Notes: generated from the letters alone by a model not told the origin. A stretch of DNA of 64,000 bases from Nitrospirota bacterium (GCA_030684575.1 JAUXVD010000011.1:1-64000); one strand, 5' to 3'; counted from the first letter of the stretch, positions 1 through 64,000 are shown. Made by a program: numbers and translations.

Positions 1-1517
1 CGCCCACTCGGATCTACCGTCACCGCCGTGGGAGTCGTCCCGGTTGCCACCGGCGCGCCAAGGGACGTCAACGCTCCGCTACTCCCATCAATCGCAAAGG
101 CTGACACCGTGTTGGACCCGGAGTTCGCCACATAGGCCCACCGCTCGCGCAAGTCCACAGCTACATCACGCGGGGCCGTCCCCGTAGCAAACGGACCACC
201 TGCCACAGCCGTCAACGCCCCCGTCGTACCATTGATCGTAAAGGCCGACACATCATTGGATGCCTGATTCGCGACATAGGCGAACTTCGGCGTCACCTGA
301 ACCGGCACCGGTCCACGGACCAGGGCCAGTGAGCTCGGCGAGGTGCGCGCCGCAACCGTCCCGGATGCCGCCAAAGGCGTCAGCGCCCCCGTTGTGCTAT
401 TGATCGCAAAGGCCGATGCCGTATTCCCAGACTCGTTCGCCACATAGAGAAATTGCAGACTCGGGTCTACCACGACGGAGATCGGGCCCGCCCCGGTTGA
501 CACCGGGCTGCCGACCGCCGTCAGTGCCCCTGTCGTGCTATTGATCGTATAGGCCGACACCGTATTGGCCCCGAAGTTCGCCGTATAGGCGAACCGTCCG
601 CTCGGGTCCACCGTGATCGCTCGCGGGTCCACCCCGGTCGCCACCGGACTGCCTAGCGCGGTCAACGCGCCGGTCGTCGGATTGATCGTGAACGACGAAA
701 TATTGCTGGAGTCGCGGTTGGCGACATAGACCCGCTGTCCGCTCGGATCCACCACAATGGTCCGTGGGCTTGCACCCGCAGCAAACGGGCTCCCCACCAC
801 TGGCGTTAAGGCCCCCGTGGTGTTATTGATCGTATAGGCCGATACGTTGTCAGAATAGAGATTCACCGCATAGACAAACCGCCCGCTCGGGTCCACCGTC
901 ACCACCATGGGCGCCGTCCCGGCTGCGACCGGCGCACCCACTGCCATCAATACTCCCGTCGTGCTATTGATCGCATAGGCCGACACCGTATGGGACAGAC
1001 GATTGGCCACATACGCAAACCGTCCGCTCGGGTCCACTGTCACCGACATGGGCAACGGCCCGGCGGCAATCGTGCCGACCGCCGTCAACATCCCCGTCGC
1101 GCTATTGATCGCATACGTCGACAGACTGTCGCTTTGATTCGCCACATAGGCAAACCGCCCACTCGGGTCCACCGCAATGGAGAAGGGATAGAGCCCGGAG
1201 AGCACATAGCCGAGCGAGCGCAACTGCCCGCTCACCGCATTGACCGCATACATCGAGATAGTATTCTCGTCCGTGTTCGTCACATAGGCGAACCGCGGAG
1301 CGTCGGTGCCAGTTGGCGTGCCAGATCCAAGACTCCCGCCTGTTGTGACCGATGCCACAGGTGCAGATGTCCCACCATCTCCCCCGCTTCCACAACCTGC
1401 CACTGTGAGACTGACGATGCTTAGCGCCACAAGCCCCAGTAACGAGGCCACGTTACGCCTGAAGCGCCCGCGAGTGCTAGGAGGTTGAATCATGGAAAGA
1501 ACGCCGATTGCTTTCAT
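1..1517 (-). CDS. YVTN beta-propeller lipoprotein (3' end beyond window)
   Basis: The minus-strand frame stays open from ATG at 1517 to the window edge, so the C-terminus is missing. A good Shine-Dalgarno (AAAGGATA) lies 7 bases before this ATG; the next in-frame ATG at 1493 has none. The N-terminus is a lipoprotein signal with lipobox SLTVAGC, followed by a Gly/Ser/Thr-rich linker. The rest is about 10-11 tandem units of 135-141 bases, each with the signature RFAYVAN and, further on, a VDPSG turn. These are YVTN/lactonase-type beta-propeller blades. The protein is probably exported and anchored in the outer membrane. Many relatives are only annotated as lactonase-like, and no enzymatic residue can be assigned here. 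The repeats are coding, not a satellite or CRISPR array. Confidence 0.85.
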   Translation of the reverse strand, partial: MKAIGVLSMIQPPSTRGRFRRNVASLLGLVALSIVSLTVAGCGSGGDGGTSAPVASVTTGGSLGSGTPTGTDAPRFAYVTNTDENTISMYAVNAVSGQLRSLGYVLSGLYPFSIAVDPSGRFAYVANQSDSLSTYAINSATGMLTAVGTIAAGPLPMSVTVDPSGRFAYVANRLSHTVSAYAINSTTGVLMAVGAPVAAGTAPMVVTVDPSGRFVYAVNLYSDNVSAYTINNTTGALTPVVGSPFAAGASPRTIVVDPSGQRVYVANRDSSNISSFTINPTTGALTALGSPVATGVDPRAITVDPSGRFAYTANFGANTVSAYTINSTTGALTAVGSPVSTGAGPISVVVDPSLQFLYVANESGNTASAFAINSTTGALTPLAASGTVAARTSPSSLALVRGPVPVQVTPKFAYVANQASNDVSAFTINGTTGALTAVAGGPFATGTAPRDVAVDLRERWAYVANSGSNTVSAFAIDGSSGALTSLGAPVATGTTPTAVTVDPSG

Positions 1518-1687
1518 GAAAATATCCTTTCGAAAGTGCATATCTTGGAATAGGTCATGGGGCTAGTCTTCAGGTCGTCATAATTTCCGATCAGCCTCGA
1601 CAAGTGAGGGCATTTTGCCGGATTCACCCGTATTTCGAAACCCCTATTTGGGGGGGGATCGATTGGGACAGAAATGAACAGCCTTAG

Positions 1688-2037
1688 CGGATGTCCTGAA
1701 AAAAATGCACCCTGCAGGGACGTTAGACGGAATCCGACGTGGAGAATGATGCACAACACATGAAGAAGGCTTCCCAGATACTCACTTTCAAGAACTTGAA
1801 GGCGATTGTGCCTCCCGGGGGTGAACGTAGAAACAGACTGACGACAATGATCAGCTTTTCGCAGAAGGCGACGGCTGAGAAAGTCAGCTGAGAGGGAAAC
1901 CCAGCAAGCGGGGTAGAACAAAGCACAACGAACGAAGAGAGCTCAGTCGCCCTAAGTCAATGATCCTGCTGCGGATGCATCGGAAATTATCCAGAAACGA
2001 AATCAGCTTCAACCGCCAATCGTCACAGGAAAATAGG
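1688..2037 (-). pseudogene. decayed 3' half-copy of the neighbouring glycosyltransferase gene
   Basis: This stretch aligns base by base with 2240-2580, the 3' half of the intact glycosyltransferase gene at 2232-2945. The best-preserved block is 1978-2030, where only scattered substitutions separate the two. Translation recovers the parent peptide DDWRLKLISFLDNFRCIRS in one frame, while the later blocks (KFLKVSIW, IILHVGFRL) lie in two other frames, so frameshifts have destroyed the reading frame. Similarity covers parent residues ~124-237 and stops abruptly near 2037, leaving no catalytic N-terminal half. It is most simply an old tandem partial duplication. Confidence 0.75.
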
Positions 2038-2231
2038 TGGGCGATCTCAAGTGGTTCGTTTGACCTCATCGCACACCAGCATGGACGTGCAGCCCGGCAG
2101 GAGCAGGGCAATTGAAAAAACACACGCACTCGTTTTTGGATGGATCTGCCGCATGGAACTCTCCTTTTAGCCTCGCCTGTGATGGGCTAGACGGAGGAGT
2201 GGAAGAAAGGTAAATGGGATATGGCCTATGT
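2038..2231. other. spacer between glycosyltransferase gene and its decayed copy
   Basis: No gene, repeat or clear hairpin with a T-tract is visible. It separates the intact gene's stop codon from the truncated copy. Short open frames here have no Shine-Dalgarno and no recognisable product. Confidence 0.5.
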
Positions 2232-2945
2232 TTATCGGACGTCCCGGAAGAACGCGCGGGGCAGGACCGGCAGGCGGAACTCGACGTGGAGGATGATGAG
2301 CAACACACGAAGAAAGCTTCGCCAGATACCCATTTTCAAGAACTTACGAGCATCTGTGACGACCGGAGGAGAAAGTAGGAGTGGGCTGGTAATCGCGATC
2401 AGTCGTTCGCAGAACGCGACATCTTCAAGGATCGGCTGGTTGGGGAATCCTCCGAGCTGTTCGAATAGACCGCGGCGGACGAAGAGGGCCTGGTCGCCAT
2501 AAATAATTCGGCTGCGGATACATCGGAAATTATCCAGAAACGAGATCAGCTTCAGCCTCCAGTCATCACCGGAAAATTGGTGCATGAAGCCGCCGGCTTG
2601 GATAGTCTGGTCCGCCTCCATCTCGTTCAGCCGCTGAATCGCACCGGACGGCAAGACCGTATCGGCATGGAGAAAAATCAACCATTCGCCCGCAGCCTGC
2701 TTCGCTCCGGCATTCATCTGAGAGGAGCGGCCTTTGGGCGCCGCTAGCATGACCCGTGATTGGCGCTGGGTGATGAATGAGGAGTCGAAACAGAACCCCT
2801 GTTCGAGAAGAACCTGTAGCGTCCGATCGGTACTGCCGCCATCGACGACGATAACTTCGTAGTCACCGGACTGGCGAAGAAGTTCGCGCAGCGTATGTGG
2901 AAGCGCCTTCTCTTCGTTGTAGGTCGGGATCACGACTGTAACCAT
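2232..2945 (-). CDS. family 2 glycosyltransferase (TIGR04283-like)
   Basis: 237 residues. The N-terminus is a GT2 nucleotide-sugar fold: VVIPTYNEE (4-12), VIVVDGGSTDRT (31-42), a KGRSSQMNAG segment (71-80) and the DxD-like site FLHADTVLP (91-99). These features and the length match the group called TIGR04283, known from radical SAM/selenodomain-associated clusters and later linked to arsenosugar biosynthesis. It would transfer a sugar from a nucleotide donor to an unknown acceptor. The ATG at 2945 follows GAAGGA. It is the last gene of a minus-strand run with the ferritin-like protein (24 bases upstream), a DUF547 lipoprotein and a radical SAM protein. Acceptor and product cannot be read from sequence. 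Confidence 0.85.
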   Translation of the reverse strand: MVTVVIPTYNEEKALPHTLRELLRQSGDYEVIVVDGGSTDRTLQVLLEQGFCFDSSFITQRQSRVMLAAPKGRSSQMNAGAKQAAGEWLIFLHADTVLPSGAIQRLNEMEADQTIQAGGFMHQFSGDDWRLKLISFLDNFRCIRSRIIYGDQALFVRRGLFEQLGGFPNQPILEDVAFCERLIAITSPLLLSPPVVTDARKFLKMGIWRSFLRVLLIILHVEFRLPVLPRAFFRDVR

Positions 2946-2969
2946 CGTTCCTTCTTCGGCTATAGGCTA

Positions 2970-3623
2970 TCAGCCATCTGCCATCGGCTCTGGTGTCAAC
3001 CACTCCGGCAGAAACTTCCGCACATCGTTAGCCCAGGCCGTGGGATCTTCGGCGATCGACTCGAACAGATCGCTCAGGGCCAGCACCATCTGATCGGTCA
3101 ACGCCAGATAATCCTGCGCGCGGCGGCGCAATGTCTCGGCATCGATCCGGTCCTCGGCCATAGCCCGTTCGAGCATGTGCCGGCCGAATCCATGATGGGC
3201 CTCTTCCTGCTGCAACAGGATTCTCCGCAGTCGACCGAACGGCGCCGCGCGTTTAGTTAACCCTTCCTCGATGCGCGTCAAGATCGCTTCGCCAAGCCCT
3301 TCAAGAATGACCTGTTCGGCCAGAAACGCTTCGAGCACGTCCTGCCTGGCCAACGCATCGTCGAGCATCTTCCGGTAGACTTCCAACGCGGGAAGAAATG
3401 GCGTATCGCCGAGGTGTTTCGGCGCTAACCAGGCAATGGCTCCCTGGAAAACCAGCGCATGTGCAGTCTCCTGGCGAGCCTGCCTGAAAAGAAACCGGCG
3501 CGCCCCCCCATCCGGCATCAAGACAGCCTGAGCCCTGGCACAATCGTGGGCCATTCGCTCACCATGTTCGAGAAAGGTGAGCAGGCGGGCGATGGGCACC
3601 TTTTCGTCAGAACGTACCAGCAC
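2970..3623 (-). CDS. ferritin-like diiron protein, function unknown
   Basis: 217 residues, almost entirely helical, with the repeating acidic/His pattern of a four-helix-bundle diiron site: an early Glu in LEHGERMAH, then RQETAH (ExxH), EQVILEGLGE and QQEEAHHGFGRH (ExxH). This resembles ferritin-like or R2-like oxidoreductases, so an O2- or peroxide-dependent iron chemistry is plausible; the substrate is unknown. I chose GTG at 3623 because AAGGAG sits 8 bases before it. The frame extends upstream to 3671 without a ribosome site. With this start it overlaps the end of the DUF547 gene by 17 bases, so translation is probably coupled. Confidence 0.75.
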   Translation of the reverse strand: MLVRSDEKVPIARLLTFLEHGERMAHDCARAQAVLMPDGGARRFLFRQARQETAHALVFQGAIAWLAPKHLGDTPFLPALEVYRKMLDDALARQDVLEAFLAEQVILEGLGEAILTRIEEGLTKRAAPFGRLRRILLQQEEAHHGFGRHMLERAMAEDRIDAETLRRRAQDYLALTDQMVLALSDLFESIAEDPTAWANDVRKFLPEWLTPEPMADG

Positions 3624-4407
3624 GTGTGCTCTCCTTGGGCGCAATGCCGTTGAGGCTCCAATCGTAATCAAGATATTCGATGCGGTAGCCAGGCTGCATC
3701 AGCTCCTTCGCCAATTCAGGATCGTCGACGTAGTGCGCGATATAGGCCAAGACCGATCCAGTTGCGTCGGCGAAATCTGTTTCGAACCATTGAAAGATCA
3801 TCGACAACGACGCGATCTTCCGCTGTCGGTCGAACCGATTGCGAGAGGGATCATTGATAAACCCTCTGGCGGCATACGCGAGCTGACGATCGAGTTGATC
3901 AGGTTGATAGGCCCAGGGCTGCAGTTTCGGACAGGAAGCCGATGCGCAGACAATGCCAAAATGCATCAGCGGCTCATGGAACTGCTTGATCAGCACATCC
4001 CGCTCAAGATCATAAAGATTGATGGTGACACCACCGACATGATAGTCCCGGCCGATGAAATACCGATAGCGCCCCCAAAGCGTCATCGGTGAATAGTGGT
4101 CGAGGATGCCCTGGACGGCAAAAGCATTGTAGGCATTGATCCAAAACGCCAGCTGTTCCTCCCGCTTCGCCAACCTTGTCGGATCGATGCGGTTGAGTGC
4201 GCTCACATAGCCATCGAACGTGCCATCGGCCTGTATGGCTGGATAGTCCACCTGTCCATCGTGAACGTGAGCCTGAACGATCCGATCCCAGGCCTGGTGA
4301 GAAACCCGATCAGGGGCAATGGGATCGGTGGGCTGGAAGGTTCGCGGTGTGATTGAACAGCCGGCCAGCATGACGAGAACGAGGACCGCACCGATCCAGC
4401 GACTCAT
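3607..4407 (-). CDS. DUF547 lipoprotein
   Basis: 266 residues. The signal peptide ends in the lipobox LVMLAGC, so the mature protein is probably a lipoprotein facing the periplasm. The body matches the DUF547 family: EEQLAFWINAYNAF, the ILDHYSP segment and HFGIVCASASCPKL with its paired cysteines. The biochemical role of DUF547 is not established. The start codon overlaps the stop of the radical SAM gene by four bases (ATGA), which points to translational coupling. DUF547 genes recur beside TIGR04283 glycosyltransferases and radical SAM enzymes in other bacteria, so the association seen here fits a known pattern. Confidence 0.85.
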   Translation of the reverse strand: MSRWIGAVLVLVMLAGCSITPRTFQPTDPIAPDRVSHQAWDRIVQAHVHDGQVDYPAIQADGTFDGYVSALNRIDPTRLAKREEQLAFWINAYNAFAVQGILDHYSPMTLWGRYRYFIGRDYHVGGVTINLYDLERDVLIKQFHEPLMHFGIVCASASCPKLQPWAYQPDQLDRQLAYAARGFINDPSRNRFDRQRKIASLSMIFQWFETDFADATGSVLAYIAHYVDDPELAKELMQPGYRIEYLDYDWSLNGIAPKESTRAGTF

Positions 4408-5417
4408 GAGAGGGCTCCTCGTGAGGTGAAGGACCGCGCCGTGCGCAGCGCGACGATCGGATGGCGCAAGATTGTTCCGACAACACGGCCATCAAGACGA
4501 TTACATGAGGAGTTATCGGAACAGATCTTGATGGCTCCCCGGTCAAACCGGTCCAGGATCTCGCTCAGCGACGACTCCAGCAGGTTTCCCACAGACGAAA
4601 AGGCCAAACAAGGAGACACATTCCCGGATGCGTCGATGGCCACGCTGTACCGTCCCGCGTCACACGGTTCAAGCTTCTCTCCACTCAGCCAGCTCGCATT
4701 GTCTTCGACGAACGTTCGAAGGTAGCCCGGAGGCATCAGCTCGTCATCGAGGAGCCCGCGAAAGACGGCGGCAGCACTCGATTGCTCATACATGAGTAAT
4801 TCGTCTCGTCGGCCATAGGTCCCAACGTTCCAATGGTAGGCGCCTACCACCGGCAAAAACCCCTGTGCTCGTGCGAATCGAACAACCGCCTGGACCTCGG
4901 TTCGATTGGCCTCGCTCACGATGCAGGTCAGAAACTTCTGATGGGGAAACCCCCTCAGCAACCCGATGCCTCCCAGCACCTGTTCCAACTGATCGGCCCC
5001 GCGTATACGCTGATAGATCTCTCGGTTCAACGTGTCCAAGCTCACCGAGATGGCCAGCGGCAGCCGACCCAGTCGCTCAACAAGTTGCGGTGTGACCTTC
5101 GTGCCGTTCGTAATCAGCGTGAGATGATAGCCGATCGCTGAGAGGTCTTCGAGGATTTCCGGCAAATCGCGCCGCAACAACGGCTCACCCCCCTGCACCA
5201 GCACAAACCGCACACCCTCGCGATAGAGACCGGAAAAGACCTGCTGGATTTCCTCCCGCGTCATCTCGTACCGCCCGATATTGAGCGGCAGGTCGCAATA
5301 GCCACAAGCGGAATTACATCGCAAGTTGACCTGGAAGATGGCCAAGACCGGCCGACTTGCCACGAGATTTCTGAGTGGCTTGAGCACATGGCTCAACATC
5401 GCCAAGGGCCCTGCCAT
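4404..5417 (-). CDS. radical SAM / SPASM-type protein
   Basis: 337 residues. The radical SAM cluster motif is CNSACGYC (C34, C38, C41), followed by the glycine-rich VQGGEPLLRRD and the conserved strand VSLDTLN. The C-terminal third carries extra cysteines (EPCDAGRY, VSPCLAF, CSDNSSC) in SPASM-like spacing, which usually bind one or two auxiliary iron-sulfur clusters. Such enzymes modify peptides or small metabolites by S-adenosylmethionine radical chemistry. It lacks the layout expected of the arsenosugar enzyme ArsS, as far as I can judge. It is first in the operon with DUF547, a diiron protein and a glycosyltransferase. ATG at 5417 has only a weak ribosome site; M7 at 5399 (AGGG nine bases ahead) is an alternative. 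Confidence 0.85.
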   Translation of the reverse strand: MAGPLAMLSHVLKPLRNLVASRPVLAIFQVNLRCNSACGYCDLPLNIGRYEMTREEIQQVFSGLYREGVRFVLVQGGEPLLRRDLPEILEDLSAIGYHLTLITNGTKVTPQLVERLGRLPLAISVSLDTLNREIYQRIRGADQLEQVLGGIGLLRGFPHQKFLTCIVSEANRTEVQAVVRFARAQGFLPVVGAYHWNVGTYGRRDELLMYEQSSAAAVFRGLLDDELMPPGYLRTFVEDNASWLSGEKLEPCDAGRYSVAIDASGNVSPCLAFSSVGNLLESSLSEILDRFDRGAIKICSDNSSCNRLDGRVVGTILRHPIVALRTARSFTSRGALS

Positions 5418-5626
5418 TACCTATTCTCACAGCGGCAGATAGGGTCATATTTGGACAGGTTCATGCCGTTTTTTTTCCTATATTTATTGGCATTTCGAGG
5501 CACTTCCCGCAACAACTCTCATAACCTGCTGAATTCCCTTGATCAGTCTGACCACCTGTTTCGGCATACGCCTTGCTGAGGGGTTCTAGGTTGAAGACAA
5601 CTCTCACGTTGCAAGGAGGTTTTGGC

Positions 5627-6019
5627 ATGAAGAAGATAAACAAGCACACGTTTACGGTCCTGGTGAGCACCCTGGCTATTGTGGCATTGGCGCTGACCCC
5701 GGCGTTGGCTAAGGACTCGAAGAGCAAGAAGTCCGGCCATTCGTCTGCCAAGGCGGCGGCTGAAGCCGTCAGCCACGTCCCCGAGCAGGGCGTGGCCCCC
5801 AAAGCCGGCCACCATGACTCCAAACCAGGCCCGGCCTGGAAGACCCTCGGTGGAACAGTAAAAAATGTCGAAGGCGACATCTATACGGTTGAAGACTACG
5901 AAGGTAACCAAGTCAGCCTGCGCGTCGGGCAAGGCACGAAACACATCAAGCAGAAGAAGGTCGGGGACACCGTCCGCGCGGAAATTACGCGAGGAGGCTT
6001 CGCGAACTCTATTCAGTAA
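5627..6019 (+). CDS. small secreted basic protein
   Basis: 130 residues. The ATG at 5627 follows a perfect GGAGGT with 6-base spacing. Residues 1-28 form a signal peptide ending ALTPALA, so the product is exported. A Lys/Ser/His-rich linker (~29-70) precedes a compact C-terminal part with GGTVKNVEGDIYTVEDYEGN, the look of a small beta-barrel such as those in PRC/OB-like secreted proteins. No family could be named with confidence. It stands alone, divergent from the radical SAM operon and convergent with the DUF3047 gene. Confidence 0.75.
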   Translation: MKKINKHTFTVLVSTLAIVALALTPALAKDSKSKKSGHSSAKAAAEAVSHVPEQGVAPKAGHHDSKPGPAWKTLGGTVKNVEGDIYTVEDYEGNQVSLRVGQGTKHIKQKKVGDTVRAEITRGGFANSIQ

Positions 6020-6065
6020 GCCCATTTCGAATCCGCGCACCCACCTCACGCGCGATGGTGTCCAT

Positions 6066-6098
6066 GAACGGGCTGGCCCTGAACAGGCCGGCCCGTTC
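6066..6098. terminator. strong hairpin between convergent genes
   Basis: GAACGGGCTGGCC and GGCCGGCCCGTTC form a 13-bp stem with one U-G wobble and a 7-base loop (CTGAACA). It lies between the convergent small secreted protein and DUF3047 genes. There is no T-run on either side, so it is a poor classical intrinsic terminator; it may act with Rho or only protect 3' ends. Confidence 0.45.
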
Positions 6099-6118
6099 AC
6101 AATAACCCATCACACAGA

Positions 6119-6889
6119 TCACGGCTCCCGATTCGACATCGTCACCGATCGGTGAAAGACAATATCGCCGTAGTAGGCCGTCGCCTGTTCCTTCGTATTA
6201 TCCGTATCCGTCATGATCGCCACACCATTGATCATCGGCGGCTCTTCCCCGAAGGCTCGCTTGTAATCCTCGTAGATATTCCGTTCCTCCACGACCCATG
6301 TCCCGACCTTCTGAGGCCCACTTTCGACCACGATCATCTGTGCGAAGTCCGTATAGGCATTCTCGACGATAGTCCCAACCGGGGTCTTGGTTTCCCAGAT
6401 ATAGTTGAGCGCCCCGATAGGAATGTCGCCGAAGATCGCACGTCCGGCCTTATACTTCAGCTTCTTGCCAAAACTCACCTTCTCGGAATCGTATTCGAAG
6501 GTGATGTAGAGCCGGGCAGGAAAGTCGTCGCCCGCCTTGAGCGCTACATCGCTGCCGTTGAGTACATGATCGATTTTCCACCGCCATCGAACGATCGGGT
6601 ACTCTTTGGGATCGATCCTCACCTCTTTGGTCAGACCTGAGGCAGAGGACTGACTCACAGCCTTTACCACCACCTCGCCCCCATCATTCACGACTTCGTA
6701 CGAGGTATGTTTTGGAATTTTCTTAAAGGTGAGCGGTTTCCACCCCTCGGGCATCGCCTGCCCGATCGTCCCGCTCGAAAACTTCGCCACCTCGATCACC
6801 GCAGCTGGTTGGCCCCACGAGGGTTGATGCCGGCCGGATACCACGAGCGTGAACAACACAAACGCAGAGACTAGAAGTAGAAGCTTCAT
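6119..6889 (-). CDS. DUF3047 family exported protein
   Basis: 256 residues with an N-terminal signal segment (~1-27). The body contains the DUF3047 hallmarks: the beta-sandwich start EGWKPLTFKKIPKHTSYEVV, the strand IVRWRWKID, DDFPARLYITFEY, the NYIWETK motif and GVAIMTDTDNT near the C-terminus. The function of the family is unknown; its sandwich fold suggests carbohydrate or ligand binding in the periplasm. Its ATG sits one base after the stop of the flavoprotein gene, so the two are translated from one message. Confidence 0.8.
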   Translation of the reverse strand: MKLLLLVSAFVLFTLVVSGRHQPSWGQPAAVIEVAKFSSGTIGQAMPEGWKPLTFKKIPKHTSYEVVNDGGEVVVKAVSQSSASGLTKEVRIDPKEYPIVRWRWKIDHVLNGSDVALKAGDDFPARLYITFEYDSEKVSFGKKLKYKAGRAIFGDIPIGALNYIWETKTPVGTIVENAYTDFAQMIVVESGPQKVGTWVVEERNIYEDYKRAFGEEPPMINGVAIMTDTDNTKEQATAYYGDIVFHRSVTMSNREP

Positions 6890-6890
6890 G

Positions 6891-8444
6891 TTAACGCCTC
6901 ATCCAGGCAAACAACCTCATCAAAAAATTCTTCGTCCGCGGTGTGAAATGCGCCTTCCTCCACAGATTCACGACTTTCTTGTTCACCTCGGCTTGCGTCG
7001 GATAGGGGTGGATCGTCCCGGCAATGATTTTGGCCCCCAGCCCGGCCTTCATCAGCACGGAAAACTCGTTGATCATCTCGCCGGCATGCGCCGCAACGAT
7101 GGTCGCGCCGACAATCTTGTCCGTACCTTTCTGGATGTGAATTCTCGCGAAGCCTTCGTCTTCTCCGTCTAAAATCGCACGATCGACTTCGTCGAGTTTA
7201 TACGTGTAGGTTTCGACCTCAAGGCCTTTCTCCTTCGCATCCTTTTCGTACAGCCCCACATGAGCCACTTCCGGCTCCGTAAAGGTACACCACGGCATGA
7301 TCAACGATTCGACGCTCGCATAGCCCAGACCCAAGGGGTGCGGGAACAGGGCATTCTGGATGACGATCTGCGCCATGGCATCAGCGGCATGAGTAAACTT
7401 GTAGCGGGAACAGATGTCGCCCGCCGCAAAGATGCGGGAGTTCGTGGTCTGTAGCCGGCCATTCACCTTCACCCCGTTCTTGTCGTACTCAACGCCGACC
7501 GCTTCCAACCCTATTCCATCTACGTTGGCCGTCCGACCGACGCCGACCAGAATCTCGTCGACCGTGAAATCGTATTGCTGGCCGTGAGAATCGACGGTGA
7601 GTCGCTTACCGCCATCCGTTTTGCTGATCGTGAGATCTTTTCCGCAACAGAGCAGCTTCACGCCGTCGCTCAGCATCTGCTGTTTCACAATCTCAGCTGC
7701 GTCTCGGTCTTCGTTCGGCATAATGCCGTGCTGCGCTTCGATCAAATACACCTGGCTACCGAACCGCGCAAACGATTGCGCCATTTCGCATCCAATGGGA
7801 CCGGCTCCGATCACGCCGATGCGCCGTGGCAGTTCCGTGAGCGAGAACACCGTTTCATTGGTGAGATAACCTGCCTCTTTCAGACCCTGGATCGGAGGCG
7901 CTGCCGCCCGCGCACCGGTGCAAATCGCCGCTTTTGCAAAGGTAAGGATTCGATTGCCCGCTGGCCCTTCGACCTGGATTGTCCTGTCCCCTGTGAAGCG
8001 TCCGCTGCCAATGTAGACGTCCACGCCCAGCTTGGTATAGCGGTGGACTGAATCGTTAGAACTGATCCGTGCTCGTAGCTTTCGCATGCGCGCCATCACC
8101 GCGCCGAAGTCGTACTTCACGCCAGCCGGAATATGGAGACCGAACTCTGCCGCCTGCCGCACATCGGCCCAGGCGCGAGCCGCCCGGATGACCCCTTTCG
8201 ACGGCACACACCCGACGTTCAGACAATCGCCGCCCATGAGATGCCGCTCGATCAACGCGACCTTAGCCCCTAGACTCGCGGCGATCACGGCAGTGATCAG
8301 CCCGGCCGTGCCGGCGCCGATCACGACGAGGTTGTAGCGGCCCGTCGGCTCAGGATTGACCCAATTGGAAGGATGGACATTGGCCACGAGCGCCTGATTG
8401 TGCTCGTCGTTCGGTAGGACGAGATGCTCTCCGTGCAGGTTCAT
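6891..8444 (-). CDS. MerA/lipoamide-dehydrogenase-like flavoprotein disulfide reductase
   Basis: 517 residues from ATG at 8444 (AGGA eight bases before); the frame runs further to 8525 but would overlap the upstream gene with no ribosome site. FAD-binding VVIGAGTAGLITAV, the redox-active disulfide GGDCLNVGCVPSKG, the NAD(P)-binding IGVIGAGPIGCEMA and the C-terminal catalytic HPYPTQAEV are all present. It therefore belongs to the class I pyridine nucleotide-disulfide oxidoreductases. The N-terminal mercury-binding domain and C-terminal Cys pair of true mercuric reductase are missing, so mercury reduction is unlikely. Pairing, and sometimes fusion, with TVP38-type membrane proteins is known for this subgroup, matching the upstream gene here. 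Confidence 0.85.
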   Translation of the reverse strand: MNLHGEHLVLPNDEHNQALVANVHPSNWVNPEPTGRYNLVVIGAGTAGLITAVIAASLGAKVALIERHLMGGDCLNVGCVPSKGVIRAARAWADVRQAAEFGLHIPAGVKYDFGAVMARMRKLRARISSNDSVHRYTKLGVDVYIGSGRFTGDRTIQVEGPAGNRILTFAKAAICTGARAAAPPIQGLKEAGYLTNETVFSLTELPRRIGVIGAGPIGCEMAQSFARFGSQVYLIEAQHGIMPNEDRDAAEIVKQQMLSDGVKLLCCGKDLTISKTDGGKRLTVDSHGQQYDFTVDEILVGVGRTANVDGIGLEAVGVEYDKNGVKVNGRLQTTNSRIFAAGDICSRYKFTHAADAMAQIVIQNALFPHPLGLGYASVESLIMPWCTFTEPEVAHVGLYEKDAKEKGLEVETYTYKLDEVDRAILDGEDEGFARIHIQKGTDKIVGATIVAAHAGEMINEFSVLMKAGLGAKIIAGTIHPYPTQAEVNKKVVNLWRKAHFTPRTKNFLMRLFAWMRR

Positions 8445-8481
8445 CGCACTGATCCTCTCTGGGAAAAGACGGTACGCGCGG

Positions 8482-9219
8482 TCATGACTGCCTGGCTTTG
8501 AACTTGTTATGCGCCGTGGGAACAAGGGCCAGGAGGCCTAATAATACAAAGGCCCCGATCACATTCGGCGAGGCAATTTCCTTGAGTGAATTGATCGTCC
8601 CCAGTTGCCGCCCGGCGTAGGCATACACGAACGAACCGGGGATGATGCCCAATGCCGTCGCCGCCACATACGTCCCAACATTCATGCGGGTGAGGCCTGA
8701 GACCAGATTCACGACAAAGAAAGGGAACAAGGGAATGAGCCGCAGGGTCATCAAATAGCTGAAGGCGTTGTTCGTAAATCCCTGTTGAACAGGTCCCAGC
8801 CACTTCCCGAACTTCTGCTCGACCCAATCCCGCAGCAGGTAGCGGGCCGTCAGAAATGCCAGGGTCGCCCCGGTCGTCGCCCCCAGATTCACGAACAGCG
8901 TGCCGAACAGGCTCCCGAATAAGAACCCGCCAGCCAAGGTCAGGATGACCGCGCCAGGCAACGACAAGCCCGTCACGACAATATAGGCGAGGATGAATAG
9001 CCCTGCCGAAGAGACATAATTCGCCTCGGTGAAGGACAGCAATGTATCTCGATGCTCTTTAAGAGCCGTCAGCGATAAAAATTGTCCGAGGTCAAAGTAA
9101 ACAAACGCACCGACGGCCACCGCGATCACCGTGGCCATGACAATTTTCCCGGCACTCGACCCGGCCGGTTCGGCTGTCTTAGGTACTGACGTTGGCATCG
9201 TAACCTCAGGCTGTATCAT
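8482..9219 (-). CDS. TVP38/TMEM64 (DedA-like) membrane protein
   Basis: 245 residues from ATG at 9219, which follows GAGAGGAG with 5-base spacing. Five to six hydrophobic segments are visible, starting near residue 25. The central GGFLFGSLFGTLFVNLGATT and the following FLTARYLLRDWV are the re-entrant-loop signature of the TVP38/TMEM64 and DedA superfamily, and LRLIPLFPFFVVNLVSGLT is the second signature. Members work as membrane-lipid scramblases or transporters; the cargo here is unknown. It is 37 bases upstream of the flavoprotein gene. Confidence 0.85.
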   Translation of the reverse strand: MIQPEVTMPTSVPKTAEPAGSSAGKIVMATVIAVAVGAFVYFDLGQFLSLTALKEHRDTLLSFTEANYVSSAGLFILAYIVVTGLSLPGAVILTLAGGFLFGSLFGTLFVNLGATTGATLAFLTARYLLRDWVEQKFGKWLGPVQQGFTNNAFSYLMTLRLIPLFPFFVVNLVSGLTRMNVGTYVAATALGIIPGSFVYAYAGRQLGTINSLKEIASPNVIGAFVLLGLLALVPTAHNKFKARQS

Positions 9220-9454
9220 GGGGGCTCCTCTCAAGGCTGTCAATGTCGCCTCCTGCGAGATGAGTCGCGGCCCGCGCAACTTTCTTACATCAGCCAAGGC
9301 CAAACAGGCATGCGCAGGCTCAGCCACGGCGAGTGGTCTGTATGGGACCTACGACTAGGTTCGTGAGATGGACCTGCAGACATGCCGATGGAATTCTGAT
9401 GACCTGCGGGCGAGTATTGACGGGAGCAGACTGAACGAACGAGGACTAGGGCTC

Positions 9455-9688
9455 TTATGGCCTGGGCATCCGCACGGCTGTGGCGGCGCCACTGAGCATC
9501 TCACCGACGCGGGTCCAGCCTGTTGATGGGAAAGAGCATCGTCCTTCTGCTGCGGGCCCTCTTTCCATCGAAGGCTGGCCGGGGCGACAGATATTCCCGG
9601 AAGACTCGGCATTGACGTGAGGGCGTGAGACATCCGGACCGGCGCACCCGAATCCGAACAAAAGAATGAGGAACAGGCCTGCGCGCAT
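9455..9688 (-). CDS. small putative lipoprotein
   Basis: 77 residues. AAGGA lies eight bases before ATG at 9688. The N-terminus MRAGLFLILLFGFGCAG is a short hydrophobic signal ending in a Cys that would fit a lipobox, although phenylalanine occupies the -2 position. The remainder is Ser/Pro/Gly-rich and not recognised. The good ribosome site and signal support it; length and lack of family keep confidence low. Confidence 0.45.
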   Translation of the reverse strand: MRAGLFLILLFGFGCAGPDVSRPHVNAESSGNICRPGQPSMERGPAAEGRCSFPSTGWTRVGEMLSGAATAVRMPRP

Positions 9689-9776
9689 AAGAAAATCCTT
9701 CCCCCTTGATAATCGCTACCTCACTTGTCGGTCGAGCCAACGTGAATCTGTAGGGAGAGCTTGTACGTCAGAATAG

Positions 9777-10328
9777 CTATTCCCTCTGGTGGTTGCTCAC
9801 ATCACGATCCATATCGAGGCGTCCGAACGCACGCTCGAACGGATCGATCATGCCGTCATGATTTTTATCGAGTTCCTGGAAGTGCTCGTGCTGAAGCTCA
9901 CCGGCCTGAGGATTTAGCGCTCGCCCTGTCTGGCGATCCCGGCTGGGGTCATAACGTTGCGGCTGCTCGAACATGCCATGATAGGAGAGATCCGGCTTCG
10001 GCTGAACGATCGCCGGTGGGCGCCGCTTGTTCCCAGCCTTCCGATAGCGAGAGGTCTTCCGATGAGCTCGATCGACAGACGTTGATCTCTGAGGCCCTGC
10101 GACCAAAGCTTTATTCGGCTCCGGCTTGGCCTGTGATTTGGCGCTCGCCTTGGGTGGTACAGACGAACCCTTGCGATCCAGCCCGAGGGACTGACCGGCC
10201 GACGACTGAACCCCCTGCTTCGAGTTGGGAGGAGCGGCCCATAGGAGCGGCTCCCAATCGCTGAACCCACCCAGGGTCGCAAGGACGGCTACCAACAGAA
10301 GCCTGCATGGATCTGGATGTGACGACAT
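9777..10328 (-). CDS. exported EF-hand-like protein
   Basis: 183 residues from the second of two adjacent ATGs (10331 and 10328), which has the better spacing from GAGGGG. A signal peptide covers about residues 1-30. A long Lys/Ser/Pro-rich low-complexity stretch follows. Near the C-terminus ELDKNHDGMIDPFERAFGRLD is one canonical EF-hand loop (D-x-N-x-D-G-x-I-D-x-x-E), with a second partial loop DMDRDV at the very end. Calcium binding in the periplasm is likely; the role is unknown. Confidence 0.7.
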   Translation of the reverse strand: MSSHPDPCRLLLVAVLATLGGFSDWEPLLWAAPPNSKQGVQSSAGQSLGLDRKGSSVPPKASAKSQAKPEPNKALVAGPQRSTSVDRAHRKTSRYRKAGNKRRPPAIVQPKPDLSYHGMFEQPQRYDPSRDRQTGRALNPQAGELQHEHFQELDKNHDGMIDPFERAFGRLDMDRDVSNHQRE

Positions 10329-10504
10329 CATACCCCTCACGAATTGAGCCAAACGTCCCTCAAATCTACCAGCTCCATGATGCCCCATAGACCGCTGATT
10401 CTCGAAGAGAAATCCCACTCCTGTTACAATAGTCCTTGCCACCGACTCACTATCTAGTTGTCAGAAAGACCCTGGCTCCCGTACTCTCTCGTGAGGAGGC
10501 CACC

Positions 10505-11149
10505 ATGGACGATCCCAACCGACTGACCGAGAAGAAAGAACAATGGGCCAAGGCCCGACGTGGAGGAGAAGAACGCGAGGTCTTCTACGAAGGCGATGAC
10601 CGGCTGCCCCAGGGACAGCATCTCGTTGAAACGTTCCCCGTACTGGACCTGGGCTTCAAACCGGACATTCCCCTTTCCGAATGGACGCTCACCATCGGTG
10701 GGTTGGTGGCTCATCCCATCACCTGGACCTGGGAGGAATTTCTCGCCCAGCCTCAATTCAAAAACATCTCGGATTTTCACTGCGTGACCAGTTGGAGCCG
10801 CTTCGACAACGAATGGGAAGGGGTCAGCTTCAAACACCTGCTGTCCGTCGTAAAGCCGCTACCCTCGGCGAAATTCGTACTCTTTAAATCCTTCGACGAC
10901 TACACTACCAATTTGCCGCTGGACGCCTGCGACGACCGGGACGTGCTGCTGACCTACACCTGGAACGGCAGGCCCCTCACGAAAGAGCATGGCGGGCCCG
11001 TGCGGGTGATCGTGCCGAAACGCTATGCCTGGAAGGGAGCCAAGTGGGTGAAGGAGATTACGTTTTCAGAGAAAGATGAAAAAGGGTTTTGGGAAGTCCG
11101 TGGCTATTCCAACACCGCATTTCCCTGGAAGAATGACCGTTACGGGTGA
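10505..11149 (+). CDS. sulfite-oxidase-like molybdopterin oxidoreductase
   Basis: 214 residues from ATG at 10505, six bases after GAGGAGG. The Mo-cofactor domain of the sulfite oxidase family is recognisable: LTIGGLVAHPITWTWEEF, then FHCVTSWSRFDNEWEG in which the Cys would ligate molybdenum, DDYTTNLPL, and the GGPVRVIVPKRYAWKGAKW segment. No Tat or Sec signal and no heme or dimerisation domain is present, so it is a short cytoplasmic member. Its substrate could be sulfite or another S/N-oxide. It converges on ydbL only five bases away. Confidence 0.85.
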   Translation: MDDPNRLTEKKEQWAKARRGGEEREVFYEGDDRLPQGQHLVETFPVLDLGFKPDIPLSEWTLTIGGLVAHPITWTWEEFLAQPQFKNISDFHCVTSWSRFDNEWEGVSFKHLLSVVKPLPSAKFVLFKSFDDYTTNLPLDACDDRDVLLTYTWNGRPLTKEHGGPVRVIVPKRYAWKGAKWVKEITFSEKDEKGFWEVRGYSNTAFPWKNDRYG

Positions 11150-11154
11150 GCTCC

Positions 11155-11490
11155 CTATTTCTTGACCCAGCCGCCTGCGCCCTCAATGAAATTACCGGAA
11201 CTCGTATTCTGAACTGCCTTCTCCCCTGCCAGGATTTCCACCGCAGTCACGCTGGTTCCATTACGGCGGGCAATTTCCTCATAGGCCTGACGCCGTTTCT
11301 GATTCACGTCGGTCATGAGAGCTTGCGCCTCACCGCTGCCTGGCGAAACAAGGCCCAAGTACCCATTTGATTTTTCTCCGACCAGGCCCTTCGCCTTCGC
11401 GTCGTCAAGCGTAAGGGCTAACAACGGCTGCACTGCCACAAGACACCACAACATTGTGCCGACCGTGATCACTCGTTTCCACATTGTCAT
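11155..11490 (-). CDS. ydbL: YdbL family (DUF1318) periplasmic protein
   Basis: 111 residues from ATG at 11490, just after GGAGGAGGG; upstream frame to 11541 lacks a ribosome site. A signal peptide ending near LLALTLDDAK is followed by the DUF1318 core: AKAKGLVGEKSNGYLGLV, VNQKRRQAYEEIARRNGTS and VEILAGEKA. In Escherichia coli YdbL accompanies the YdbH-YnbE inter-membrane bridge. The gene order ydbH-ynbE-ydbL is conserved here, which makes the assignment firm despite the small size. Confidence 0.88.
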   Translation of the reverse strand: MTMWKRVITVGTMLWCLVAVQPLLALTLDDAKAKGLVGEKSNGYLGLVSPGSGEAQALMTDVNQKRRQAYEEIARRNGTSVTAVEILAGEKAVQNTSSGNFIEGAGGWVKK

Positions 11491-11584
11491 CGCCCTCCTC
11501 CTCTGCCTAACAGGTGCCTGAGAAACCATGCAAATATTCATGAGCTATCCCGTCTTGGAAAACAGAGCACTACCGTGCAGGATG

Positions 11585-11815
11585 CTAAAATAGACCGCTC
11601 TTGTCGGACAACACCTGGTCTAACTCTTTGTCCACTTTCACGCGAATCTCATGATCGATCTTTACGTTCAAATTGATGGTAATCGGCTTATCCGACGGCG
11701 CCACTTCGATACGTGGCGTGCAGGCTACCGAGGCAACCAATGTCCAACCGGCCACCATTCCGATTGCGATCGTCAACATCGTCCTGCTCTGCATGGTCAT
11801 CCTCATGGAATTCAT
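11585..11815 (-). CDS. ynbE: YnbE-like outer-membrane lipoprotein
   Basis: 76 residues. The lipobox VASVAC is followed directly by TPRIEVAPSDKPITINLN and VKIDHEIRVKVDKELD, closely resembling E. coli YnbE. Its start overlaps the ydbH stop by four bases (ATGA). An alternative start is the ATG at 11794, which has AGGA five bases ahead and would give a more usual short signal peptide. YnbE subunits stack as beta-strands on the C-terminal end of YdbH at the outer membrane and complete a lipid conduit. Confidence 0.88.
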   Translation of the reverse strand: MNSMRMTMQSRTMLTIAIGMVAGWTLVASVACTPRIEVAPSDKPITINLNVKIDHEIRVKVDKELDQVLSDKSGLF

Positions 11816-14601
11816 GGCCGTTTGAGTTTCTTCTGAACCGTGTCTTGAATATCCTGGGTCAGGCGAAGACTGTTCATGAGGGTCGGAATGTGCTCCTGCA
11901 CCGTCAGATTGAAATGGATAGGAGGGCTCTTGGCGAGGTCCGGATTCCTCCCCTCGAGCCGTGCACTCAAATCCAACATTCCAGTCTCCGCATACTCTAC
12001 ACCAACTCGCAGCCGCGTGTAGTGAAAGTTATTGAGAGCCTGCGAAACCAGGGATAGCGGGCTGTCGGACTCCGAAATGATTTTCGATGACTCAGGAGTC
12101 GACAGATACCGTATCACCCCGCCCGGAGGCTGCGCCTCAACCACCCCACCTTCGATGACTACACCATCAGGGGTGATCGTGAGAGGCAGCGTCCCGTTCA
12201 ACGTTCCTGTGCCCAGGAGTCCCTTCTGCTGTTCCACGCTGAGGATCTTGGCCAAGTCGAGGCTGCGTAACGAAAAAGTCGACTGATAGGAACGCTTGGC
12301 CAGATCGACCAGCAGCCCAGGGCTCGTAACCGACCCCCCGAACACATCACATTGGAAGTCCTTCACGTCGATGACCGGCAGTCCGTTCGGCAGCCTCCAC
12401 TTTACCTGGAACAGGGTGGAGAGGTTCGTCACCTCGACTCCCGTCTGCAGGGAGGCGATCGTCACCGGCACCGGTTGCACCGTCGCAATCGATTCAAACC
12501 CATCAGCGCGCAACGCCATCGTCGCACTGACCCCCTTCACGCTATAGTCTCGATAATGACCGGATAGCTTGTCGGCCACGATCTTCGCCGTCCCCGATGT
12601 CACCTGAAACCCCTGTACCGAATCTCCGAGACCACCAGACCAAGACGCATCGAAGGTCGCCGTCAGTTGGCCATCTATCACATCCGTAGACAGAGGTAAG
12701 CCCATCAGCAACTTGCTCAACCGCCGTTCAGCTGCATCGAAGCCCATCGGCCCGATTGTTCCATGCAACACCCCTTTCGCTTGGCTCAAGGGTTGCTCAA
12801 TCTTGGCGGTGATCAGCCCCTCCCGGGCGAGCGCGTCGACGCGAAGGTCGGCTTTAATCCCCGCTTGGTCTGCCGAAAATCTGACCTTCCAATCGGTCGA
12901 TGGCAGTCCCCAAGGAGCAAGATCCACCGCCAATCCGTTCACTGCGAGGACACCCTGGGCATTCCAGGCCGTCCCGGTCGTCTCGGCCTGCTGAACCCGT
13001 AAGATTCCCTCAGCCATGCGAACACGCCTGCCCATGACGCGGAGACCTGGAGCCCGGATCTCCACCGTTGCTAGCCCCGCCGTACAATGAGTCGCTGCGA
13101 TATCGCACTGTACGGTGAGGGCCTCGTCAAGTTGCAGCGTCACGCTTGAGGCCACTACCGCCTCCTGCTCGATCTGCTTGACTATCACGGAGGACGACGG
13201 CAAGAGGATGCCCTTCACGTGGGTGCGAGCCAGCGTCACCGTTCCTCGAAACCCTCCCGTCGCCTCCCTGGCCGAGAGAAGGTCCGTCACCGCCTTCGGA
13301 AGAACACCCTCGACTCGAAACGTCCCCTCTGCCAACACCAGCTCGCCACCGACCCCCTCAGCCCGACTCGTCTCGAATTCTGCCACCAACGGCCCCGGTG
13401 TCAGGCCATAGGTCACATGCAATGGCCCCTCAGCGGTCACGCGCACCGGACTGTCCGCCCAATACAACTTTCCCTGAACCGGCTTAGTGCTATCAATCCG
13501 CAACGGCTGATCCCCGCGCGGGAGCATCATGCGGATCGCTTCTGGAATAATCTTGGGTTGCGCATTCACCGTCGCAGTCAATAACACGCCGGGCTCCAAC
13601 GTCCAGCCCACCTCTGTCGCCGTCCCGGTGAAGGTGCCCTCATAGGCCACCGCAATGTCCTTCGCGATCCCCTTCAGGCCCGGCAGCGTGACATTCACTT
13701 GGACCTGTCCATCCAGCTGCGTACGCGAGTCCTCCTGCAACGACTCCAATGTCGCATCAGCCGCCGCAGTCCCGGCCCAACGTACCGCGACCTGCCCCGT
13801 CACCCGCCCCAACTCCGGCCCAATCGGAATGAGTAGGGCGATAAACGGTGCCAGCTCACGCACGTTCACCTCCAGCCGCCCATTGACCTGAATCTTCGAG
13901 CCTTCCGGATGCGCCTGCGATTGCCATGAAATAATTGGCTCCGCCTGAGGCCGTTGAGACGCCAGGGTGGCTGACCAGGTACTGGCCGAGTGCCCCGTTA
14001 CCGTCAATCCGTAGGTCGCCGTGTCACGCCCCTGAAACGACAGATGCCCTCCCAGCTCGCCATCCCGATACATCACGACACCAGAAATCGTGACCCGTCG
14101 GAGAGGTCCCGTCGCCTGTTCGCGAAAAATGGTCACATGATCCAGATGCAACTCCTCAAAGGGGAGAATAGGCAGGCCTCGTAACAGATCGCCGGCGGTC
14201 AACAGGGTCCAGGGCGAGTCTTCACTCTCCACTCGACCGTGAACGGCGCCTCCTTCCTCGCCCAGTCCAGACGGCGGAAGATTCAGGATCTGGATGGCCA
14301 CATAGGGAAGAGACACCCGATCGACATGCCCATGGATAAGCTGCGGCACCCGATACTGAATCTCCGCATTCGTCAACGACACCATGACGCTTTCACCGGC
14401 CAATTCCTGTTGGAACGACACGACGGGAATGTGCATCCCACTCCAGCCGGGATAACCCAGCTGGATGATGACGTGTTTGTAGCCATACTGGCGAAGTCCC
14501 TGAGCCAACAGATACGATGCCGTCAACGGCAAGAGCAGATAGAGACTCACCAGTGCGACTAACCCGAGGAGCAGCGCGACCTGATATCGATGAATCAGCA
14601 T
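11812..14601 (-). CDS. ydbH: YdbH family inter-membrane phospholipid transport protein
   Basis: 929 residues from ATG at 14601 (AGGA four to five bases ahead); a TTG start at 14619 is also possible. A single N-terminal membrane anchor (~residues 7-28, LLLGLVALVSLYLLLP) is followed by a very long beta-rich AsmA/TamB-like body and a C-terminal DUF/YdbH region ending NSLRLTQDIQDTVQKKL. YdbH is partly redundant with TamB and YhdP in moving phospholipid from the inner to the outer membrane. The adjoining ynbE and ydbL genes confirm the identity. Confidence 0.88.
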   Translation of the reverse strand: MLIHRYQVALLLGLVALVSLYLLLPLTASYLLAQGLRQYGYKHVIIQLGYPGWSGMHIPVVSFQQELAGESVMVSLTNAEIQYRVPQLIHGHVDRVSLPYVAIQILNLPPSGLGEEGGAVHGRVESEDSPWTLLTAGDLLRGLPILPFEELHLDHVTIFREQATGPLRRVTISGVVMYRDGELGGHLSFQGRDTATYGLTVTGHSASTWSATLASQRPQAEPIISWQSQAHPEGSKIQVNGRLEVNVRELAPFIALLIPIGPELGRVTGQVAVRWAGTAAADATLESLQEDSRTQLDGQVQVNVTLPGLKGIAKDIAVAYEGTFTGTATEVGWTLEPGVLLTATVNAQPKIIPEAIRMMLPRGDQPLRIDSTKPVQGKLYWADSPVRVTAEGPLHVTYGLTPGPLVAEFETSRAEGVGGELVLAEGTFRVEGVLPKAVTDLLSAREATGGFRGTVTLARTHVKGILLPSSSVIVKQIEQEAVVASSVTLQLDEALTVQCDIAATHCTAGLATVEIRAPGLRVMGRRVRMAEGILRVQQAETTGTAWNAQGVLAVNGLAVDLAPWGLPSTDWKVRFSADQAGIKADLRVDALAREGLITAKIEQPLSQAKGVLHGTIGPMGFDAAERRLSKLLMGLPLSTDVIDGQLTATFDASWSGGLGDSVQGFQVTSGTAKIVADKLSGHYRDYSVKGVSATMALRADGFESIATVQPVPVTIASLQTGVEVTNLSTLFQVKWRLPNGLPVIDVKDFQCDVFGGSVTSPGLLVDLAKRSYQSTFSLRSLDLAKILSVEQQKGLLGTGTLNGTLPLTITPDGVVIEGGVVEAQPPGGVIRYLSTPESSKIISESDSPLSLVSQALNNFHYTRLRVGVEYAETGMLDLSARLEGRNPDLAKSPPIHFNLTVQEHIPTLMNSLRLTQDIQDTVQKKLKRP

Positions 14602-14735
14602 AGGTTCCTGTTCAGTCAATCAACCTTCTACGGACGGTTGTCAGATAATCACGACAGATCTGTCAAGAGCGGCAATGCCAAGGCCCAGCGTCCCCTCCCC
14701 GTCGCTTCGTCCCACCGGGTTCCTTCGGGCCACCG

Positions 14736-14765
14736 TTGACAGGCTTTCACACACGCCGGTATCTT
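14736..14765 (+). promoter_or_regulatory. sigma70-type promoter of the polysaccharide synthase locus
   Basis: TTGACA (14736-14741), an 18-base spacer and TATCTT (14760-14765). Transcription would begin near 14772, which leaves about 118 bases of untranslated leader before the ATG at 14890. The -10 overlaps a potential TTG start at 14764, arguing against that start. Confidence 0.55.
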
Positions 14766-14889
14766 GCATGAGCACCAATCCGTCTGTTCATACCCATCGA
14801 GTCACCCATTGCTCCCCACCCCATTCGTTCGCCATCTCTGCAACATCCGAGTCCCTCTGAACCAACTCACGAGACGGCTCGCACCGACC

Positions 14890-17800
14890 ATGCTCCTCGT
14901 GCTCTGCGGGCTCATCCTCGGCGTATCTCCGCCCCTCGCTTCAGTCACGCAGAGCCAGCAAGAGCGTTCAAGCGACCGATATATTCATCAGCTCGATGAT
15001 CTCTCGGCGCTCTGGAGTTTCTACAAACAGACCTACATACAACATGGCCGGGTCGTCAGTCTGGACGAACAGGGTATCACGACGTCCGAGGGGCAAGGCT
15101 ACGCCATGCTCCGTGCCGTTTGGTCGAATGATCGCACGACGTTCAATACCGTGTGGGCTTGGACGAAGCAACACCTCCAAGTCCGTGACGACAAGCTCTT
15201 CGCCTGGAAGTGGAAAGGAGTCGTCCTCGACAACAACTCGGCGACGGACGCCGATACCGACATTGCGCTCGCCCTTATTCTGGCCGCGCGGCGATTCGAT
15301 CACCCACCGTTCGAGCGGGAAGCGCTCACTATTGTCCATTCTATCTGGGACCGGGAAGTGATCCAGATCGGCTCGCGCGCCTATGTGACTGCCGGCAATT
15401 GGGCACGCGACGAGGACTACCCGACGATCCACGTCGCCTATCTTGCCCCCTATGCCTACGCAATCTTTGCCTCCATCGATTCTCACCATCCATGGGCCCA
15501 TGCGATCGAATCCAGCTATGCCATTCTGCACTGGCTCTATGATGAAGAAGCCCTGCCCGTCCCTCCGGAACTCATCTACCTAAACCGACAGACAGGCCAC
15601 TTGACCGTCCGGCATCCCGTGACCGGAGCCTCATCCTCGTTCAGCTATGACGCCTTCCCGATCTATTGGCGCATAGCGCTCGATGCCGCCTGGTTCGGAC
15701 GATCTGAAGGGGCCTTGCGGCAAAAGATGCTGGGATTCTTCCAGCGTGAATGGAAGGCCCAGGGGAAATTTGTCGACCACTATTCCCTCAAGGGCCTGCC
15801 GCTATCATCAAACGAAGGATTGCCGCTGTATTCCACCGTTCACGCCCTGGCATTCCAGGAACAGCACGACCTCGCCCGACTGCTGAGCGAAAAGAAACTC
15901 GCCCAACTCGAAGCCGCCGCACTCGCCGGGAAACGGCTCCCCTACTACTTCCATAACTGGTTGTGGTTCGGGCAGGCCCTCTCGCTGTCGCAAGTCCGCC
16001 ACTACGACGAGTTCTTGGGGTTTTTGCGACCGTTCGACGTGGTCGGGTTCTCGGCTCACTTTCCCTGGGAACTCTTTGCCGTCACCGTCATGCTCTACCT
16101 GATCGCCACGTGGCATCCGGTTCTCAAGTTCGCCTTTCTGGCTTGTGGATTGAGCCTCTGTCTCCGCTACCTCTACTGGCGGCTCTTCCACACCTTGAAC
16201 TTCATGGAATCCGGCGGCCCGTTTATCAGCATCGCGCTGTGGGCGGCAGAATTCTATGCCTTCTCCACCGTTCTGCTGCTGTTCATCCAGGTGGGGGTAG
16301 GCTGGAGACCTCAGCCTGTCCGTCCCCTTGAGCCAGCCCAAGGCTTTGCTCCCTCAGTCGACGTCTTTATTCCGATCTATTCAGAATCCTGCGAGATTCT
16401 GGAGAAGACCCTGATCGGCGCCTCCGCGATGGAACAGGCTCACAAACGGATATACGTATTAGACGACAGCCACCGAGACGAGGTCTGCCGACTGGCCGAA
16501 CGGTTCGGGGCGACCTATATCAAAGGACCCCGCCAACATGCCAAGGCGGGCAACCTGAACCATGCCCTCACGCAAACGGACGGCGAACTCATCGTGATCT
16601 TCGACACGGACCATATTCCCGTATCGACCTTTCTCACAGAGACCGTCCCGTTTTTTGCAGACCCCAACATCGGCTTTGTGCAAACGCCTCACCATTTCTA
16701 CAACCAGGATATTTTTCAACGGGCCCTCGGCGCCAGCCCGCGCATTCCCAACGAGCAGGACCTGTTCAATCACGCGATTCAGGGCGGACGCCAAGGCTGG
16801 GGCGGGGCATTCTTCGTCGGCAGCGGGGCCGTCTTTCGGCGGTCGGCGATCGCTGAGTTGAATGGATTTAACTTGATGAGCATCACCGAAGACATTCATA
16901 CCAGCCAGCACCTCCATGCCAGGGGATGGAAATCTGTCTTCGTCGATAAAAACTTGGCGGTCGGGCTGACGGCGGAAAACCTCGCATCGTATATTGTTCA
17001 GCGACGGCGCTGGATGTTGGGCTGTCTCCAGATTTTCTTCAAAGACAACCCACTCCTCTGCCGGGGGCTGTCGCTCCGGCACCGGCTCGGGTACTTCGCC
17101 TCGCTCTACTACTTCTTCTTCCCGATCGCGCGGGTGATATTTTGGATCACCCCCCTCTACTTCCTCCTGTTTCACCTGCACCCGATTTTTGCCGATGTCT
17201 CGATCCTGGTGGCCTACCTGCTGCCATTCATGATCGTCCTCCCGATGATTTCCTCCAGATTGCTGCCCGGATGGCCCAGGCTCATGTGGTCGTCCCTCTA
17301 CGAAGGACCGGTCAGTTTCCCGCTGTTCCGGTCGATGTTCGATCTGCTGCTCCCGAAAAACTTGGGGTTCAAAGTCACCCCCAAGGGCCTGCTCTCGGAG
17401 CAACGGTCGTTCGACTGGCGATCCTCTGCCAGCCTGGCCATTGCCACCCTCATCACGCTCGCCGCAATTGCGAAAGGCCTCTGGGAGTTCTGGTATTTCG
17501 GCATCGAAAAGGACGCCTATTTCTTCAATCTCAGCTGGGCCTCCTTCAATCTGCTGACCCTGATCGTGGGACTGCTGATGGCTTGGGAAAAACCTCAAAC
17601 GCGAACAGAAGAACGCATCATCAAACCGATCCCGTTCGAACTGCAAGCTGGCAATCTGTCCATCACAGGCACGACACACGACGTGAGTCTGACCGGGGTA
17701 TCATGGTTCGGCATATCGCCCGGTCCGCTACCTCCGACCATGGACATGAGCTTGCACGGAAGAATCCCCTTCACCTGCCAGGTCCGATTGGTCTATCATG

Positions 17801-18267
17801 ACCGACTGTCAGGGCCTGGCACAAAATGTGGGCTGACGTTTCACAACCTCTCAGAAGAACATCGTCGACGCTTGCTGCTGAACCTCTATAGCGATCCCGC
17901 GACATGGGAGCATGCGCAGAGAGACCGCCTGCGCAGCAGCCTCCTCATGGCAGGTCACTTGCTTATCGGTCTACTGAAGCACTTCAGACCATTAAGACTC
18001 AGGCGGCGGCAGAGACCCCGACAATGGCGACTGAGGATGGTTCAGGTTCAGATTGGAGAGAGCGAGTACCGCATGATCGTGCGCGATGAATCGGCGAGTG
18101 GCCTCGGTCTGCTGATGTACAACAGAAAGATTCCACTCACCACGCCGTGGCTGGTACGGAACAGCAGCGGGCAGCGGACAGCCTATCGACCCATCTACCG
18201 CTCCAGGATCTGGGGCCTGATCTCGCAGGTGGGTCTCAGTGCCGCCCCCACGACGTCACACCTCTAG
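14890..18267 (+). CDS. fusion: GH8 endoglucanase (BcsZ-like) - cellulose-synthase-like GT2 - two PilZ domains
   Basis: 1125 residues. Residues 1-20 are a signal/anchor. Residues ~30-375 are a glycoside hydrolase family 8 domain like BcsZ: TSEGQGYAM with catalytic Glu at 67, DNNSATDADTD (114-124), and YPTIHVAYLAPY. Membrane spans follow at ~393-470. The synthase core carries every processive GT2 motif: DDS (525-527), DTD (572-574), TED (666-668), QRRRW (704-708). Several spans follow (~735-900). PilZ-1 has RTEER (905-909) and DVSLTG (931-936); PilZ-2 has RQWRLR and DESASG (1066-1071). So c-di-GMP should activate it. Start: ATG at 14890 is the only ATG, but has a weak ribosome site; the open frame reaches 14764. 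In BcsA the segment after the substrate site is FFCGS; here it is FFVGSGAVF. The polymer is likely cellulose or a related beta-glucan. Confidence 0.88.
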   Translation: MLLVLCGLILGVSPPLASVTQSQQERSSDRYIHQLDDLSALWSFYKQTYIQHGRVVSLDEQGITTSEGQGYAMLRAVWSNDRTTFNTVWAWTKQHLQVRDDKLFAWKWKGVVLDNNSATDADTDIALALILAARRFDHPPFEREALTIVHSIWDREVIQIGSRAYVTAGNWARDEDYPTIHVAYLAPYAYAIFASIDSHHPWAHAIESSYAILHWLYDEEALPVPPELIYLNRQTGHLTVRHPVTGASSSFSYDAFPIYWRIALDAAWFGRSEGALRQKMLGFFQREWKAQGKFVDHYSLKGLPLSSNEGLPLYSTVHALAFQEQHDLARLLSEKKLAQLEAAALAGKRLPYYFHNWLWFGQALSLSQVRHYDEFLGFLRPFDVVGFSAHFPWELFAVTVMLYLIATWHPVLKFAFLACGLSLCLRYLYWRLFHTLNFMESGGPFISIALWAAEFYAFSTVLLLFIQVGVGWRPQPVRPLEPAQGFAPSVDVFIPIYSESCEILEKTLIGASAMEQAHKRIYVLDDSHRDEVCRLAERFGATYIKGPRQHAKAGNLNHALTQTDGELIVIFDTDHIPVSTFLTETVPFFADPNIGFVQTPHHFYNQDIFQRALGASPRIPNEQDLFNHAIQGGRQGWGGAFFVGSGAVFRRSAIAELNGFNLMSITEDIHTSQHLHARGWKSVFVDKNLAVGLTAENLASYIVQRRRWMLGCLQIFFKDNPLLCRGLSLRHRLGYFASLYYFFFPIARVIFWITPLYFLLFHLHPIFADVSILVAYLLPFMIVLPMISSRLLPGWPRLMWSSLYEGPVSFPLFRSMFDLLLPKNLGFKVTPKGLLSEQRSFDWRSSASLAIATLITLAAIAKGLWEFWYFGIEKDAYFFNLSWASFNLLTLIVGLLMAWEKPQTRTEERIIKPIPFELQAGNLSITGTTHDVSLTGVSWFGISPGPLPPTMDMSLHGRIPFTCQVRLVYHDRLSGPGTKCGLTFHNLSEEHRRRLLLNLYSDPATWEHAQRDRLRSSLLMAGHLLIGLLKHFRPLRLRRRQRPRQWRLRMVQVQIGESEYRMIVRDESASGLGLLMYNRKIPLTTPWLVRNSSGQRTAYRPIYRSRIWGLISQVGLSAAPTTSHL

Positions 18268-18322
18268 ATATTCGACACATGCACCAGAAACCAACATGTA
18301 GGAAAGGCTCCAGCTAGATATT

Positions 18323-19909
18323 ATGCGATTACGCCCCCTGACCATACTCAGTTTCACGTTATTGATGGTGACCGGACTCGGCACTGTCTCGCTCGCGGAA
18401 GACTTCACGGAAGCCTGGTATCTCTCGCGTGGACGGGCCAACATGGAGATTGAAAACTATAAAGCGGCCATCGAAGCCTATGAGAAAGTGGTAGAGCGGG
18501 CTCCCAACCACCGCGAGGCCATGCGCAACCTCGGCCTCGCCTATGAAAAACAGGGGCTCAAGGACAAAGCCATCGAGACCTTCGACCGCTACCTTGCGAA
18601 GTACGACGACGACCCGGAGATTGCCTTCGACCAGGCACAGGCCCTGGAATGGTCTCGCTATGCCTACCGAGAAAAAGACATGCTGAAGTATTTCCGCATG
18701 GGCCTGAAGCGGAAAGACGATACGACCATGCGCCTCAAATATGCGGCACACCTGGCCCAGCATAAGGAAAGCAGCCAGGACGCCATCGCACAATACCGCA
18801 CCATCCTCGACCGGCAGCCCCGTAATCCCGAAGCCCATCGGGGACTGGCAAAAGCCTATGCCTGGCTGGGGAACAACGATCTGGCCCTCTACCACGCAAA
18901 TCTGGCACGGCAGTCTGCGAGGCGGGAGCCAGGCGATTTGACCAGTCTGCGCCAGGACATGCTCAAGGGACGTGAACCGACGATCGAAGGAGTGATCGGG
19001 ATTCTTGCCCAACCGGAAAAACCGTTCGAGCTCTATGGCTTCCGGATCGGATCGCGCGGCAAAGTCGATTTGACGCCGTTTACCACCACGATCCTCGAAG
19101 TCGGCGCCGAAAACTTCTGGAGTTCCAAGGAGCAGCTCGCAGGCAGCTACGTCTCATTGGCCAATCAGGTTCGATTCAATCCGTCCAATCGTGTCGACGC
19201 GATCCTGGAATACCACGGAGCCCCCCGCGGAGACGGCCTCGCGTACAAATTCGAATATGTGTATGAAGGACAGTCCTTCTCGATCCGCCCGGGCGTGAAG
19301 CGCGAATTCAAATATGACTCATTCGCCTCGCTCGCCGGCTCCCGCAGCTCAGGCCAACTCTTGGGCCTCGCTCGCTCGACCCTGTTCTACAGCACGGTCT
19401 CCTTCGATGCGGGCTCGGTTCGCGTGGACGTCACGCCCTTCGTCGGGTGGGTGACGTCTGAGCGCTCAAGTTCGAACGACCAGGTTGGGCTCGACCTCAA
19501 GACCTCGTTACCTCTGTGGAAAACGGACCATTGGGACCTGTCGGCGGAGTATCTCTTCTACCTGACTCACTATGGAGAAAATCAGAGCGGATTTGTCCCC
19601 AGCGCGAGGGAACCCTTGCCGGGCGGATACTTCAGCCCCCAAGTGTTCGTGAATCAAATTCCACGGCTAGCGACCATCTACACGATGGAAAACAAGGATG
19701 AGTTCTCGATTGCCGCAGGCCCGGCGATTCAATACATCGACGAATCGACTAAATCGTCAGCCTTTCGGGTAGGAGGCGATGCCCATGCCTCCTACACCAA
19801 TCATCTCTCAAAGGTCTGGTTGCTGAAGCTGATGGCCGACTATACCCAGATCGCCAATATCTATACGCGCATCCAGTTCAACGGCCTCTTGGTCTATACC
19901 TTCAACTAA
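18323..19909 (+). CDS. TPR plus outer-membrane barrel protein, BcsC-like exporter candidate
   Basis: 528 residues, 55 bases after the synthase gene and on the same strand. Residues 1-25 are a signal peptide. TPR repeats run from ~30 to 205 (for example AIEAYEKVVERAPNHREAMR and AIAQYRTILDRQPRNPEAHR). From ~235 to the end the pattern is alternating amphipathic strands with many aromatic residues, finishing in NGLLVYTFN, as expected of an outer-membrane beta-barrel. This is the BcsC/PgaA/AlgK-AlgE plan, but half the length of BcsC because the TPR part is short. Role as the outer-membrane polysaccharide port is inferred from architecture and position. Confidence 0.75.
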   Translation: MRLRPLTILSFTLLMVTGLGTVSLAEDFTEAWYLSRGRANMEIENYKAAIEAYEKVVERAPNHREAMRNLGLAYEKQGLKDKAIETFDRYLAKYDDDPEIAFDQAQALEWSRYAYREKDMLKYFRMGLKRKDDTTMRLKYAAHLAQHKESSQDAIAQYRTILDRQPRNPEAHRGLAKAYAWLGNNDLALYHANLARQSARREPGDLTSLRQDMLKGREPTIEGVIGILAQPEKPFELYGFRIGSRGKVDLTPFTTTILEVGAENFWSSKEQLAGSYVSLANQVRFNPSNRVDAILEYHGAPRGDGLAYKFEYVYEGQSFSIRPGVKREFKYDSFASLAGSRSSGQLLGLARSTLFYSTVSFDAGSVRVDVTPFVGWVTSERSSSNDQVGLDLKTSLPLWKTDHWDLSAEYLFYLTHYGENQSGFVPSAREPLPGGYFSPQVFVNQIPRLATIYTMENKDEFSIAAGPAIQYIDESTKSSAFRVGGDAHASYTNHLSKVWLLKLMADYTQIANIYTRIQFNGLLVYTFN

Positions 19910-19934
19910 CTGAAGAACAGAATTTTTCTGTCCG

Positions 19935-21041
19935 ATGAACAACCTGACAATAACCATACGTACGATAGAGTTCTGGCCGGTTGATGTGCCCATCACCGAC
20001 CCCTTCGTGGTCGCCACCGGCGCACGAACGGTGGCCGAGAATGTGTTCCTGCGAGTCACCTTGGCCAATGGCGCACAGGGGTATGGGGAAGCGGCGCCGT
20101 TCCCGGAAGTCGGAGGAGAAACTCGGGCAAGCTGCCTGACCTCCCTGCTCCAACTCAGCAAGGCAATTCTTGGCCGCTCAGCCTCCGACTACAAGCAGAT
20201 CGGACAAAATCTCTCTGAAGAGGCGCAGGCTCATCCTGCCGCCCGCTGTGGGATTGAAACCGCCGTAATCGATGCCTATTGCCGCGCATCACACATCCCG
20301 ATGTGGCAGCTCTGGGGTGGCTCGGACGTGAGCGCGCGAGAGACCGATATCACCATTCCTATCGCCGACCTCGACAAGACCGTCGCCCTCGCGCGCGGTT
20401 GGTACGAGAAGGGATTTCGCCTCTTCAAAATGAAAGTCGGCAAGGATGTCGAGGAGGACATTCGACGGCTCTCAGCCGTACACCGCGCGCTCCCTGGTAT
20501 TTCGTTCATTGGCGACGGCAACCAGGGATTCTCGCGCCAGGATTGTCTGACCTTTGCACAAGGAGTAAAGACATTCGGCGGAGCAATAGTGCTGCTTGAA
20601 CAGCCGGTGGTACGGGACGACCTCGACAGCATGGCGGCGATCCGTCGAGAGACCGGCATTCCCGTCGCGGCGGATGAATCGGTCCGCTCACTCGCGGATG
20701 CGCAAGAAGTCGTCGCCCAAGGCGCGGCGGACTACATCAACATCAAGATCATGAAAACCGGCGTTGCCGAAGCCCTGGAGATTGCCTCCTTCACCACAGC
20801 GTCCGGCCTCAAACTGATGATCGGCGGGATGGTCGAAACACGCATAGCAATGGGCTGTTCGTTCAGCCTGGTCCTAGGCCTTGGTGGCTTCGAGGTGCTC
20901 GACCTCGACACCCCACTGCTGCTAGCCAACGATCCCGTCACCGGCGGCTACCGATATGAGGGGCCACAGCTGCAACCCTGGTCAAGACCGGGCCTCGACA
21001 TAACAGTAGACCCGTCCCAGAACACCACGACCATCGAGTAG
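19935..21041 (+). CDS. enolase-superfamily dipeptide epimerase
   Basis: 368 residues. The N-terminal capping domain has TDPFVVATGAR and GYGEAAPFPEV. The barrel carries the catalytic KxK (FKMKVGKD, ~163-165), metal ligands in GDGNQGF, LLEQPV and ADESVRS, and the second-face lysine in INIKIMKTG. The set matches L-Ala-D/L-Glu epimerases, which recycle murein tripeptide products; related muconate cycloisomerases cannot be excluded. No other murein-recycling gene is adjacent. It converges with the DUF3565 gene, one base apart. Confidence 0.85.
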   Translation: MNNLTITIRTIEFWPVDVPITDPFVVATGARTVAENVFLRVTLANGAQGYGEAAPFPEVGGETRASCLTSLLQLSKAILGRSASDYKQIGQNLSEEAQAHPAARCGIETAVIDAYCRASHIPMWQLWGGSDVSARETDITIPIADLDKTVALARGWYEKGFRLFKMKVGKDVEEDIRRLSAVHRALPGISFIGDGNQGFSRQDCLTFAQGVKTFGGAIVLLEQPVVRDDLDSMAAIRRETGIPVAADESVRSLADAQEVVAQGAADYINIKIMKTGVAEALEIASFTTASGLKLMIGGMVETRIAMGCSFSLVLGLGGFEVLDLDTPLLLANDPVTGGYRYEGPQLQPWSRPGLDITVDPSQNTTTIE

Positions 21042-21042
21042 A

Positions 21043-21237
21043 TTACGCCGTCGCTTCGTCGCACTTCTTACAGTTTAATATTTCGCCAAGATGCTGGCTG
21101 CGGCCTTCCTCGGTGAGGACCCAAGGCCGATTCGTCATCGGCGGCTGGTGGCGCACATGTTGTCCATGTCCACATTGAAGATCGGCCACCCAATCGTTAT
21201 ATTCGTCCAGATGATAACCCATGATAGGTTGCTGCAT
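21043..21237 (-). CDS. DUF3565 family small zinc-ribbon-like protein
   Basis: 64 residues from ATG at 21237, seven bases after GGGAAG. The sequence GYHLDEYNDWVADLQCGHGQ, then QHVRHQPPMTNRPWVL and a final NCKKCDE matches the DUF3565 pattern. The CGH and CKKC elements could bind a metal. The family's role is unknown. Confidence 0.75.
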   Translation of the reverse strand: MQQPIMGYHLDEYNDWVADLQCGHGQHVRHQPPMTNRPWVLTEEGRSQHLGEILNCKKCDEATA

Positions 21238-21337
21238 GCAGGAACTTCCCTTCCAAATTTTCCATCGGCTCGTAGGCCTACGCGGCACTCGTGCCTTCGA
21301 ATGACCGCATGCTAACACGAACGAAAGGGCCCGCGAG

Positions 21338-22237
21338 ATGAGTCAGTCTACGACGAAGATCGGCTTCGTGGGAGTCGGACGGATGGGGGCCAACATGGCT
21401 CGGCGGCTGAAGGACCAAGGGGAAACCATCGTGGCCCTCTACGATCGGGATCAGGCCACCGCCACTGCCATTGCGACCGAACTGGGCAGTGAAACAGCTG
21501 CGACTCCTGCCCGGGTCGCAGAACTCGCCGAGATCATTGTCACGGTCGTATCAGACGATGCCGCGATGCGACAGATCTTTTCTCCGACCGGCACAGAGAG
21601 TCTTCTCCGGCATGCCAAGGGTCGGCTCTTCATCAACTGCGCCACACTTTCGCCAGATATACACATCGAGGTTGAGGCGTTGGTGACGCAACGTGGAGGC
21701 CGAACTCTGGAAGCCTGTATGGCCAGCAGCATCACACAGGCCCGCCAAGGCACGCTCTATCTCATGTGCGGAGGACGACAGGATGTGTTCGAGTCAGTGA
21801 AGCCGCTCTTGAACACATTGAGCACACACGTACGCTATGTCGGATCGGCAGGAGAAGCCGCAAAGGTCAAAGCCCTCGTCAACATGGTGATGAACTGCAA
21901 CACGGCTGCACTGGCAGAAGGGCTTGGGCTTGGAGCCGCGCTCGGCCTCGACCTGACGATGGTGCGGGAGATCTTCTCCCAGACAGGAGCGGCGTCGCGT
22001 GTCTTGGAGACGGATGGTGAGGATATGCAGAACCGCGCCCATGACTGCTACTTCTCGGCTGCCCATGCCGCCAAGGACTCTGGCATCGCCCTGGCCTTAG
22101 CAAAGACCGCAGGGATCACCCTCCCATTAGCTCGAGCGACCTACGAGCAATATCAGCGGCTGGTCACGCTCGGCAAAGGCGAGCTGGACAAATCCGCCGT
22201 CTCTGAACTCACGTTCAAAGACCGAGGCTCGCACTAA
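21338..22237 (+). CDS. NAD(P)-dependent beta-hydroxyacid dehydrogenase family protein
   Basis: 299 residues. The N-terminal Rossmann motif is IGFVGVGRMGANMARRL. Conserved features of the 3-hydroxyisobutyrate/6-phosphogluconate dehydrogenase family follow: the segment around EACMASSITQARQGTL in place of the usual DAPVSGG substrate loop, GEAAKVKALVNMVMNC with the catalytic Lys, and a C-terminal helical half ending KDSGIALALAKTAG. Substrate could be tartronate/succinic semialdehyde or a related acid. The altered DAPVSGG site makes the substrate uncertain. Confidence 0.8.
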   Translation: MSQSTTKIGFVGVGRMGANMARRLKDQGETIVALYDRDQATATAIATELGSETAATPARVAELAEIIVTVVSDDAAMRQIFSPTGTESLLRHAKGRLFINCATLSPDIHIEVEALVTQRGGRTLEACMASSITQARQGTLYLMCGGRQDVFESVKPLLNTLSTHVRYVGSAGEAAKVKALVNMVMNCNTAALAEGLGLGAALGLDLTMVREIFSQTGAASRVLETDGEDMQNRAHDCYFSAAHAAKDSGIALALAKTAGITLPLARATYEQYQRLVTLGKGELDKSAVSELTFKDRGSH

Positions 22238-22363
22238 CGCCAAGAATGGCTTCGGAACGGCGAAATAATGGGCGCTATCGTCCTACGGTGTGACAAAGTC
22301 GTATGGTTGCGCAAGAGGGGTGGAGAGAAGCTGCCGGAGCCATATTGGCTGACGCACGACGTC

Positions 22364-22957
22364 TCAGTTGCGTTGATTAATCACGACACGGCCACATTCT
22401 TGGCACCCCAAGCTGCGTCCGCCACCAGACCATTCAGGCTCGTTATTGCCGGAGGCTCCTCCACCGACAGAGGCATTCGAGGCCTCGCCGGACGATATCG
22501 TCCCCGCATTGCCCAGATATCGCACCGTCGCAAACATGCCAATTTCGCTCACGGGAACTCGGTCCACCTGCACGGCCCCATCACGATAACTCGTCAGGAG
22601 CCACGAATCAGTCGCTGACGCCGCGACCGGCAATGCACGAACCTGATAGCTGATTTTGTCTGTATCGGCGCCCTGCCGTACTTCCGGGGTGTAATACTTC
22701 AACGCTCCGGTCATGGCAAATCCCAAATCGGTCAGGTTGTTTGTATAGCCATGATTCGATGCGTGATAGAGGTATTCCAACCGCTCGATCTCGCGAACCA
22801 CGATCTCACCTTCAACAGACTTGGCCTTGGTCATAAAATGGCTGTACGAAACGGTGGCAAGGGACACGAGGATCCCCAGGATGGCCACCACGATCATCAA
22901 CTCGATCAAGGTAAAGCCGCCGCAACTCCACATGCGAGGATGCCGGGAGAGATTCAT
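22364..22957 (-). CDS. type IV pilin-like protein
   Basis: 197 residues. The class III prepilin signal is clear: a short basic leader, cleavage at CGG|FTLIELMIVVAILGILVSLA with Glu at +5. A helical stalk (SHFMTKAKSVEGEIVVREIER) precedes a globular head. The C-terminus is Gly/Ser-rich with two cysteines (SLGCQECGR). No other pilus gene is near. Its ATG overlaps the stop of the upstream membrane-protein gene by four bases. Confidence 0.85.
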   Translation of the reverse strand: MNLSRHPRMWSCGGFTLIELMIVVAILGILVSLATVSYSHFMTKAKSVEGEIVVREIERLEYLYHASNHGYTNNLTDLGFAMTGALKYYTPEVRQGADTDKISYQVRALPVAASATDSWLLTSYRDGAVQVDRVPVSEIGMFATVRYLGNAGTISSGEASNASVGGGASGNNEPEWSGGGRSLGCQECGRVVINQRN

Positions 22958-23598
22958 GGTCGTCGTTCGTGAGGTGGTCCGATCTCAAATCGGTGCAACG
23001 CAGCGTGAATGCGATCCAACGCCTCCGTTGTCGTCTGTAATTGACGGAGTGCCTCCGACCCTCCCATCCCCTGAGCCAACAAAGTCTTCGTCGCGCCATC
23101 GACGGCGGCCCGCGCGCGAGACGATTCCTGTTGCACCGTCTCGACCCCCTGCCCAACGTGACTCCAGCCTTGATTGAGCAGCTGCGCCAGATCCGTCAAC
23201 CGGTCTGCCTCCCGGAACTGGAGTCGATGCAATACCATTCCGGATGCCCAGGCGCTGGCACTCTGACCCACGCGTTCGAGCGCATCGGCAATGCGACGCG
23301 TCACCAGCAAGCTGAATAGAATAGCCCCAAGAAAAAACACGGGGATGGCAACCCACACCGTGTCGCTCAGCAACAGCAGCTGGCTCGCGGCAACCTGGCG
23401 ATCCGTCAATGGCACATCAGAGAGGAGCGTCACGGCCGGCAGAACATAGGGCCCGCAAAAGGCCAGCACGAAGAACAGACAGGCATAGAGCGCCATACTC
23501 ACCGCAACCTTGAACGTGTAGGCCCTCTGTTCTTTTCGAACAGCCGCCACATGCTGCTCAGAGTTGGAGTTGGACAGGTTCAACGCCACCGTCGTCAT
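22954..23598 (-). CDS. two-TM membrane protein with HAMP/chemoreceptor-like helices
   Basis: 214 residues. Two hydrophobic segments (~residues 30-52 and ~80-102) bracket a short periplasmic loop. After the second one a HAMP-like stretch (VTRRIADALERVGQSASAWASG) leads into a coiled coil. No methylation or CheW-binding tip is visible, so it is not a full chemoreceptor. Coupled start/stop with the pilin gene suggests it acts with the pilin, perhaps in sensing or assembly. Confidence 0.65.
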   Translation of the reverse strand: MTTVALNLSNSNSEQHVAAVRKEQRAYTFKVAVSMALYACLFFVLAFCGPYVLPAVTLLSDVPLTDRQVAASQLLLLSDTVWVAIPVFFLGAILFSLLVTRRIADALERVGQSASAWASGMVLHRLQFREADRLTDLAQLLNQGWSHVGQGVETVQQESSRARAAVDGATKTLLAQGMGGSEALRQLQTTTEALDRIHAALHRFEIGPPHERRP

Positions 23599-23783
23599 AT
23601 CATCCTCCTGAATCGCTCCTCCGCTGAACCCACATTCATGGGCCTATGCGCCGTCCCTTATGAGATCAAAGCGTACCACCACCTCCTGAAACCACAAGTG
23701 TTTTATCGACTTACTCGCGGCCGACGAATGGATCCGGGCTAGGCAGCCCCTCCCCCATTCCTTCGGCGCACTGAGGTGCCTTG

Positions 23784-24239
23784 TTACCGCTTTTCAAAGG
23801 GGAGTTCTGACCGCTGGCTGGCAGAAAAGTAGGCCCATTGCTTCTGCTCGTTCTCGTCGAAACTGCCGAGGAAGGTCACGTAGCGATCGAGGGTGCGGAA
23901 CTCGGCGAGTGTGATCGTACAATGCACCGCATCGATCACGCGGGCATCGAACTGACCCACCACATACAGCAGGCCCGTTCGCGTGCGATACAGGTTCCGC
24001 CGGCTCACATACCCGGTGTTGGGGAATAGGTCATCATCGATGGAGCAGCCTCCAGGCCCGACGAGCGTGAGTCGAAGATCGTGCCGGGAGAGGAATGGAT
24101 TCGTGGCGACCCTGGTAATCGTCAGGCGCACCTGCTCTGCCGGAAACTCGACTGAGGCCGGTGCCGGCACATCGCTATTGCAGGCGACAAGCACGAGCAG
24201 CAGACTCACGATGCAACTGGCCCTGTGCCCCCTCGTCAC
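23784..24239 (-). CDS. hypothetical lipoprotein
   Basis: 151 residues. Lipobox SLLLVLVAC in the first 20 residues. The mature part is beta-rich (VRLTITRVATNP, LRLTLVGPGGCSIDDD) and unrecognised. The GTG start at 24239 overlaps the stop of the upstream GlcG-type gene (GTGA), so the two are translationally coupled. Confidence 0.65.
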   Translation of the reverse strand: MTRGHRASCIVSLLLVLVACNSDVPAPASVEFPAEQVRLTITRVATNPFLSRHDLRLTLVGPGGCSIDDDLFPNTGYVSRRNLYRTRTGLLYVVGQFDARVIDAVHCTITLAEFRTLDRYVTFLGSFDENEQKQWAYFSASQRSELPFEKR

Positions 24240-24781
24240 TTTATCGCAGGAGCTTTCGGCGCAGCGCCGATCGCGTCCAGGCCCGCCTGCGCACAGGCAT
24301 CGTCGAGCTGTGCCCCTGGCGCCCCGCCGACCCCGATTCCACCAACGACCTCGCCGGCAATCTCAATGGGCAACCCACCCCCAAGAATGAGGATCTGCTC
24401 GTTCATCTCGCGAAGCGCCTGCAAGGTCGGCACCTTGTTGATCAGTTCAGCTAACTCGGTCGTCGAACGACGAAGGCTGGCTGCGGTATAGGCCTTCTTC
24501 CTGCTGCTATCGACCGTATGAGGTCCGGCGCCATCCGCGCGGCTCATGGCGCGCAGCACACCGGCGCGATCCACGACGGACACCGTTACCTTATAGCCAT
24601 CTTTTTTGCAGGCTTCCAACGAAGCCTGGATCGCTTTATTCGCGAGCCCTATCGGCAAAATCGTCTCTTTCGGCAACTCATCGGAAGCCGGCGCCAAACA
24701 GGGCATCAGCATCACGAATACCGCCGCGGGCAAGAGTCGGGCAACGACGGAACGCCGATGAAGCAGATACAGAGGTGCCAT
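24236..24781 (-). CDS. GlcG/HbpS family (DUF336) exported protein
   Basis: 181 residues. ATG at 24781 follows AGGAG by eight bases. A signal peptide (~1-32) precedes the compact GlcG/HbpS domain: ANKAIQASLEACKKDGYKVT, VSVVDRAGVLRAMSRADGA, TVDSSRKKAYTA, GGGLPIEIAGEVVGGIGVGG. Family members bind heme or act as sensory/accessory subunits; the ligand here is unknown. It is the first gene of a two-gene unit with a lipoprotein. Confidence 0.85.
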   Translation of the reverse strand: MAPLYLLHRRSVVARLLPAAVFVMLMPCLAPASDELPKETILPIGLANKAIQASLEACKKDGYKVTVSVVDRAGVLRAMSRADGAGPHTVDSSRKKAYTAASLRRSTTELAELINKVPTLQALREMNEQILILGGGLPIEIAGEVVGGIGVGGAPGAQLDDACAQAGLDAIGAAPKAPAIK

Positions 24782-24898
24782 GATTCTCTCTCCTGGTGAT
24801 TACGGGAACATGTCGGATCAGGAGCGTACGAAGGCGCGAGAGGTCTGTCAAGATGGAGGGGTGATAGTTGTGGGATCAGCCGATGGAGCGCGCGGTCG

Positions 24899-25084
24899 TC
24901 AGCTCCAGACAACGCGCTCTTGATTGAGGAGATAATCGATCACTTCGATGCTATTGCGCATTTGGATCTGCGCCTTTTCTGACATGGGAAGAACGGCACC
25001 AACCAGCTTGCCAGATTCGACGTCGTCGAGCGACGGAATCCCGTCAAATCCACCCTTCTCATGCTCTTGTCGGTAACTTGCCAC
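24899..25084 (-). CDS. hypothetical 61-residue protein
   Basis: A GTG start at 25084 is preceded by GGAGG with 5-base spacing. The product is acidic/amphipathic (GFDGIPSLDDVESGKLVGAV) with no signal or family that I recognise. It could be a small regulatory protein. Support rests mainly on the ribosome site. Confidence 0.45.
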   Translation of the reverse strand: MASYRQEHEKGGFDGIPSLDDVESGKLVGAVLPMSEKAQIQMRNSIEVIDYLLNQERVVWS

Positions 25085-25223
25085 GGTCGCCTCCAGTTCC
25101 TCTGACCATGAATCAGCAATTCCTGCGCCAGAGGTCCATCATCCATCTGACTTATGGCGTACAAGTAGCATAGCACATGAAAATCCATGCTCTGCTGAAG
25201 TCCTCTATCTTATTGATTCAACT

Positions 25224-26276
25224 CTATTTGTCAGTCGATCGACGAGCAGCAGTTGCGGCAGGCGCAAGCGCGCCGAGATAGGGAAATTGGCCGATCTTCA
25301 GGAGGGGCGTGTCAAGACGCAGGCGAAAATCGTCATGCGATGGGTCGACAAAGTACGGGTCCCCGGTAATATCTGACTGGGCCTTAAGCTCAGGAGCCGG
25401 TTGGTTCGGATCACCCACACGAAGATAGTCGCCATCCGTATTGAAGAACGCATTGAACGAAGTGGTGGTCCGACTGGACGGGGCGATCAGAAAGCCCACG
25501 CGATTCAGCCCCACCACGTTGCCGGTGACGTCACTCTGGGATTGCCCGAGAAACGCGGCCCCGCCGCCATTCTTGACCAGGGTATTGCTCACGATCACGG
25601 CACGGGCATGGCCGCTGACCACGATGGCGTCAAACAGACTTCGGGTGATCACGTTTCGCTCCAACCGCACCGTCGACTTCCCCGCAATCGAGACGCCATG
25701 ATCGTTGTCGTGAATGAAATTCCCGATCATGACCGCCTCTGAATCGGCAAACTGCACGCCGGTCGTCTCGCTCCCCCCGATGTCACAATCTTCGATCCGT
25801 ACATCATGGACCTGCTGGCTAAACAACATCCCGTTGATCTTGAGCCGGCGGAGGACCAGCCCTTGCCCATTGAAGAGCCCCATCGCATGGCCACCATGAT
25901 CGTTGATAGTCATGTCGCTGATCTCGATATCCGTCGCCCCATAGGGCCACTTACCGACATGAAGGGCGCCCACCACGATATCGCGGCCTAAAATCGTCAC
26001 TTGATCCACTCCAGCCCCGACGAACTTGATCTTTTCTTTACTATGGATCGTCACGTCCTGAGGATATTGACCTGCCTTGACGAAGACGGTGTCGCCTTTC
26101 TTGGCGGCATCGACCGCTTCCTGCAAAGAGACGAAATCTCCCGTCCCGTCGAGTGCAACCACAAGAGTCCGAGGACCCATTGGCGGCCCTTCATCGGCCC
26201 ACAACAAGCCGGAGCTGAAAAATCCAAACAGCGCGATGGACGCAACCACTAAAATATTTTTCATGCAGAAACTCAT
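25224..26276 (-). CDS. right-handed beta-helix (NosD/pectin-lyase-like) exported protein
   Basis: 350 residues from ATG at 26276, five bases after GAGAGG. A signal peptide ends near LLWADEG. The sequence GTGDFVSLQEAVDAAKKGDTVFVKAGQY is the typical entry into a parallel beta-helix, and successive coils follow (VTILGRDIVVG, IEISDMTIND, LVLRRLKING, VRIEDCDIGG, VMIGNFIHDND). Such proteins bind or cleave polysaccharides, or act in surface assembly. No catalytic residues of pectate lyases can be assigned. Confidence 0.8.
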   Translation of the reverse strand: MSFCMKNILVVASIALFGFFSSGLLWADEGPPMGPRTLVVALDGTGDFVSLQEAVDAAKKGDTVFVKAGQYPQDVTIHSKEKIKFVGAGVDQVTILGRDIVVGALHVGKWPYGATDIEISDMTINDHGGHAMGLFNGQGLVLRRLKINGMLFSQQVHDVRIEDCDIGGSETTGVQFADSEAVMIGNFIHDNDHGVSIAGKSTVRLERNVITRSLFDAIVVSGHARAVIVSNTLVKNGGGAAFLGQSQSDVTGNVVGLNRVGFLIAPSSRTTTSFNAFFNTDGDYLRVGDPNQPAPELKAQSDITGDPYFVDPSHDDFRLRLDTPLLKIGQFPYLGALAPAATAARRSTDK

Positions 26277-26542
26277 ACAGGCCTCTCTAGCCACAAGTCA
26301 ATTGGGCCCGCATAATTCACGAAGACTTCTACTGCAACCGCCGATGCGCCGCTACGACACGCCTGACGGCGGGCGGGCTCGCCGCTCAGTCGGTCAACAT
26401 ACTGTGTTAAGTATGCCTCCCTCCTTCACGGCTCCGCGCGCCCGTCTCGCCTGGCGTCTCGGCGGTTTCGTCACGAACTCTCGTGAATAATGCAGGCCAG
26501 GTTTGTTGTGAGGCACGCAGTCGCATGTTATGCTCCGCACCC

Positions 26543-27145
26543 ATGATTCTGGTCGGCCTCACAGGCGGAGTCGCCACCGGTAAAAGCACCGTCGCCGGGA
26601 TGTTTACGCAATGCGGCGCGGTAGTCATCGATGCCGACCAATTGGCTCGCGATGTCGTGAAGCCGGGCAAGCCGGCTTGGCGAGAGATCGTCACCCTATT
26701 TGGCAAGGCCGTCCTCAACCCTGACCGCAGCCTCAATCGCCAGACGCTCGGAGCCATCGTCTTCCGCCATCCGGCAAAACGCCAGGCGCTCGAAGCCATC
26801 ATTCACCCCCGCGTGGCGCGCGAGCAAGTCAGATTGACGAGAGACGCGGCACGACAACATCCTCAATCCGTCGTCATCTACGACGTCCCGCTCCTCTTCG
26901 AGGCCGGTATCGATAAGCGAGTCGATCACACCATCGTCGTCACTGCCGACCGCAACACCCAAATCGCGCGCCTCAAAAAAAGAAACGGCCTCTCCCGCGC
27001 TGAGGCTCTTCACCGGATTAAGAGCCAGATGCCGATATCCCAAAAGGTCCAGCAGGCAGACTATGTGTTGAATGGAACCCTCCCTCGACCGGCGCTTCGC
27101 AAACAAGTCGGCCGATTATTCACGAGCCTTCACGCGCTCGCATAA
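26543..27145 (+). CDS. coaE: dephospho-CoA kinase
   Basis: 200 residues from ATG at 26543. The P-loop is [12 protein letters not shown] (5-16), followed by VIDADQLAR, the DVPLLFEAG segment and the lid arginine region [13 protein letters not shown]. It phosphorylates dephospho-CoA at the 3' hydroxyl, the last step of coenzyme A synthesis. The in-frame sequence before 26543 contains no better start. The gene is followed by trxB, 53 bases later. Confidence 0.95.
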
Positions 27146-27198
27146 CGACTCGCTCTCCTCCGTGCATTCCCGCTACCCCCTGTGTTAAGTTTTCGCCC

Positions 27199-28125
27199 AT
27201 GCGACACGTCGTCATCATTGGATCCGGGCCAGCCGGCCTCACCGCCGCCATCTATGCGGCCAGGGCGAACCTCTCGCCTCTACTCATCGAAGGGTGGCAG
27301 TCGGGTGGACAATTGACCACGACGACGGAGGTCGAGAACTATCCCGGTTTCGCCAAGGGCATCATGGGGCCGGACTTGATGAAAGAAATGCGCGCACAGG
27401 CGGAACGATTCGGCACGGAATTCTTAACCGCCGATGTCACGGCTATTGCACTCACACCTCGTCCTTTCACGCTGACGATCGACGGCGAACAATCTGTTCA
27501 AGCCAAAACCCTCATCATTGCGACCGGCGCATCGGCCATTCAGATTGGGTTGAAGAACGAGGCGCGCCTCACGGGACATGGCGTCTCCACCTGTGCGACC
27601 TGCGACGGATTTTTCTTCAAGGGCAAAGAACTGATGGTCGTCGGTGGCGGCGACAGCGCGATGGAAGAAGCCACCTTCCTGACTAAGTTCGCCAGCAAGG
27701 TCACCGTGATCCATCGCCGCGACAAGCTGCGAGCCTCCAAAATCATGCAAGACCGCGCGATGAAGAATGAAAAGATTTCCTTTCTCTGGAACTCCGTCGT
27801 CGAAGACATCCTGGGGAACGACCTGGTCACTGGCGTGCGTGTGAAAAATCTTGTCACAAACAAGGTCCTGGAAGTCCCTTGCGCCGGCGTCTTCGTCGCG
27901 ATTGGGCACCGCCCCAACACCACCCTCCTCAGCGGTCAATTAGATATGGATGCCAAGGGCTATATCCGGACAACCAACGGAACCGCCACAAGTGTCCCTG
28001 GCGTCTTCGCCGCAGGCGATGTGCAGGATTCGGTGTATCGCCAAGCCGTCACCGCCGCCGGCTCCGGCTGCATGGCCGCGATCGACGTCGAACGATTTCT
28101 CGAATCAGACAGTCATAACCTCTAA
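27199..28125 (+). CDS. trxB: thioredoxin-disulfide reductase
   Basis: 308 residues, the usual bacterial TrxB length. FAD site [18 protein letters not shown] (6-23), redox pair C132-A-T-C135, NADPH site [12 protein letters not shown] and the C-terminal FAD-contacting ASGDVQD-type motif ([12 protein letters not shown]). It reduces thioredoxin with NADPH in the cytoplasm. A promoter-like CCCCTGTGTTAAGTT lies 15-25 bases before the ATG. A palindromic repeat separates it from thiI. Confidence 0.95.
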
Positions 28126-28134
28126 ACCCTCCGC

Positions 28135-28258
28135 GGGATGCTCAAAATGGTCGTCCAACAAGGCCGCAGGCGAGACACAGACCGGAGGCGTACCCTCAAG
28201 GGTACGTTGAGGATTGTGTCGAGCCGAGAACGACGTTGGCGATCATTTTCAGCATCCC
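28135..28258 (+). repeat. palindromic interspersed element, copy A
   Basis: 124 bases bounded by GGGATGCTCAAAATGG and CATTTTCAGCATCCC, so the ends are inverted repeats. The centre is GTACCCTCAAGGGTAC, also palindromic. Interior blocks shared with the other four copies are AAGGCCGCAGGCGA, CGGAGGCGTACCCT, ACGTTGAGGAT and GAGAACGA. The whole unit should fold into a long imperfect hairpin. It lies between trxB and thiI and ends eight bases before the thiI ATG. Confidence 0.85.
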
Positions 28259-28266
28259 GATAAACC

Positions 28267-29445
28267 ATGCGCTGCGCCATCGTCCACTACCACGAAATCG
28301 CCCTCAAAGGCCGCAACCGGGAATATTTCGAGGAACGCCTCGTCCACAATATCCAATGGATCTTGAGAGACCTCGGCGTTAGACGTGTTGAGAATCTCCG
28401 CAGCCGGATTCGCGTGGTCCTGCCTGACGAGGTTCCGGACCAGATCATCATCGACCGGCTCACCAAAGTCTTCGGGATCGCCAACTTTTCGCTGGCGCAC
28501 GGGTTGCCGCTCGATCTGGCCAAGCCGGACTTGGAAGCGCTCAGCGCAGCGGTCATCGAGGCGCTCCGGTCGGAATCGTTTTCCACCTTTCGCGTCTCGG
28601 CAAAACGAGCAGACAAACGATTGACGTTGACCTCCATGGACGTCGCGCGGGACGTCGGCGCTGCCATCTGTGACGCCACCGACAAGAAGGTCAGTCTGAA
28701 AGATCCAGATCTCACGGTCTATCTCGAACTCCTTGCCAAAGAGGTCTACTACTCGATCAAAAAGGTTCAGGGCCCTGGTGGCATGCCGGTGGGAGTCAGT
28801 GGGAAAGTCGCCTGCTTGATCTCCGGCGGGATCGACTCGCCGGTCGCAGCCTATCGTATGATGAAACGCGGATGCCGGGCCCTCTTCGTCCATTTCTCCG
28901 GCCGGCCGCTCGTGAGCCGCGCCTCAGAAGAGAAGGTGCGGGAACTGGTGCAACTCCTCACCGCCCATCAATATACGTCGAAGCTCTACGTCATTCCGTT
29001 CGGAGAGATTCAGCGGGACATTGTGGCGAGTGCGCCGGCCCCCTATCGCGTGGTGCTCTACCGGCGCGTCATGATCCGCATCGCGCAGGAATTCGCCAAA
29101 CGTGAGCATTGTTGGGGATTGGTCACCGGCGATAGCCTGGGGCAAGTGGCCTCGCAGACACCGGAGAACCTGACCGTCGTCGAAGCGGTGTCAGAGTTAC
29201 CGCTCCTGCGCCCACTCATCGGCATGGATAAGCTGGAAATCACCGACCAGGCGGAGCAGATCGGCAGCTTCGCCATCTCCATCGAGCCGGATCAAGATTG
29301 CTGCTCACTCTTCACCCCGCCACACCCCAGCACAAAAACCAGACTCGAAGATATTCTGGAAATCGAGAAGATGTTCGATATCGATGCGCTGGTGAAGCAG
29401 GGGATCGAGAAGGCGGAGTTGTCCCAATTCACCTTCCCTCAGTAG
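28267..29445 (+). CDS. thiI: tRNA 4-thiouridine synthetase
   Basis: 392 residues. N-terminal ferredoxin-like and THUMP domains (HYHEIALKGRN, RLTLTSMDVARDVGAAI) precede the PP-loop ATPase SGGIDSPVAAYRMMKRG. No C-terminal rhodanese domain exists, as in the shorter Bacillus-type ThiI; a partner sulfurtransferase is therefore needed. It makes 4-thiouridine at tRNA position 8 and can feed thiamine synthesis. The ATG at 28267 has no Shine-Dalgarno because a palindromic repeat ends eight bases upstream. Confidence 0.92.
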   Translation: MRCAIVHYHEIALKGRNREYFEERLVHNIQWILRDLGVRRVENLRSRIRVVLPDEVPDQIIIDRLTKVFGIANFSLAHGLPLDLAKPDLEALSAAVIEALRSESFSTFRVSAKRADKRLTLTSMDVARDVGAAICDATDKKVSLKDPDLTVYLELLAKEVYYSIKKVQGPGGMPVGVSGKVACLISGGIDSPVAAYRMMKRGCRALFVHFSGRPLVSRASEEKVRELVQLLTAHQYTSKLYVIPFGEIQRDIVASAPAPYRVVLYRRVMIRIAQEFAKREHCWGLVTGDSLGQVASQTPENLTVVEAVSELPLLRPLIGMDKLEITDQAEQIGSFAISIEPDQDCCSLFTPPHPSTKTRLEDILEIEKMFDIDALVKQGIEKAELSQFTFPQ

Positions 29446-29570
29446 CAGGATGCTGAAACAGGCCGCTAGCTTCGTTCTCAGCTCGCAAGAATCCTCAACG
29501 TACCCCTAGGGTACGCCTCCGGTTCTTGCTCCGCCTGCGGCCTTGCTAAACGGCCTGTTTGAGCATCCTG
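29446..29570 (-). repeat. palindromic interspersed element, copy B
   Basis: Ends CAGGATGCTGAAACAGG and CCTGTTTGAGCATCCTG; centre GTACCCCTAGGGTAC. This copy is inverted relative to A, so the two flank thiI facing each other. It begins on the base after the thiI stop codon and lies between thiI and the convergent SRPBCC gene. Confidence 0.85.
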
Positions 29571-29595
29571 CGGGAATATTCTCTTTGTGCCTCGC

Positions 29596-30162
29596 TCATC
29601 GCCCCGACTGCTGCTCCTGCGCGCGCGCGAGCGCCTTTTCCTTCAGGATTCGAAAATGGGATTCCAGGTCTCGCCGCGTTGCGAGCGCGATGAGTTTACC
29701 AGGTAGCACCGACTCAATCTCCACGATAAGCTCGAAGTCCGCACGGGTCTGCGCGCCGCCATCGATCGACGTCAATGTCCACCGACGATGATAACGTTTG
29801 AAATCTCCGCTTTTGAGATCGGCCACCAGATCTCCGCTTGGCAACAACCTCGACTCAGTCACCAACCGACGTTCCCCCGGCAACAACATATGCTCGATCC
29901 TGATATCCGTGGTGGCGACTCCATCCAGAATGCTCACGTCCGCTATCTTCATCCGCACCTCGAACAGTTCAGGCCAATGAGCATAGTCAGTCAAAATCGC
30001 CTGCACCACCGAAACGGGCGCGGGCAAAACAATCGTCGCCGTCGCCTTCACGCCGCCACTGGACTCCGTCCGAACATCCAGCAGGCCTGGTTCTGCCGCA
30101 CCGCTCCACCCGGACCAGCCGAGCAACAGACAACCGACGATGCTCCTCACATGCCACAACAT
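29596..30162 (-). CDS. exported SRPBCC/START-like protein
   Basis: 188 residues. Signal peptide ~1-22 (LLLGWSGWSGAA). The remainder has the hot-dog-like SRPBCC order: ATIVLPAPVSVVQAILTDYAHWPELF at the first strand-helix and the long C-terminal helix ESHFRILKEKALARAQ. Such domains bind hydrophobic ligands. An exported version could carry a lipid or pigment; the ligand is unknown. Confidence 0.75.
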   Translation of the reverse strand: MLWHVRSIVGCLLLGWSGWSGAAEPGLLDVRTESSGGVKATATIVLPAPVSVVQAILTDYAHWPELFEVRMKIADVSILDGVATTDIRIEHMLLPGERRLVTESRLLPSGDLVADLKSGDFKRYHRRWTLTSIDGGAQTRADFELIVEIESVLPGKLIALATRRDLESHFRILKEKALARAQEQQSGR

Positions 30163-30274
30163 GGCGCGATTATATATGAGAGCCGGGCAAGTACTAATAG
30201 GATGCGAAAAACTATTTCACAGACTACCACCACGGCAGTCTGTCCATGCTATACAGCGGGTAAGCAATCTAGCT

Positions 30275-30395
30275 GGATGCTCAAACAGGCCGTCCAGCAA
30301 GGCCGCAGCCGACGAAAGCACCGGAGGCGTACCCTCGGGGTACGTTGAGGATGCTTTCAAGGTGAGAACGCAGCTGGCGGTTTGTTTCAGCATCC
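30275..30395 (+). repeat. palindromic interspersed element, copy C
   Basis: GGATGCTCAAACAGGCCG at the left end, TTTGTTTCAGCATCC at the right, centre GTACCCTCGGGGTAC. It lies between divergent genes (SRPBCC and a Cys-rich protein), upstream of the latter's putative promoter. Confidence 0.85.
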
Positions 30396-30411
30396 TGCTG
30401 TCGAGACGTGA

Positions 30412-30441
30412 TTGACTCATCCAAATACCCCTGTGCTAGGA
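30412..30441 (+). promoter_or_regulatory. putative promoter with TGTG-type extended -10
   Basis: TTGACT at 30412-30417 and CCCCTGTGCTAGGAT 10 bases later. The block CCCCTGTGyTA recurs at the rplU and trxB promoter regions. The -10 hexamer itself is weak, so the TG extension may matter. Confidence 0.35.
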
Positions 30442-30449
30442 TGCAAACG

Positions 30450-30815
30450 ATGAAACGACTATCCTTCATATTATTCACAGCCATTAGCCTATTGAGCCTC
30501 TCAGCTGCGGCTCAGGCGCAACCTCTCTCTGAATCGACCGCCACCACAGAGCAGGTCTGCAGTTTCGGCATGGCCAAGGGAGAAGCCTCACAGAGCTGTC
30601 AGGTCCCGTTCCCCACCGGCTGCCTCGTGGCCAATATTCCTGGCACTGACAAACCCTGGACCACCGTCTCGAAGGGCGGAAAGACCTTCTGCCGATTCGA
30701 CGAAAAAGCCACTGACTGGAAAACCAAAATCACCGGCTCCTGCAGCCGCTGCAAATCCGACCATTGTTCGGTCCAGTTTATTGTTCGTTACGACTGTTCT
30801 CAGCAAGCCCACTAG
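30450..30815 (+). CDS. small Cys-rich exported protein
   Basis: 121 residues from ATG at 30450 (AGGA eight bases earlier). Signal peptide ~1-24 ending AAAQAQ. The mature part has seven or eight cysteines (QVCSFG, SQSCQVPF, TGCLVAN, TFCRFD, SCSRCKSDHC, YDCS), suggesting a disulfide-bonded fold; the CSRCKSDHC block could bind metal. No family recognised. The stop is two bases before queG. Confidence 0.7.
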   Translation: MKRLSFILFTAISLLSLSAAAQAQPLSESTATTEQVCSFGMAKGEASQSCQVPFPTGCLVANIPGTDKPWTTVSKGGKTFCRFDEKATDWKTKITGSCSRCKSDHCSVQFIVRYDCSQQAH

Positions 30816-30817
30816 CT

Positions 30818-31840
30818 ATGTCACTCGCTGAGGCGATTAAGGCCGAAGCCCTCGCCCTGGGTTTCGACGCCGTCGGCATCAGCCGAGTCACAGATAGCTA
30901 TCAGCCTTCAGCCAACAGCCTTCAGCAGAGCCCACCTCTAGACCCCGCAACCCCGCTATCCCATCACTTATTCGGTCGTCTCTCAGAATGGCTCCGGCTA
31001 GGCTACTATGGCACGATGGCCTGGATGACTCGCGACCCCTCCCGTCGCAGCGATCCACGATTGGTACTACCAGGTTGCAAATCGATGCTGTCGGTCGGCA
31101 TGAATTACTACACCGACAATCGTGCGAACGAGCAGCCCGGCATGGGCCGCATTGCCCGATACGCCTGGGGACAGGATTACCACGAGGTGATGAGCCAGCG
31201 GCTCGCACAACTCGAAGCGAAGATCGCAGCCCTGGCGCCAGGCGTGACCACCCGCACCTACGTCGATACAGGCCCGATCATGGAAAAAGCCTGGGCGCAG
31301 CAGGCAGGTCTCGGCTGGATCGGGAAACATTCCAACCTCGTCTCCGCCGAATCCGGCTCCTGGCTCCTGTTGGGAGAGATCCTGACGACCCTTGAGCTGG
31401 AGCCGGATGAACCAGCCACAGATCTCTGCGGAAGCTGCACGTTGTGTATTCAGGCCTGTCCAACCGGTGCCATCGTCGAACCCTATGTCGTGGATGCCCG
31501 CCTCTGCATCTCCTACCTCACCATCGAACTGCGCGGAGACCGGGACGTGATCCCGAACGAGCTCGCCTCTCAGATGGGAAACCACATATTCGGCTGCGAC
31601 GATTGCCTGGACGTCTGTCCGTTCAATCTTCGTTCGGATGCGACGAGCGAGCCGGCCTTTGCCCCCACCCCAATCACACTCGCTCCAAGCCTCCAGGCTC
31701 TGGCTCAGATCAACGAGGAGAGTTTTGCTGCCACATTCAAGGGGAGTCCCATCAAGCGAGCCAAACGGAACGGCCTTCTCCGTAACGTAAAAGTCGCGCA
31801 AGAAAACCTCACGAGACAAACAGGGGGCCGGGCCTCATAA
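30818..31840 (+). CDS. queG: epoxyqueuosine reductase
   Basis: 340 residues from ATG at 30818. The cobalamin-binding nitroreductase-like part shows VGMNYYTD, IARYAWGQDYHEVM and YVDTGPIMEKAWAQQAGLGW with the catalytic Asp. Two 4Fe-4S motifs follow: CGSCTLCIQACPTG and CDDCLDVCPFN. It converts epoxyqueuosine to queuosine in the tRNA anticodon loop. The C-terminal HEAT domain of longer forms is absent. The gene's last codons form the left arm of its own terminator. Confidence 0.93.
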   Translation: MSLAEAIKAEALALGFDAVGISRVTDSYQPSANSLQQSPPLDPATPLSHHLFGRLSEWLRLGYYGTMAWMTRDPSRRSDPRLVLPGCKSMLSVGMNYYTDNRANEQPGMGRIARYAWGQDYHEVMSQRLAQLEAKIAALAPGVTTRTYVDTGPIMEKAWAQQAGLGWIGKHSNLVSAESGSWLLLGEILTTLELEPDEPATDLCGSCTLCIQACPTGAIVEPYVVDARLCISYLTIELRGDRDVIPNELASQMGNHIFGCDDCLDVCPFNLRSDATSEPAFAPTPITLAPSLQALAQINEESFAATFKGSPIKRAKRNGLLRNVKVAQENLTRQTGGRAS

Positions 31841-31854
31841 GCACCCCCTTTTTT
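31822..31854 (+). terminator. intrinsic terminator of queG
   Basis: AGGGGG (31822-31827) pairs with CCCCCT (31844-31849), followed by six T residues. The left arm lies inside the last codons of queG and the stop codon is in the loop. Confidence 0.7.
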
Positions 31855-31907
31855 CCTGGAGGGAAGAGGAGTAGGCTATCTCTAGTAGTTGATGGTTCAC
31901 GGGAGGC

Positions 31908-33272
31908 ATGACCCCTATGCATCCTCCGATCCTTCTGCTCATCTCCGCCGATTCCCACACCAAACCGTTGCTCGAACAGGCCCTCGAGAGCCGCCACGTC
32001 ACCATTCTGACTGCAGCAACAACTGAAGAGGGTCTACGCCTCCTGAAAGAGCAAGCGGACCTCGCACTCGTTATCTGCGATGAGAGTCAGGGACGGATTG
32101 CAAGCCAGGTGATCCTCTCTCAAGCCAGGCGCATCGATCACAACCTCCCGGTGATCATCCTCGGAACAGACGGATCGGCCAAGGCCGCGGTGGAGGCATT
32201 GCACCGAGGCGCCACCGACTATCTCGCGCAACCGGTCACGGCAAAAGATCTCCAGACCGCCCTCCACAGAACCCACGCCTTCGCCGCACCGGAGCCCCAA
32301 GCGAGGGAAGCGCGTTCCTCCTCGTTCGATCAAATCATCAGCCGGTCGCCTCAGATGAAACTACTGAAACATCTCGCAGCCGAAGTCGCTCAAACCGATG
32401 CAACCGTCCTCATCACCGGCGACAGCGGCACAGGCAAAGAACTCTTTGCCCATGGCATCCATGCAGCAAGCCCACGGTCCAACGGCCCCTTTGTGGCGCT
32501 CAACTGCGCCGGCATTCCCGAGCAGCTTCTGGAATCGGAATTGTTCGGCTATCAGCGCGGCGCCTTTACCGATGCGAAACAGGCCAAGCCTGGGAGATTC
32601 CAACAAGCGGAAGGCGGCACCCTCTTTCTTGACGAAATCGGCGAAATGAGTCCTTCCGCGCAGGCGAAGCTCTTACGAGTCCTGGAAAGCCACGAAGTCG
32701 ATCCACTAGGCGACACGCGCAGCATCCACGTCAACATTCGCGTGATCGCCGCCACGAACGAAGATTTACCGGCGCAGATCAAAGCCGGACGTTTCCGCCT
32801 GGACCTCTACTATCGGCTGAACGTCTATCAACTGCGCATCCCGCCGCTCCGTGAACGCCCAGAAGATATCGAGCCGATCCTGATCTCGTTCCTGGAAACC
32901 GCCCGCCGGGATCATGGCTGTCGCATCAAGAGCATCACCCCCACGGCTCTGAACATCTTGCAGACCCACGACTGGCCCGGCAACGTACGCGAGCTGCACA
33001 ACGTCGCCGAAGGACTCACCATCACATGCAAGGACGAGACGATCCAGCCGGACCACCTCCCTGCCTCTGTGCGAGATACCCCACCAACAGGATCGAACGG
33101 AGAAGGCGAGAAGACCTCGCTCCTGGCCTTCGGCCTCTCGGCTCAGGAGATGGAAAAGAAACTCTTGAAAGAGGCGCTGGATTCCGCAGGCGGCAATATT
33201 TCTGAAGCTAGCAGGCTGCTCAAGATCACGCGGAATACTCTTCGCTACCGCATGGCGAAATACCACCTTTAG
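31908..33272 (+). CDS. sigma54-dependent transcriptional activator with receiver domain
   Basis: 454 residues. Receiver domain 1-125 with a candidate phospho-Asp in ALVICDES, but the usual conserved Lys is replaced by Gln in DYLAQPV. AAA+ domain: Walker A TGDSGTGKE, the sigma54-contacting loop GAFTDA (consensus GAFTGA), Walker B GGTLFLDEIGEM and the arginine fingers near RPEDIEPI. A Fis-type HTH ends the protein (GGNISEASRLLKITRNTLRYR). No sensor kinase gene is nearby, so it may be an orphan or phosphorylation-independent regulator. The ATG at 31917 is better spaced from GGGAGG than the one at 31908. Confidence 0.9.
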   Translation: MTPMHPPILLLISADSHTKPLLEQALESRHVTILTAATTEEGLRLLKEQADLALVICDESQGRIASQVILSQARRIDHNLPVIILGTDGSAKAAVEALHRGATDYLAQPVTAKDLQTALHRTHAFAAPEPQAREARSSSFDQIISRSPQMKLLKHLAAEVAQTDATVLITGDSGTGKELFAHGIHAASPRSNGPFVALNCAGIPEQLLESELFGYQRGAFTDAKQAKPGRFQQAEGGTLFLDEIGEMSPSAQAKLLRVLESHEVDPLGDTRSIHVNIRVIAATNEDLPAQIKAGRFRLDLYYRLNVYQLRIPPLRERPEDIEPILISFLETARRDHGCRIKSITPTALNILQTHDWPGNVRELHNVAEGLTITCKDETIQPDHLPASVRDTPPTGSNGEGEKTSLLAFGLSAQEMEKKLLKEALDSAGGNISEASRLLKITRNTLRYRMAKYHL

Positions 33273-33274
33273 TG

Positions 33275-33395
33275 AGGGTGCTGAAAAAGTCCGCCAGCAT
33301 CGTTCTCGCATCGTTCAGACCCTCAACGTACCCTCCGGGTACGCCTCGGCCCTTCACTCGCTGCGGCCTTGCTGAACGGCCTTTTTGAGCATCCT
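33275..33395 (-). repeat. palindromic interspersed element, copy D
   Basis: GAGGGTGCTGAAAAAG at the left, CTTTTTGAGCATCCTC at the right, centre GTACCCTCCGGGTAC. Same orientation as copy B. It begins two bases after the stop of the sigma54 regulator. Confidence 0.85.
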
Positions 33396-33619
33396 CACCT
33401 GAACTCACAGAACCTCATCTGTTAAGAAATCGCGGAAGGAACGAGACTTGAAAGCCCTGAAGCCTCAGAGATTATAGGTGGCAACCTAGTCCAATCATTT
33501 CCTTCTCAAACACGTACAGAAGAGTTAGGGGTCGGTAAGAAACCGAAAAAAGACGGTCGGAAACGATAGTTCAGACACAGTTTAGCCACTTTGGGGCAGG
33601 GAGATACAGTTCACGATGT
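33396..33619. other. gene-free spacer, AT-richer than surroundings
   Basis: No supported gene, hairpin or repeat. Base composition drops compared with flanking genes, and this continues into the membrane protein gene that follows. Confidence 0.5.
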
Positions 33620-33648
33620 TTGCGCCAATGTTTATGGATGGCTATACT
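33620..33648 (+). promoter_or_regulatory. sigma70-type promoter
   Basis: TTGCGC (33620-33625), 17-base spacer, TATACT (33643-33648). It would start a transcript near 33655, about 18 bases before the ATG of the coiled-coil membrane protein. Confidence 0.5.
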
Positions 33649-33672
33649 CGCCAGGCCTAACTGAGAACTTCT

Positions 33673-34356
33673 ATGCTTGAACGTTTAGTAAAGACTATCG
33701 AGGAAAACCGGGGCGTTATACGAAGCGCACCTTGGGCATTTGCCGTGTCTGTTTTGGCCGCGTCATCTTTGGTCGGATTCATCATTCATTTGTATAACAT
33801 CGGCCTAATCGACGAATTAAGGGAGCAAAACCAAGGGCTCAGAGAAACAGTCAACAGTTACAGAATCCATACACGTGAGGTTAGTCCGTCTGCCGCCACA
33901 ACGTTAACTGAAAAAACGAACCGGCAGCTGAAACGTCAAGCTGAAAACTTAGTCAAACAGATTCGCTTCATACAGGATCTTCACGTGCGGAATCTGGAAA
34001 CTATTTCTGAGCAACTAAAGTCTGGAAAGGTGCCGAAAGAAAAGTATTGGGAGATGGCTACCAGAGAGACTAAGCGAGCAGCGAACCAGTTTAATCCGAT
34101 TCGAACAGATTGTATCGTGACGGTCGATGAACTTCGCGAGAGGATGGCTCCTGCTGTTAAGGAAAAGGTTATTGGAGCTAATCCGGGCTTCCGTTCGGCA
34201 GACTTTCCTGACGCTGTAATCAACTTTGCAAAGATATCGGCGGGCCAGGATTGGTTTACGCTGGAAATCAATCTTGGCTTCTTACTGCGCGAACTAGAAG
34301 AACTAGGACGTCTCCTGCCTGACACACTGGACTTCCGACATCCCGACAAGAATTAA
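33673..34356 (+). CDS. hypothetical single-TM coiled-coil protein
   Basis: 227 residues. One membrane segment near residues 20-45 (WAFAVSVLAASSLVGFIIHLY), then a long charged coiled coil (EQNQGLRETVNSYRI, KTNRQLKRQAENLVKQI) and a mixed C-terminal part ending in ELEELGRLLPDTLDF. Codon use is distinctly AT-rich (AAA, TTT, GAA, ATT) unlike neighbours, which suggests acquisition by transfer. It has its own promoter. No family recognised. Confidence 0.7.
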   Translation: MLERLVKTIEENRGVIRSAPWAFAVSVLAASSLVGFIIHLYNIGLIDELREQNQGLRETVNSYRIHTREVSPSAATTLTEKTNRQLKRQAENLVKQIRFIQDLHVRNLETISEQLKSGKVPKEKYWEMATRETKRAANQFNPIRTDCIVTVDELRERMAPAVKEKVIGANPGFRSADFPDAVINFAKISAGQDWFTLEINLGFLLRELEELGRLLPDTLDFRHPDKN

Positions 34357-34782
34357 TGCGACCAATCTGCAGCAGGGAGCGGCTTGCACATTCGGATCCT
34401 CAGTCTAAGACGTTGAACTAGTAAGACTATTCATTAACCTGTGGCTCAAGTGCGGCTGATATCAACGTGACAAAATCCCATCAGCGTCCAAGGCAACCAG
34501 TACAACGCGCGAGTGACAGTTCAGCAGCGTCAGCCACCATTTTCTTTCCCGGGCTCATCCAACAGTCCTTCCACACTCACTCACGTCTCCCTTCCAGGGC
34601 AGGCTGGTCGATACTCGAGTGCGTGTGTCCAACGAGGGTCTTCTGAGACTGCGCGTTGCGCGAGCACAGAAGATCATCAGCCTCCATCCCCTCTCCTCCC
34701 ACGACCAGCAAACGCCCTGCATTCGATATATAATGTGATCGAGTCCCGCTAGGTGCCGAGGTCTTCCAAACCGGAGGCGCTT
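34357..34782. other. long intergenic region before the IDO-like gene
   Basis: No supported gene. The only clear signal is TATAAT at 34729-34734, a candidate -10 for the downstream gene with no good -35 (CAGCAA at the expected place). A short open frame on the plus strand here has no ribosome site. Confidence 0.45.
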
Positions 34783-35985
34783 ATGAAACAGACGACGCCC
34801 GCTCCCCTCGTCCTCTCCGATTACGAGATTTCGCCTGACCAAGGGTTTCTTCCCCGCGACCCTCAAGAGCAACTGCCCGACTGCCCCACATTGAATCAGC
34901 TCGGACATGAGCTACCGAAACTGCTCAGCGCACGCATGGTCCGGAGGTTCATCGATGAACAGCCCACGCTGCTACCATCCGTGCCTGCCTCCTGGCGCAT
35001 CGATGACTATCGGGCCGCGATGCGCGTCCTCTCCTTTGTCGGCCATGCCTATGTATGGGAAGTGCCGGACCAACCGGCCAATACCTTGCCGCCCCAACTG
35101 GCTCAACCCTGGCACCAGATCGCCAAACACCTTGGCCGGCCGCCGGTGCTCTCCTACGCCTCCTATGCCCTCGACAATTGGCGGAGACTCGATCCTGCCA
35201 AGCCCATTCGGCTCGACAATATTGTCTTGCTACAGAATTTTCTCGGCGGGCTGGACGAAGAATGGTTTGTCGTGGTGCATATCCAGATCGAGCGGGAAGC
35301 AGGGCCCGGACTCGCCGGACTCGTGCAGGCAGTGAATGGCGCGGTCGCTGACAAGGAAGAGGAGGTGTTGCTCGGGCTCACATCCCTGGCACGGGCGCAA
35401 GAAGCGATGCGCGACACCTTGCTCAGGATGAAAGAACGCTGCGATCCCTATGTGTACTACAACCGCGTGCGGCCCTACATCCATGCCTGGAAGAATAACC
35501 CTGCGCTCCCCGACGGCCTGATGTACGACGAAGTCGCGGCGTACGAGGGCCGCCCGCAACAGTTCCGCGGCGAGACCGGCGCCCAGAGCTCCATTGTGCC
35601 CTGCCTCGATGCAGGGCTGGGCATCGGCCATTCGCCGGATCCGTTAACCGTCTACTTACAGGAGATGCGCGACTACATGCCTCCGCGCCATCGGACATTC
35701 ATCCAGGCTCTGGAGGAAACCAAGGACCAGCGGGGCCGACCGATGCTCTCCGGCTATGTCCGCGATCGCACTGTCAGCCGTCCCGACCTCTGGATAGCGT
35801 ACTGCCGCTGCGTCGATCTGCTCGCGCAGTTCCGCGACATCCACATCGGCTATGCCGACAGCTACATTCACCGGCAACATCAGTCCCACGCAAGCAATCC
35901 CACCGCCGTCGGGACAGGCGGAACGCCCTTCATGACCTATCTCCAAAAACATCTTGATGAGACCAGACAGGCGATCGCCGGGTAG
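34783..35985 (+). CDS. indoleamine 2,3-dioxygenase family protein
   Basis: 400 residues from ATG at 34783, five bases after GGAGG. Hallmarks of the heme dioxygenase: GFLPRDPQEQLP at the N-terminus, LSYASYALDNWRRLD, NFLGGLDEEWFVVVHIQIE, GAQSSIVPCLDAGLGI and the proximal-heme segment FRDIHIGYADSYIHRQ, aligned to the human FRSYHLQ region, then GTGGTPFMTYLQKHL. It should cleave the indole ring of tryptophan or an analogue with O2. Substrate specificity in bacterial members is unproven. It stands alone; no kynurenine genes adjoin. Confidence 0.85.
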   Translation: MKQTTPAPLVLSDYEISPDQGFLPRDPQEQLPDCPTLNQLGHELPKLLSARMVRRFIDEQPTLLPSVPASWRIDDYRAAMRVLSFVGHAYVWEVPDQPANTLPPQLAQPWHQIAKHLGRPPVLSYASYALDNWRRLDPAKPIRLDNIVLLQNFLGGLDEEWFVVVHIQIEREAGPGLAGLVQAVNGAVADKEEEVLLGLTSLARAQEAMRDTLLRMKERCDPYVYYNRVRPYIHAWKNNPALPDGLMYDEVAAYEGRPQQFRGETGAQSSIVPCLDAGLGIGHSPDPLTVYLQEMRDYMPPRHRTFIQALEETKDQRGRPMLSGYVRDRTVSRPDLWIAYCRCVDLLAQFRDIHIGYADSYIHRQHQSHASNPTAVGTGGTPFMTYLQKHLDETRQAIAG

Positions 35986-36051
35986 CGTCACGCTTCAAGC
36001 GGCCACCGTTTTATCGGAATCTTCCGTGTGATACTGGGGCGAGAGTAGACT

Positions 36052-36174
36052 CAGGATGCTCAAAAAGCCTGTCAGTAAGGCCGCAGGCGAGTCGAAACCG
36101 GAGACGTACCCTTGTGCTACGTTGAGGATTTCGATGAGCCGAGAACGAAGCTGGCTAGCTTTTTCAGCATCCTG
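36052..36174 (+). repeat. palindromic interspersed element, copy E
   Basis: CAGGATGCTCAAAAAGCC at the left end and TTTTTCAGCATCCTG at the right. The central palindrome is degraded (GTACCCTTGTGCTAC). It fills the gap between the convergent IDO-like gene and mutS2 and directly touches the mutS2 stop codon. Confidence 0.82.
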
Positions 36175-38586
36175 TCAGCGCAAGGTTACGATCGTCACCC
36201 CATCCCCACCTTCCGCACGATCACCAGGTCTGGTGCCTGCGACATAGGGAGAGTCTTTCAAATAGTCTCGCAAGGTGGCTTTCAGCTTCCCTGTGCCGTG
36301 GCCATGGATGATACGGAGAAACGGCACGGCCGCCATCGTCGCGCGATCCAGCGCCGCAACCACCTGGTCCAACGCCTCGTCCGCCGCCCTTCCTCGCACA
36401 TCCACGACCGTCTGTTCATCCAGCCCCAGCCCGCCTCCTGGCTGGAACCGGCGCGGGGCCGATGGTGCTGATGCCGGCTTCGACTGCGCCGTTTGCCCTC
36501 GTGCGAGGCCTACGAGATTCGCCACAGTGGCCAGCAGTTCTCCTGCCCCCACCTTCACCCTCACGCGTTTCTTTCCCTGCGTTGTTTCGAGGAGCATGCC
36601 GGTCATGCCGAGCCCGCTAATCTCGACCTGATCTCCCACCTTCAAATGCTCAAGCGGGATCGGCGTGCCGGCCGGAGCCAACTCGGCTCTTGTCTGCGCC
36701 TCAAGCTCGAACAACCGTTGCTTCGCGGCTTTCGCTTTGATCAGCTTCTGCTCACCCTTGACGGTATCGACTGTGGCCTGCACTTCCGCACGCGCGCGGC
36801 TGAACTGCTCACTGAGTTTTCGCTTGAGGCCCCTCTGTGCTTCCTTTTCGGTCTCTTCCAAGTGCGCCAACTGTGCCTTCGCTCGCTGTTCCGCCTGCTC
36901 CGCTTCACGTCTGGCCTCGACCGCGCGGGCGAGGTCGTCGGACAACTGCCGCTGCGTCGCTTGCAGATCCTGCAGCATCGTTTCCATGGCCCGCTCATCT
37001 TTATGGAGCTTCAGCCGCGCCTCATCCAGCAAGGCCCGGTCCATCCCCAACCGGCCGGCAATCTCCAGCGCAGACGATCCCCCCGGCACCCCCATGAAGA
37101 GCCGATAGGTGGGTGAAAGCGTCGCAACGTCGAACTCGACGCTGGCGTTCGCAAAACCCGATACCATGTGGGCCAGGGTCTTCAACGATCCGTAGTGGGT
37201 GGTCGCGACGACTTTCATGCCCAGCGTGGCCAGCCGGCAGAGCAAGGCTTCGGCCAGGGCCGCGCCTTCTGTCGGATCGGTCGAAGTGACTGGTTCATCG
37301 AGGAGAACCAACCATTGCCGAGGTTCGGACGCTCCGTCGCCGCTGCGCTGACGGTCTGCCTCATCGAGCAACTGAATCATTTGGGTCATGTGTGCGGAAA
37401 AGCTGGAAAGGTCGCGAGCCAGATCTTGGGCATCGCCGATATCGGCATAGACATCGGGAAAGAACGCCATCTCGGATTCCGTGTTACAGGGCAGGTGCAA
37501 TCCGGCACGGACCATCAGGGCAAAGAGCCCGACGATCTTGAGCGTCACGGTCTTCCCGCCCGTATTGGGGCCTGAAATGACGAGCACCTGGATCGATTCA
37601 TCCAGGAGAATATCGTTGGCGACGACCTCTCCTTTCGACAACACCAGCAGGGGATGCCTGGCCTGCAGCAGCATCACGCGTCCTTCTGCGTTGAGCCCGA
37701 CAGGCTGCGCCTTCAGTTGGCGGCCGAATGAAGCCCGTGCCGCGATCCCATCCAGCTCGGCCAGCGCCTCAAGCCCTGCCAGCATGAGCTCGGCTTGTGC
37801 GGCGACGAGGGCAGACAACTCACGGAGGATGCGCCGCACCTCCCGCTCGATCTCCAGGTCCGCCACTTTAATGGAATTGTTCAGCTCAACCAGCTCACGC
37901 GGCTCGATAAACACCGTGGCTCCGCTGGCCGAGACGTCATGCACGATCCCCGGCACCCGCCCCCGCATATCGGTCTTCACCGGGATGACATAACGGCCTT
38001 CACGCTGAGCAAAATACTGTTCTTGGAGAATCTCCTCGAAACGGCGCGAATGGAGCATCTGATTGACTTGATCGCGGATCTGCTGTTTGAGCGCATGCGC
38101 CTGATGCGTCAAGCGCCGCAACTCCGGCGTCGCCGACTCTTTCATCGAACCGTCCTGGTGGATTGCCGCATCCAGCGCGCTCTTCACCGGGCGCAGTTCC
38201 CCTGCCGACTGCAGGGATTGTCCGGCAGCGCTCAACGCAGGAGCATCCTGCTGGTGTCGCAGGATAAACCGGCCGCTCTCTTCCAATAACTCCAGCACAA
38301 CCGCGCAGTCCCGGAGTTCGAGCAGCTCCAGCGCCGCCCCTTTCTGAGCCCGGGCGAGCGGATCCCGAATATCCGGAAACATCAAGGGCGGCAGACCATC
38401 GCCCGCATCCTGCAGCCGCCCCATCTCCGTCGTTTCCTGTTGGCGACGGATGGCATCTTCTAGATCGTTAGCCAATTCGAGCGCACGACAACGCGCCGCC
38501 CCCATCGTCGAGCGGGCGTGACCGGCAAGGGACTCGAGCAGTCTCGGCCATTCTAAGACCTTCGTGGTTTGTTCGAAGAGATTCAC
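36175..38586 (-). CDS. mutS2: MutS2 endonuclease/ATPase
   Basis: 803 residues from GTG at 38586 (AGAGG five bases before); an upstream GTG at 38604 lacks a site. MutS-like core with Walker A ISGPNTGGKT, signature region GDAQDLARDLSSFSAHM, and a Walker B reading LVLLDEPVTSTDP. Most relatives have DELGxGTDP here, so the loop after the catalytic Glu is altered. A long coiled coil (~515-625) is followed by a KOW-like segment and a C-terminal Smr domain (DVRGRAADEAL, FLRIIHGHGTGKLK). MutS2 acts on branched DNA or collided ribosomes rather than in mismatch repair. Confidence 0.93.
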   Translation of the reverse strand: MNLFEQTTKVLEWPRLLESLAGHARSTMGAARCRALELANDLEDAIRRQQETTEMGRLQDAGDGLPPLMFPDIRDPLARAQKGAALELLELRDCAVVLELLEESGRFILRHQQDAPALSAAGQSLQSAGELRPVKSALDAAIHQDGSMKESATPELRRLTHQAHALKQQIRDQVNQMLHSRRFEEILQEQYFAQREGRYVIPVKTDMRGRVPGIVHDVSASGATVFIEPRELVELNNSIKVADLEIEREVRRILRELSALVAAQAELMLAGLEALAELDGIAARASFGRQLKAQPVGLNAEGRVMLLQARHPLLVLSKGEVVANDILLDESIQVLVISGPNTGGKTVTLKIVGLFALMVRAGLHLPCNTESEMAFFPDVYADIGDAQDLARDLSSFSAHMTQMIQLLDEADRQRSGDGASEPRQWLVLLDEPVTSTDPTEGAALAEALLCRLATLGMKVVATTHYGSLKTLAHMVSGFANASVEFDVATLSPTYRLFMGVPGGSSALEIAGRLGMDRALLDEARLKLHKDERAMETMLQDLQATQRQLSDDLARAVEARREAEQAEQRAKAQLAHLEETEKEAQRGLKRKLSEQFSRARAEVQATVDTVKGEQKLIKAKAAKQRLFELEAQTRAELAPAGTPIPLEHLKVGDQVEISGLGMTGMLLETTQGKKRVRVKVGAGELLATVANLVGLARGQTAQSKPASAPSAPRRFQPGGGLGLDEQTVVDVRGRAADEALDQVVAALDRATMAAVPFLRIIHGHGTGKLKATLRDYLKDSPYVAGTRPGDRAEGGDGVTIVTLR

Positions 38587-38754
38587 CGGTACCTCTGGGA
38601 GCACGTTTCAGGCTGGAACCGACGAACTCTAACGAACCCAGCGATAGAGACGCAAGGCAGCGGGCAGCAAACCTCGTCGCCGCTCTGCTGAGACCCGGTC
38701 CAACTGACAGCGAAACTTCTGTGATCCTGCGCGGAGTTACCGCTTTGGTATGGC

Positions 38755-38783
38755 TTGACAAGGCCTAGGGTGGTCGATACTAT
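38755..38783 (+). promoter_or_regulatory. near-consensus sigma70 promoter of the gapA operon
   Basis: TTGACA (38755-38760), exactly 17 bases, TACTAT (38778-38783). The transcript would begin near 38790. It drives gapA-pgk-tpiA-secG. Confidence 0.75.
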
Positions 38784-38795
38784 CGCCATCATTGT

Positions 38796-39854
<1,059 letters not shown>

Positions 39855-39911
39855 AGCATCAGGCTGATTGTGTATGAGTCTGACTGGTAGGATCGACCTC
39901 ACGGAGCCGCT

Positions 39912-41111
39912 ATGAATCTGCGCAAACAAACGATCGACGATGTCGTCCTGCGAGACAAGCGCGTCATCATCCGAGCCGACTTCAATGTCCCGCTGGACGA
40001 TTCGCACCAAATCACCGACGATACCCGCATCCGCTCGACGCTGCCGACCATCAATCGCGCCATCGACGACGGTGCCAAGGTGATCCTCTGCTCGCACCTG
40101 GGTCGGCCGAACGGAAAGTTCGACCCCAAATACAGTCTGGCCCCGGTCGCTAAACGCCTGGGACGGCTCATGGGCAAAGAAATTGTATTCGCACCGGACT
40201 GCATCGGCCCGGCAGTGGAAGCGCTGGTTGCCAAGATGAAGTCGGGAGACGTCCTGCTCCTTGAGAACCTCCGATTCCATCAGGGTGAAGAAACAAACGA
40301 CGATGCCTTTTCGAAAGCACTGGCATCCCTCGGCGACGTCTATATCAACGACGCATTCGGCGCCGCGCACCGGGCCCATGCCTCCACGGTCGGCATCACC
40401 AAATATATTCCTGCGTCGGCTGCGGGCTTCCTCCTCAAGAAGGAAATTGAATATCTTGAGGGAGCAGTCGAAAACCCCGTTCGGCCTTTTGTCGCCATAC
40501 TCGGCGGCGCGAAGGTCTCGGGAAAGATCGGCGTCATCGAAAATCTCGGCAAACGCGTCGACAAAGTCATCATCGGCGGCGGCATGGCCTTTACCTTCCT
40601 TAAGGCGAAGGGAATGGAGATCGGCAACTCCCTCGTCGAAAACGACATGTTGGACTTTGCGAAAGGCATCGAGGAACATGCCCTCTCACGCGGCGTGAAG
40701 TTCTATCTGCCGGTCGATTGTGTCGTCGCGGCCAGCCGCGAGCTTGGAGCGGAATCGAAAATCGTTCCGGTCCAGGAGATTCCGAAGGGGTGGTACGCCC
40801 TCGACATTGGCCCAGCCTCCGTCAAACTCTTCAACGAAGTCGTCCAAAACGCGAAGACCATTTTGTGGAACGGACCGATGGGCGTCTTTGAAATCGATGC
40901 CTACGCGCGCGGGACCCTCGCCATGGCTCACACGGTTGCCAATGCCTACGCGCTCACGATCGTCGGCGGCGGCGAAACGGCGCTGGCCGTCCATCGAGCC
41001 GGCGAATCGGAGAATATGTCGTTTATCTCGACCGGCGGCGGCGCCGCATTGGAATTGCTCGAAGGCAAACAACTCCCGGGCTTAACCGCCCTCCCGGATC
41101 GAGTCGCCTAA
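39912..41111 (+). CDS. pgk: phosphoglycerate kinase
   Basis: 399 residues. N-terminal substrate site VIIRADFNVPLDD, SHLGRPNG, LLLENLRFHQGE; C-terminal nucleotide site GPMGVFEIDAYARGT and IVGGGETALAV. Transfers phosphate between 1,3-bisphosphoglycerate and ADP. It follows gapA by 57 bases and precedes tpiA by 45. Confidence 0.96.
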   Translation: MNLRKQTIDDVVLRDKRVIIRADFNVPLDDSHQITDDTRIRSTLPTINRAIDDGAKVILCSHLGRPNGKFDPKYSLAPVAKRLGRLMGKEIVFAPDCIGPAVEALVAKMKSGDVLLLENLRFHQGEETNDDAFSKALASLGDVYINDAFGAAHRAHASTVGITKYIPASAAGFLLKKEIEYLEGAVENPVRPFVAILGGAKVSGKIGVIENLGKRVDKVIIGGGMAFTFLKAKGMEIGNSLVENDMLDFAKGIEEHALSRGVKFYLPVDCVVAASRELGAESKIVPVQEIPKGWYALDIGPASVKLFNEVVQNAKTILWNGPMGVFEIDAYARGTLAMAHTVANAYALTIVGGGETALAVHRAGESENMSFISTGGGAALELLEGKQLPGLTALPDRVA

Positions 41112-41156
41112 CCGCTCATCGCAACGCTCACACCCTCTACCAACATCGAGACGCCA

Positions 41157-41930
41157 GTGCGCAAACCCCTCATCGTCGGCAACTGGAAGATGAACAAGAC
41201 GGCCTCTGAGGCCGCCGCCTTCATTCGCGACCTCCTGACGCGACTGCCTGCGGCATCCTCCAGCGCTGACGTGGTCCTTGCGCCACCCTTTACCTCCCTC
41301 GAATCGGCCCGCAAGGCCTTAGGCCCCTCCTCATGGATTAGCCTCGGCGCGCAAAATGTTCATTGGGAGACGCAGGGAGCCTTTACGGGAGAAATCTCCG
41401 CTCCGATGTTGCGCGATCTTGGTTGCCGCTATGTGATCGTAGGCCATTCTGAACGCCGCGCGTTGTTCGGCGAACGAGATGAGATGATTCAGAAGAAAGT
41501 CCGGGCGGCGCTCACGCAGGGCCTGTCACCGGTCCTCTGTGTGGGAGAGTCGCTGGCTGAACGAGAGGCAGGCCAAACAGAGTCGGTTGTCACGACTCAG
41601 CTCACCGGTAGCCTGGCTGGATTCACCGCGCAGGATCTTGCAACCGTCACCATCGCCTACGAACCGGTCTGGGCCATCGGCACAGGACGAGCGGCCACCA
41701 CGGAACAAGCCGTGGCCGTACACCGCTCGATCCGCACGTTCGTGGCGGCCAGCTGGGGAGAAGCCACGGCATCGACCATCCGAATCCTGTATGGTGGAAG
41801 CGTCACGCCTCACAATATTGCGTCGCTCCTTGCTTCGGATGCGATCGACGGAGCATTAGTCGGCGGGGCTTGTCTCAACCCCGACTCCTTTGCTACAATC
41901 GTCGGCATTGCTCAGACACAGCGGGCCTAA
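41157..41930 (+). CDS. tpiA: triosephosphate isomerase
   Basis: 257 residues, GTG start at 41157. Catalytic Lys in VGNWKMNKT, His in VGHSERR, Glu in IAYEPVWAIGTG, phosphate loop YGGSVTPHN. Interconverts dihydroxyacetone phosphate and glyceraldehyde-3-phosphate. Confidence 0.96.
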   Translation: MRKPLIVGNWKMNKTASEAAAFIRDLLTRLPAASSSADVVLAPPFTSLESARKALGPSSWISLGAQNVHWETQGAFTGEISAPMLRDLGCRYVIVGHSERRALFGERDEMIQKKVRAALTQGLSPVLCVGESLAEREAGQTESVVTTQLTGSLAGFTAQDLATVTIAYEPVWAIGTGRAATTEQAVAVHRSIRTFVAASWGEATASTIRILYGGSVTPHNIASLLASDAIDGALVGGACLNPDSFATIVGIAQTQRA

Positions 41931-41944
41931 CGGATCGGAGTGCC

Positions 41945-42304
41945 ATGTATACTTTCCTTATCGTCATTCACGTCATGATCTGCTTTCTGATGATCGGCGC
42001 CATCCTCTTACAGTCTGGTAAGGGCGCTGAGATCGGCGCATCGTTCGGAGGCTCCAGTCAGACCGTGTTCGGGAGCCGTGGTCCGGCCAACTTCTTGAGC
42101 AAATTCACGGTCGTCGTCGCAGCCATCTTCATGCTCACCTCGTTGAGCCTCGCCATCATGGCAAGAGAACGAACGTTTTCCTCCACGGTAATCGACCTCA
42201 AAAAGAAAGAGACCTCTCAGACCGCTCCAGAAACTCCGACGACAACGCCTGCAGCCCCAGCCGCCGAGACTCACGCCCCTGGCGACGCAGCCCCCGCTCA
42301 TTAA
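41945..42304 (+). CDS. secG: SecG translocase subunit
   Basis: 119 residues from ATG at 41945 after GGAG. Two membrane segments (1-22 and ~52-72) bracket the SecG signature LQSGKGAEIGASFGGSSQTVFG. A Pro/Thr/Ala-rich tail (~85-119) is longer than usual. Adjacent to tpiA, as in many genomes. Confidence 0.93.
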   Translation: MYTFLIVIHVMICFLMIGAILLQSGKGAEIGASFGGSSQTVFGSRGPANFLSKFTVVVAAIFMLTSLSLAIMARERTFSSTVIDLKKKETSQTAPETPTTTPAAPAAETHAPGDAAPAH

Positions 42305-42337
42305 TCGGACGCTGAACAAGTCCATTCTCATCGTCCG

Positions 42338-42460
42338 CAAAGCGTCGTTCGTCTCTCGCCAAAAAGAGCATAGGGCTCATAGCGTGCAATCAGGAATAAA
42401 GCGGGATGGCGTTCCCACAGCTATGCGTTCGCATCCCTCCCGAGATACGAACGACGCTTC
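42338..42460. repeat. inverted repeat with ACGAACGACGCTT arms
   Basis: AAGCGTCGTTCGTCTCTCG (42339-42357) is nearly the reverse complement of CGAGATACGAACGACGCTT near 42442-42460, with an ~83-base loop. The same core ACGAACGACGCTTCACG recurs near 61500. It fills the gap between secG and ilvE, where no gene is apparent. Confidence 0.55.
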
Positions 42461-42528
42461 ACGATTCACGGATATCAAGAATGCCGCGTGGAGACGGATG
42501 GTGAGAACAGAACCCGTTTCGCGTCTAG

Positions 42529-43443
42529 CTAGATGCGGGTGAGCCAGGCCTCGCGGGAAGGATCTTCCCCGCGCACGATGGAAAAGAAGGTCTTCTGCAG
42601 GGCTTGCGTAATCGGCCCAGGCTTGCCTGTTCCAATCCGGCGATTATCGATTTCCCTCACCGGGGTGAGCTCGGCAGCGGTCCCGGTCACGAATACTTCA
42701 TCGGCGATATACATGTCATCGCGCGTAAAGCGCTCCTCGGCCACTGGGATCCCCTTCTCGCGCGCCAAGTCGATGACGGAACTTCTGGTGATGCCGTCGA
42801 GGATCGAGGTCAGCGGCGTGGTCTTAATCCGCCCTTTCCGCACGATGAAGATGTTCTCCCCCGTTCCTTCGGATACATACCCCTCAGTATCGAGAAGAAT
42901 GGCTTCATCGTAGCCGTCGGCTTTGGCTTCTCGCTTCGCGAGAATCGAATTCACGTAATAACCAGAAATCTTCCCTCTCGTCATCGAGACGTTGACGTGA
43001 TGCCGAGTAAACGAGGACACGCGGGCTCGCATCCCGTTGGCCAAGGCGTCGTCGCCGAGATAGGCGCCCCAGGTCCAGGCTGCAATCGCGAGCTTGATTG
43101 GATTGTCACCGGGATAGACCCCCATCGCGCCATGCCCGATGTAGACGAGCGGGCGGATGTAGCAGGCATCCAGCTTATTGATCCTGACCGTCTCCACGAT
43201 GGCCTCTGCAACCTGCTTCCGGTCGAACGGCAACTGCATCATCCCGATATGGGCGGAGTCAAACAGCCGATCCACATGTTCTTGTAACCGGAAAATCGCA
43301 GAGCCGGATTTACCCTTGTAACAGCGAATGCCCTCGAACGCAGCCAGCCCATAATGGAGTGAATGGGTCATGACATGGACATTGGCGTCCGCCCAATTGA
43401 CGAACGACCCGTCCATCCAAATTTTTCCTTGAGTCTCAAGCAT
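42529..43443 (-). CDS. ilvE: branched-chain amino acid aminotransferase
   Basis: 304 residues from ATG at 43443. PLP fold type IV: IWMDGSFVNWADANVHVMTHSLHYG, AFEGIRCYKG, the PLP-Lys in VNSILAKREAKADGYDEA, EGTGENIFIV, GITRSSVIDLA and EVFVTGTAAELTPV. It transfers amino groups to the keto acids of leucine, isoleucine and valine. A TTG nine bases earlier in frame is an alternative start. Confidence 0.93.
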   Translation of the reverse strand: MLETQGKIWMDGSFVNWADANVHVMTHSLHYGLAAFEGIRCYKGKSGSAIFRLQEHVDRLFDSAHIGMMQLPFDRKQVAEAIVETVRINKLDACYIRPLVYIGHGAMGVYPGDNPIKLAIAAWTWGAYLGDDALANGMRARVSSFTRHHVNVSMTRGKISGYYVNSILAKREAKADGYDEAILLDTEGYVSEGTGENIFIVRKGRIKTTPLTSILDGITRSSVIDLAREKGIPVAEERFTRDDMYIADEVFVTGTAAELTPVREIDNRRIGTGKPGPITQALQKTFFSIVRGEDPSREAWLTRI

Positions 43444-43568
43444 AAGTGGCAACCATACAGAGGTGAGTCAGAGTAAATCGAAAACGGAATATAACAGCGG
43501 GCCGGAAGGAGCGTCAAGCAACGGCCCAGGCGAGGCTAGGAGAGCGCAATGAAGGATGCCGCTCGCGC

Positions 43569-43943
43569 TCAGCGTGGCATCTGATGGGCACGAATCTGCT
43601 GATTCATGGCAGCGGCGATGTGCTTCGCCGAGACGGGACTGATATGGATGAAATCTACACCGAAATCATATCCATCGACCCAGCGGACTGTAACCAGTTC
43701 AATTTCTATGGTCGGGCCATCTTCCGCAAGTGAGAGACGTAACGCCAAACAAAGACCTGGCTTCACCGCATGTTCGCCTTGAATCCGCATGCCAGATTGA
43801 GAGAGATTGGTCACCACACCCTTCCCAACGCTATCTCCGCTGAGATAGTAGAGCACACGCCAGATTGGGATGCGCCTATAGGGTCGAAGCACAAATCGAG
43901 TGCTCGCCGGGTTGGCAAGACTGGACTTCGGGGTAGCGGCCAT
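43569..43943 (-). CDS. stand-alone PilZ domain protein
   Basis: 124 residues from ATG at 43943 (GGAG nine bases before). The c-di-GMP motifs are RPYRR (RxxxR) and NLSQSGMRI (NxSxxG), followed by strands LALRLSLAED and VRWVDGYDFGVDFI. No other domain. It probably relays c-di-GMP levels to a partner not identifiable here; the PilZ-bearing synthase and HD-GYP gene of this window belong to the same signalling world. Confidence 0.82.
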   Translation of the reverse strand: MAATPKSSLANPASTRFVLRPYRRIPIWRVLYYLSGDSVGKGVVTNLSQSGMRIQGEHAVKPGLCLALRLSLAEDGPTIEIELVTVRWVDGYDFGVDFIHISPVSAKHIAAAMNQQIRAHQMPR

Positions 43944-44097
43944 AAATGTTGTCTCCAATCCGTGAACTAACTCGACCATAAAAAAACAGCATACCCCAGG
44001 GGGCCGGAGCGGGATAGCCCACGAATAGGGTAGCTCGAAGGAGGGGGTCCGACTGATCCTGTCGAGGCGGAATCTCAGGGGAAGGCACGCCTTTACC

Positions 44098-44127
44098 TTG
44101 ACAGCCTTCGAACCCCTGTGTTACACA
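44098..44127 (+). promoter_or_regulatory. promoter of rplU-rpmA-obgE block
   Basis: TTGACA (44098-44103), then CCCCTGTGTTACACAAT. A -10 of TTACAC (17-base spacer) or GTTACA with TG extension fits. The first gene starts at 44157. Confidence 0.55.
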
Positions 44128-44156
44128 ATCATCTTCTGTAACGGAGGCAGGTGTTT

Positions 44157-44471
44157 ATGTACGCAATCATTGAGACAGGCGGCAAGCAATATCGCGTTGA
44201 AACTGGATCGTTGGTCCAGGTGGAGTCCCTTCCCGGCGAGATCGGGGGAACGATCAACCTCGACCAGGTTCGACTGGTTCACGGCGAAAAGGGCATGGAA
44301 GTCGGACAACCGTTGGTCAAAGGGGCCACCGTCAAAGCCGAAATCATTGCCCAGGATCGCACGCGTTCCATCACCATTTTCAAGAAACAACGGCGCAAGA
44401 ACTATCGGCGGACCCGTGGCCATCGCCAGGGCTTCACCAAGCTGCGCATTACCGGTATCGAAACAGCCTAA
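44157..44471 (+). CDS. rplU: 50S ribosomal protein L21
   Basis: 104 residues. MYAIIETGGKQYRVETG start, then the conserved C-terminal KKQRRKNYRRTRGHRQGFTKLRI. ATG at 44157 is nine bases after GGAGG; a GTG at 44151 is too close to it. Confidence 0.96.
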   Translation: MYAIIETGGKQYRVETGSLVQVESLPGEIGGTINLDQVRLVHGEKGMEVGQPLVKGATVKAEIIAQDRTRSITIFKKQRRKNYRRTRGHRQGFTKLRITGIETA

Positions 44472-44483
44472 CGAGGATCAGTC

Positions 44484-44753
44484 ATGGCAACAAATAAAGG
44501 CGGCGGATCAACTAGAAACGGGCGCGACAGCAATCCGCAATATCTCGGGGTCAAAGCCTACGGTGGAGAGACCGTGAAAGCCGGATCGATCCTGATCCGT
44601 CAGCGAGGAACGAAGTTCTTCCCCGGCTTCAACGTGGGCCTCGGTAAAGACCATACCCTCTTCGCCCTTATCACGGGGATTGTAAAGTTCGAGCGCGGCC
44701 GTGGACGGAAGAAGATCAGTGTCTATTCCGACTCCATACCTGTGATTTCCTAG
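44484..44753 (+). CDS. rpmA: 50S ribosomal protein L27
   Basis: 89 residues. [47 protein letters not shown] are diagnostic. The N-terminus MATNKGGGS lacks the cleavable extension found in Firmicutes. Confidence 0.96.
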
Positions 44754-44882
44754 CGCATCTTTCTCCTTTCTCTCGTCATAACTTCGTTACCCGCGAGGAC
44801 TCCCGGCATGACTGTACGTGCAACGGGATGCTCCTCGCAGGCAATGGTCTCGCAGCTCTCACACTGAAGAAACGGTGCGCCG

Positions 44883-45908
44883 ATGTTTGTCGATGAAGTC
44901 CGTATTCGTATCACAGCCGGCCGAGGCGGCGACGGCTCATGCAGTTTTCGGCGCGAAAAGTTTGTGCCGCGCGGCGGCCCTGACGGCGGCGATGGCGGCA
45001 ACGGCGGCAACGTCGTGTTCGAAGCGTCGCCTCGCATGACCACGCTCCTCGACCTCCGATACCAAAAACACTACGAAGCGGAAGTCGGTCGCCAGGGAGG
45101 CGCCGCCAATTGCTCAGGAAGATGCGGAGAAGATGTGGTGGTACTCCTTCCCGTTGGCACCGTCATCTTCAACGATGAAACCAACGAGGTCATGGCCGAC
45201 CTGGTCGCCCCCGGACAGCGGTTTGTGGCAGCACATGGGGGCCACGGCGGACGAGGCAACAACCATTTCGCAACCCCGACGAACCGCACGCCCACAGAGT
45301 TTGAAACCGGCACTGAAGGCGAAATACGATCCCTCAGACTTGAGCTCAAACTGTTGGCCGACGTCGGACTGGTCGGTTTTCCTAATGCCGGGAAATCGAC
45401 GCTTATCTCCGTCATCTCGGCAGCACGACCCAAGATTGCCGACTATCCCTTCACCACGCTGGTGCCGAATTTGGGCATCGTGCGCTGGGGAGAAAAGGGC
45501 AGCTTCGCCGTCGCAGACATTCCCGGAATCATTGAAGGCGCCCACGAGGGCAAGGGCCTGGGACTCCGATTTCTCCGGCATATCGAACGCACGTCGTTTT
45601 TGCTCTATTTGGTCGATGTGTCGGAATGGGCTCCCGAGGCACCGGTCAAGAGCTTCGAAATCATGCGTCAAGAACTGGCCGCCTACGACGAGCCGATCAC
45701 CGCACGCCCCTTCGCAGTCGTCGCCACAAAAATCGACGTACTCGGAGACGGCACAGGACTGCGTGACTTACAAAAGTATTGCAAGCGCCATCGCTACCCG
45801 TGCCTTCCGATCTCTGCCGCCACAAGAGAAGGGCTCACGGAACTCGTCAACTATGTGGGGCAACAGGTTACGCAGCTTCGAGCCACGCCATGCGAGATCA
45901 GCTCCTAA
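44883..45908 (+). CDS. obgE: ribosome-assembly GTPase Obg
   Basis: 341 residues. N-terminal glycine-rich Obg fold (RGGDGSCSFRREKFVPRGGP), then the G domain: GFPNAGKST, ADYPFTTLVPNLG, DIPGIIEGAHEGKGLG, VATKIDV, SAATREGL. No C-terminal OCT domain. Acts in large-subunit maturation and stress control. The proB start lies inside its last codons. Confidence 0.95.
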   Translation: MFVDEVRIRITAGRGGDGSCSFRREKFVPRGGPDGGDGGNGGNVVFEASPRMTTLLDLRYQKHYEAEVGRQGGAANCSGRCGEDVVVLLPVGTVIFNDETNEVMADLVAPGQRFVAAHGGHGGRGNNHFATPTNRTPTEFETGTEGEIRSLRLELKLLADVGLVGFPNAGKSTLISVISAARPKIADYPFTTLVPNLGIVRWGEKGSFAVADIPGIIEGAHEGKGLGLRFLRHIERTSFLLYLVDVSEWAPEAPVKSFEIMRQELAAYDEPITARPFAVVATKIDVLGDGTGLRDLQKYCKRHRYPCLPISAATREGLTELVNYVGQQVTQLRATPCEISS

Positions 45909-47020
45909 AACAGGCCACCCGCATCGTCATCAAAATCGGGAGCAGTCTCATCGCGTCCCGAGAGACTGGGCTGCGCCCGGAACAGATCGATCGGCTTGCA
46001 GATGAAATCGCAATACTCCGATCGAGTGGCCGTGAAGTCCTGATTGTCTCCTCCGGCGCGATTGTCTCCGGCATCAAGAAGTTAGGCCTGACGGAATACC
46101 CCAAAAGTCTCCCCGTGAAACAGGCAGCCGCTGCGGTCGGCCAGAGCCGGCTCATGTGGGCCTACGAAAAATCGTTTGAACGGCTTGACGTCAAGGTCGC
46201 GCAGATCCTCCTGACGCACCACGACCTCGCCGATCGCCGGCGATTTCTCAACGCCCGCCACACCTTGAATGCACTGATCGGGTTCGGGGTCATCCCCATC
46301 ATCAACGAAAACGATACGGTTGCCGTAGACGAAATCCGCGTGGGAGACAACGATACCCTGGCCGCCGAGGTCGCCCATCTGGTCGACGCGGAACTGCTAA
46401 TCATCCTGTCCGATATCTCAGGCCTGTTTACCGAGGACCCACGCAAAAACCCGTCCGCCACGCTGATTCCATTGATTCAGGACATTACCAAAGATATTGA
46501 ACAGCGGGCAGGGGCTTCCAGCTCATTCGAGGGGACCGGGGGCATGGCGACGAAGGTTCGGGCTGCCAAGAAGGTCAGTGAGTATGGTGTGGCCACGTTG
46601 ATCTTGAATGGGCAAGAGGCTGGCCTCCTTCCTCACGTATTGGCCGGCGGCCCCGGCGGGAGCCTCTTCCTTGCGAAAGAACGTCGCTTCACCAGCCGCA
46701 AACATTGGATCGCCTTTACGCTCCGACCGCGGGGAACCTTGACGCTCGACCCAGGAGCCGTTGAAGCGCTGGCCCGGCGAGGCAAGAGCCTCCTGGCTTC
46801 CGGTATCGTCAATGCCAGCGGTCCATTCGAAGCGGGCGATGCCGTCAGCTGTCTCGATCAGGACGGCAAAGAATTCGCGAAGGGGCTGGTGAACTTCTCG
46901 TCCGATATGATCGTCAAGATCAAAGGGCTCAAAACCACCGAGATTCAGCAACAACTCGGTCCTCAAGAATATGAAGAAGTCATCCATCGGGATAACTTGG
47001 TCCTCTTGGACCAACGATAG
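45890..47020 (+). CDS. proB: glutamate 5-kinase
   Basis: 376 residues from ATG at 45890, overlapping obgE by 19 bases. Amino-acid-kinase domain: VIKIGSSLI, VSSGAIVSGIKKLG, INENDTVAVDEIRVGDNDTLAA, GTGGMATKVRAAK. A C-terminal PUA domain (~285-376). First step of proline synthesis from glutamate. Confidence 0.95.
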   Translation: MRDQLLKQATRIVIKIGSSLIASRETGLRPEQIDRLADEIAILRSSGREVLIVSSGAIVSGIKKLGLTEYPKSLPVKQAAAAVGQSRLMWAYEKSFERLDVKVAQILLTHHDLADRRRFLNARHTLNALIGFGVIPIINENDTVAVDEIRVGDNDTLAAEVAHLVDAELLIILSDISGLFTEDPRKNPSATLIPLIQDITKDIEQRAGASSSFEGTGGMATKVRAAKKVSEYGVATLILNGQEAGLLPHVLAGGPGGSLFLAKERRFTSRKHWIAFTLRPRGTLTLDPGAVEALARRGKSLLASGIVNASGPFEAGDAVSCLDQDGKEFAKGLVNFSSDMIVKIKGLKTTEIQQQLGPQEYEEVIHRDNLVLLDQR

Positions 47021-47037
47021 CGCGTGGGTGGCCTACC

Positions 47038-47721
47038 ATGAAACTCGGTCTCCTCGGCGGCAGTTTCAACCCCGTGCATAACGGTCACTTGGCCATTGCG
47101 CGCCAAGCGCGCGAAGCCCTCGGACTCGACCGAGTGCTCTTCATTCCCACGAGTCAACCGCCCCATAAGCCGAGCGGAAGCCTGGCTCCGGCCCAAGACC
47201 GTTATGAAATGGTCCGCCTGGCGATGGCTTCTGACCCCACGCTCGCCATCTCGGATATCGAAATCCGTCGACCCGGCAAGTCCTACTCCATCGATACGAT
47301 TCGCCTGCTGCAGCAAGAATATGGTACACAGACTCAGCTTTTCTTCCTGATCGGGCTCGATGCCTTTCTGGATTTTCCCACCTGGCGAGACCCTCAGACA
47401 TTGCTGGAACTCTGCCAATTCGTCGTGCTCTCCAGGCCAGGCTTATCGTTTCGGTCACTATCCACGGTCCGCCTGATTCCGCCGATTCCAATCCCTTCTC
47501 TGTTAGACCTGGATGCAGGGCGGATTACCAGAATCGAGGCACCGCTAGGGGCGCAAGGCCTGACCTGCCTGAAGCTACCGCCCTGTCCGATCTCTGCATC
47601 GGACATTCGTACAAGAATTCGCCAAGGGCTGCCGGTGGTAAATCTGTTGCCGCCCTCCGTAGAATCTTATATACTCCACCATCATCTATACCAAGAGGAC
47701 CGCGATCGTACCAACAGCTAG
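47038..47721 (+). CDS. nadD: nicotinate-nucleotide adenylyltransferase
   Basis: 227 residues. GGSFNPVHNGHLAIARQA holds the HxGH nucleotidyl motif; FIPTSQPPHK and the C-terminal ISASDIRTRIRQG are also diagnostic. Makes deamido-NAD from nicotinate mononucleotide and ATP. Overlaps the likely true start of rsfS. Confidence 0.95.
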   Translation: MKLGLLGGSFNPVHNGHLAIARQAREALGLDRVLFIPTSQPPHKPSGSLAPAQDRYEMVRLAMASDPTLAISDIEIRRPGKSYSIDTIRLLQQEYGTQTQLFFLIGLDAFLDFPTWRDPQTLLELCQFVVLSRPGLSFRSLSTVRLIPPIPIPSLLDLDAGRITRIEAPLGAQGLTCLKLPPCPISASDIRTRIRQGLPVVNLLPPSVESYILHHHLYQEDRDRTNS

Positions 47722-47749
47722 ATCCACGGCCCTCGCCATTGCCAAGGCC

Positions 47750-48208
47750 ATGTTCGACAAAAAGGCCACCGACGTCCTCGTCCTCCAGGTCGCGCCTCTG
47801 ACCTCCGTTGCCGACTATCTCGTCATCGGCTCTGCAGATTCGGATCGCCAAGCGAGTGCCATCGCCGATCATATCAACGGCATCCTCACTCTCGCCGGTT
47901 CCAGAGCACGCAGCATCGAAGGCGCGAGAAACTCACAATGGGTCCTGATGGATTACGGCGACGTCATTGCCCATATCTTCCGGCAGGACGTCCGGGGGCA
48001 TTACGCCCTCGAACGGCTATGGGCCGATGCAAAACGCATCCCCGTATCGGACGAACCGCCGGTTGTACAACCGGTTGCCGCCCCGGAACCCGTGAAGAAG
48101 CCGAAAAAAGTACCGGCGAAAAAGGCATCGGCAAAGAAAGCCTCGACGAAGAGACCACCAGCGAAAAAAGCACCGGCAAAAAAGGCTCCTGCGAAAAAAA
48201 AGGCCTAG
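47750..48208 (+). CDS. rsfS: ribosomal silencing factor with Lys/Ala/Pro-rich tail
   Basis: 152 residues from the first standard start, ATG at 47750. Core: KKATDVLVLQVAPLTSVADYLVI, GARNSQWVLMDYGDVIAHIF, HYALERLWADAKRI, matching RsfS, which blocks subunit joining by binding L14. The family's first helix (STALAIAKAMFDKKA here) is encoded upstream in the same frame; no ATG, GTG or TTG precedes it, but AUC at 47705 sits five bases after AAGAGGA, so translation may really start there, inside nadD. After residue ~112 a 35-residue tail of KKA/AKK repeats is added, resembling histone-H1-like segments. Confidence 0.9.
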   Translation: MFDKKATDVLVLQVAPLTSVADYLVIGSADSDRQASAIADHINGILTLAGSRARSIEGARNSQWVLMDYGDVIAHIFRQDVRGHYALERLWADAKRIPVSDEPPVVQPVAAPEPVKKPKKVPAKKASAKKASTKRPPAKKAPAKKAPAKKKA

Positions 48209-48212
48209 ATCG

Positions 48213-49613
48213 ATGCTCCGACTGCTTACCACTATCTTCCTCATCTGCGTCGGGATCTTCCTCTACAGCTATTTTCGCGAGTTGAACCCAGGCACGGTCG
48301 CAGTCCACACCAGCCCCTCCATCCAATTTGAACTCAGTCCGGTCACACTCGTCGTCTTTTCCATGGCCGTCGGCGCCGTACTCGTCGCCCTGGCTGTCGG
48401 CATGCGGCAAACCGCCCACGCCATCGGCAACTGGCGCAGCACGCGACTGTTGCGCCGCAGAGAAAAGATCGATGCGCTCCATCGTGAAGGCACCCATGCC
48501 TTCATGTCCAAACGCATCGTCGAAGCGATCGGCCTATTCGAGAAGGCCCTGTCCATGGATCCGAATCGGGTCGATTCGCTCCTCTGGCTAGGTAACATTT
48601 ATCGCGCCGAGAGCAACTACGCAGAGGCCATCCGCCTGCATCAACGGGCGAATCGCGTCGACGATCGTAACATCGAAATCCTGCTGGAGCTCGCAAAAGA
48701 CCTGGAAGGCGCCAAGCGTTACGAGGACGCCCTACAGGCCCTGCACAAAATGCTCAGGATCGAACCGGACAATCTCACCGCGCTCATTCGCGAACGCGAC
48801 CTCTTGATCCGGCTTGAAAAATGGAGCGAAGCACTTGAAATCCAACATCGCCTGCTGAAAGCCAACCTGCCTGAGCCGGAACGCAAAGCCGAGGCCCATC
48901 TCCTCACCGGCTGCACCTACGAAGTCGGGCGCCAACTGCTGGAACGTGGCCACCCCGATAAGGCACGGCGCTATTTCCGTGGTGCGATCAAGAAAGACCG
49001 GACCTTCCTGCCTGCCTACATCGGCATTGGAGAAATCCTGATTCGGGAAGGCAAAACGAAAGACGCGGTGGAGATCCTCAAGAAGGTCTATGCCAGGACC
49101 CGCAACATCATCATTCTGCACCGCCTCGAAGAGCTGTTTCTCGAACAGGGTGAACCCAGCGAAATTATCCGAGTCTATCAGGAAGCCCTCCAGCAGGACC
49201 CGAACAATGCGGCCCTCCAGTTTTATTTGGGCAAGCTCTATTACCGGCTCGAAATGGCCGACGAAGCCTTCGACATCCTCTCAACCGTCGAAGGGATACA
49301 GGACCAATTGGTCGATTACCATAAGATCATGGCCAATCTCTTTCTGCGCAAGCAACATATGGAGCAGGCAGTCGTCGAGCTCAAGAAAGCGCTGCATTTC
49401 AAGAAGCGCGTGGTCGTGCCCTACGTCTGTACCGCCTGCCAACAAGAATCGACCGAATGGTCGGGACGCTGCCACCGCTGCGGCACGTGGAATACGTTCG
49501 TGGCACTGCCCTGGCCGAATGCCGGCCAAACGGTCCAAGGCCAAGCCAACAGCCCCTCTCCAGCCTCCCTCGTGCCCTATCAAGGCATTGCTTCTCCCTA
49601 CGAAACCGTGTAG
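48213..49613 (+). CDS. LapA-LapB fusion (LPS assembly/regulation protein)
   Basis: 466 residues. Residues ~1-85 contain two membrane segments and the DUF1049/LapA layout (FSMAVGAVLVALAVGM). Residues ~90-400 are TPR repeats of the LapB/YciM type (AFMSKRIVEAIGLFEKALSM, GKTKDAVEILKKVY). The end has a rubredoxin-like zinc site: VCTACQQESTEW and RCHRCGTWNT, as in LapB. In E. coli LapA and LapB are separate; LapB directs FtsH to LpxC and so sets lipopolysaccharide output. A joined polypeptide here is unusual. Confidence 0.85.
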   Translation: MLRLLTTIFLICVGIFLYSYFRELNPGTVAVHTSPSIQFELSPVTLVVFSMAVGAVLVALAVGMRQTAHAIGNWRSTRLLRRREKIDALHREGTHAFMSKRIVEAIGLFEKALSMDPNRVDSLLWLGNIYRAESNYAEAIRLHQRANRVDDRNIEILLELAKDLEGAKRYEDALQALHKMLRIEPDNLTALIRERDLLIRLEKWSEALEIQHRLLKANLPEPERKAEAHLLTGCTYEVGRQLLERGHPDKARRYFRGAIKKDRTFLPAYIGIGEILIREGKTKDAVEILKKVYARTRNIIILHRLEELFLEQGEPSEIIRVYQEALQQDPNNAALQFYLGKLYYRLEMADEAFDILSTVEGIQDQLVDYHKIMANLFLRKQHMEQAVVELKKALHFKKRVVVPYVCTACQQESTEWSGRCHRCGTWNTFVALPWPNAGQTVQGQANSPSPASLVPYQGIASPYETV

Positions 49614-49699
49614 GTTTTCAGCCAGTCTGGCTATGTGATGCAGGCCCAGACCATCACGCATCGCAGTCAATTCAATCTCATCAGATAATGGAGTGTCCC

Positions 49700-50695
49700 A
49701 TGGTCGACTATCAGGATTTCGCAGCTAAAGCCTTGCGCGACGAGACGCTGACCAGAAATGAATGTCAGGCCGTGCTCGATAGTCCCGATGAGCGATTGCT
49801 GGAACTCCTCCAAGCCGCCTTTACCGTCCGATCACGTTATTTCGGCAAGACCGTCCGTCTCCAGATGTTGCAGAACGCCAAGAGTGGGGCCTGCATGGAA
49901 GACTGTCACTACTGTTCTCAATCTGCGATCTCCACCGCCCCGATCGAGCGCTATAACCTCTTGCCGCAAAAAGAGATGATCGACGGTGCCAGGCAGGCTG
50001 CCGCCTCGAAAGCCCAACGTTATTGCATCGTCATCAGCGGTCGGAGTCCGTTGGACCGGGAGATCGACGAAATCGCGGGAGCCGTCCGCGCGATCAAGCA
50101 GGAGATTCCAATTCAAATTTGCTGCTCACTCGGCCTTATGAGCGAACCACAGGCCAAACGTCTGAAGGCGGCGGGCGTCGATCGGGTGAACCACAATTTG
50201 AATACAGGCGAAGCCTTTCACGCGTCCATCTGCACCACGCATACCTTCCAGGACCGGCTCAACACCATCCAGAACGCGCGGGCAGCAGGACTGGAAATCT
50301 GTTCAGGCGGGATCGTCGGAATGGGAGAAAAGGACGAAGACCTCATCGACCTGGCCATGGCCCTGATCGACGTCAAGCCGGACTCCATTCCGCTCAACAC
50401 ACTCCATCCGGCTACGGGCACGCCGCTGGAGAACTGTGACAACCTGACCCCTCAACGCTGTTTAAAAGTGCTCTGCCTCTTCCGGTTCCTGCACCCACGC
50501 ACAGAACTCCGCGTAGCAGGCGGCCGTGAACATAACCTCCGCAGCCTCCAGCCCTTGGCCCTCTACCCGGCCGACTCCATCTTCGTGAACAACTATCTCA
50601 CGACGCCAGGCTCTCCTGCCCCCGAAGTCTGGGGCATGATCGAAGACCTCGGATTCAAGATCGAAGTGGACCACCAGCAGCCGGTCGGTAACTAG
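49700..50695 (+). CDS. bioB: biotin synthase
   Basis: 331 residues from ATG at 49700, seven bases after GGAG. Radical SAM cluster CMEDCHYC (C65, C69, C72), then QICCSLGLMSE, VNHNLNT, GGIVGMGE and NTLHPATGTPLE. Also the [2Fe-2S] ligands typical of BioB (C in YCIVISG, CCSLG). Inserts sulfur into dethiobiotin. Other biotin genes are not in the window. Confidence 0.95.
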   Translation: MVDYQDFAAKALRDETLTRNECQAVLDSPDERLLELLQAAFTVRSRYFGKTVRLQMLQNAKSGACMEDCHYCSQSAISTAPIERYNLLPQKEMIDGARQAAASKAQRYCIVISGRSPLDREIDEIAGAVRAIKQEIPIQICCSLGLMSEPQAKRLKAAGVDRVNHNLNTGEAFHASICTTHTFQDRLNTIQNARAAGLEICSGGIVGMGEKDEDLIDLAMALIDVKPDSIPLNTLHPATGTPLENCDNLTPQRCLKVLCLFRFLHPRTELRVAGGREHNLRSLQPLALYPADSIFVNNYLTTPGSPAPEVWGMIEDLGFKIEVDHQQPVGN

Positions 50696-50714
50696 CTCAC
50701 GCTCTAGCTTTTCC

Positions 50715-53318
50715 CTATTCCTCCCTCAGCCCGTCCACGAGAGGCTGCCTTGCGGCCCAGCGCGCAGGCCAATAGCCTGCTACCAGGGCCGCAGTAAGAG
50801 CGAGGGCGACTGCTTGTAGAATCAGTCCACCTGGGATCGTCATCTGAATCGTCCAACCAAATGACTGTTTATTGATCACCTGGATGAGCAGCGTCGCAAG
50901 CAACAGGCCTCCGACGACACCCAGCGCCGCCCCGATCAATCCAAGATAGGTCGCTTCCCATAAGACCAATTGCTCTACCTGCTTCGGACTGGCGCCGATC
51001 GCCCGCAGTGTGGCGAATTCACGACGACGCTCCAGCACCGCCGTCACCAGAGTATTGATGATGCCCAACATTGCCACCAACACGGCAATGGTTTCGAGAA
51101 CATAGGTGAGCACGAAGGTGCGGTCGAAGATATCGAGAATCTCCTTCCTCAACTCGTGGTTTCGAATCACAGACGGTGGAACCGTCACGCCATCCATCCC
51201 CGAAATATTTGTGAGAATCGACTGCCGCACGCGCTCACGATCGACCCCCGCAGCGAGGTAAATTGGAAATACCGTCACACGCCCATCGTCCCATCGTTGC
51301 TGATACCAGTCCCGATCCATCACCATCTTTCCACCGTCGGTCGCGTAATCGTAGAAGATCCCCTCGACGGGCACATTCACTGGTCCTGCCTGCGTCGTGA
51401 CTAAAATCCTGCTCCCCTCGCGAAGACCGAGTCGATTCGCCAACACTTCCGACAGGAGCACGCCACCGGTCTCGGCGGCTCGCTGCAAGGCCACAGTTGA
51501 ATCTCCTTGGACCATCAGATATCGGCTGCGCTGTGCATGGAGCCTGAGATCTCGTGAGACCAACGAAACCGGACGGCCTTCTACCTCCACATGCACCTCC
51601 CGATAGGTATCGACAGCGGCAATGCCGTCAATCGCCGCCAGGGTTGCACGCCAGGCCCCCGGGAGAGCCCGTGACGCCTGGCCAGACTGCTTCCCATGGG
51701 GCCAGGATTGTGGGGCCACGATGAGATCGGCGATGACGGTCTCGTTCACCCAGACCTCGACGGTGTCGCGAAAACTGCGCACCATCACGGCCACACCGAT
51801 CATGATCGATAGTCCCACCATCAACGCCGACACAGTCACAGCATTCCTGCCAGGATGGCGCGCAGCCTGATCTGCCGCGATATGCCGCAGGCTCCCCCCG
51901 AGCGCCATGGCCTTACTCTCTTGGCGAGCGCGCCGCATGCCCAAGGCCTTGATACAGAGTGGCGCAAGACAGGAGAGAGCTCCCAAGAGACAGATCGTCG
52001 AGACATATCCGAAGAGGGGCAGACCTCCGACCGGACCCATCAGTGAGCAGAGGCCTCCCAGCAACAACAATGCGAGGCCGATCCACCCGAACAGGCCTGC
52101 CCGCAGTTGATGTGCAGATTCATAGTCTCCAGGCGCCAAGGCACGAACCGTCACGGTTCTACCTGCTTCCACACTGGGAGCCAAGGCCCCTATCATCGAG
52201 ACCACGGTTCCGAGCAGCACCCCCTTCGCCACGGCCACGAACGTCAACATGTCCATCCACATAATCGACCCGTCGGATGCAACCGGCGCATAGAGGTCTG
52301 AGATGGTCCGGCTCACGAGCGACACCAACCCTCTGGCTAACCAAACCCCGCCAAGACCTCCCACGAGCCCGCCAAGGAGACCGAGGATCCCTGCCTCCAC
52401 GAGGAAGAGGCCGACGACCCGTCGCTCCGTCATTCCCAATGCGCGATAGATACCGATCTCACGCCGTCGTTGCGCCACAGCAAAGGCCATCGTGTTGTAG
52501 ATCAAGAACATCCCGACGAGCAGACCAACCCAGCTCAAGACCGTCAGATTGAGTTGGAAGGCCCGCACCATATTTTCGAGCTGCTTCGTCCGTTGAGCCG
52601 GCCGTTGCACAACCATATGGGGCGGGAGCACCGTCCGGACAGAGGCTATGACGTCGTCGAGCGACTGACCGGCCTGCGTCACCAACTCGATCCGGTCCAA
52701 TCGTCCGATCGCTTGGAACAACCGCTGCGCCGAAGCAATATCCATGATCGCCAACCGATCCCAGAGGGAGGAACGCCCCGCCTCGTCGTGAATAAGCCCT
52801 ACGACCCGCAGCCGCACAAGACGTCCCCCCGCCGTCACCTCAAGGGTGCTACCGACTCCAAGGCTCCACTCAGCCGCAACCTGACGGCCAAGATACAACG
52901 CGTCCGGAGCCAGGAGTGTATCCAGCGCCACCTCAGTGTCAGCCTGCGAGAGCTGGAATCCACGCGTCCCGACCTCCGCAAGAAGATCCAGACCCAAAAC
53001 CTTCAGCACCTGCCCATGCTGTGCTCCCTGAGCAACCACGACCGTTTCGTCAATGACTGGAGCGGCGCTTGCCACCCCCTCGGCCATGCGGACAGCCGAG
53101 ATGACGGATTCATCCAGACCGAGATCACTGCCCACAATTTCCAAAGTGGAGGGACCGGCCACCGTCGTGACGGCCTGCTCAAACGACCGCAACACTTGAA
53201 CGTTCGCCGTCCCGATGGCCACGGAAGCCAACACGCCCAGGGCGACTCCGGCGACGCTGAGCAAGGTCCGAAATGGCTGCTGGAGGCCATGGGAGCGGAT
53301 CAGAGCGATATTAAGCAT
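50715..53318 (-). CDS. FtsX-family ABC transporter permease, full length
   Basis: 867 residues. About ten membrane segments: one at the N-terminus (TLLSVAGVALGVLASVAIG), three near 260-380, a pair near 415-460, one at ~495 and three at the end. Two FtsX domains flank periplasmic loops, as in lipoprotein-releasing or macrolide-type exporters. It needs an ATPase; the one at 54701-55429 fits. No clear ribosome site before ATG at 53318. Cargo is unknown, probably a lipoprotein or lipid. Confidence 0.85.
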   Translation of the reverse strand: MLNIALIRSHGLQQPFRTLLSVAGVALGVLASVAIGTANVQVLRSFEQAVTTVAGPSTLEIVGSDLGLDESVISAVRMAEGVASAAPVIDETVVVAQGAQHGQVLKVLGLDLLAEVGTRGFQLSQADTEVALDTLLAPDALYLGRQVAAEWSLGVGSTLEVTAGGRLVRLRVVGLIHDEAGRSSLWDRLAIMDIASAQRLFQAIGRLDRIELVTQAGQSLDDVIASVRTVLPPHMVVQRPAQRTKQLENMVRAFQLNLTVLSWVGLLVGMFLIYNTMAFAVAQRRREIGIYRALGMTERRVVGLFLVEAGILGLLGGLVGGLGGVWLARGLVSLVSRTISDLYAPVASDGSIMWMDMLTFVAVAKGVLLGTVVSMIGALAPSVEAGRTVTVRALAPGDYESAHQLRAGLFGWIGLALLLLGGLCSLMGPVGGLPLFGYVSTICLLGALSCLAPLCIKALGMRRARQESKAMALGGSLRHIAADQAARHPGRNAVTVSALMVGLSIMIGVAVMVRSFRDTVEVWVNETVIADLIVAPQSWPHGKQSGQASRALPGAWRATLAAIDGIAAVDTYREVHVEVEGRPVSLVSRDLRLHAQRSRYLMVQGDSTVALQRAAETGGVLLSEVLANRLGLREGSRILVTTQAGPVNVPVEGIFYDYATDGGKMVMDRDWYQQRWDDGRVTVFPIYLAAGVDRERVRQSILTNISGMDGVTVPPSVIRNHELRKEILDIFDRTFVLTYVLETIAVLVAMLGIINTLVTAVLERRREFATLRAIGASPKQVEQLVLWEATYLGLIGAALGVVGGLLLATLLIQVINKQSFGWTIQMTIPGGLILQAVALALTAALVAGYWPARWAARQPLVDGLREE

Positions 53319-53499
53319 AAGTGGTATAGTTCTCTAAGCCCCTGCCTCAGGAGACAACGAATGAACCATGGCCGATGAGGGTACGGAGAAGGATGTCATC
53401 CTTCAAGCCAAGACGGAAGCCCTGCACAAATGAGTGGTTTCGTTTACAGAAATATAGACCTTTGCTAGACTTCTACGAGTTGACGATGAGAGGTTCTTG

Positions 53500-53772
53500 A
53501 TGGGCGCGAAAACTGCTTTGAGCCGAAAAATCCAGCCGATAGAAGAAGAGATCGATGCCGATCTCCTGACGCCCCGGCAGCGTGACATCCTTCGCCTGGT
53601 GTCGATCGGGCATACGAACCGTGAAATTGCGGAAATGCTCGAGATCAGCGTCCGCACCGTGGAAGTGCACCGATTCAACTTGATGCGGCGGTTGAACGTC
53701 AGAAATGTGGCTCAGCTACTCCGGCGGGCTCTGCAGCTCGGACTCCTAGCCAGAACGTTCGGCGCGAAGTAG
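53500..53772 (+). CDS. stand-alone LuxR-type HTH regulator
   Basis: 90 residues from ATG at 53500 (AGAGG six bases earlier). The GerE-type domain fills most of it: LTPRQRDILRLVSIGHTNREIAEMLEISVRTVEVHRFNLMRRLNV. No receiver or ligand-binding domain. It is on the opposite strand to, and between, the permease gene and pyrD, so it may control this locus. Confidence 0.85.
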   Translation: MGAKTALSRKIQPIEEEIDADLLTPRQRDILRLVSIGHTNREIAEMLEISVRTVEVHRFNLMRRLNVRNVAQLLRRALQLGLLARTFGAK

Positions 53773-53774
53773 TC

Positions 53775-54701
53775 CTACAATTCCTTCAGCTTCCCTCTGC
53801 AATCCTCCAACTTCGTATAGCCCTTCTTGCCACACTGTGCTGCCAGCTCCCGTTCCAATCGACCAAACACCTCGACCCCTTCCTCAACCAAAATCGTCCC
53901 GATCTGCACAGCTGACGCGCCGCAGAGGATATGTTCGAAGGCATCCACGCCATTGACCACGCCGCCGGTCCCGATGATCGAGATGCGGCCTTCGAAGATC
54001 TTCCAAAACGCCCGCACGTTGGCCAGCGCAACCGGCTTGATGATCGTTCCACCCAGTCCGCCAAAGCCGCCCTTCGGCTTGATGACGACCTCTTCGCGGT
54101 CCGGGTCCACGACCAACCCGTTGCCGACAGAATTAATCAGATTGAGAAAATCGACTCCGCAACGGCCGATCACCTCGCCCATCGCTTTATGATGGGCCGG
54201 ATCGAAGTAGGGCGGCAGCTTCACACCCATCGGAACCGTAATGACGTTGCGAACGCGCTTCAGCAATCGCTCTGAGGCTTCGGCGTCATAGCCGATCTGA
54301 GGTTTGCCCGGGATGTTGGGGCAGGAAAGATTGACTTCGATCAAGTCCGGCTTGGCTGCATTGATGACCGCTGCGATCGTCGGGAAATCGTCTTCGCAAA
54401 GGCCTGCCACACTGGCAATCACCGGCTTGCCGATGGCCTTCAACTCTGGAATGAGCGCGGCATAGGCCTTGTACCCGAGATTCGGCAAGCCCATGGAGTT
54501 AATGGACCCGCCGGGAAATCCATAGTACCGGGGCGACGGATTTCCTTCACGAGGCTCAACCGTCATCGACTTGGTGACGATGGCGCCGGCACGAGACCGG
54601 CCAAGGGCCAACAGTTCTTCACGCGTCACACAGAGCGCCCCCGAGGCGTTCATGAAACAACTGGGAAATCGTACGCCGGCAATGGTGGTCGAAAGATCCA
54701 T
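53775..54701 (-). CDS. pyrD: dihydroorotate dehydrogenase, class 1A-like
   Basis: 308 residues. The active-site segment VNLSCPNIPGKPQIGYD has the Cys base typical of class 1, and NSVGNGLVVDPDREEVVIKPKGGFGGLGG together with ALANVRAFW follow the Lactococcus PyrDA pattern, whose electron acceptor is fumarate. The membrane-anchoring N-terminal extension of class 2 is absent. Catalyses dihydroorotate to orotate in pyrimidine synthesis. Its ATG overlaps the ATPase stop (TAATG). Confidence 0.9.
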   Translation of the reverse strand: MDLSTTIAGVRFPSCFMNASGALCVTREELLALGRSRAGAIVTKSMTVEPREGNPSPRYYGFPGGSINSMGLPNLGYKAYAALIPELKAIGKPVIASVAGLCEDDFPTIAAVINAAKPDLIEVNLSCPNIPGKPQIGYDAEASERLLKRVRNVITVPMGVKLPPYFDPAHHKAMGEVIGRCGVDFLNLINSVGNGLVVDPDREEVVIKPKGGFGGLGGTIIKPVALANVRAFWKIFEGRISIIGTGGVVNGVDAFEHILCGASAVQIGTILVEEGVEVFGRLERELAAQCGKKGYTKLEDCRGKLKEL

Positions 54702-55429
54702 TAGGCTCCTACCGAGACAGGCTCGTGCGACGTTTTCGTCACGAGCTGCCCATCCTTCATAGCCCAGACATAATCAGCGGCCTCCGCAGCCGCGTGACTG
54801 TGGGTGACTAACAAAATGGTTTGACGAACATGTCCAACGAGCGATCGAAGGAGCGCGATGATCTCGGCTCCATGCTGGGAATCCAGATTCCCGGTCGGCT
54901 CGTCGGCGAGAATGATCTGAGGCCGATGTACGATCGCTCGTGCAATCGCCACACGCTGCTGCTCCCCACCGGAAAGTTCGCTGGGGCGATGGTGCCGCCG
55001 TGCGGTCATCGAAACCAACTCGAGCACCTCCTCGACCCGCGATTGAACCGATGCCCCTCGCTCTCCCCTGAGCAACAAGGGAAACGCGACATTCTCCATG
55101 GCCGTAAGCCCGGGAATCAAATGGAACGCTTGAAAGATAATCCCGACGGTTTCCCGCCTGACTCTCGTCCAATCGTCGCTGGTAAATCGACTGGTCGATC
55201 GCCCTGCGAGAAGGATACCCCCAGAGGTCGGTACATCCAATCCGGCTACCAGATTGAGCAATGTACTCTTCCCACAGCCGCTGGGACCAATAAATGCGCA
55301 GAAATCGCCCGTCGCCACCTCGACCGTGACCCGATCGAGCCCGGTGATGGTATCTCCACCGCGTTCATACATTTTCGATACCTGCTCGAGCCTCACCACA
55401 GCGATCGACGCCTCCAGCTCCACCCGCAC
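54701..55429 (-). CDS. ABC transporter ATPase, LolD/MacB type
   Basis: 242 residues. Walker A GPSGCGKST, Q-loop IFQAFHLI, signature [14 protein letters not shown], Walker [12 protein letters not shown], switch His THSHA. The LIPGLTAMENV segment is typical of LolD/MacB/FtsE. The matching permease is the FtsX-type gene two genes away; pyrD and a LuxR-type gene lie between. Confidence 0.9.
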   Translation of the reverse strand: MRVELEASIAVVRLEQVSKMYERGGDTITGLDRVTVEVATGDFCAFIGPSGCGKSTLLNLVAGLDVPTSGGILLAGRSTSRFTSDDWTRVRRETVGIIFQAFHLIPGLTAMENVAFPLLLRGERGASVQSRVEEVLELVSMTARRHHRPSELSGGEQQRVAIARAIVHRPQIILADEPTGNLDSQHGAEIIALLRSLVGHVRQTILLVTHSHAAAEAADYVWAMKDGQLVTKTSHEPVSVGA

Positions 55430-55541
55430 GGCCTACTGCCTTCGTATATCACAACCATTTACAGAGCAACAACCTTGACAGGCCTGGCACATTCTCCTAG
55501 AAGAGAGGCCTATACCGGCTGATTGGAGCGCTTCCCCTGCG

Positions 55542-56363
55542 ATGGTACGTAAAGACATACAGGATCGGCTCTTCGGATGGTGCCGTCAGGCTCTCCGGTT
55601 TGTGCTGCCGGTAGAATGCCTGGCCTGTGGCCATCCACTCAGCATCGATCCGGTACCCTTCTTCTGTACATCCTGCTGGCAAACGATCCACCCGCTCCGA
55701 CAACCAGCTTGTGCCCGCTGCGATCAGCCGTTTGTCTCAGAAGCGGCCAGGACCTATACGCCCAACCATCAATGCCAAAACTGCCAGAAACGGCCGCCCG
55801 ACTTTCAACGGGCCTGGACCCTCTTCCCCTATCTCCCGCCACTGCGGGAAGCCATCTGTTCGTTCAAATATCGAGGCAGACATACCCTGGTCAAACCGCT
55901 CGCACGTCTCATGATCAACGCCCTGCCTCGTGAACTCGACGTCGACATGATCATCCCTGTGCCCTTGCACCCAGCCCGCTTACGAGGGCGCGAGTATAAC
56001 CAATCCCTGCTGTTGGCCGATCAACTCGCCCGACACATGGCCCGCCCGGTATCGAGCACCAACCTCATCAGGATTACCTCCACCGATCCGCAAACCACGT
56101 TACCGCGACAGGCACGGCTGAACAATCTCCGGAAAGCCTTTGACGTCCGTCGGCCGCAAGACCTCAGGGAAAAGCGCATCCTCCTTGTGGATGACGTCTT
56201 TACCACCGGCACCACGCTGAACGAATGTGCGAAAGCGCTACGACAAGCCGGCAGCGGGCCAGTATTCGCGCTGACCCTGGCCAGAACGGTCGATGCGGCG
56301 CTGGTGCCGGATCGACTCTGGGCCGAGCAGGGGATACCGGCACACACACATATAGGACTATGA
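55542..56363 (+). CDS. comF: ComF family phosphoribosyltransferase-like protein
   Basis: 273 residues. N-terminal double zinc ribbon (CLACGHPL, CTSCW, CARCD, CQNCQKR), then IICSFKY-type region (AICSFKYRGRH), VPLHPARLRGREYNQS and the PRPP loop ILLVDDVFTTGTT. ComF is needed for DNA uptake in competent bacteria; the enzyme activity is unclear. Confidence 0.9.
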   Translation: MVRKDIQDRLFGWCRQALRFVLPVECLACGHPLSIDPVPFFCTSCWQTIHPLRQPACARCDQPFVSEAARTYTPNHQCQNCQKRPPDFQRAWTLFPYLPPLREAICSFKYRGRHTLVKPLARLMINALPRELDVDMIIPVPLHPARLRGREYNQSLLLADQLARHMARPVSSTNLIRITSTDPQTTLPRQARLNNLRKAFDVRRPQDLREKRILLVDDVFTTGTTLNECAKALRQAGSGPVFALTLARTVDAALVPDRLWAEQGIPAHTHIGL

Positions 56364-56366
56364 TCC

Positions 56367-56711
56367 ATGCCGCTCTATGAATATCGATGTCTCGACTGTC
56401 ACAAGCGCAGCACGGCCCTGGTCTTGAGCCTGACCAATCACGCGCCGGCAACCTGTTCCCATTGTCTGAGCCCTCGAGTGGAACGAATGCTGTCTCGGTT
56501 TGCCTCCCCGAAATCCGAAGCGGCGCGCCTGGAAGCCCTGGCTGAGCCAGACAATCTTGCCGGGCTCGATAAAAACGACCCCCAGAGCATGGCTCGATTC
56601 ATGAAGAAGATGGGCGACGAAATGGGTGAGGACCTCGGAAGCGAACTCACAGAGGCGGCAGAGCAGGAAGGAGCCGGCCCTCTCGAATTGGAGGGCACTG
56701 ACAGTCTGTGA
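56367..56711 (+). CDS. FmdB-type zinc-ribbon protein
   Basis: 114 residues, three bases after comF. Start MPLYEYRCLDCHKRSTAL with a second pair CSHC forms the FmdB regulatory-protein zinc ribbon; the rest is acidic and helical (MARFMKKMGDEMGEDLG). Role unknown. Confidence 0.85.
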   Translation: MPLYEYRCLDCHKRSTALVLSLTNHAPATCSHCLSPRVERMLSRFASPKSEAARLEALAEPDNLAGLDKNDPQSMARFMKKMGDEMGEDLGSELTEAAEQEGAGPLELEGTDSL

Positions 56712-56713
56712 CA

Positions 56714-56729
56714 TACATTGTCATGTATT
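56714..56729. promoter_or_regulatory. perfect palindrome, operator candidate
   Basis: ATACAT-TGTC-ATGTAT, arms of six bases. It ends six bases before the -35 element of the promoter that follows, in a place suited to repression or activation. Confidence 0.45.
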
Positions 56730-56735
56730 TTCGCT

Positions 56736-56764
56736 TGACAGATCGCCCCATATTTCCTACCCTG
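56736..56764 (+). promoter_or_regulatory. sigma70-type promoter of the HTH-mraZ operon
   Basis: TTGACA (56736-56741), 17-base spacer, TACCCT (56759-56764). Transcript start near 56771, about 50 bases before the HTH gene. Confidence 0.6.
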
Positions 56765-56821
56765 GCAACAGTATCCAAAGCCTCGTGAGGCATATGCATC
56801 TCTATCGAGCCAGGTTTCCCA

Positions 56822-57019
56822 ATGGCCAAAGAGCCCAAGAGCGAGCTGATGACGGCGGAGGAGACCTGTCAATACCTCAAGATCACCCCGCGGACGCTCT
56901 ATCGATATCTACGGAGTCGCCAAATACCCGCCTTCAAGCTTGGGAAAGAATGGCGCTTCGTACGTTCGGATCTGGAGCAATGGATTCGCGATCGAACCAG
57001 GACGCCACAAGCCTCGTAA
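56822..57019 (+). CDS. small excisionase/MerR-like HTH protein
   Basis: 65 residues. MTAEETCQYLKITPRTLYRYLRSRQIPAFKLGKEWRF is the winged-helix DNA-binding domain of the excisionase/BldC family. No phage gene is nearby, so it is more likely a regulator than an excisionase. It precedes mraZ by 16 bases. Confidence 0.85.
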   Translation: MAKEPKSELMTAEETCQYLKITPRTLYRYLRSRQIPAFKLGKEWRFVRSDLEQWIRDRTRTPQAS

Positions 57020-57035
57020 GGAATAGGACTCATTG

Positions 57036-57476
57036 ATGTTTGCCGGCTCATATTCATGCAAAGTCGATGAGAAGGGACGATTTATCGTCCCCTCGCCGAT
57101 CCGTGAACAGGTCGAATCCGATGGACAAGCTGTCGTCTTCATCAAGGGCCCTGAAGAGTCGACGTTCCTCTACTCCATGAAGGAATGGGAAAAGGTTCTT
57201 GAACGGACAAAGGCCTCGCTGGATGAAGAACAGAGCCGGTTGTTCATGCACCACATCGTGTCGGAATCCGGCACATCGGAACTCGACAAAGCCGGACGGA
57301 TTTTGATTCCTGGCCGCCTCAGAAAACTTATTCCGTTGGATGAGGACCAGGAAATCGTGCTGGTCGGCATGTACCATCGTATGGAAATCTGGAATCCGAG
57401 CGACTGGCGTCGTTTTATCGCCAGATCGGAAGAACGATACGAGCAGAACATGTCCAAGATCGTCAATCTCCTGTAA
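57036..57476 (+). CDS. mraZ: MraZ transcriptional regulator
   Basis: 146 residues from ATG at 57036 (AGGA seven bases before). Two AbrB/SpoVT-like halves: FAGSYSCKVDEKGRFIVPSP and SELDKAGRILIPGRLRKLI. MraZ usually opens the dcw cell-division cluster and represses it. Here rsmH and ftsL do not follow; the next gene is RusA-like. So the gene is separated from dcw, and what it regulates is open. Confidence 0.92.
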   Translation: MFAGSYSCKVDEKGRFIVPSPIREQVESDGQAVVFIKGPEESTFLYSMKEWEKVLERTKASLDEEQSRLFMHHIVSESGTSELDKAGRILIPGRLRKLIPLDEDQEIVLVGMYHRMEIWNPSDWRRFIARSEERYEQNMSKIVNLL

Positions 57477-57484
57477 ACTGGGCC

Positions 57485-58036
57485 ATGCCCACATTCCGCC
57501 GCCAGGCCCAACGTGCATCCGCTCCTCGTACCGTTCGCACCACGTCCTATCGGAACCCCGATAAGAAGATCCCAGTGCCACGAACCTTTTCAAAGACGGC
57601 TCCCAGCGCTCCCATGCCTGCACCTCCGTCACCGCAACCAACGACGAGCCATAATGCGATCATGCTCACACTCCCTGTGCCTCCCAGCATCAATCATCAA
57701 TATGCCACGGTAAACGGCCGACGATTGCTCTCCTCAGTCGGTCGCGCCTACAAGGCCCAAGTCGGGCAACTCGTCTGGCTGAAGTTGGCGCAGTCTGCAG
57801 ATCGAGCCTCCTTGCTCTCACGATTCCAGTCTGAGTGGCTCGCCCTATCCATCCGGTTCTATTTCACCTCAGCCTTGCGTCGAGACGTCGATGGTGGACT
57901 CAAGATTGCGCAGGATGCTCTCTGTGAGGGACTCGGGATCAACGACAATCGCATCGTTGAAACGCACCTCTATAAACACATCGATAGAGACAACCCTCGC
58001 ATCGAAGTATCCCTGGCCCCTGCCTGCAACTCCTAG
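57485..58036 (+). CDS. RusA-like Holliday-junction resolvase
   Basis: 183 residues. The RusA core is at the C-terminal end: LPVPPSINHQY, then RRDVDGGLKIAQDAL and GINDNRIVETH, giving three metal-binding Asp residues. Residues ~1-58 are a basic Pro/Ser/Thr-rich extension not found in RusA. The ATG at 57485 starts nine bases after mraZ ends; ATG at 57662 would give a core-only protein. No prophage context. Confidence 0.8.
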   Translation: MPTFRRQAQRASAPRTVRTTSYRNPDKKIPVPRTFSKTAPSAPMPAPPSPQPTTSHNAIMLTLPVPPSINHQYATVNGRRLLSSVGRAYKAQVGQLVWLKLAQSADRASLLSRFQSEWLALSIRFYFTSALRRDVDGGLKIAQDALCEGLGINDNRIVETHLYKHIDRDNPRIEVSLAPACNS

Positions 58037-58175
58037 CACCATTCGATCCTTCCAGACCCACAGAACTCCTCGTTTTCACAAGAAAATACGACCCCCACTC
58101 TGCCTCCCTGAATTCAAGATTCATGCATGGCGAACCGATAAAGAGCTGTTGGATTTTGTCCAATACCTCTCTTTC

Positions 58176-59408
58176 ATGGATAGATACGGCATGCGCAAGC
58201 AGATTCCTCTTCGTCAACTTCGGGTTGGAATGTATGTGGCAGGTATCGACTGTTCCTGGTTCCGGAGCCCATTCCTGACACACCGGTTTCTGGTTCAAAC
58301 GGTCGAACAGATCGAGCGCTTGCGGCGATCCAAGATCCAGTCCGTGGACATCGACACCTCAAAAGGGCTCGACGTCACGTCCCTACCGATTGAGGAAGCA
58401 ACCCTTCACACGATTGGCCTGCTGACCTCCACCCAAGCACCCCCAAGCCACGACACACCCCGCTCAGTGAGTTCACTGAACCAGGAACTGACGATGGCTC
58501 GAGAGGCGCACCAGAAACTGGCTCAATCGGTTAAAACCGTCTTCGACGACATCAGCAAAGCAGGCACCGCAAACCCAGGACTGATCAACGACGCGATTCA
58601 GGAAATCACCATCGTCGCACGGACCCTCAGCACCCACGCTGCATTTATGGCGATGAGCCAGGGGCGACAGCTCGATGCCTCTTTCAACAACCATAGTCTC
58701 GCCGTCTGCACCCTGTCGATGATACTCGGCCAATCACTGGGCTATGACCTGATGCAACTCCACGAGTTGGCGACCGGCGCACTCATCCATGACATCGGTC
58801 TGTTACAACTTCCCCGACACCTATTCCAAACCTCTGCGCCCCTTTCCGGTGAGGACCTCGCAACCTTTCGTCATCATCCAAGACTCGGCGCCATTGCCAT
58901 CGAGGCACAACGCGGGTTTTCCCAGACCGTTCGCCAAATAGCGGCCGAACACCATGTCGCCCCGGATGGGCACGGCTATCCCTCCGAAGCTTCGGCTGGC
59001 TCCACGGCAGAAGCGAGTCGCATCGTGATGATTACAGATCGATACGATGAACTACTGACCGGATTCGGAGGCCTCCGACCGCTGCCGTCCCACGCAGCAG
59101 TTCAACAGCTATTCCAAGAAGGAGAATTCGGACGCCTCGACCTGAGGCTTGTATCCGTCTTCATCAAGTTAGTTGGCATCTACCCCGTCTACAGTTTTGT
59201 GGAACTCAATACGAAAGAACAGGGAATGATCACCACCGTTAATCCTGCCAGGCTCCATCAACCGATCGTCGCGTTAACCTACGACCAGACGGGCAGCCCC
59301 TACCGAAGTCCGATCACGGTTGACCTCTCCAGTCAGGAGCAGTTCCCTCTACGCTCTATTACACGTGTGGTGACATCAGAGTCGAGCGAGACAAGTCGCG
59401 CGGCCTAG
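58176..59408 (+). CDS. HD-GYP domain protein (DUF3391-HD-GYP)
   Basis: 410 residues from ATG at 58176; start uncertain (next ATG at 58191, no strong ribosome site). N-terminal DUF3391 (RKQIPLRQLRVGMYVAGID). HD-GYP domain: HSLAVCTLS, GALIHDIGLLQLP with the HD pair, HHPRLGA, and EHHVAPDGHGYP. The usual HHExxDGxGYP has lost its Glu (V here), while the metal His/Asp and GYP triad remain. Probably a c-di-GMP phosphodiesterase or sensor. Confidence 0.88.
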   Translation: MDRYGMRKQIPLRQLRVGMYVAGIDCSWFRSPFLTHRFLVQTVEQIERLRRSKIQSVDIDTSKGLDVTSLPIEEATLHTIGLLTSTQAPPSHDTPRSVSSLNQELTMAREAHQKLAQSVKTVFDDISKAGTANPGLINDAIQEITIVARTLSTHAAFMAMSQGRQLDASFNNHSLAVCTLSMILGQSLGYDLMQLHELATGALIHDIGLLQLPRHLFQTSAPLSGEDLATFRHHPRLGAIAIEAQRGFSQTVRQIAAEHHVAPDGHGYPSEASAGSTAEASRIVMITDRYDELLTGFGGLRPLPSHAAVQQLFQEGEFGRLDLRLVSVFIKLVGIYPVYSFVELNTKEQGMITTVNPARLHQPIVALTYDQTGSPYRSPITVDLSSQEQFPLRSITRVVTSESSETSRAA

Positions 59409-59450
59409 TGCTGCAGGGCAGGAATCACCGGACTCCAAGCCCCTGCATGA

Positions 59451-60686
59451 CTATTCATACCGAAGCGCTTCGATGGGGTTGAGACGAGCAGCCTTATTCG
59501 CAGGGTACAGGCCGAAGAAAAGACCGACCACGAGTGAAAAGAAGAACGAAATCACGATGACGTTACCCGAGATAATGGTTGGCCAGCCGGCGATCAGCGT
59601 CGTCAACTTCGCCCCGGCAACCCCGAGTACGATGCCCAACACCCCGCCGACCAGGCTCAACGTCATGGCCTCGATCAGGAACTGCATCACGATGTGATAC
59701 CGTTTGGCGCCAACCGCCATACGGACCCCGATCTCTCTCGTTCGTTCCGTCACGGATACGAGCAAAATATTCATGATGCCGATCCCCCCGACCAAGAGAG
59801 ACACGGAGGCAATCGCGAAGAGCATCATCGTCAAGGTCTCACTGGTCCCTTCCTGCACCTTTCCGATATCGACCTGCGTCCTGATCGTGAAATCGTCGAG
59901 TTGCTCCGCCTGAAGGCGATGCCGCGCGCGCAAGACCTCTCGAATTTGCGCAGCTGCCATCGGCAAATCATCGACTTGATCGGTCGAGCCGAACATCGCC
60001 GCGACAGACCCGATAAACGACGTGCCGAACACCTTACGCTCCGCCGTGCTGAAGGGGATGAAAATCACATCGTCTTGGTCGGAGCCTTGCGATGATTGGC
60101 CTTTGGGCGCAAGCACGCCGATGACACGAAACGGGACGTTCTTGATGCGGATCATCGCACCCACCGGCTCTTCGCCTGGGTCAAACAGATTCTCCACAAT
60201 CGTTTGGCCAACGAGCGCAACGCGGGCGGCACTATCTAAATCCGTCTGGGTAAAGGGGCCGCCGCTCGTAAAGGACCAGTCTCGAATGGTGAGATAGCTG
60301 GGAGAGACGCCGTTAATCGTTCCGTTCCAGTTTCGGTTTCCGTACACGATTTGCATGACATCCCGCCTGGACCATCCGGTATCGACCAGCAGCGGGATGC
60401 GTTTTTTCAGCTCCAGGGCGTCGGACACGGTAAGCGTGATGGCGCTCCCCTGGCCTCCCCGGACTCCACTCGCAGAGGTGACCCCGGGGAAAATGATAAT
60501 CACATTCGTCCCCATCGTCGCGATTTGCGCCTGCACGGCCCGCTTGGCTCCCTCACCGATGCTCACCATCGCAATGACCGCCGCCACGCCGATGACAATC
60601 CCCAGCATCGTGAGACCGGCACGCATCCGATTTCGGCCCAGGATGCGCAAGGCCGTCATGATCGTGAGCCACACAAATACCGCCAT
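59451..60686 (-). CDS. MacB-type exporter permease
   Basis: 411 residues, ATG directly after the ATPase stop. Four membrane segments: one near 20-45 (TMLGIVIGVAAVIAMVSIGEG) and three at ~285-400. Large periplasmic domain between. It is a stand-alone MacB permease half with its ATPase as a separate polypeptide, as in several bacteria. Works with the MacA-like protein upstream; an outer-membrane channel is not in the window. Confidence 0.9.
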   Translation of the reverse strand: MAVFVWLTIMTALRILGRNRMRAGLTMLGIVIGVAAVIAMVSIGEGAKRAVQAQIATMGTNVIIIFPGVTSASGVRGGQGSAITLTVSDALELKKRIPLLVDTGWSRRDVMQIVYGNRNWNGTINGVSPSYLTIRDWSFTSGGPFTQTDLDSAARVALVGQTIVENLFDPGEEPVGAMIRIKNVPFRVIGVLAPKGQSSQGSDQDDVIFIPFSTAERKVFGTSFIGSVAAMFGSTDQVDDLPMAAAQIREVLRARHRLQAEQLDDFTIRTQVDIGKVQEGTSETLTMMLFAIASVSLLVGGIGIMNILLVSVTERTREIGVRMAVGAKRYHIVMQFLIEAMTLSLVGGVLGIVLGVAGAKLTTLIAGWPTIISGNVIVISFFFSLVVGLFFGLYPANKAARLNPIEALRYE

Positions 60687-61406
60687 CTAGCCCCCCACCG
60701 AGCTGGATATTGGACCGGCCTTCGTTTTACGGTCGCTCAAGATTTGCCCGTCTTTGATCACGATCTCGCGCGCAGCATAGGCGGCGACATCCACTTCATG
60801 CGTCACTAGGATAATCGTAATCCCCTCATCCCGGTTGAGTGTTTCCAGGATTCGCATAATCTCCTGACTCGACTGGGTATCGAGATTACCCGTCGGCTCA
60901 TCGGCCAGAAGCAATGAAGGCGACGTGACCAACGCCCGGGCAATAGCCACACGCTGCTGCTGTCCTCCCGACAACTGCGTCGGGTAATGGTCTTCCCTGC
61001 CATGCAGCCCTACCCGTGCCAATGCCTCCGCCGCCTTCGCCCGTTGCTCCTTGAGCGAGAGCCCTCGATAGAACAACGGAAGCTGCGCGTTTTCGAGCGC
61101 GCTGGTTCGAGGAATGAGGTTGAAGCTCTGAAAAACGAACCCAATCTGTTGATTGCGAATTCCGGCCAGTTGATCAGCCGTAAGCTGGCCGACCTCGATC
61201 CCGTTCAGCCGATAGCACCCCTTCGTGGGTTGGTCGAGGCAACCCAGCATGTTCATCAAGGTCGACTTACCGGAGCCGGACGACCCCATGATGGCCACGA
61301 ACTCCCCCTGCTCAATCGTGAGGCTCAGACCGCGCAAGGCCTGGACATCCACGTCGCCGACTCGATAGATCTTCCACACATCGTCGCATTCGATCAGCGA
61401 GGCCAT
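60687..61406 (-). CDS. MacB-type exporter ATPase
   Basis: 239 residues. Walker [11 protein letters not shown]-loop [17 protein letters not shown], signature [15 protein letters not shown], Walker [12 protein letters not shown], switch His VTHEVDV. Between MacA and the permease; separated from MacA by 126 bases containing a short repeat. Confidence 0.92.
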
Positions 61407-61492
61407 CAGCGTTTCCCGTGGAGCGTGAAACGTGAAACGGGCGAGAAAAACAAAATATTCATCACGAAGGATGCGGCTGGAAGTGCGAGTTC

Positions 61493-61530
61493 CTGTAACG
61501 AACGACGCTTCACGAGATACGCTTCACGCA
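61493..61530. repeat. short repeat ACGAACGACGCTTCACG family
   Basis: AACGAACGACGCTTCACG followed by AGATACGCTTCACGCATC; the unit CGCTTCACG is doubled. The same core occurs at 42445-42465. It lies just after the MacA-like gene's stop. Confidence 0.5.
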
Positions 61531-61532
61531 TC

Positions 61533-62810
61533 TTACATCCCTCTGGTACGAGAGGAGCCCTTCTGTCCGCCGCTCCCGAATCCAGGAGGTAAATCGCTAC
61601 CACCCTTTTCGCCTTTAGACCGCTCGATCCCGACAATGACCTGCGTGCTTTCAGCCAACACCTCCGACATGATCTCCGTGGCCACCCCGTCAGAAATACC
61701 GGTCTGCACGACAATGGATTCGAGCTCCCCCGCAGGCCCCTGCGTCCACACCTTGCGAGTCGGCGGCATCCCCCCTCTGCCGGCTCCGACTGAGAACTCT
61801 GCGCCTTTCGCCTTCGCAGGCTTACCCCCCTGCCCTGGACGATCTGCCTGGCCCACAGTCGGAGGGGTGAATCTCAACGCGGCATTAGGCACTTTGAGCA
61901 CAGAGTCTCTTTGTGCGACCACGATGGAGACATTCGCAGTCATCCCCGGTTTCAGACGGAGATCTTGATTGTCCACCGCCACGACCACGTTGTAGGTCAC
62001 GACATTCTGCACATTGATCGGGGCAAGGCGAACCTGACGAATCGTGCCGGAAAATTGATACCCCGGATAGGCATCGACCGTGAAAGTCGCCTCTTTCCCT
62101 TCGGCAATCCCTCCGATATCCGACTCGCTGACGTTGGTATCGACTTGCATCTTCGTGAGGTCCAGCGCGATTAAGAACAGATTGGGTGTAGCAAAACTCG
62201 CCGCAATCGTTTGACCGACTTCCACATTTCTGGCCACCACGATCCCGTTTACCGGCGACCGGATCACGGTATATTTCAATTCCAACTCAGCTGAATTCAG
62301 CACCGCCTCAGCCTGTTTTACTTGCGCCCCTGCCACATTGACCTGCGCTTCAGCCCCCTGGAAATTTGTTGCCGCAACGTCGACGTCGTTCTCAGAGACG
62401 AACTGTTGTGCCACCAAAGATTTCACCCGATCGAGTTCTCGCTTGCGTTGCGCCAAATCGGTCTTAGCTCTTGCGACATTCGCTTTCGACATCTCAAGAT
62501 TGCTAGAGGCCTGATCGCGACGGGCTCTGAAGGGCTCCGGATCGATCAGTGCGACGATGTCGCCCGCTTTGACCACCGAATTGAAGTCGGCATGCAGGCT
62601 CTTGATCATGCCGGAGACCTGCGTCCCGACCTGAACAGAGACGACCGGATTGATCGTTCCCGTTGCGGTTACCAGGGAAATCACCGGTCCTCGCTCAACC
62701 ATGGCGGTCCGGTAGCGAACCGGGACTTTGCGCTCCCCGTTGAAGAAGACATACCCTCCGATGACTAAGCCGATAGCCAGAACCCCAATAATCAGTACAG
62801 CACGACGCAT
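61533..62810 (-). CDS. MacA-type membrane fusion protein
   Basis: 425 residues from ATG at 62810; GTG at 62834 is an alternative. One N-terminal anchor (~3-22), a lipoyl-like entry (VERGPVISLVTATGTINPV), a long coiled coil (~85-180, SNLEMSKANVARAKTDLAQR), RSPVNGIVVARNVEVGQT and a beta-barrel (ATFTVDAYPGYQFSG). The last third adds a Gly/Pro-rich segment with QGGKPAKAKG. Links the exporter to an outer-membrane channel. Confidence 0.9.
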   Translation of the reverse strand: MRRAVLIIGVLAIGLVIGGYVFFNGERKVPVRYRTAMVERGPVISLVTATGTINPVVSVQVGTQVSGMIKSLHADFNSVVKAGDIVALIDPEPFRARRDQASSNLEMSKANVARAKTDLAQRKRELDRVKSLVAQQFVSENDVDVAATNFQGAEAQVNVAGAQVKQAEAVLNSAELELKYTVIRSPVNGIVVARNVEVGQTIAASFATPNLFLIALDLTKMQVDTNVSESDIGGIAEGKEATFTVDAYPGYQFSGTIRQVRLAPINVQNVVTYNVVVAVDNQDLRLKPGMTANVSIVVAQRDSVLKVPNAALRFTPPTVGQADRPGQGGKPAKAKGAEFSVGAGRGGMPPTRKVWTQGPAGELESIVVQTGISDGVATEIMSEVLAESTQVIVGIERSKGEKGGSDLPPGFGSGGQKGSSRTRGM

Positions 62811-62902
62811 CGACTTCTTCTCCAATTCCCTCACCTATGTAGATGGCATTGTATCAACAAGACGAGGGGGAATCACCTGCCAGAACGGTCCCTCTCCGTG
62901 CA

Positions 62903-62943
62903 GAAAAAGAAACAGGCCGTCCACCAATGAGGCGGACGGCCTG
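62903..62943 (-). terminator. intrinsic terminator of the HhH lipoprotein gene
   Basis: CAGGCCGTCC and GGACGGCCTG form a perfect 10-bp stem with an 11-base loop. On the minus strand it is followed by TTTCTTTTTC. It lies 26 bases beyond the stop of the lipoprotein gene and upstream of the MacA-like gene. Confidence 0.85.
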
Positions 62944-62968
62944 GCAATTTGAGTCGCAAGGACTCCGA

Positions 62969-63673
62969 TTAAGGACTGACGCTGATGCGATCCTTGATCA
63001 TATCGAACGTTTCCTTGGGCATGACGTTTTTCGCGACTAACTCACCCTTCACCCGATACGGACGATTCGTCACAATCCTGTCCGCCACATCTTTGGAGAG
63101 ACCAAGTACAAGCACCATGTCGCCGACAGATGCCTTATTGACGTTCATGGAAGAAGCCATGGCCTGCGGCGCGTTCACCGCCGGGGGAACAGGGGAGGCT
63201 ACGGAAGGGGCGCTCGGGGACGGCACGGCATGCGAGAGGCCTCCCGCCACAGAACGGGACTGATCTTTGAGCTCTTTCTGATAGCGGGCCACCAGAGCCT
63301 TGAGCGTATCGTTGTGCCGCTTCACATCCTCGTATTCATGACGCACCGCCTTGTTCTGCAAGGCCAGTTGCTTCGCGCGATCTTCAAGTTCTTTGGTCCG
63401 GCCCTCGACACTTCCACGCTCCTTGTCACGGCCATGCTGAATTCGCTCAAGCTCATCATGCGCAACCTGCGCTTCGTTCCCGAACTTCACATTGAGATCC
63501 TTGAGCGTCTTGACCTGCTGTTCCAACGCATTCTTCTGCGACCTAGTCCGCTCCAACTCCGACTTCGCCGTATCAACATCGACCATCGCCTCTTCATATT
63601 TCTTTTGACTGACACAGCCGACCATTGCGACTGCGCCGACCATCACCACCACCGTCATCCATCCTGACTTCAT
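62969..63673 (-). CDS. coiled-coil lipoprotein with C-terminal helix-hairpin-helix-like domain
   Basis: 234 residues from ATG at 63673, five bases after GGGGAGG. Lipobox VAMVGC, then a coiled coil (~25-135, DTAKSELERTRSQKNALEQQ). A Pro/Ser/Ala linker (~145-170) leads to NVNKASVGDMVLVLGLSKDVADRIV, the pattern of the ComEA-type helix-hairpin-helix. An envelope-anchored DNA-binding protein is possible; a purely structural role is equally plausible. Confidence 0.8.
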   Translation of the reverse strand: MKSGWMTVVVMVGAVAMVGCVSQKKYEEAMVDVDTAKSELERTRSQKNALEQQVKTLKDLNVKFGNEAQVAHDELERIQHGRDKERGSVEGRTKELEDRAKQLALQNKAVRHEYEDVKRHNDTLKALVARYQKELKDQSRSVAGGLSHAVPSPSAPSVASPVPPAVNAPQAMASSMNVNKASVGDMVLVLGLSKDVADRIVTNRPYRVKGELVAKNVMPKETFDMIKDRISVSP

Positions 63674-63957
63674 ACGAACCTCCCCTTCCACTGAGCATGG
63701 TATCGATAACAGATGTCGGCCAGCGCGCCTTATCCCTCAGACCTGTGGCATATGCAGCGCGCGATGCCTCAACTACGTACAATGTCTGTGTATGCCAAGC
63801 CTCTCACTTTGTCAACAGATTAACGGATCCACCGTCACGGCACCTCATCGAGAACCATCTGCGACGATTCATCGACCTGCTTGACGGACCGGCGCCACTT
63901 TGTGAATATGCCTAAGGTTCACCGTCAATCCCGTAACCTGTCTCAGAAAGACGATTC
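63674..63957. other. divergent intergenic region
   Basis: No supported gene. It should carry the promoters of the lipoprotein (minus) and of any gene beginning at 63958 (plus). I cannot point to consensus hexamers with confidence. Confidence 0.4.
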
Positions 63958-64000
63958 ATGAACGAATGGGGTCCTGGGCTCGCGACGATTTTGGGTATCG
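63958..64000 (+). CDS. possible start of a further gene, cut by window end
   Basis: ATG at 63958 opens a frame MNEWGPGLATILGI that runs off the window. No strong ribosome site. Too short to name. Confidence 0.25.
   Translation, partial: MNEWGPGLATILGI

Follow-up and report, generated by a model that had tools for sequence, protein, structure and literature searches.

A conserved, apparently undescribed joining of a GH8 cellulase domain to a BcsA-type synthase in Nitrospira and a few distant relatives

In the canonical bacterial cellulose synthase BcsA, four membrane helices precede the glycosyltransferase (GT) domain and the N-terminus is cytosolic; the release of its gating loop by c-di-GMP is well established. 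Why cellulose-making bacteria need a cellulase has been a long-standing question, to which recent work replies that it is the activity, and not the protein, that is required: in E. coli, cellulose secretion depends on the hydrolytic activity of BcsZ, which is thought to clear stalled or stray chain and for which an unrelated cellulase can substitute (PMC11379886). The N-terminal domain of BcsA has likewise been described as cytosolic, and E. coli BcsB was found to hold the export pore BcsC (PMC11379886). Variations on this scheme include the BcsAB and BcsZC fusions (PMC7112194), and BcsB-less cyanobacterial synthases that work with a separate endoglucanase (PMC12430437).

The stretch of DNA analysed here (64,000 nucleotides from a Nitrospirota bacterium, hereafter the window) encodes a GH8 cellulase domain and a BcsA-type synthase in one polypeptide. 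This variant of the machinery for bacterial cellulose is real and conserved, occurs in Nitrospira and a few distant relatives, and is apparently undescribed. A literature search, with most subscription journals outside its coverage, returned neither a GH8-BcsA fusion nor a cellulose-type system of Nitrospira; protein-family databases may list the GH8-synthase domain pair without comment.

Domain architecture and conservation of the fused protein

The open reading frame at positions 14890–18267 (plus strand, as are all features of the window given below) is a single uninterrupted frame of 1125 codons, the product of which comprises, in order, a signal peptide, a GH8 domain, three membrane helices, a BcsA-type GT2 core, a first PilZ domain (PilZ1) and a divergent second one (PilZ2). 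Pfam matches were obtained for Glyco_hydro_8 at residues 42–290 (E 1.5e-32), for GT2/Cellulose_synt at 488–787 and for PilZ at 903–996 (E 2.1e-10). The NCBIfam model TIGR03030 (bacterial CelA/BcsA) spans residues 393–1024 with 506.5 bits, below its equivalog cut-off of 699, and the NCBIfam BcsZ model PRK11097 matches the N-terminal part. Among sequences of solved structures, BcsA of E. coli and Rhodobacter aligned over residues 409–961, and CMCax/BcsZ and CelA over 36–321. An earlier note, made by a model from the sequence alone, had proposed this one-polypeptide architecture, and the proposal is borne out by the domain searches together with 21 distinct intact copies of the frame collected when the same architecture was sought in related genomes; the motif positions that it gave for GH8 (TSEGQGYAM, SATDAD) and GT2 (DDS, DTD, TED, QRRRW) are correct.

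Upstream of the operon, a consensus scan picked out a weak promoter-like site (TTGACA-18-TATCTT; 14736–14765). The start codon is uncertain: a CTG at 14857 would provide a charged n-region (LNQLTRR), the ATG at 14890 was the choice of the earlier note, and a TTG at 14764 lies inside the promoter-like site. Ordinary signal peptides precede GH8 in the orthologues, for example one ending in ...VALCIGVSSSAVA with putative cleavage before TPSS, and an export signal, likewise with putative cleavage, is predicted at 14857–14943.

The GH8 endoglucanase domain (residues 37–375; 14998–16014) was delimited using Pfam, alignment to 1cem, invariance among the 21 fusions and the structural model. Its profile score of 113.5 bits exceeds the curated cut-off of 24, and its general acid E67 and base D254 align with E95 and D278 of C. 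thermocellum CelA (1cem). Both residues, as well as D120 and D122, are invariant in 21/21 fusions. The GH8 part of the model resembles GH8 structures (Z 24–26), model confidence being low near the base D254 (pLDDT <50 at residues 247–255). No GH8 besides the fused one was found in the fusion genomes.

Three membrane helices (residues 384–468; 16039–16293), identified by hydropathy, the model and structural alignment, correspond to TM2–TM4 of BcsA and lead into the GT2 synthase domain (residues 485–720; 16342–17049), which was delimited by Pfam, PDB alignment and conservation among the fusions and carries D525D526, D572TD574, T666ED668 and Q704RRRW708. The C-terminal membrane helices (residues 729–898; 17074–17583), located by alignment, conservation and the model, include the gating-loop motif FKVTPK at 827–832. 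The entire BcsA motif set (DD, DxD, TED, QxxRW, FxVTxK) is present, and D525 D526, D572xD574, T666ED, QxxRW and the gating loop F827xVTxK832 are invariant in 21/21 fusions. The model matches BcsA structures with Z scores of 30–45, PilZ2 lying outside the compared part. When dN/dS was computed against four orthologues, the values were 0.11–0.14 for GH8, 0.05–0.09 for the membrane helices and GT domain, 0.20–0.31 for PilZ1 and 0.31–0.44 for the linker plus PilZ2; purifying selection acts on every domain of the fused protein. The low dN/dS and the invariance of the active sites indicate that both enzymes, GH8 and synthase, are kept by selection.

The N-terminal side of the synthase departs from BcsA. 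Alignment of the model to Rhodobacter BcsA (4p00/4hg6) begins at BcsA chain residue 35/36, past TM1, and both hydropathy and the model predict three helices before the GT domain instead of four with a cytosolic N-terminus; by the model, BcsA TM1 is absent and GH8 occupies its place. Access to UDP-glucose requires a cytosolic GT domain; with three helices ahead of it, the N-terminus and GH8 are predicted to lie outside, which would place GH8 on the periplasmic side where the channel opens. That a hydrolase in the periplasm might be coupled to the pore exit had been raised conditionally when the sequence was first read, and this idea is supported by sequence, conservation, and predicted topology and structure.

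A similar topology is suggested for a wider group of synthases. According to a hydropathy scan, which is rough and often merges neighbouring helices, at least four helices precede the GT domain in most BcsB-linked BcsA proteins of the phylum as against three in the fusion; the helical stretch before GT in the BcsB-linked proteins L081–L085 is longer than that of the tandem-PilZ, BcsB-less synthases, and the latter start directly at the TM2 equivalent. Two members of this BcsB-less class (L094, L095) have a signal sequence and a TPR domain where the fusion has GH8. We infer that synthases of this class are N-out in their basic design and that periplasmic modules were added to this design more than once.

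The PilZ1 domain (residues 901–1000; 17590–17889) is identified by its Pfam match and by its conserved motif, R905xxxR909 and D931xSxxG936, which is found in 21/21 fusions, one of them with D931E. PilZ2 (residues 1036–1118; 17995–18243), delimited by conservation, the model and profile comparison, carries R1040xxxR1044 and D1066xSxxG1071 and is otherwise fast-evolving. Searched alone in Pfam it gave no match. Despite this, the view of PilZ2 as a mere tail is rejected on its motif invariance. Only 5 of its 83 positions are invariant in the 21 fusions (R1040, R1044, S1068, G1071 and G1115), and four of these belong to the RxxxR/DxSxxG c-di-GMP signature (hypergeometric p 1.3e-5); the fifth signature residue, D1066, is D in 20 fusions and N in one. 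With nine non-fused paralogues added to the 21 fusions, R1040, R1044, S1068 and G1071 are the sole invariant residues of the domain. The model predicts a six-strand barrel with the strand order of PilZ1, and in a profile comparison by hhalign (E 1.8e-5, probability 78%) PilZ2 matches its counterpart in the paralogues; that counterpart is recognised by Pfam, and its profile matches PilZ1 (E 1.6e-8). PilZ2 thus has the RxxxR / [DN]xSxxG motif, as seen from the 30 proteins, and a predicted barrel fold, backed by the model and the profile link. The two PilZ-type sites of the earlier note are supported, and both are likely to be able to bind c-di-GMP. The contrast drawn there with a BcsA carrying one PilZ needs correction: tandem PilZ domains also occur in the majority of the Nitrospirota synthases examined that are not fused and lack BcsB, among them the second synthase of the source genome (G000:C21:167401-169437), so that the tandem arrangement is not tied to the fusion.

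Distribution, BcsB and the partner gene

Within 101 related genomes, the fused protein was found in 13, some copies being fragmented; the frame is broken in two MAGs (G008, G024). Further Nitrospirota genomes carry the fusion, including one from another family of the class (G208), and the isolate Nitrospira moscoviensis NSP M-1 (L049) has a fused copy with 65% identity on its complete chromosome. Two copies come from MAGs assigned to other phyla, KSB1 (L052, 61% identity) and Myxococcaceae (L056, 55%), and in each of them the partner gene described below adjoins the fusion. Their contigs are uniform in GC (0.50 and 0.70, respectively, versus 0.58 in the window); a neighbour of the L052 copy has the stretch SQNHPNPFNP, which resembles type IX sorting signals, and the L056 contig carries a Ser/Thr kinase gene. 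It is plausible that both copies reside in other host genomes and are not the result of a binning error, although they come from one sample. Two long-span relatives (L064, L062) have separate bcsA and GH8 genes and no fusion. In trees of the GT core and of GH8, all fused copies form one clade, with 100/100 support each. The GT core of the fusion falls outside the BcsB-linked BcsA clade, and the fused GH8 clade is separate from the stand-alone BcsZ proteins of the phylum. The trees are consistent with one fusion event followed by later spread.

A profile search for BcsB, with positive controls in E. coli, B. subtilis and 20 Nitrospirota genomes, gave no hit in the 101 relatives (0/101) or in six further fusion genomes (0/6), including the complete genome of N. 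moscoviensis; the BcsB partner that goes with BcsA was thus not found. That a BcsB is hidden elsewhere in the genome was rejected on the basis of this negative search and its positive controls, which would still allow for a very distant BcsB. Across 296 Nitrospirota genomes, a stand-alone GH8 was present in 19, of which 17 have BcsB, and a fused GH8 in 11, of which none has it above the cut-off (Fisher p 1.4e-6, a value inflated by shared ancestry); the contrast is confounded by phylogeny, the fused genomes being nearly one clade. In the fusion genome G208, a sub-threshold BcsB match (E 3.8e-4) was observed at another locus.

The partner gene (18323–19909) begins 55 bases downstream of the fusion gene, forming with it a two-gene operon, and Pfam, the model and structure matches point to a product with a signal peptide, some 5–6 TPRs and a BcsC-like outer-membrane barrel of 16 strands. 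Pfam reported TPRs and a weak BCSC_C match of 22 bits, below the cut-off of 23.5. The AlphaFold2 model (pLDDT 80) contains 12 helices and exactly 16 strands, that is, the TPRs and 16-strand barrel of a BcsC-type pore. Its best PDB matches were E. coli BcsC 9b8a (E 1.1e-15) and 6tzk (Z 23.8 over 314 residues at 3.6 A), with PelB and PgaA ranking after BcsC. Among the 101 relatives, the gene is present in 13/13 fusion genomes and in 0/88 others, bar one weak TPR-only match, and it stays next to the fusion even where the remaining neighbourhood differs (L029). Judging from the model, the partner is a short BcsC-like export pore, with about 5–6 TPRs versus 19.

Proposed mechanism and competing readings

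With a probability of roughly 65%, we read the locus as a BcsB-less, two-gene, c-di-GMP-controlled β-glucan synthase and exporter with a tethered trimming cellulase, the product of which would be a cellulose-like β-1,4-glucan. The cytosolic GT2 domain would polymerise β-glucan from UDP-glucose and drive the chain through the membrane helices. By analogy with BcsA, binding of c-di-GMP to PilZ1 would free the gating loop, and PilZ2, as another binding site for c-di-GMP, may adjust dose or assembly. The chain would emerge past the cleft of the tethered periplasmic GH8, where stalled or stray chain could be cut, hydrolytic activity being fixed at the channel exit in a 1:1 ratio with the synthase; the trimmed chain would then leave through the short TPR-barrel pore. 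Contact between fusion and pore, perhaps via GH8, is predicted because BcsB, the holder of BcsC in E. coli, is absent. The terms "self-trimming" and "doubly c-di-GMP-gated", which the earlier note applied to the synthase, would describe such a scheme. As to its origin, loss of TM1 may have turned the N-terminus outward and allowed periplasmic modules (GH8 here, TPR in L094/L095) to fuse at the channel exit, giving a BcsB-independent machine in which two c-di-GMP sites set synthesis and a single polypeptide links synthesis geometrically to trimming; we consider this wider account to be evenly poised between right and wrong.

The fused GH8 might instead be mainly a structural stand-in for BcsB that holds the exit and guides the chain, with hydrolysis being secondary. 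We regard this as unlikely: the fused GH8 always occurs without BcsB and the model places it beside the channel exit, but a pure scaffold would not need E67, D254 and D120/D122, which are kept in every fusion, and related non-fused synthases, such as the source genome's own, are without BcsB and yet also without GH8. To a similar degree we doubt that the product is another β-glucan, mixed-linkage or modified, and GH8 a lichenase-like processing enzyme. The polymer need not be cellulose, since the TIGR03030 match falls short of its equivalog threshold and the GT core does not group with the BcsB-linked BcsA proteins; the fused protein also reads FFVGS in place of the FFCGS of E. coli BcsA, and the GH8 family includes β-1,3-1,4-glucanases, one of which (5xd0) shares the top rank among the structural matches to the GH8 domain. 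Nevertheless, the solved GH8 proteins nearest in sequence are CMCax/BcsZ from cellulose producers (1wzz, 6vc5), and among synthase structures it is cellulose synthases that come closest.

A slightly poorer candidate is a precursor that is cleaved between GH8 and TM2, which would release a BcsZ-like cellulase from the synthase and leave the fusion no role beyond ensuring 1:1 expression. The linker at residues 370–379 has pLDDT <50 in the model, and tethering is not required in E. coli, where a free, unrelated cellulase can replace BcsZ (PMC11379886); however, YDEFLGFLRPFD (residues 372–383), around and after the linker, is among the well conserved stretches, unlike a disposable linker, and the N-terminal TPR domains in the same place in L094 and L095 suggest that tethered periplasmic domains are a pattern. 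Finally, the joining of two adjacent genes by a sequencing or assembly error is refuted, for although bcsA and bcsZ are close neighbours in canonical operons, the 21 distinct intact frames come from independent assemblies, among them that of the isolate Nitrospira moscoviensis NSP M-1, whose genome is complete, and no TM1 lies between GH8 and the synthase.

If the synthase does carry a tethered trimming cellulase, then the roles of tether, cutting and BcsB become separable in a two-gene system that has the cellulase and lacks BcsB. Nitrospira, nitrite-oxidising bacteria living in flocs and biofilms, are key to nitrification in soil and wastewater, and the system suggests a polymer, and a control by c-di-GMP, through which these flocs may be held together. 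It would also provide, ready-made in nature, a compact glucan synthase under c-di-GMP and length control.

Comparison with known systems

With BcsA-BcsB of Rhodobacter sphaeroides and E. coli, the fused protein shares the GT2 motifs, the C-terminal helices, the FxVTxK loop and the RxxxR/DxSxxG motif of PilZ1; it differs in lacking TM1, in its predicted outward N-terminus, in the GH8 domain in front, in PilZ2, in having no BcsB and in belonging to another GT clade. BcsZ/CMCax has in common with it the GH8 fold, the catalytic pair, export (predicted here) and the pairing with a synthase, but is a free periplasmic protein, whereas the GH8 described here is the N-terminal domain of the synthase and forms a separate clade. 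The partner shares with BcsC, and also with PgaA and PelB, the order of TPRs followed by a 16-strand barrel, BcsC being the best structural match; it differs from BcsC in its small number of TPRs and in a BCSC_C score just short of the Pfam cut-off.

The BcsAB and BcsZC fusions join synthase to BcsB or hydrolase to pore, and the passages found on them make no mention of a hydrolase-synthase fusion (PMC7112194). Cyanobacterial XcsABC and plant CesA-KORRIGAN likewise combine a BcsB-less synthase with an endoglucanase (PMC12430437), but unlike in the fusion the endoglucanase is a separate protein and the export partners are others. What is new with respect to the known operons is that BcsB is missing, that TM1 has been lost and that a BcsC-like partner is dedicated to the fusion: the folds and the chemistry are those of Bcs, and it is the wiring that differs.

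Fusion and partner in other phyla

The fusion of GH8 cellulase, BcsA-type synthase and two PilZ domains was found together with its BcsC-like partner in MAGs assigned to KSB1 (locus L052, 862-5897) and to Myxococcaceae (locus L056, 805-6352), and this co-occurrence suggests that the pair has been transferred between phyla. The myxococcal partner is 706 aa in length and contains more TPRs. In two Nitrospira MAGs (L027, 8596-12093; L033, 7281-10368), the frame of the fusion is interrupted, reflecting either true pseudogenes or assembly errors.

Neighbourhood of the synthase operon

Divergent from the synthase operon, a ydbH-ynbE-ydbL-like cluster was localized to the minus strand of the window at 11155-14619. 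At 11812-14619 it encodes a protein resembling the intermembrane lipid transporter YdbH (Pfam E = 1.7e-73); a short lipoprotein-like ORF lies at 11585-11815, and the gene at 11155-11541 codes for a DUF1318/YdbL protein. The ydbH gene is a conserved neighbour, adjoining the synthase operon in several relatives as well.

Other synthases

On contig C21, the genome to which the window belongs encodes a second BcsA-like synthase (L025, 9347-11632), which is not fused to GH8 and carries two PilZ domains. The product of the gene after it (11679-12500) matches BcsS weakly (E = 0.021). A BcsB profile search of this genome identified none; the non-fused synthase is likewise without BcsB.

Two further synthases related to the fusion (L094, 985-3990, genome G237; L095, 539-3580, genome G323) carry a signal sequence and a TPR domain fused N-terminally, at the position held by GH8 in the fusion. 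These represent a second kind of synthase fusion with a predicted periplasmic N-terminus, possessing TPR instead of GH8.
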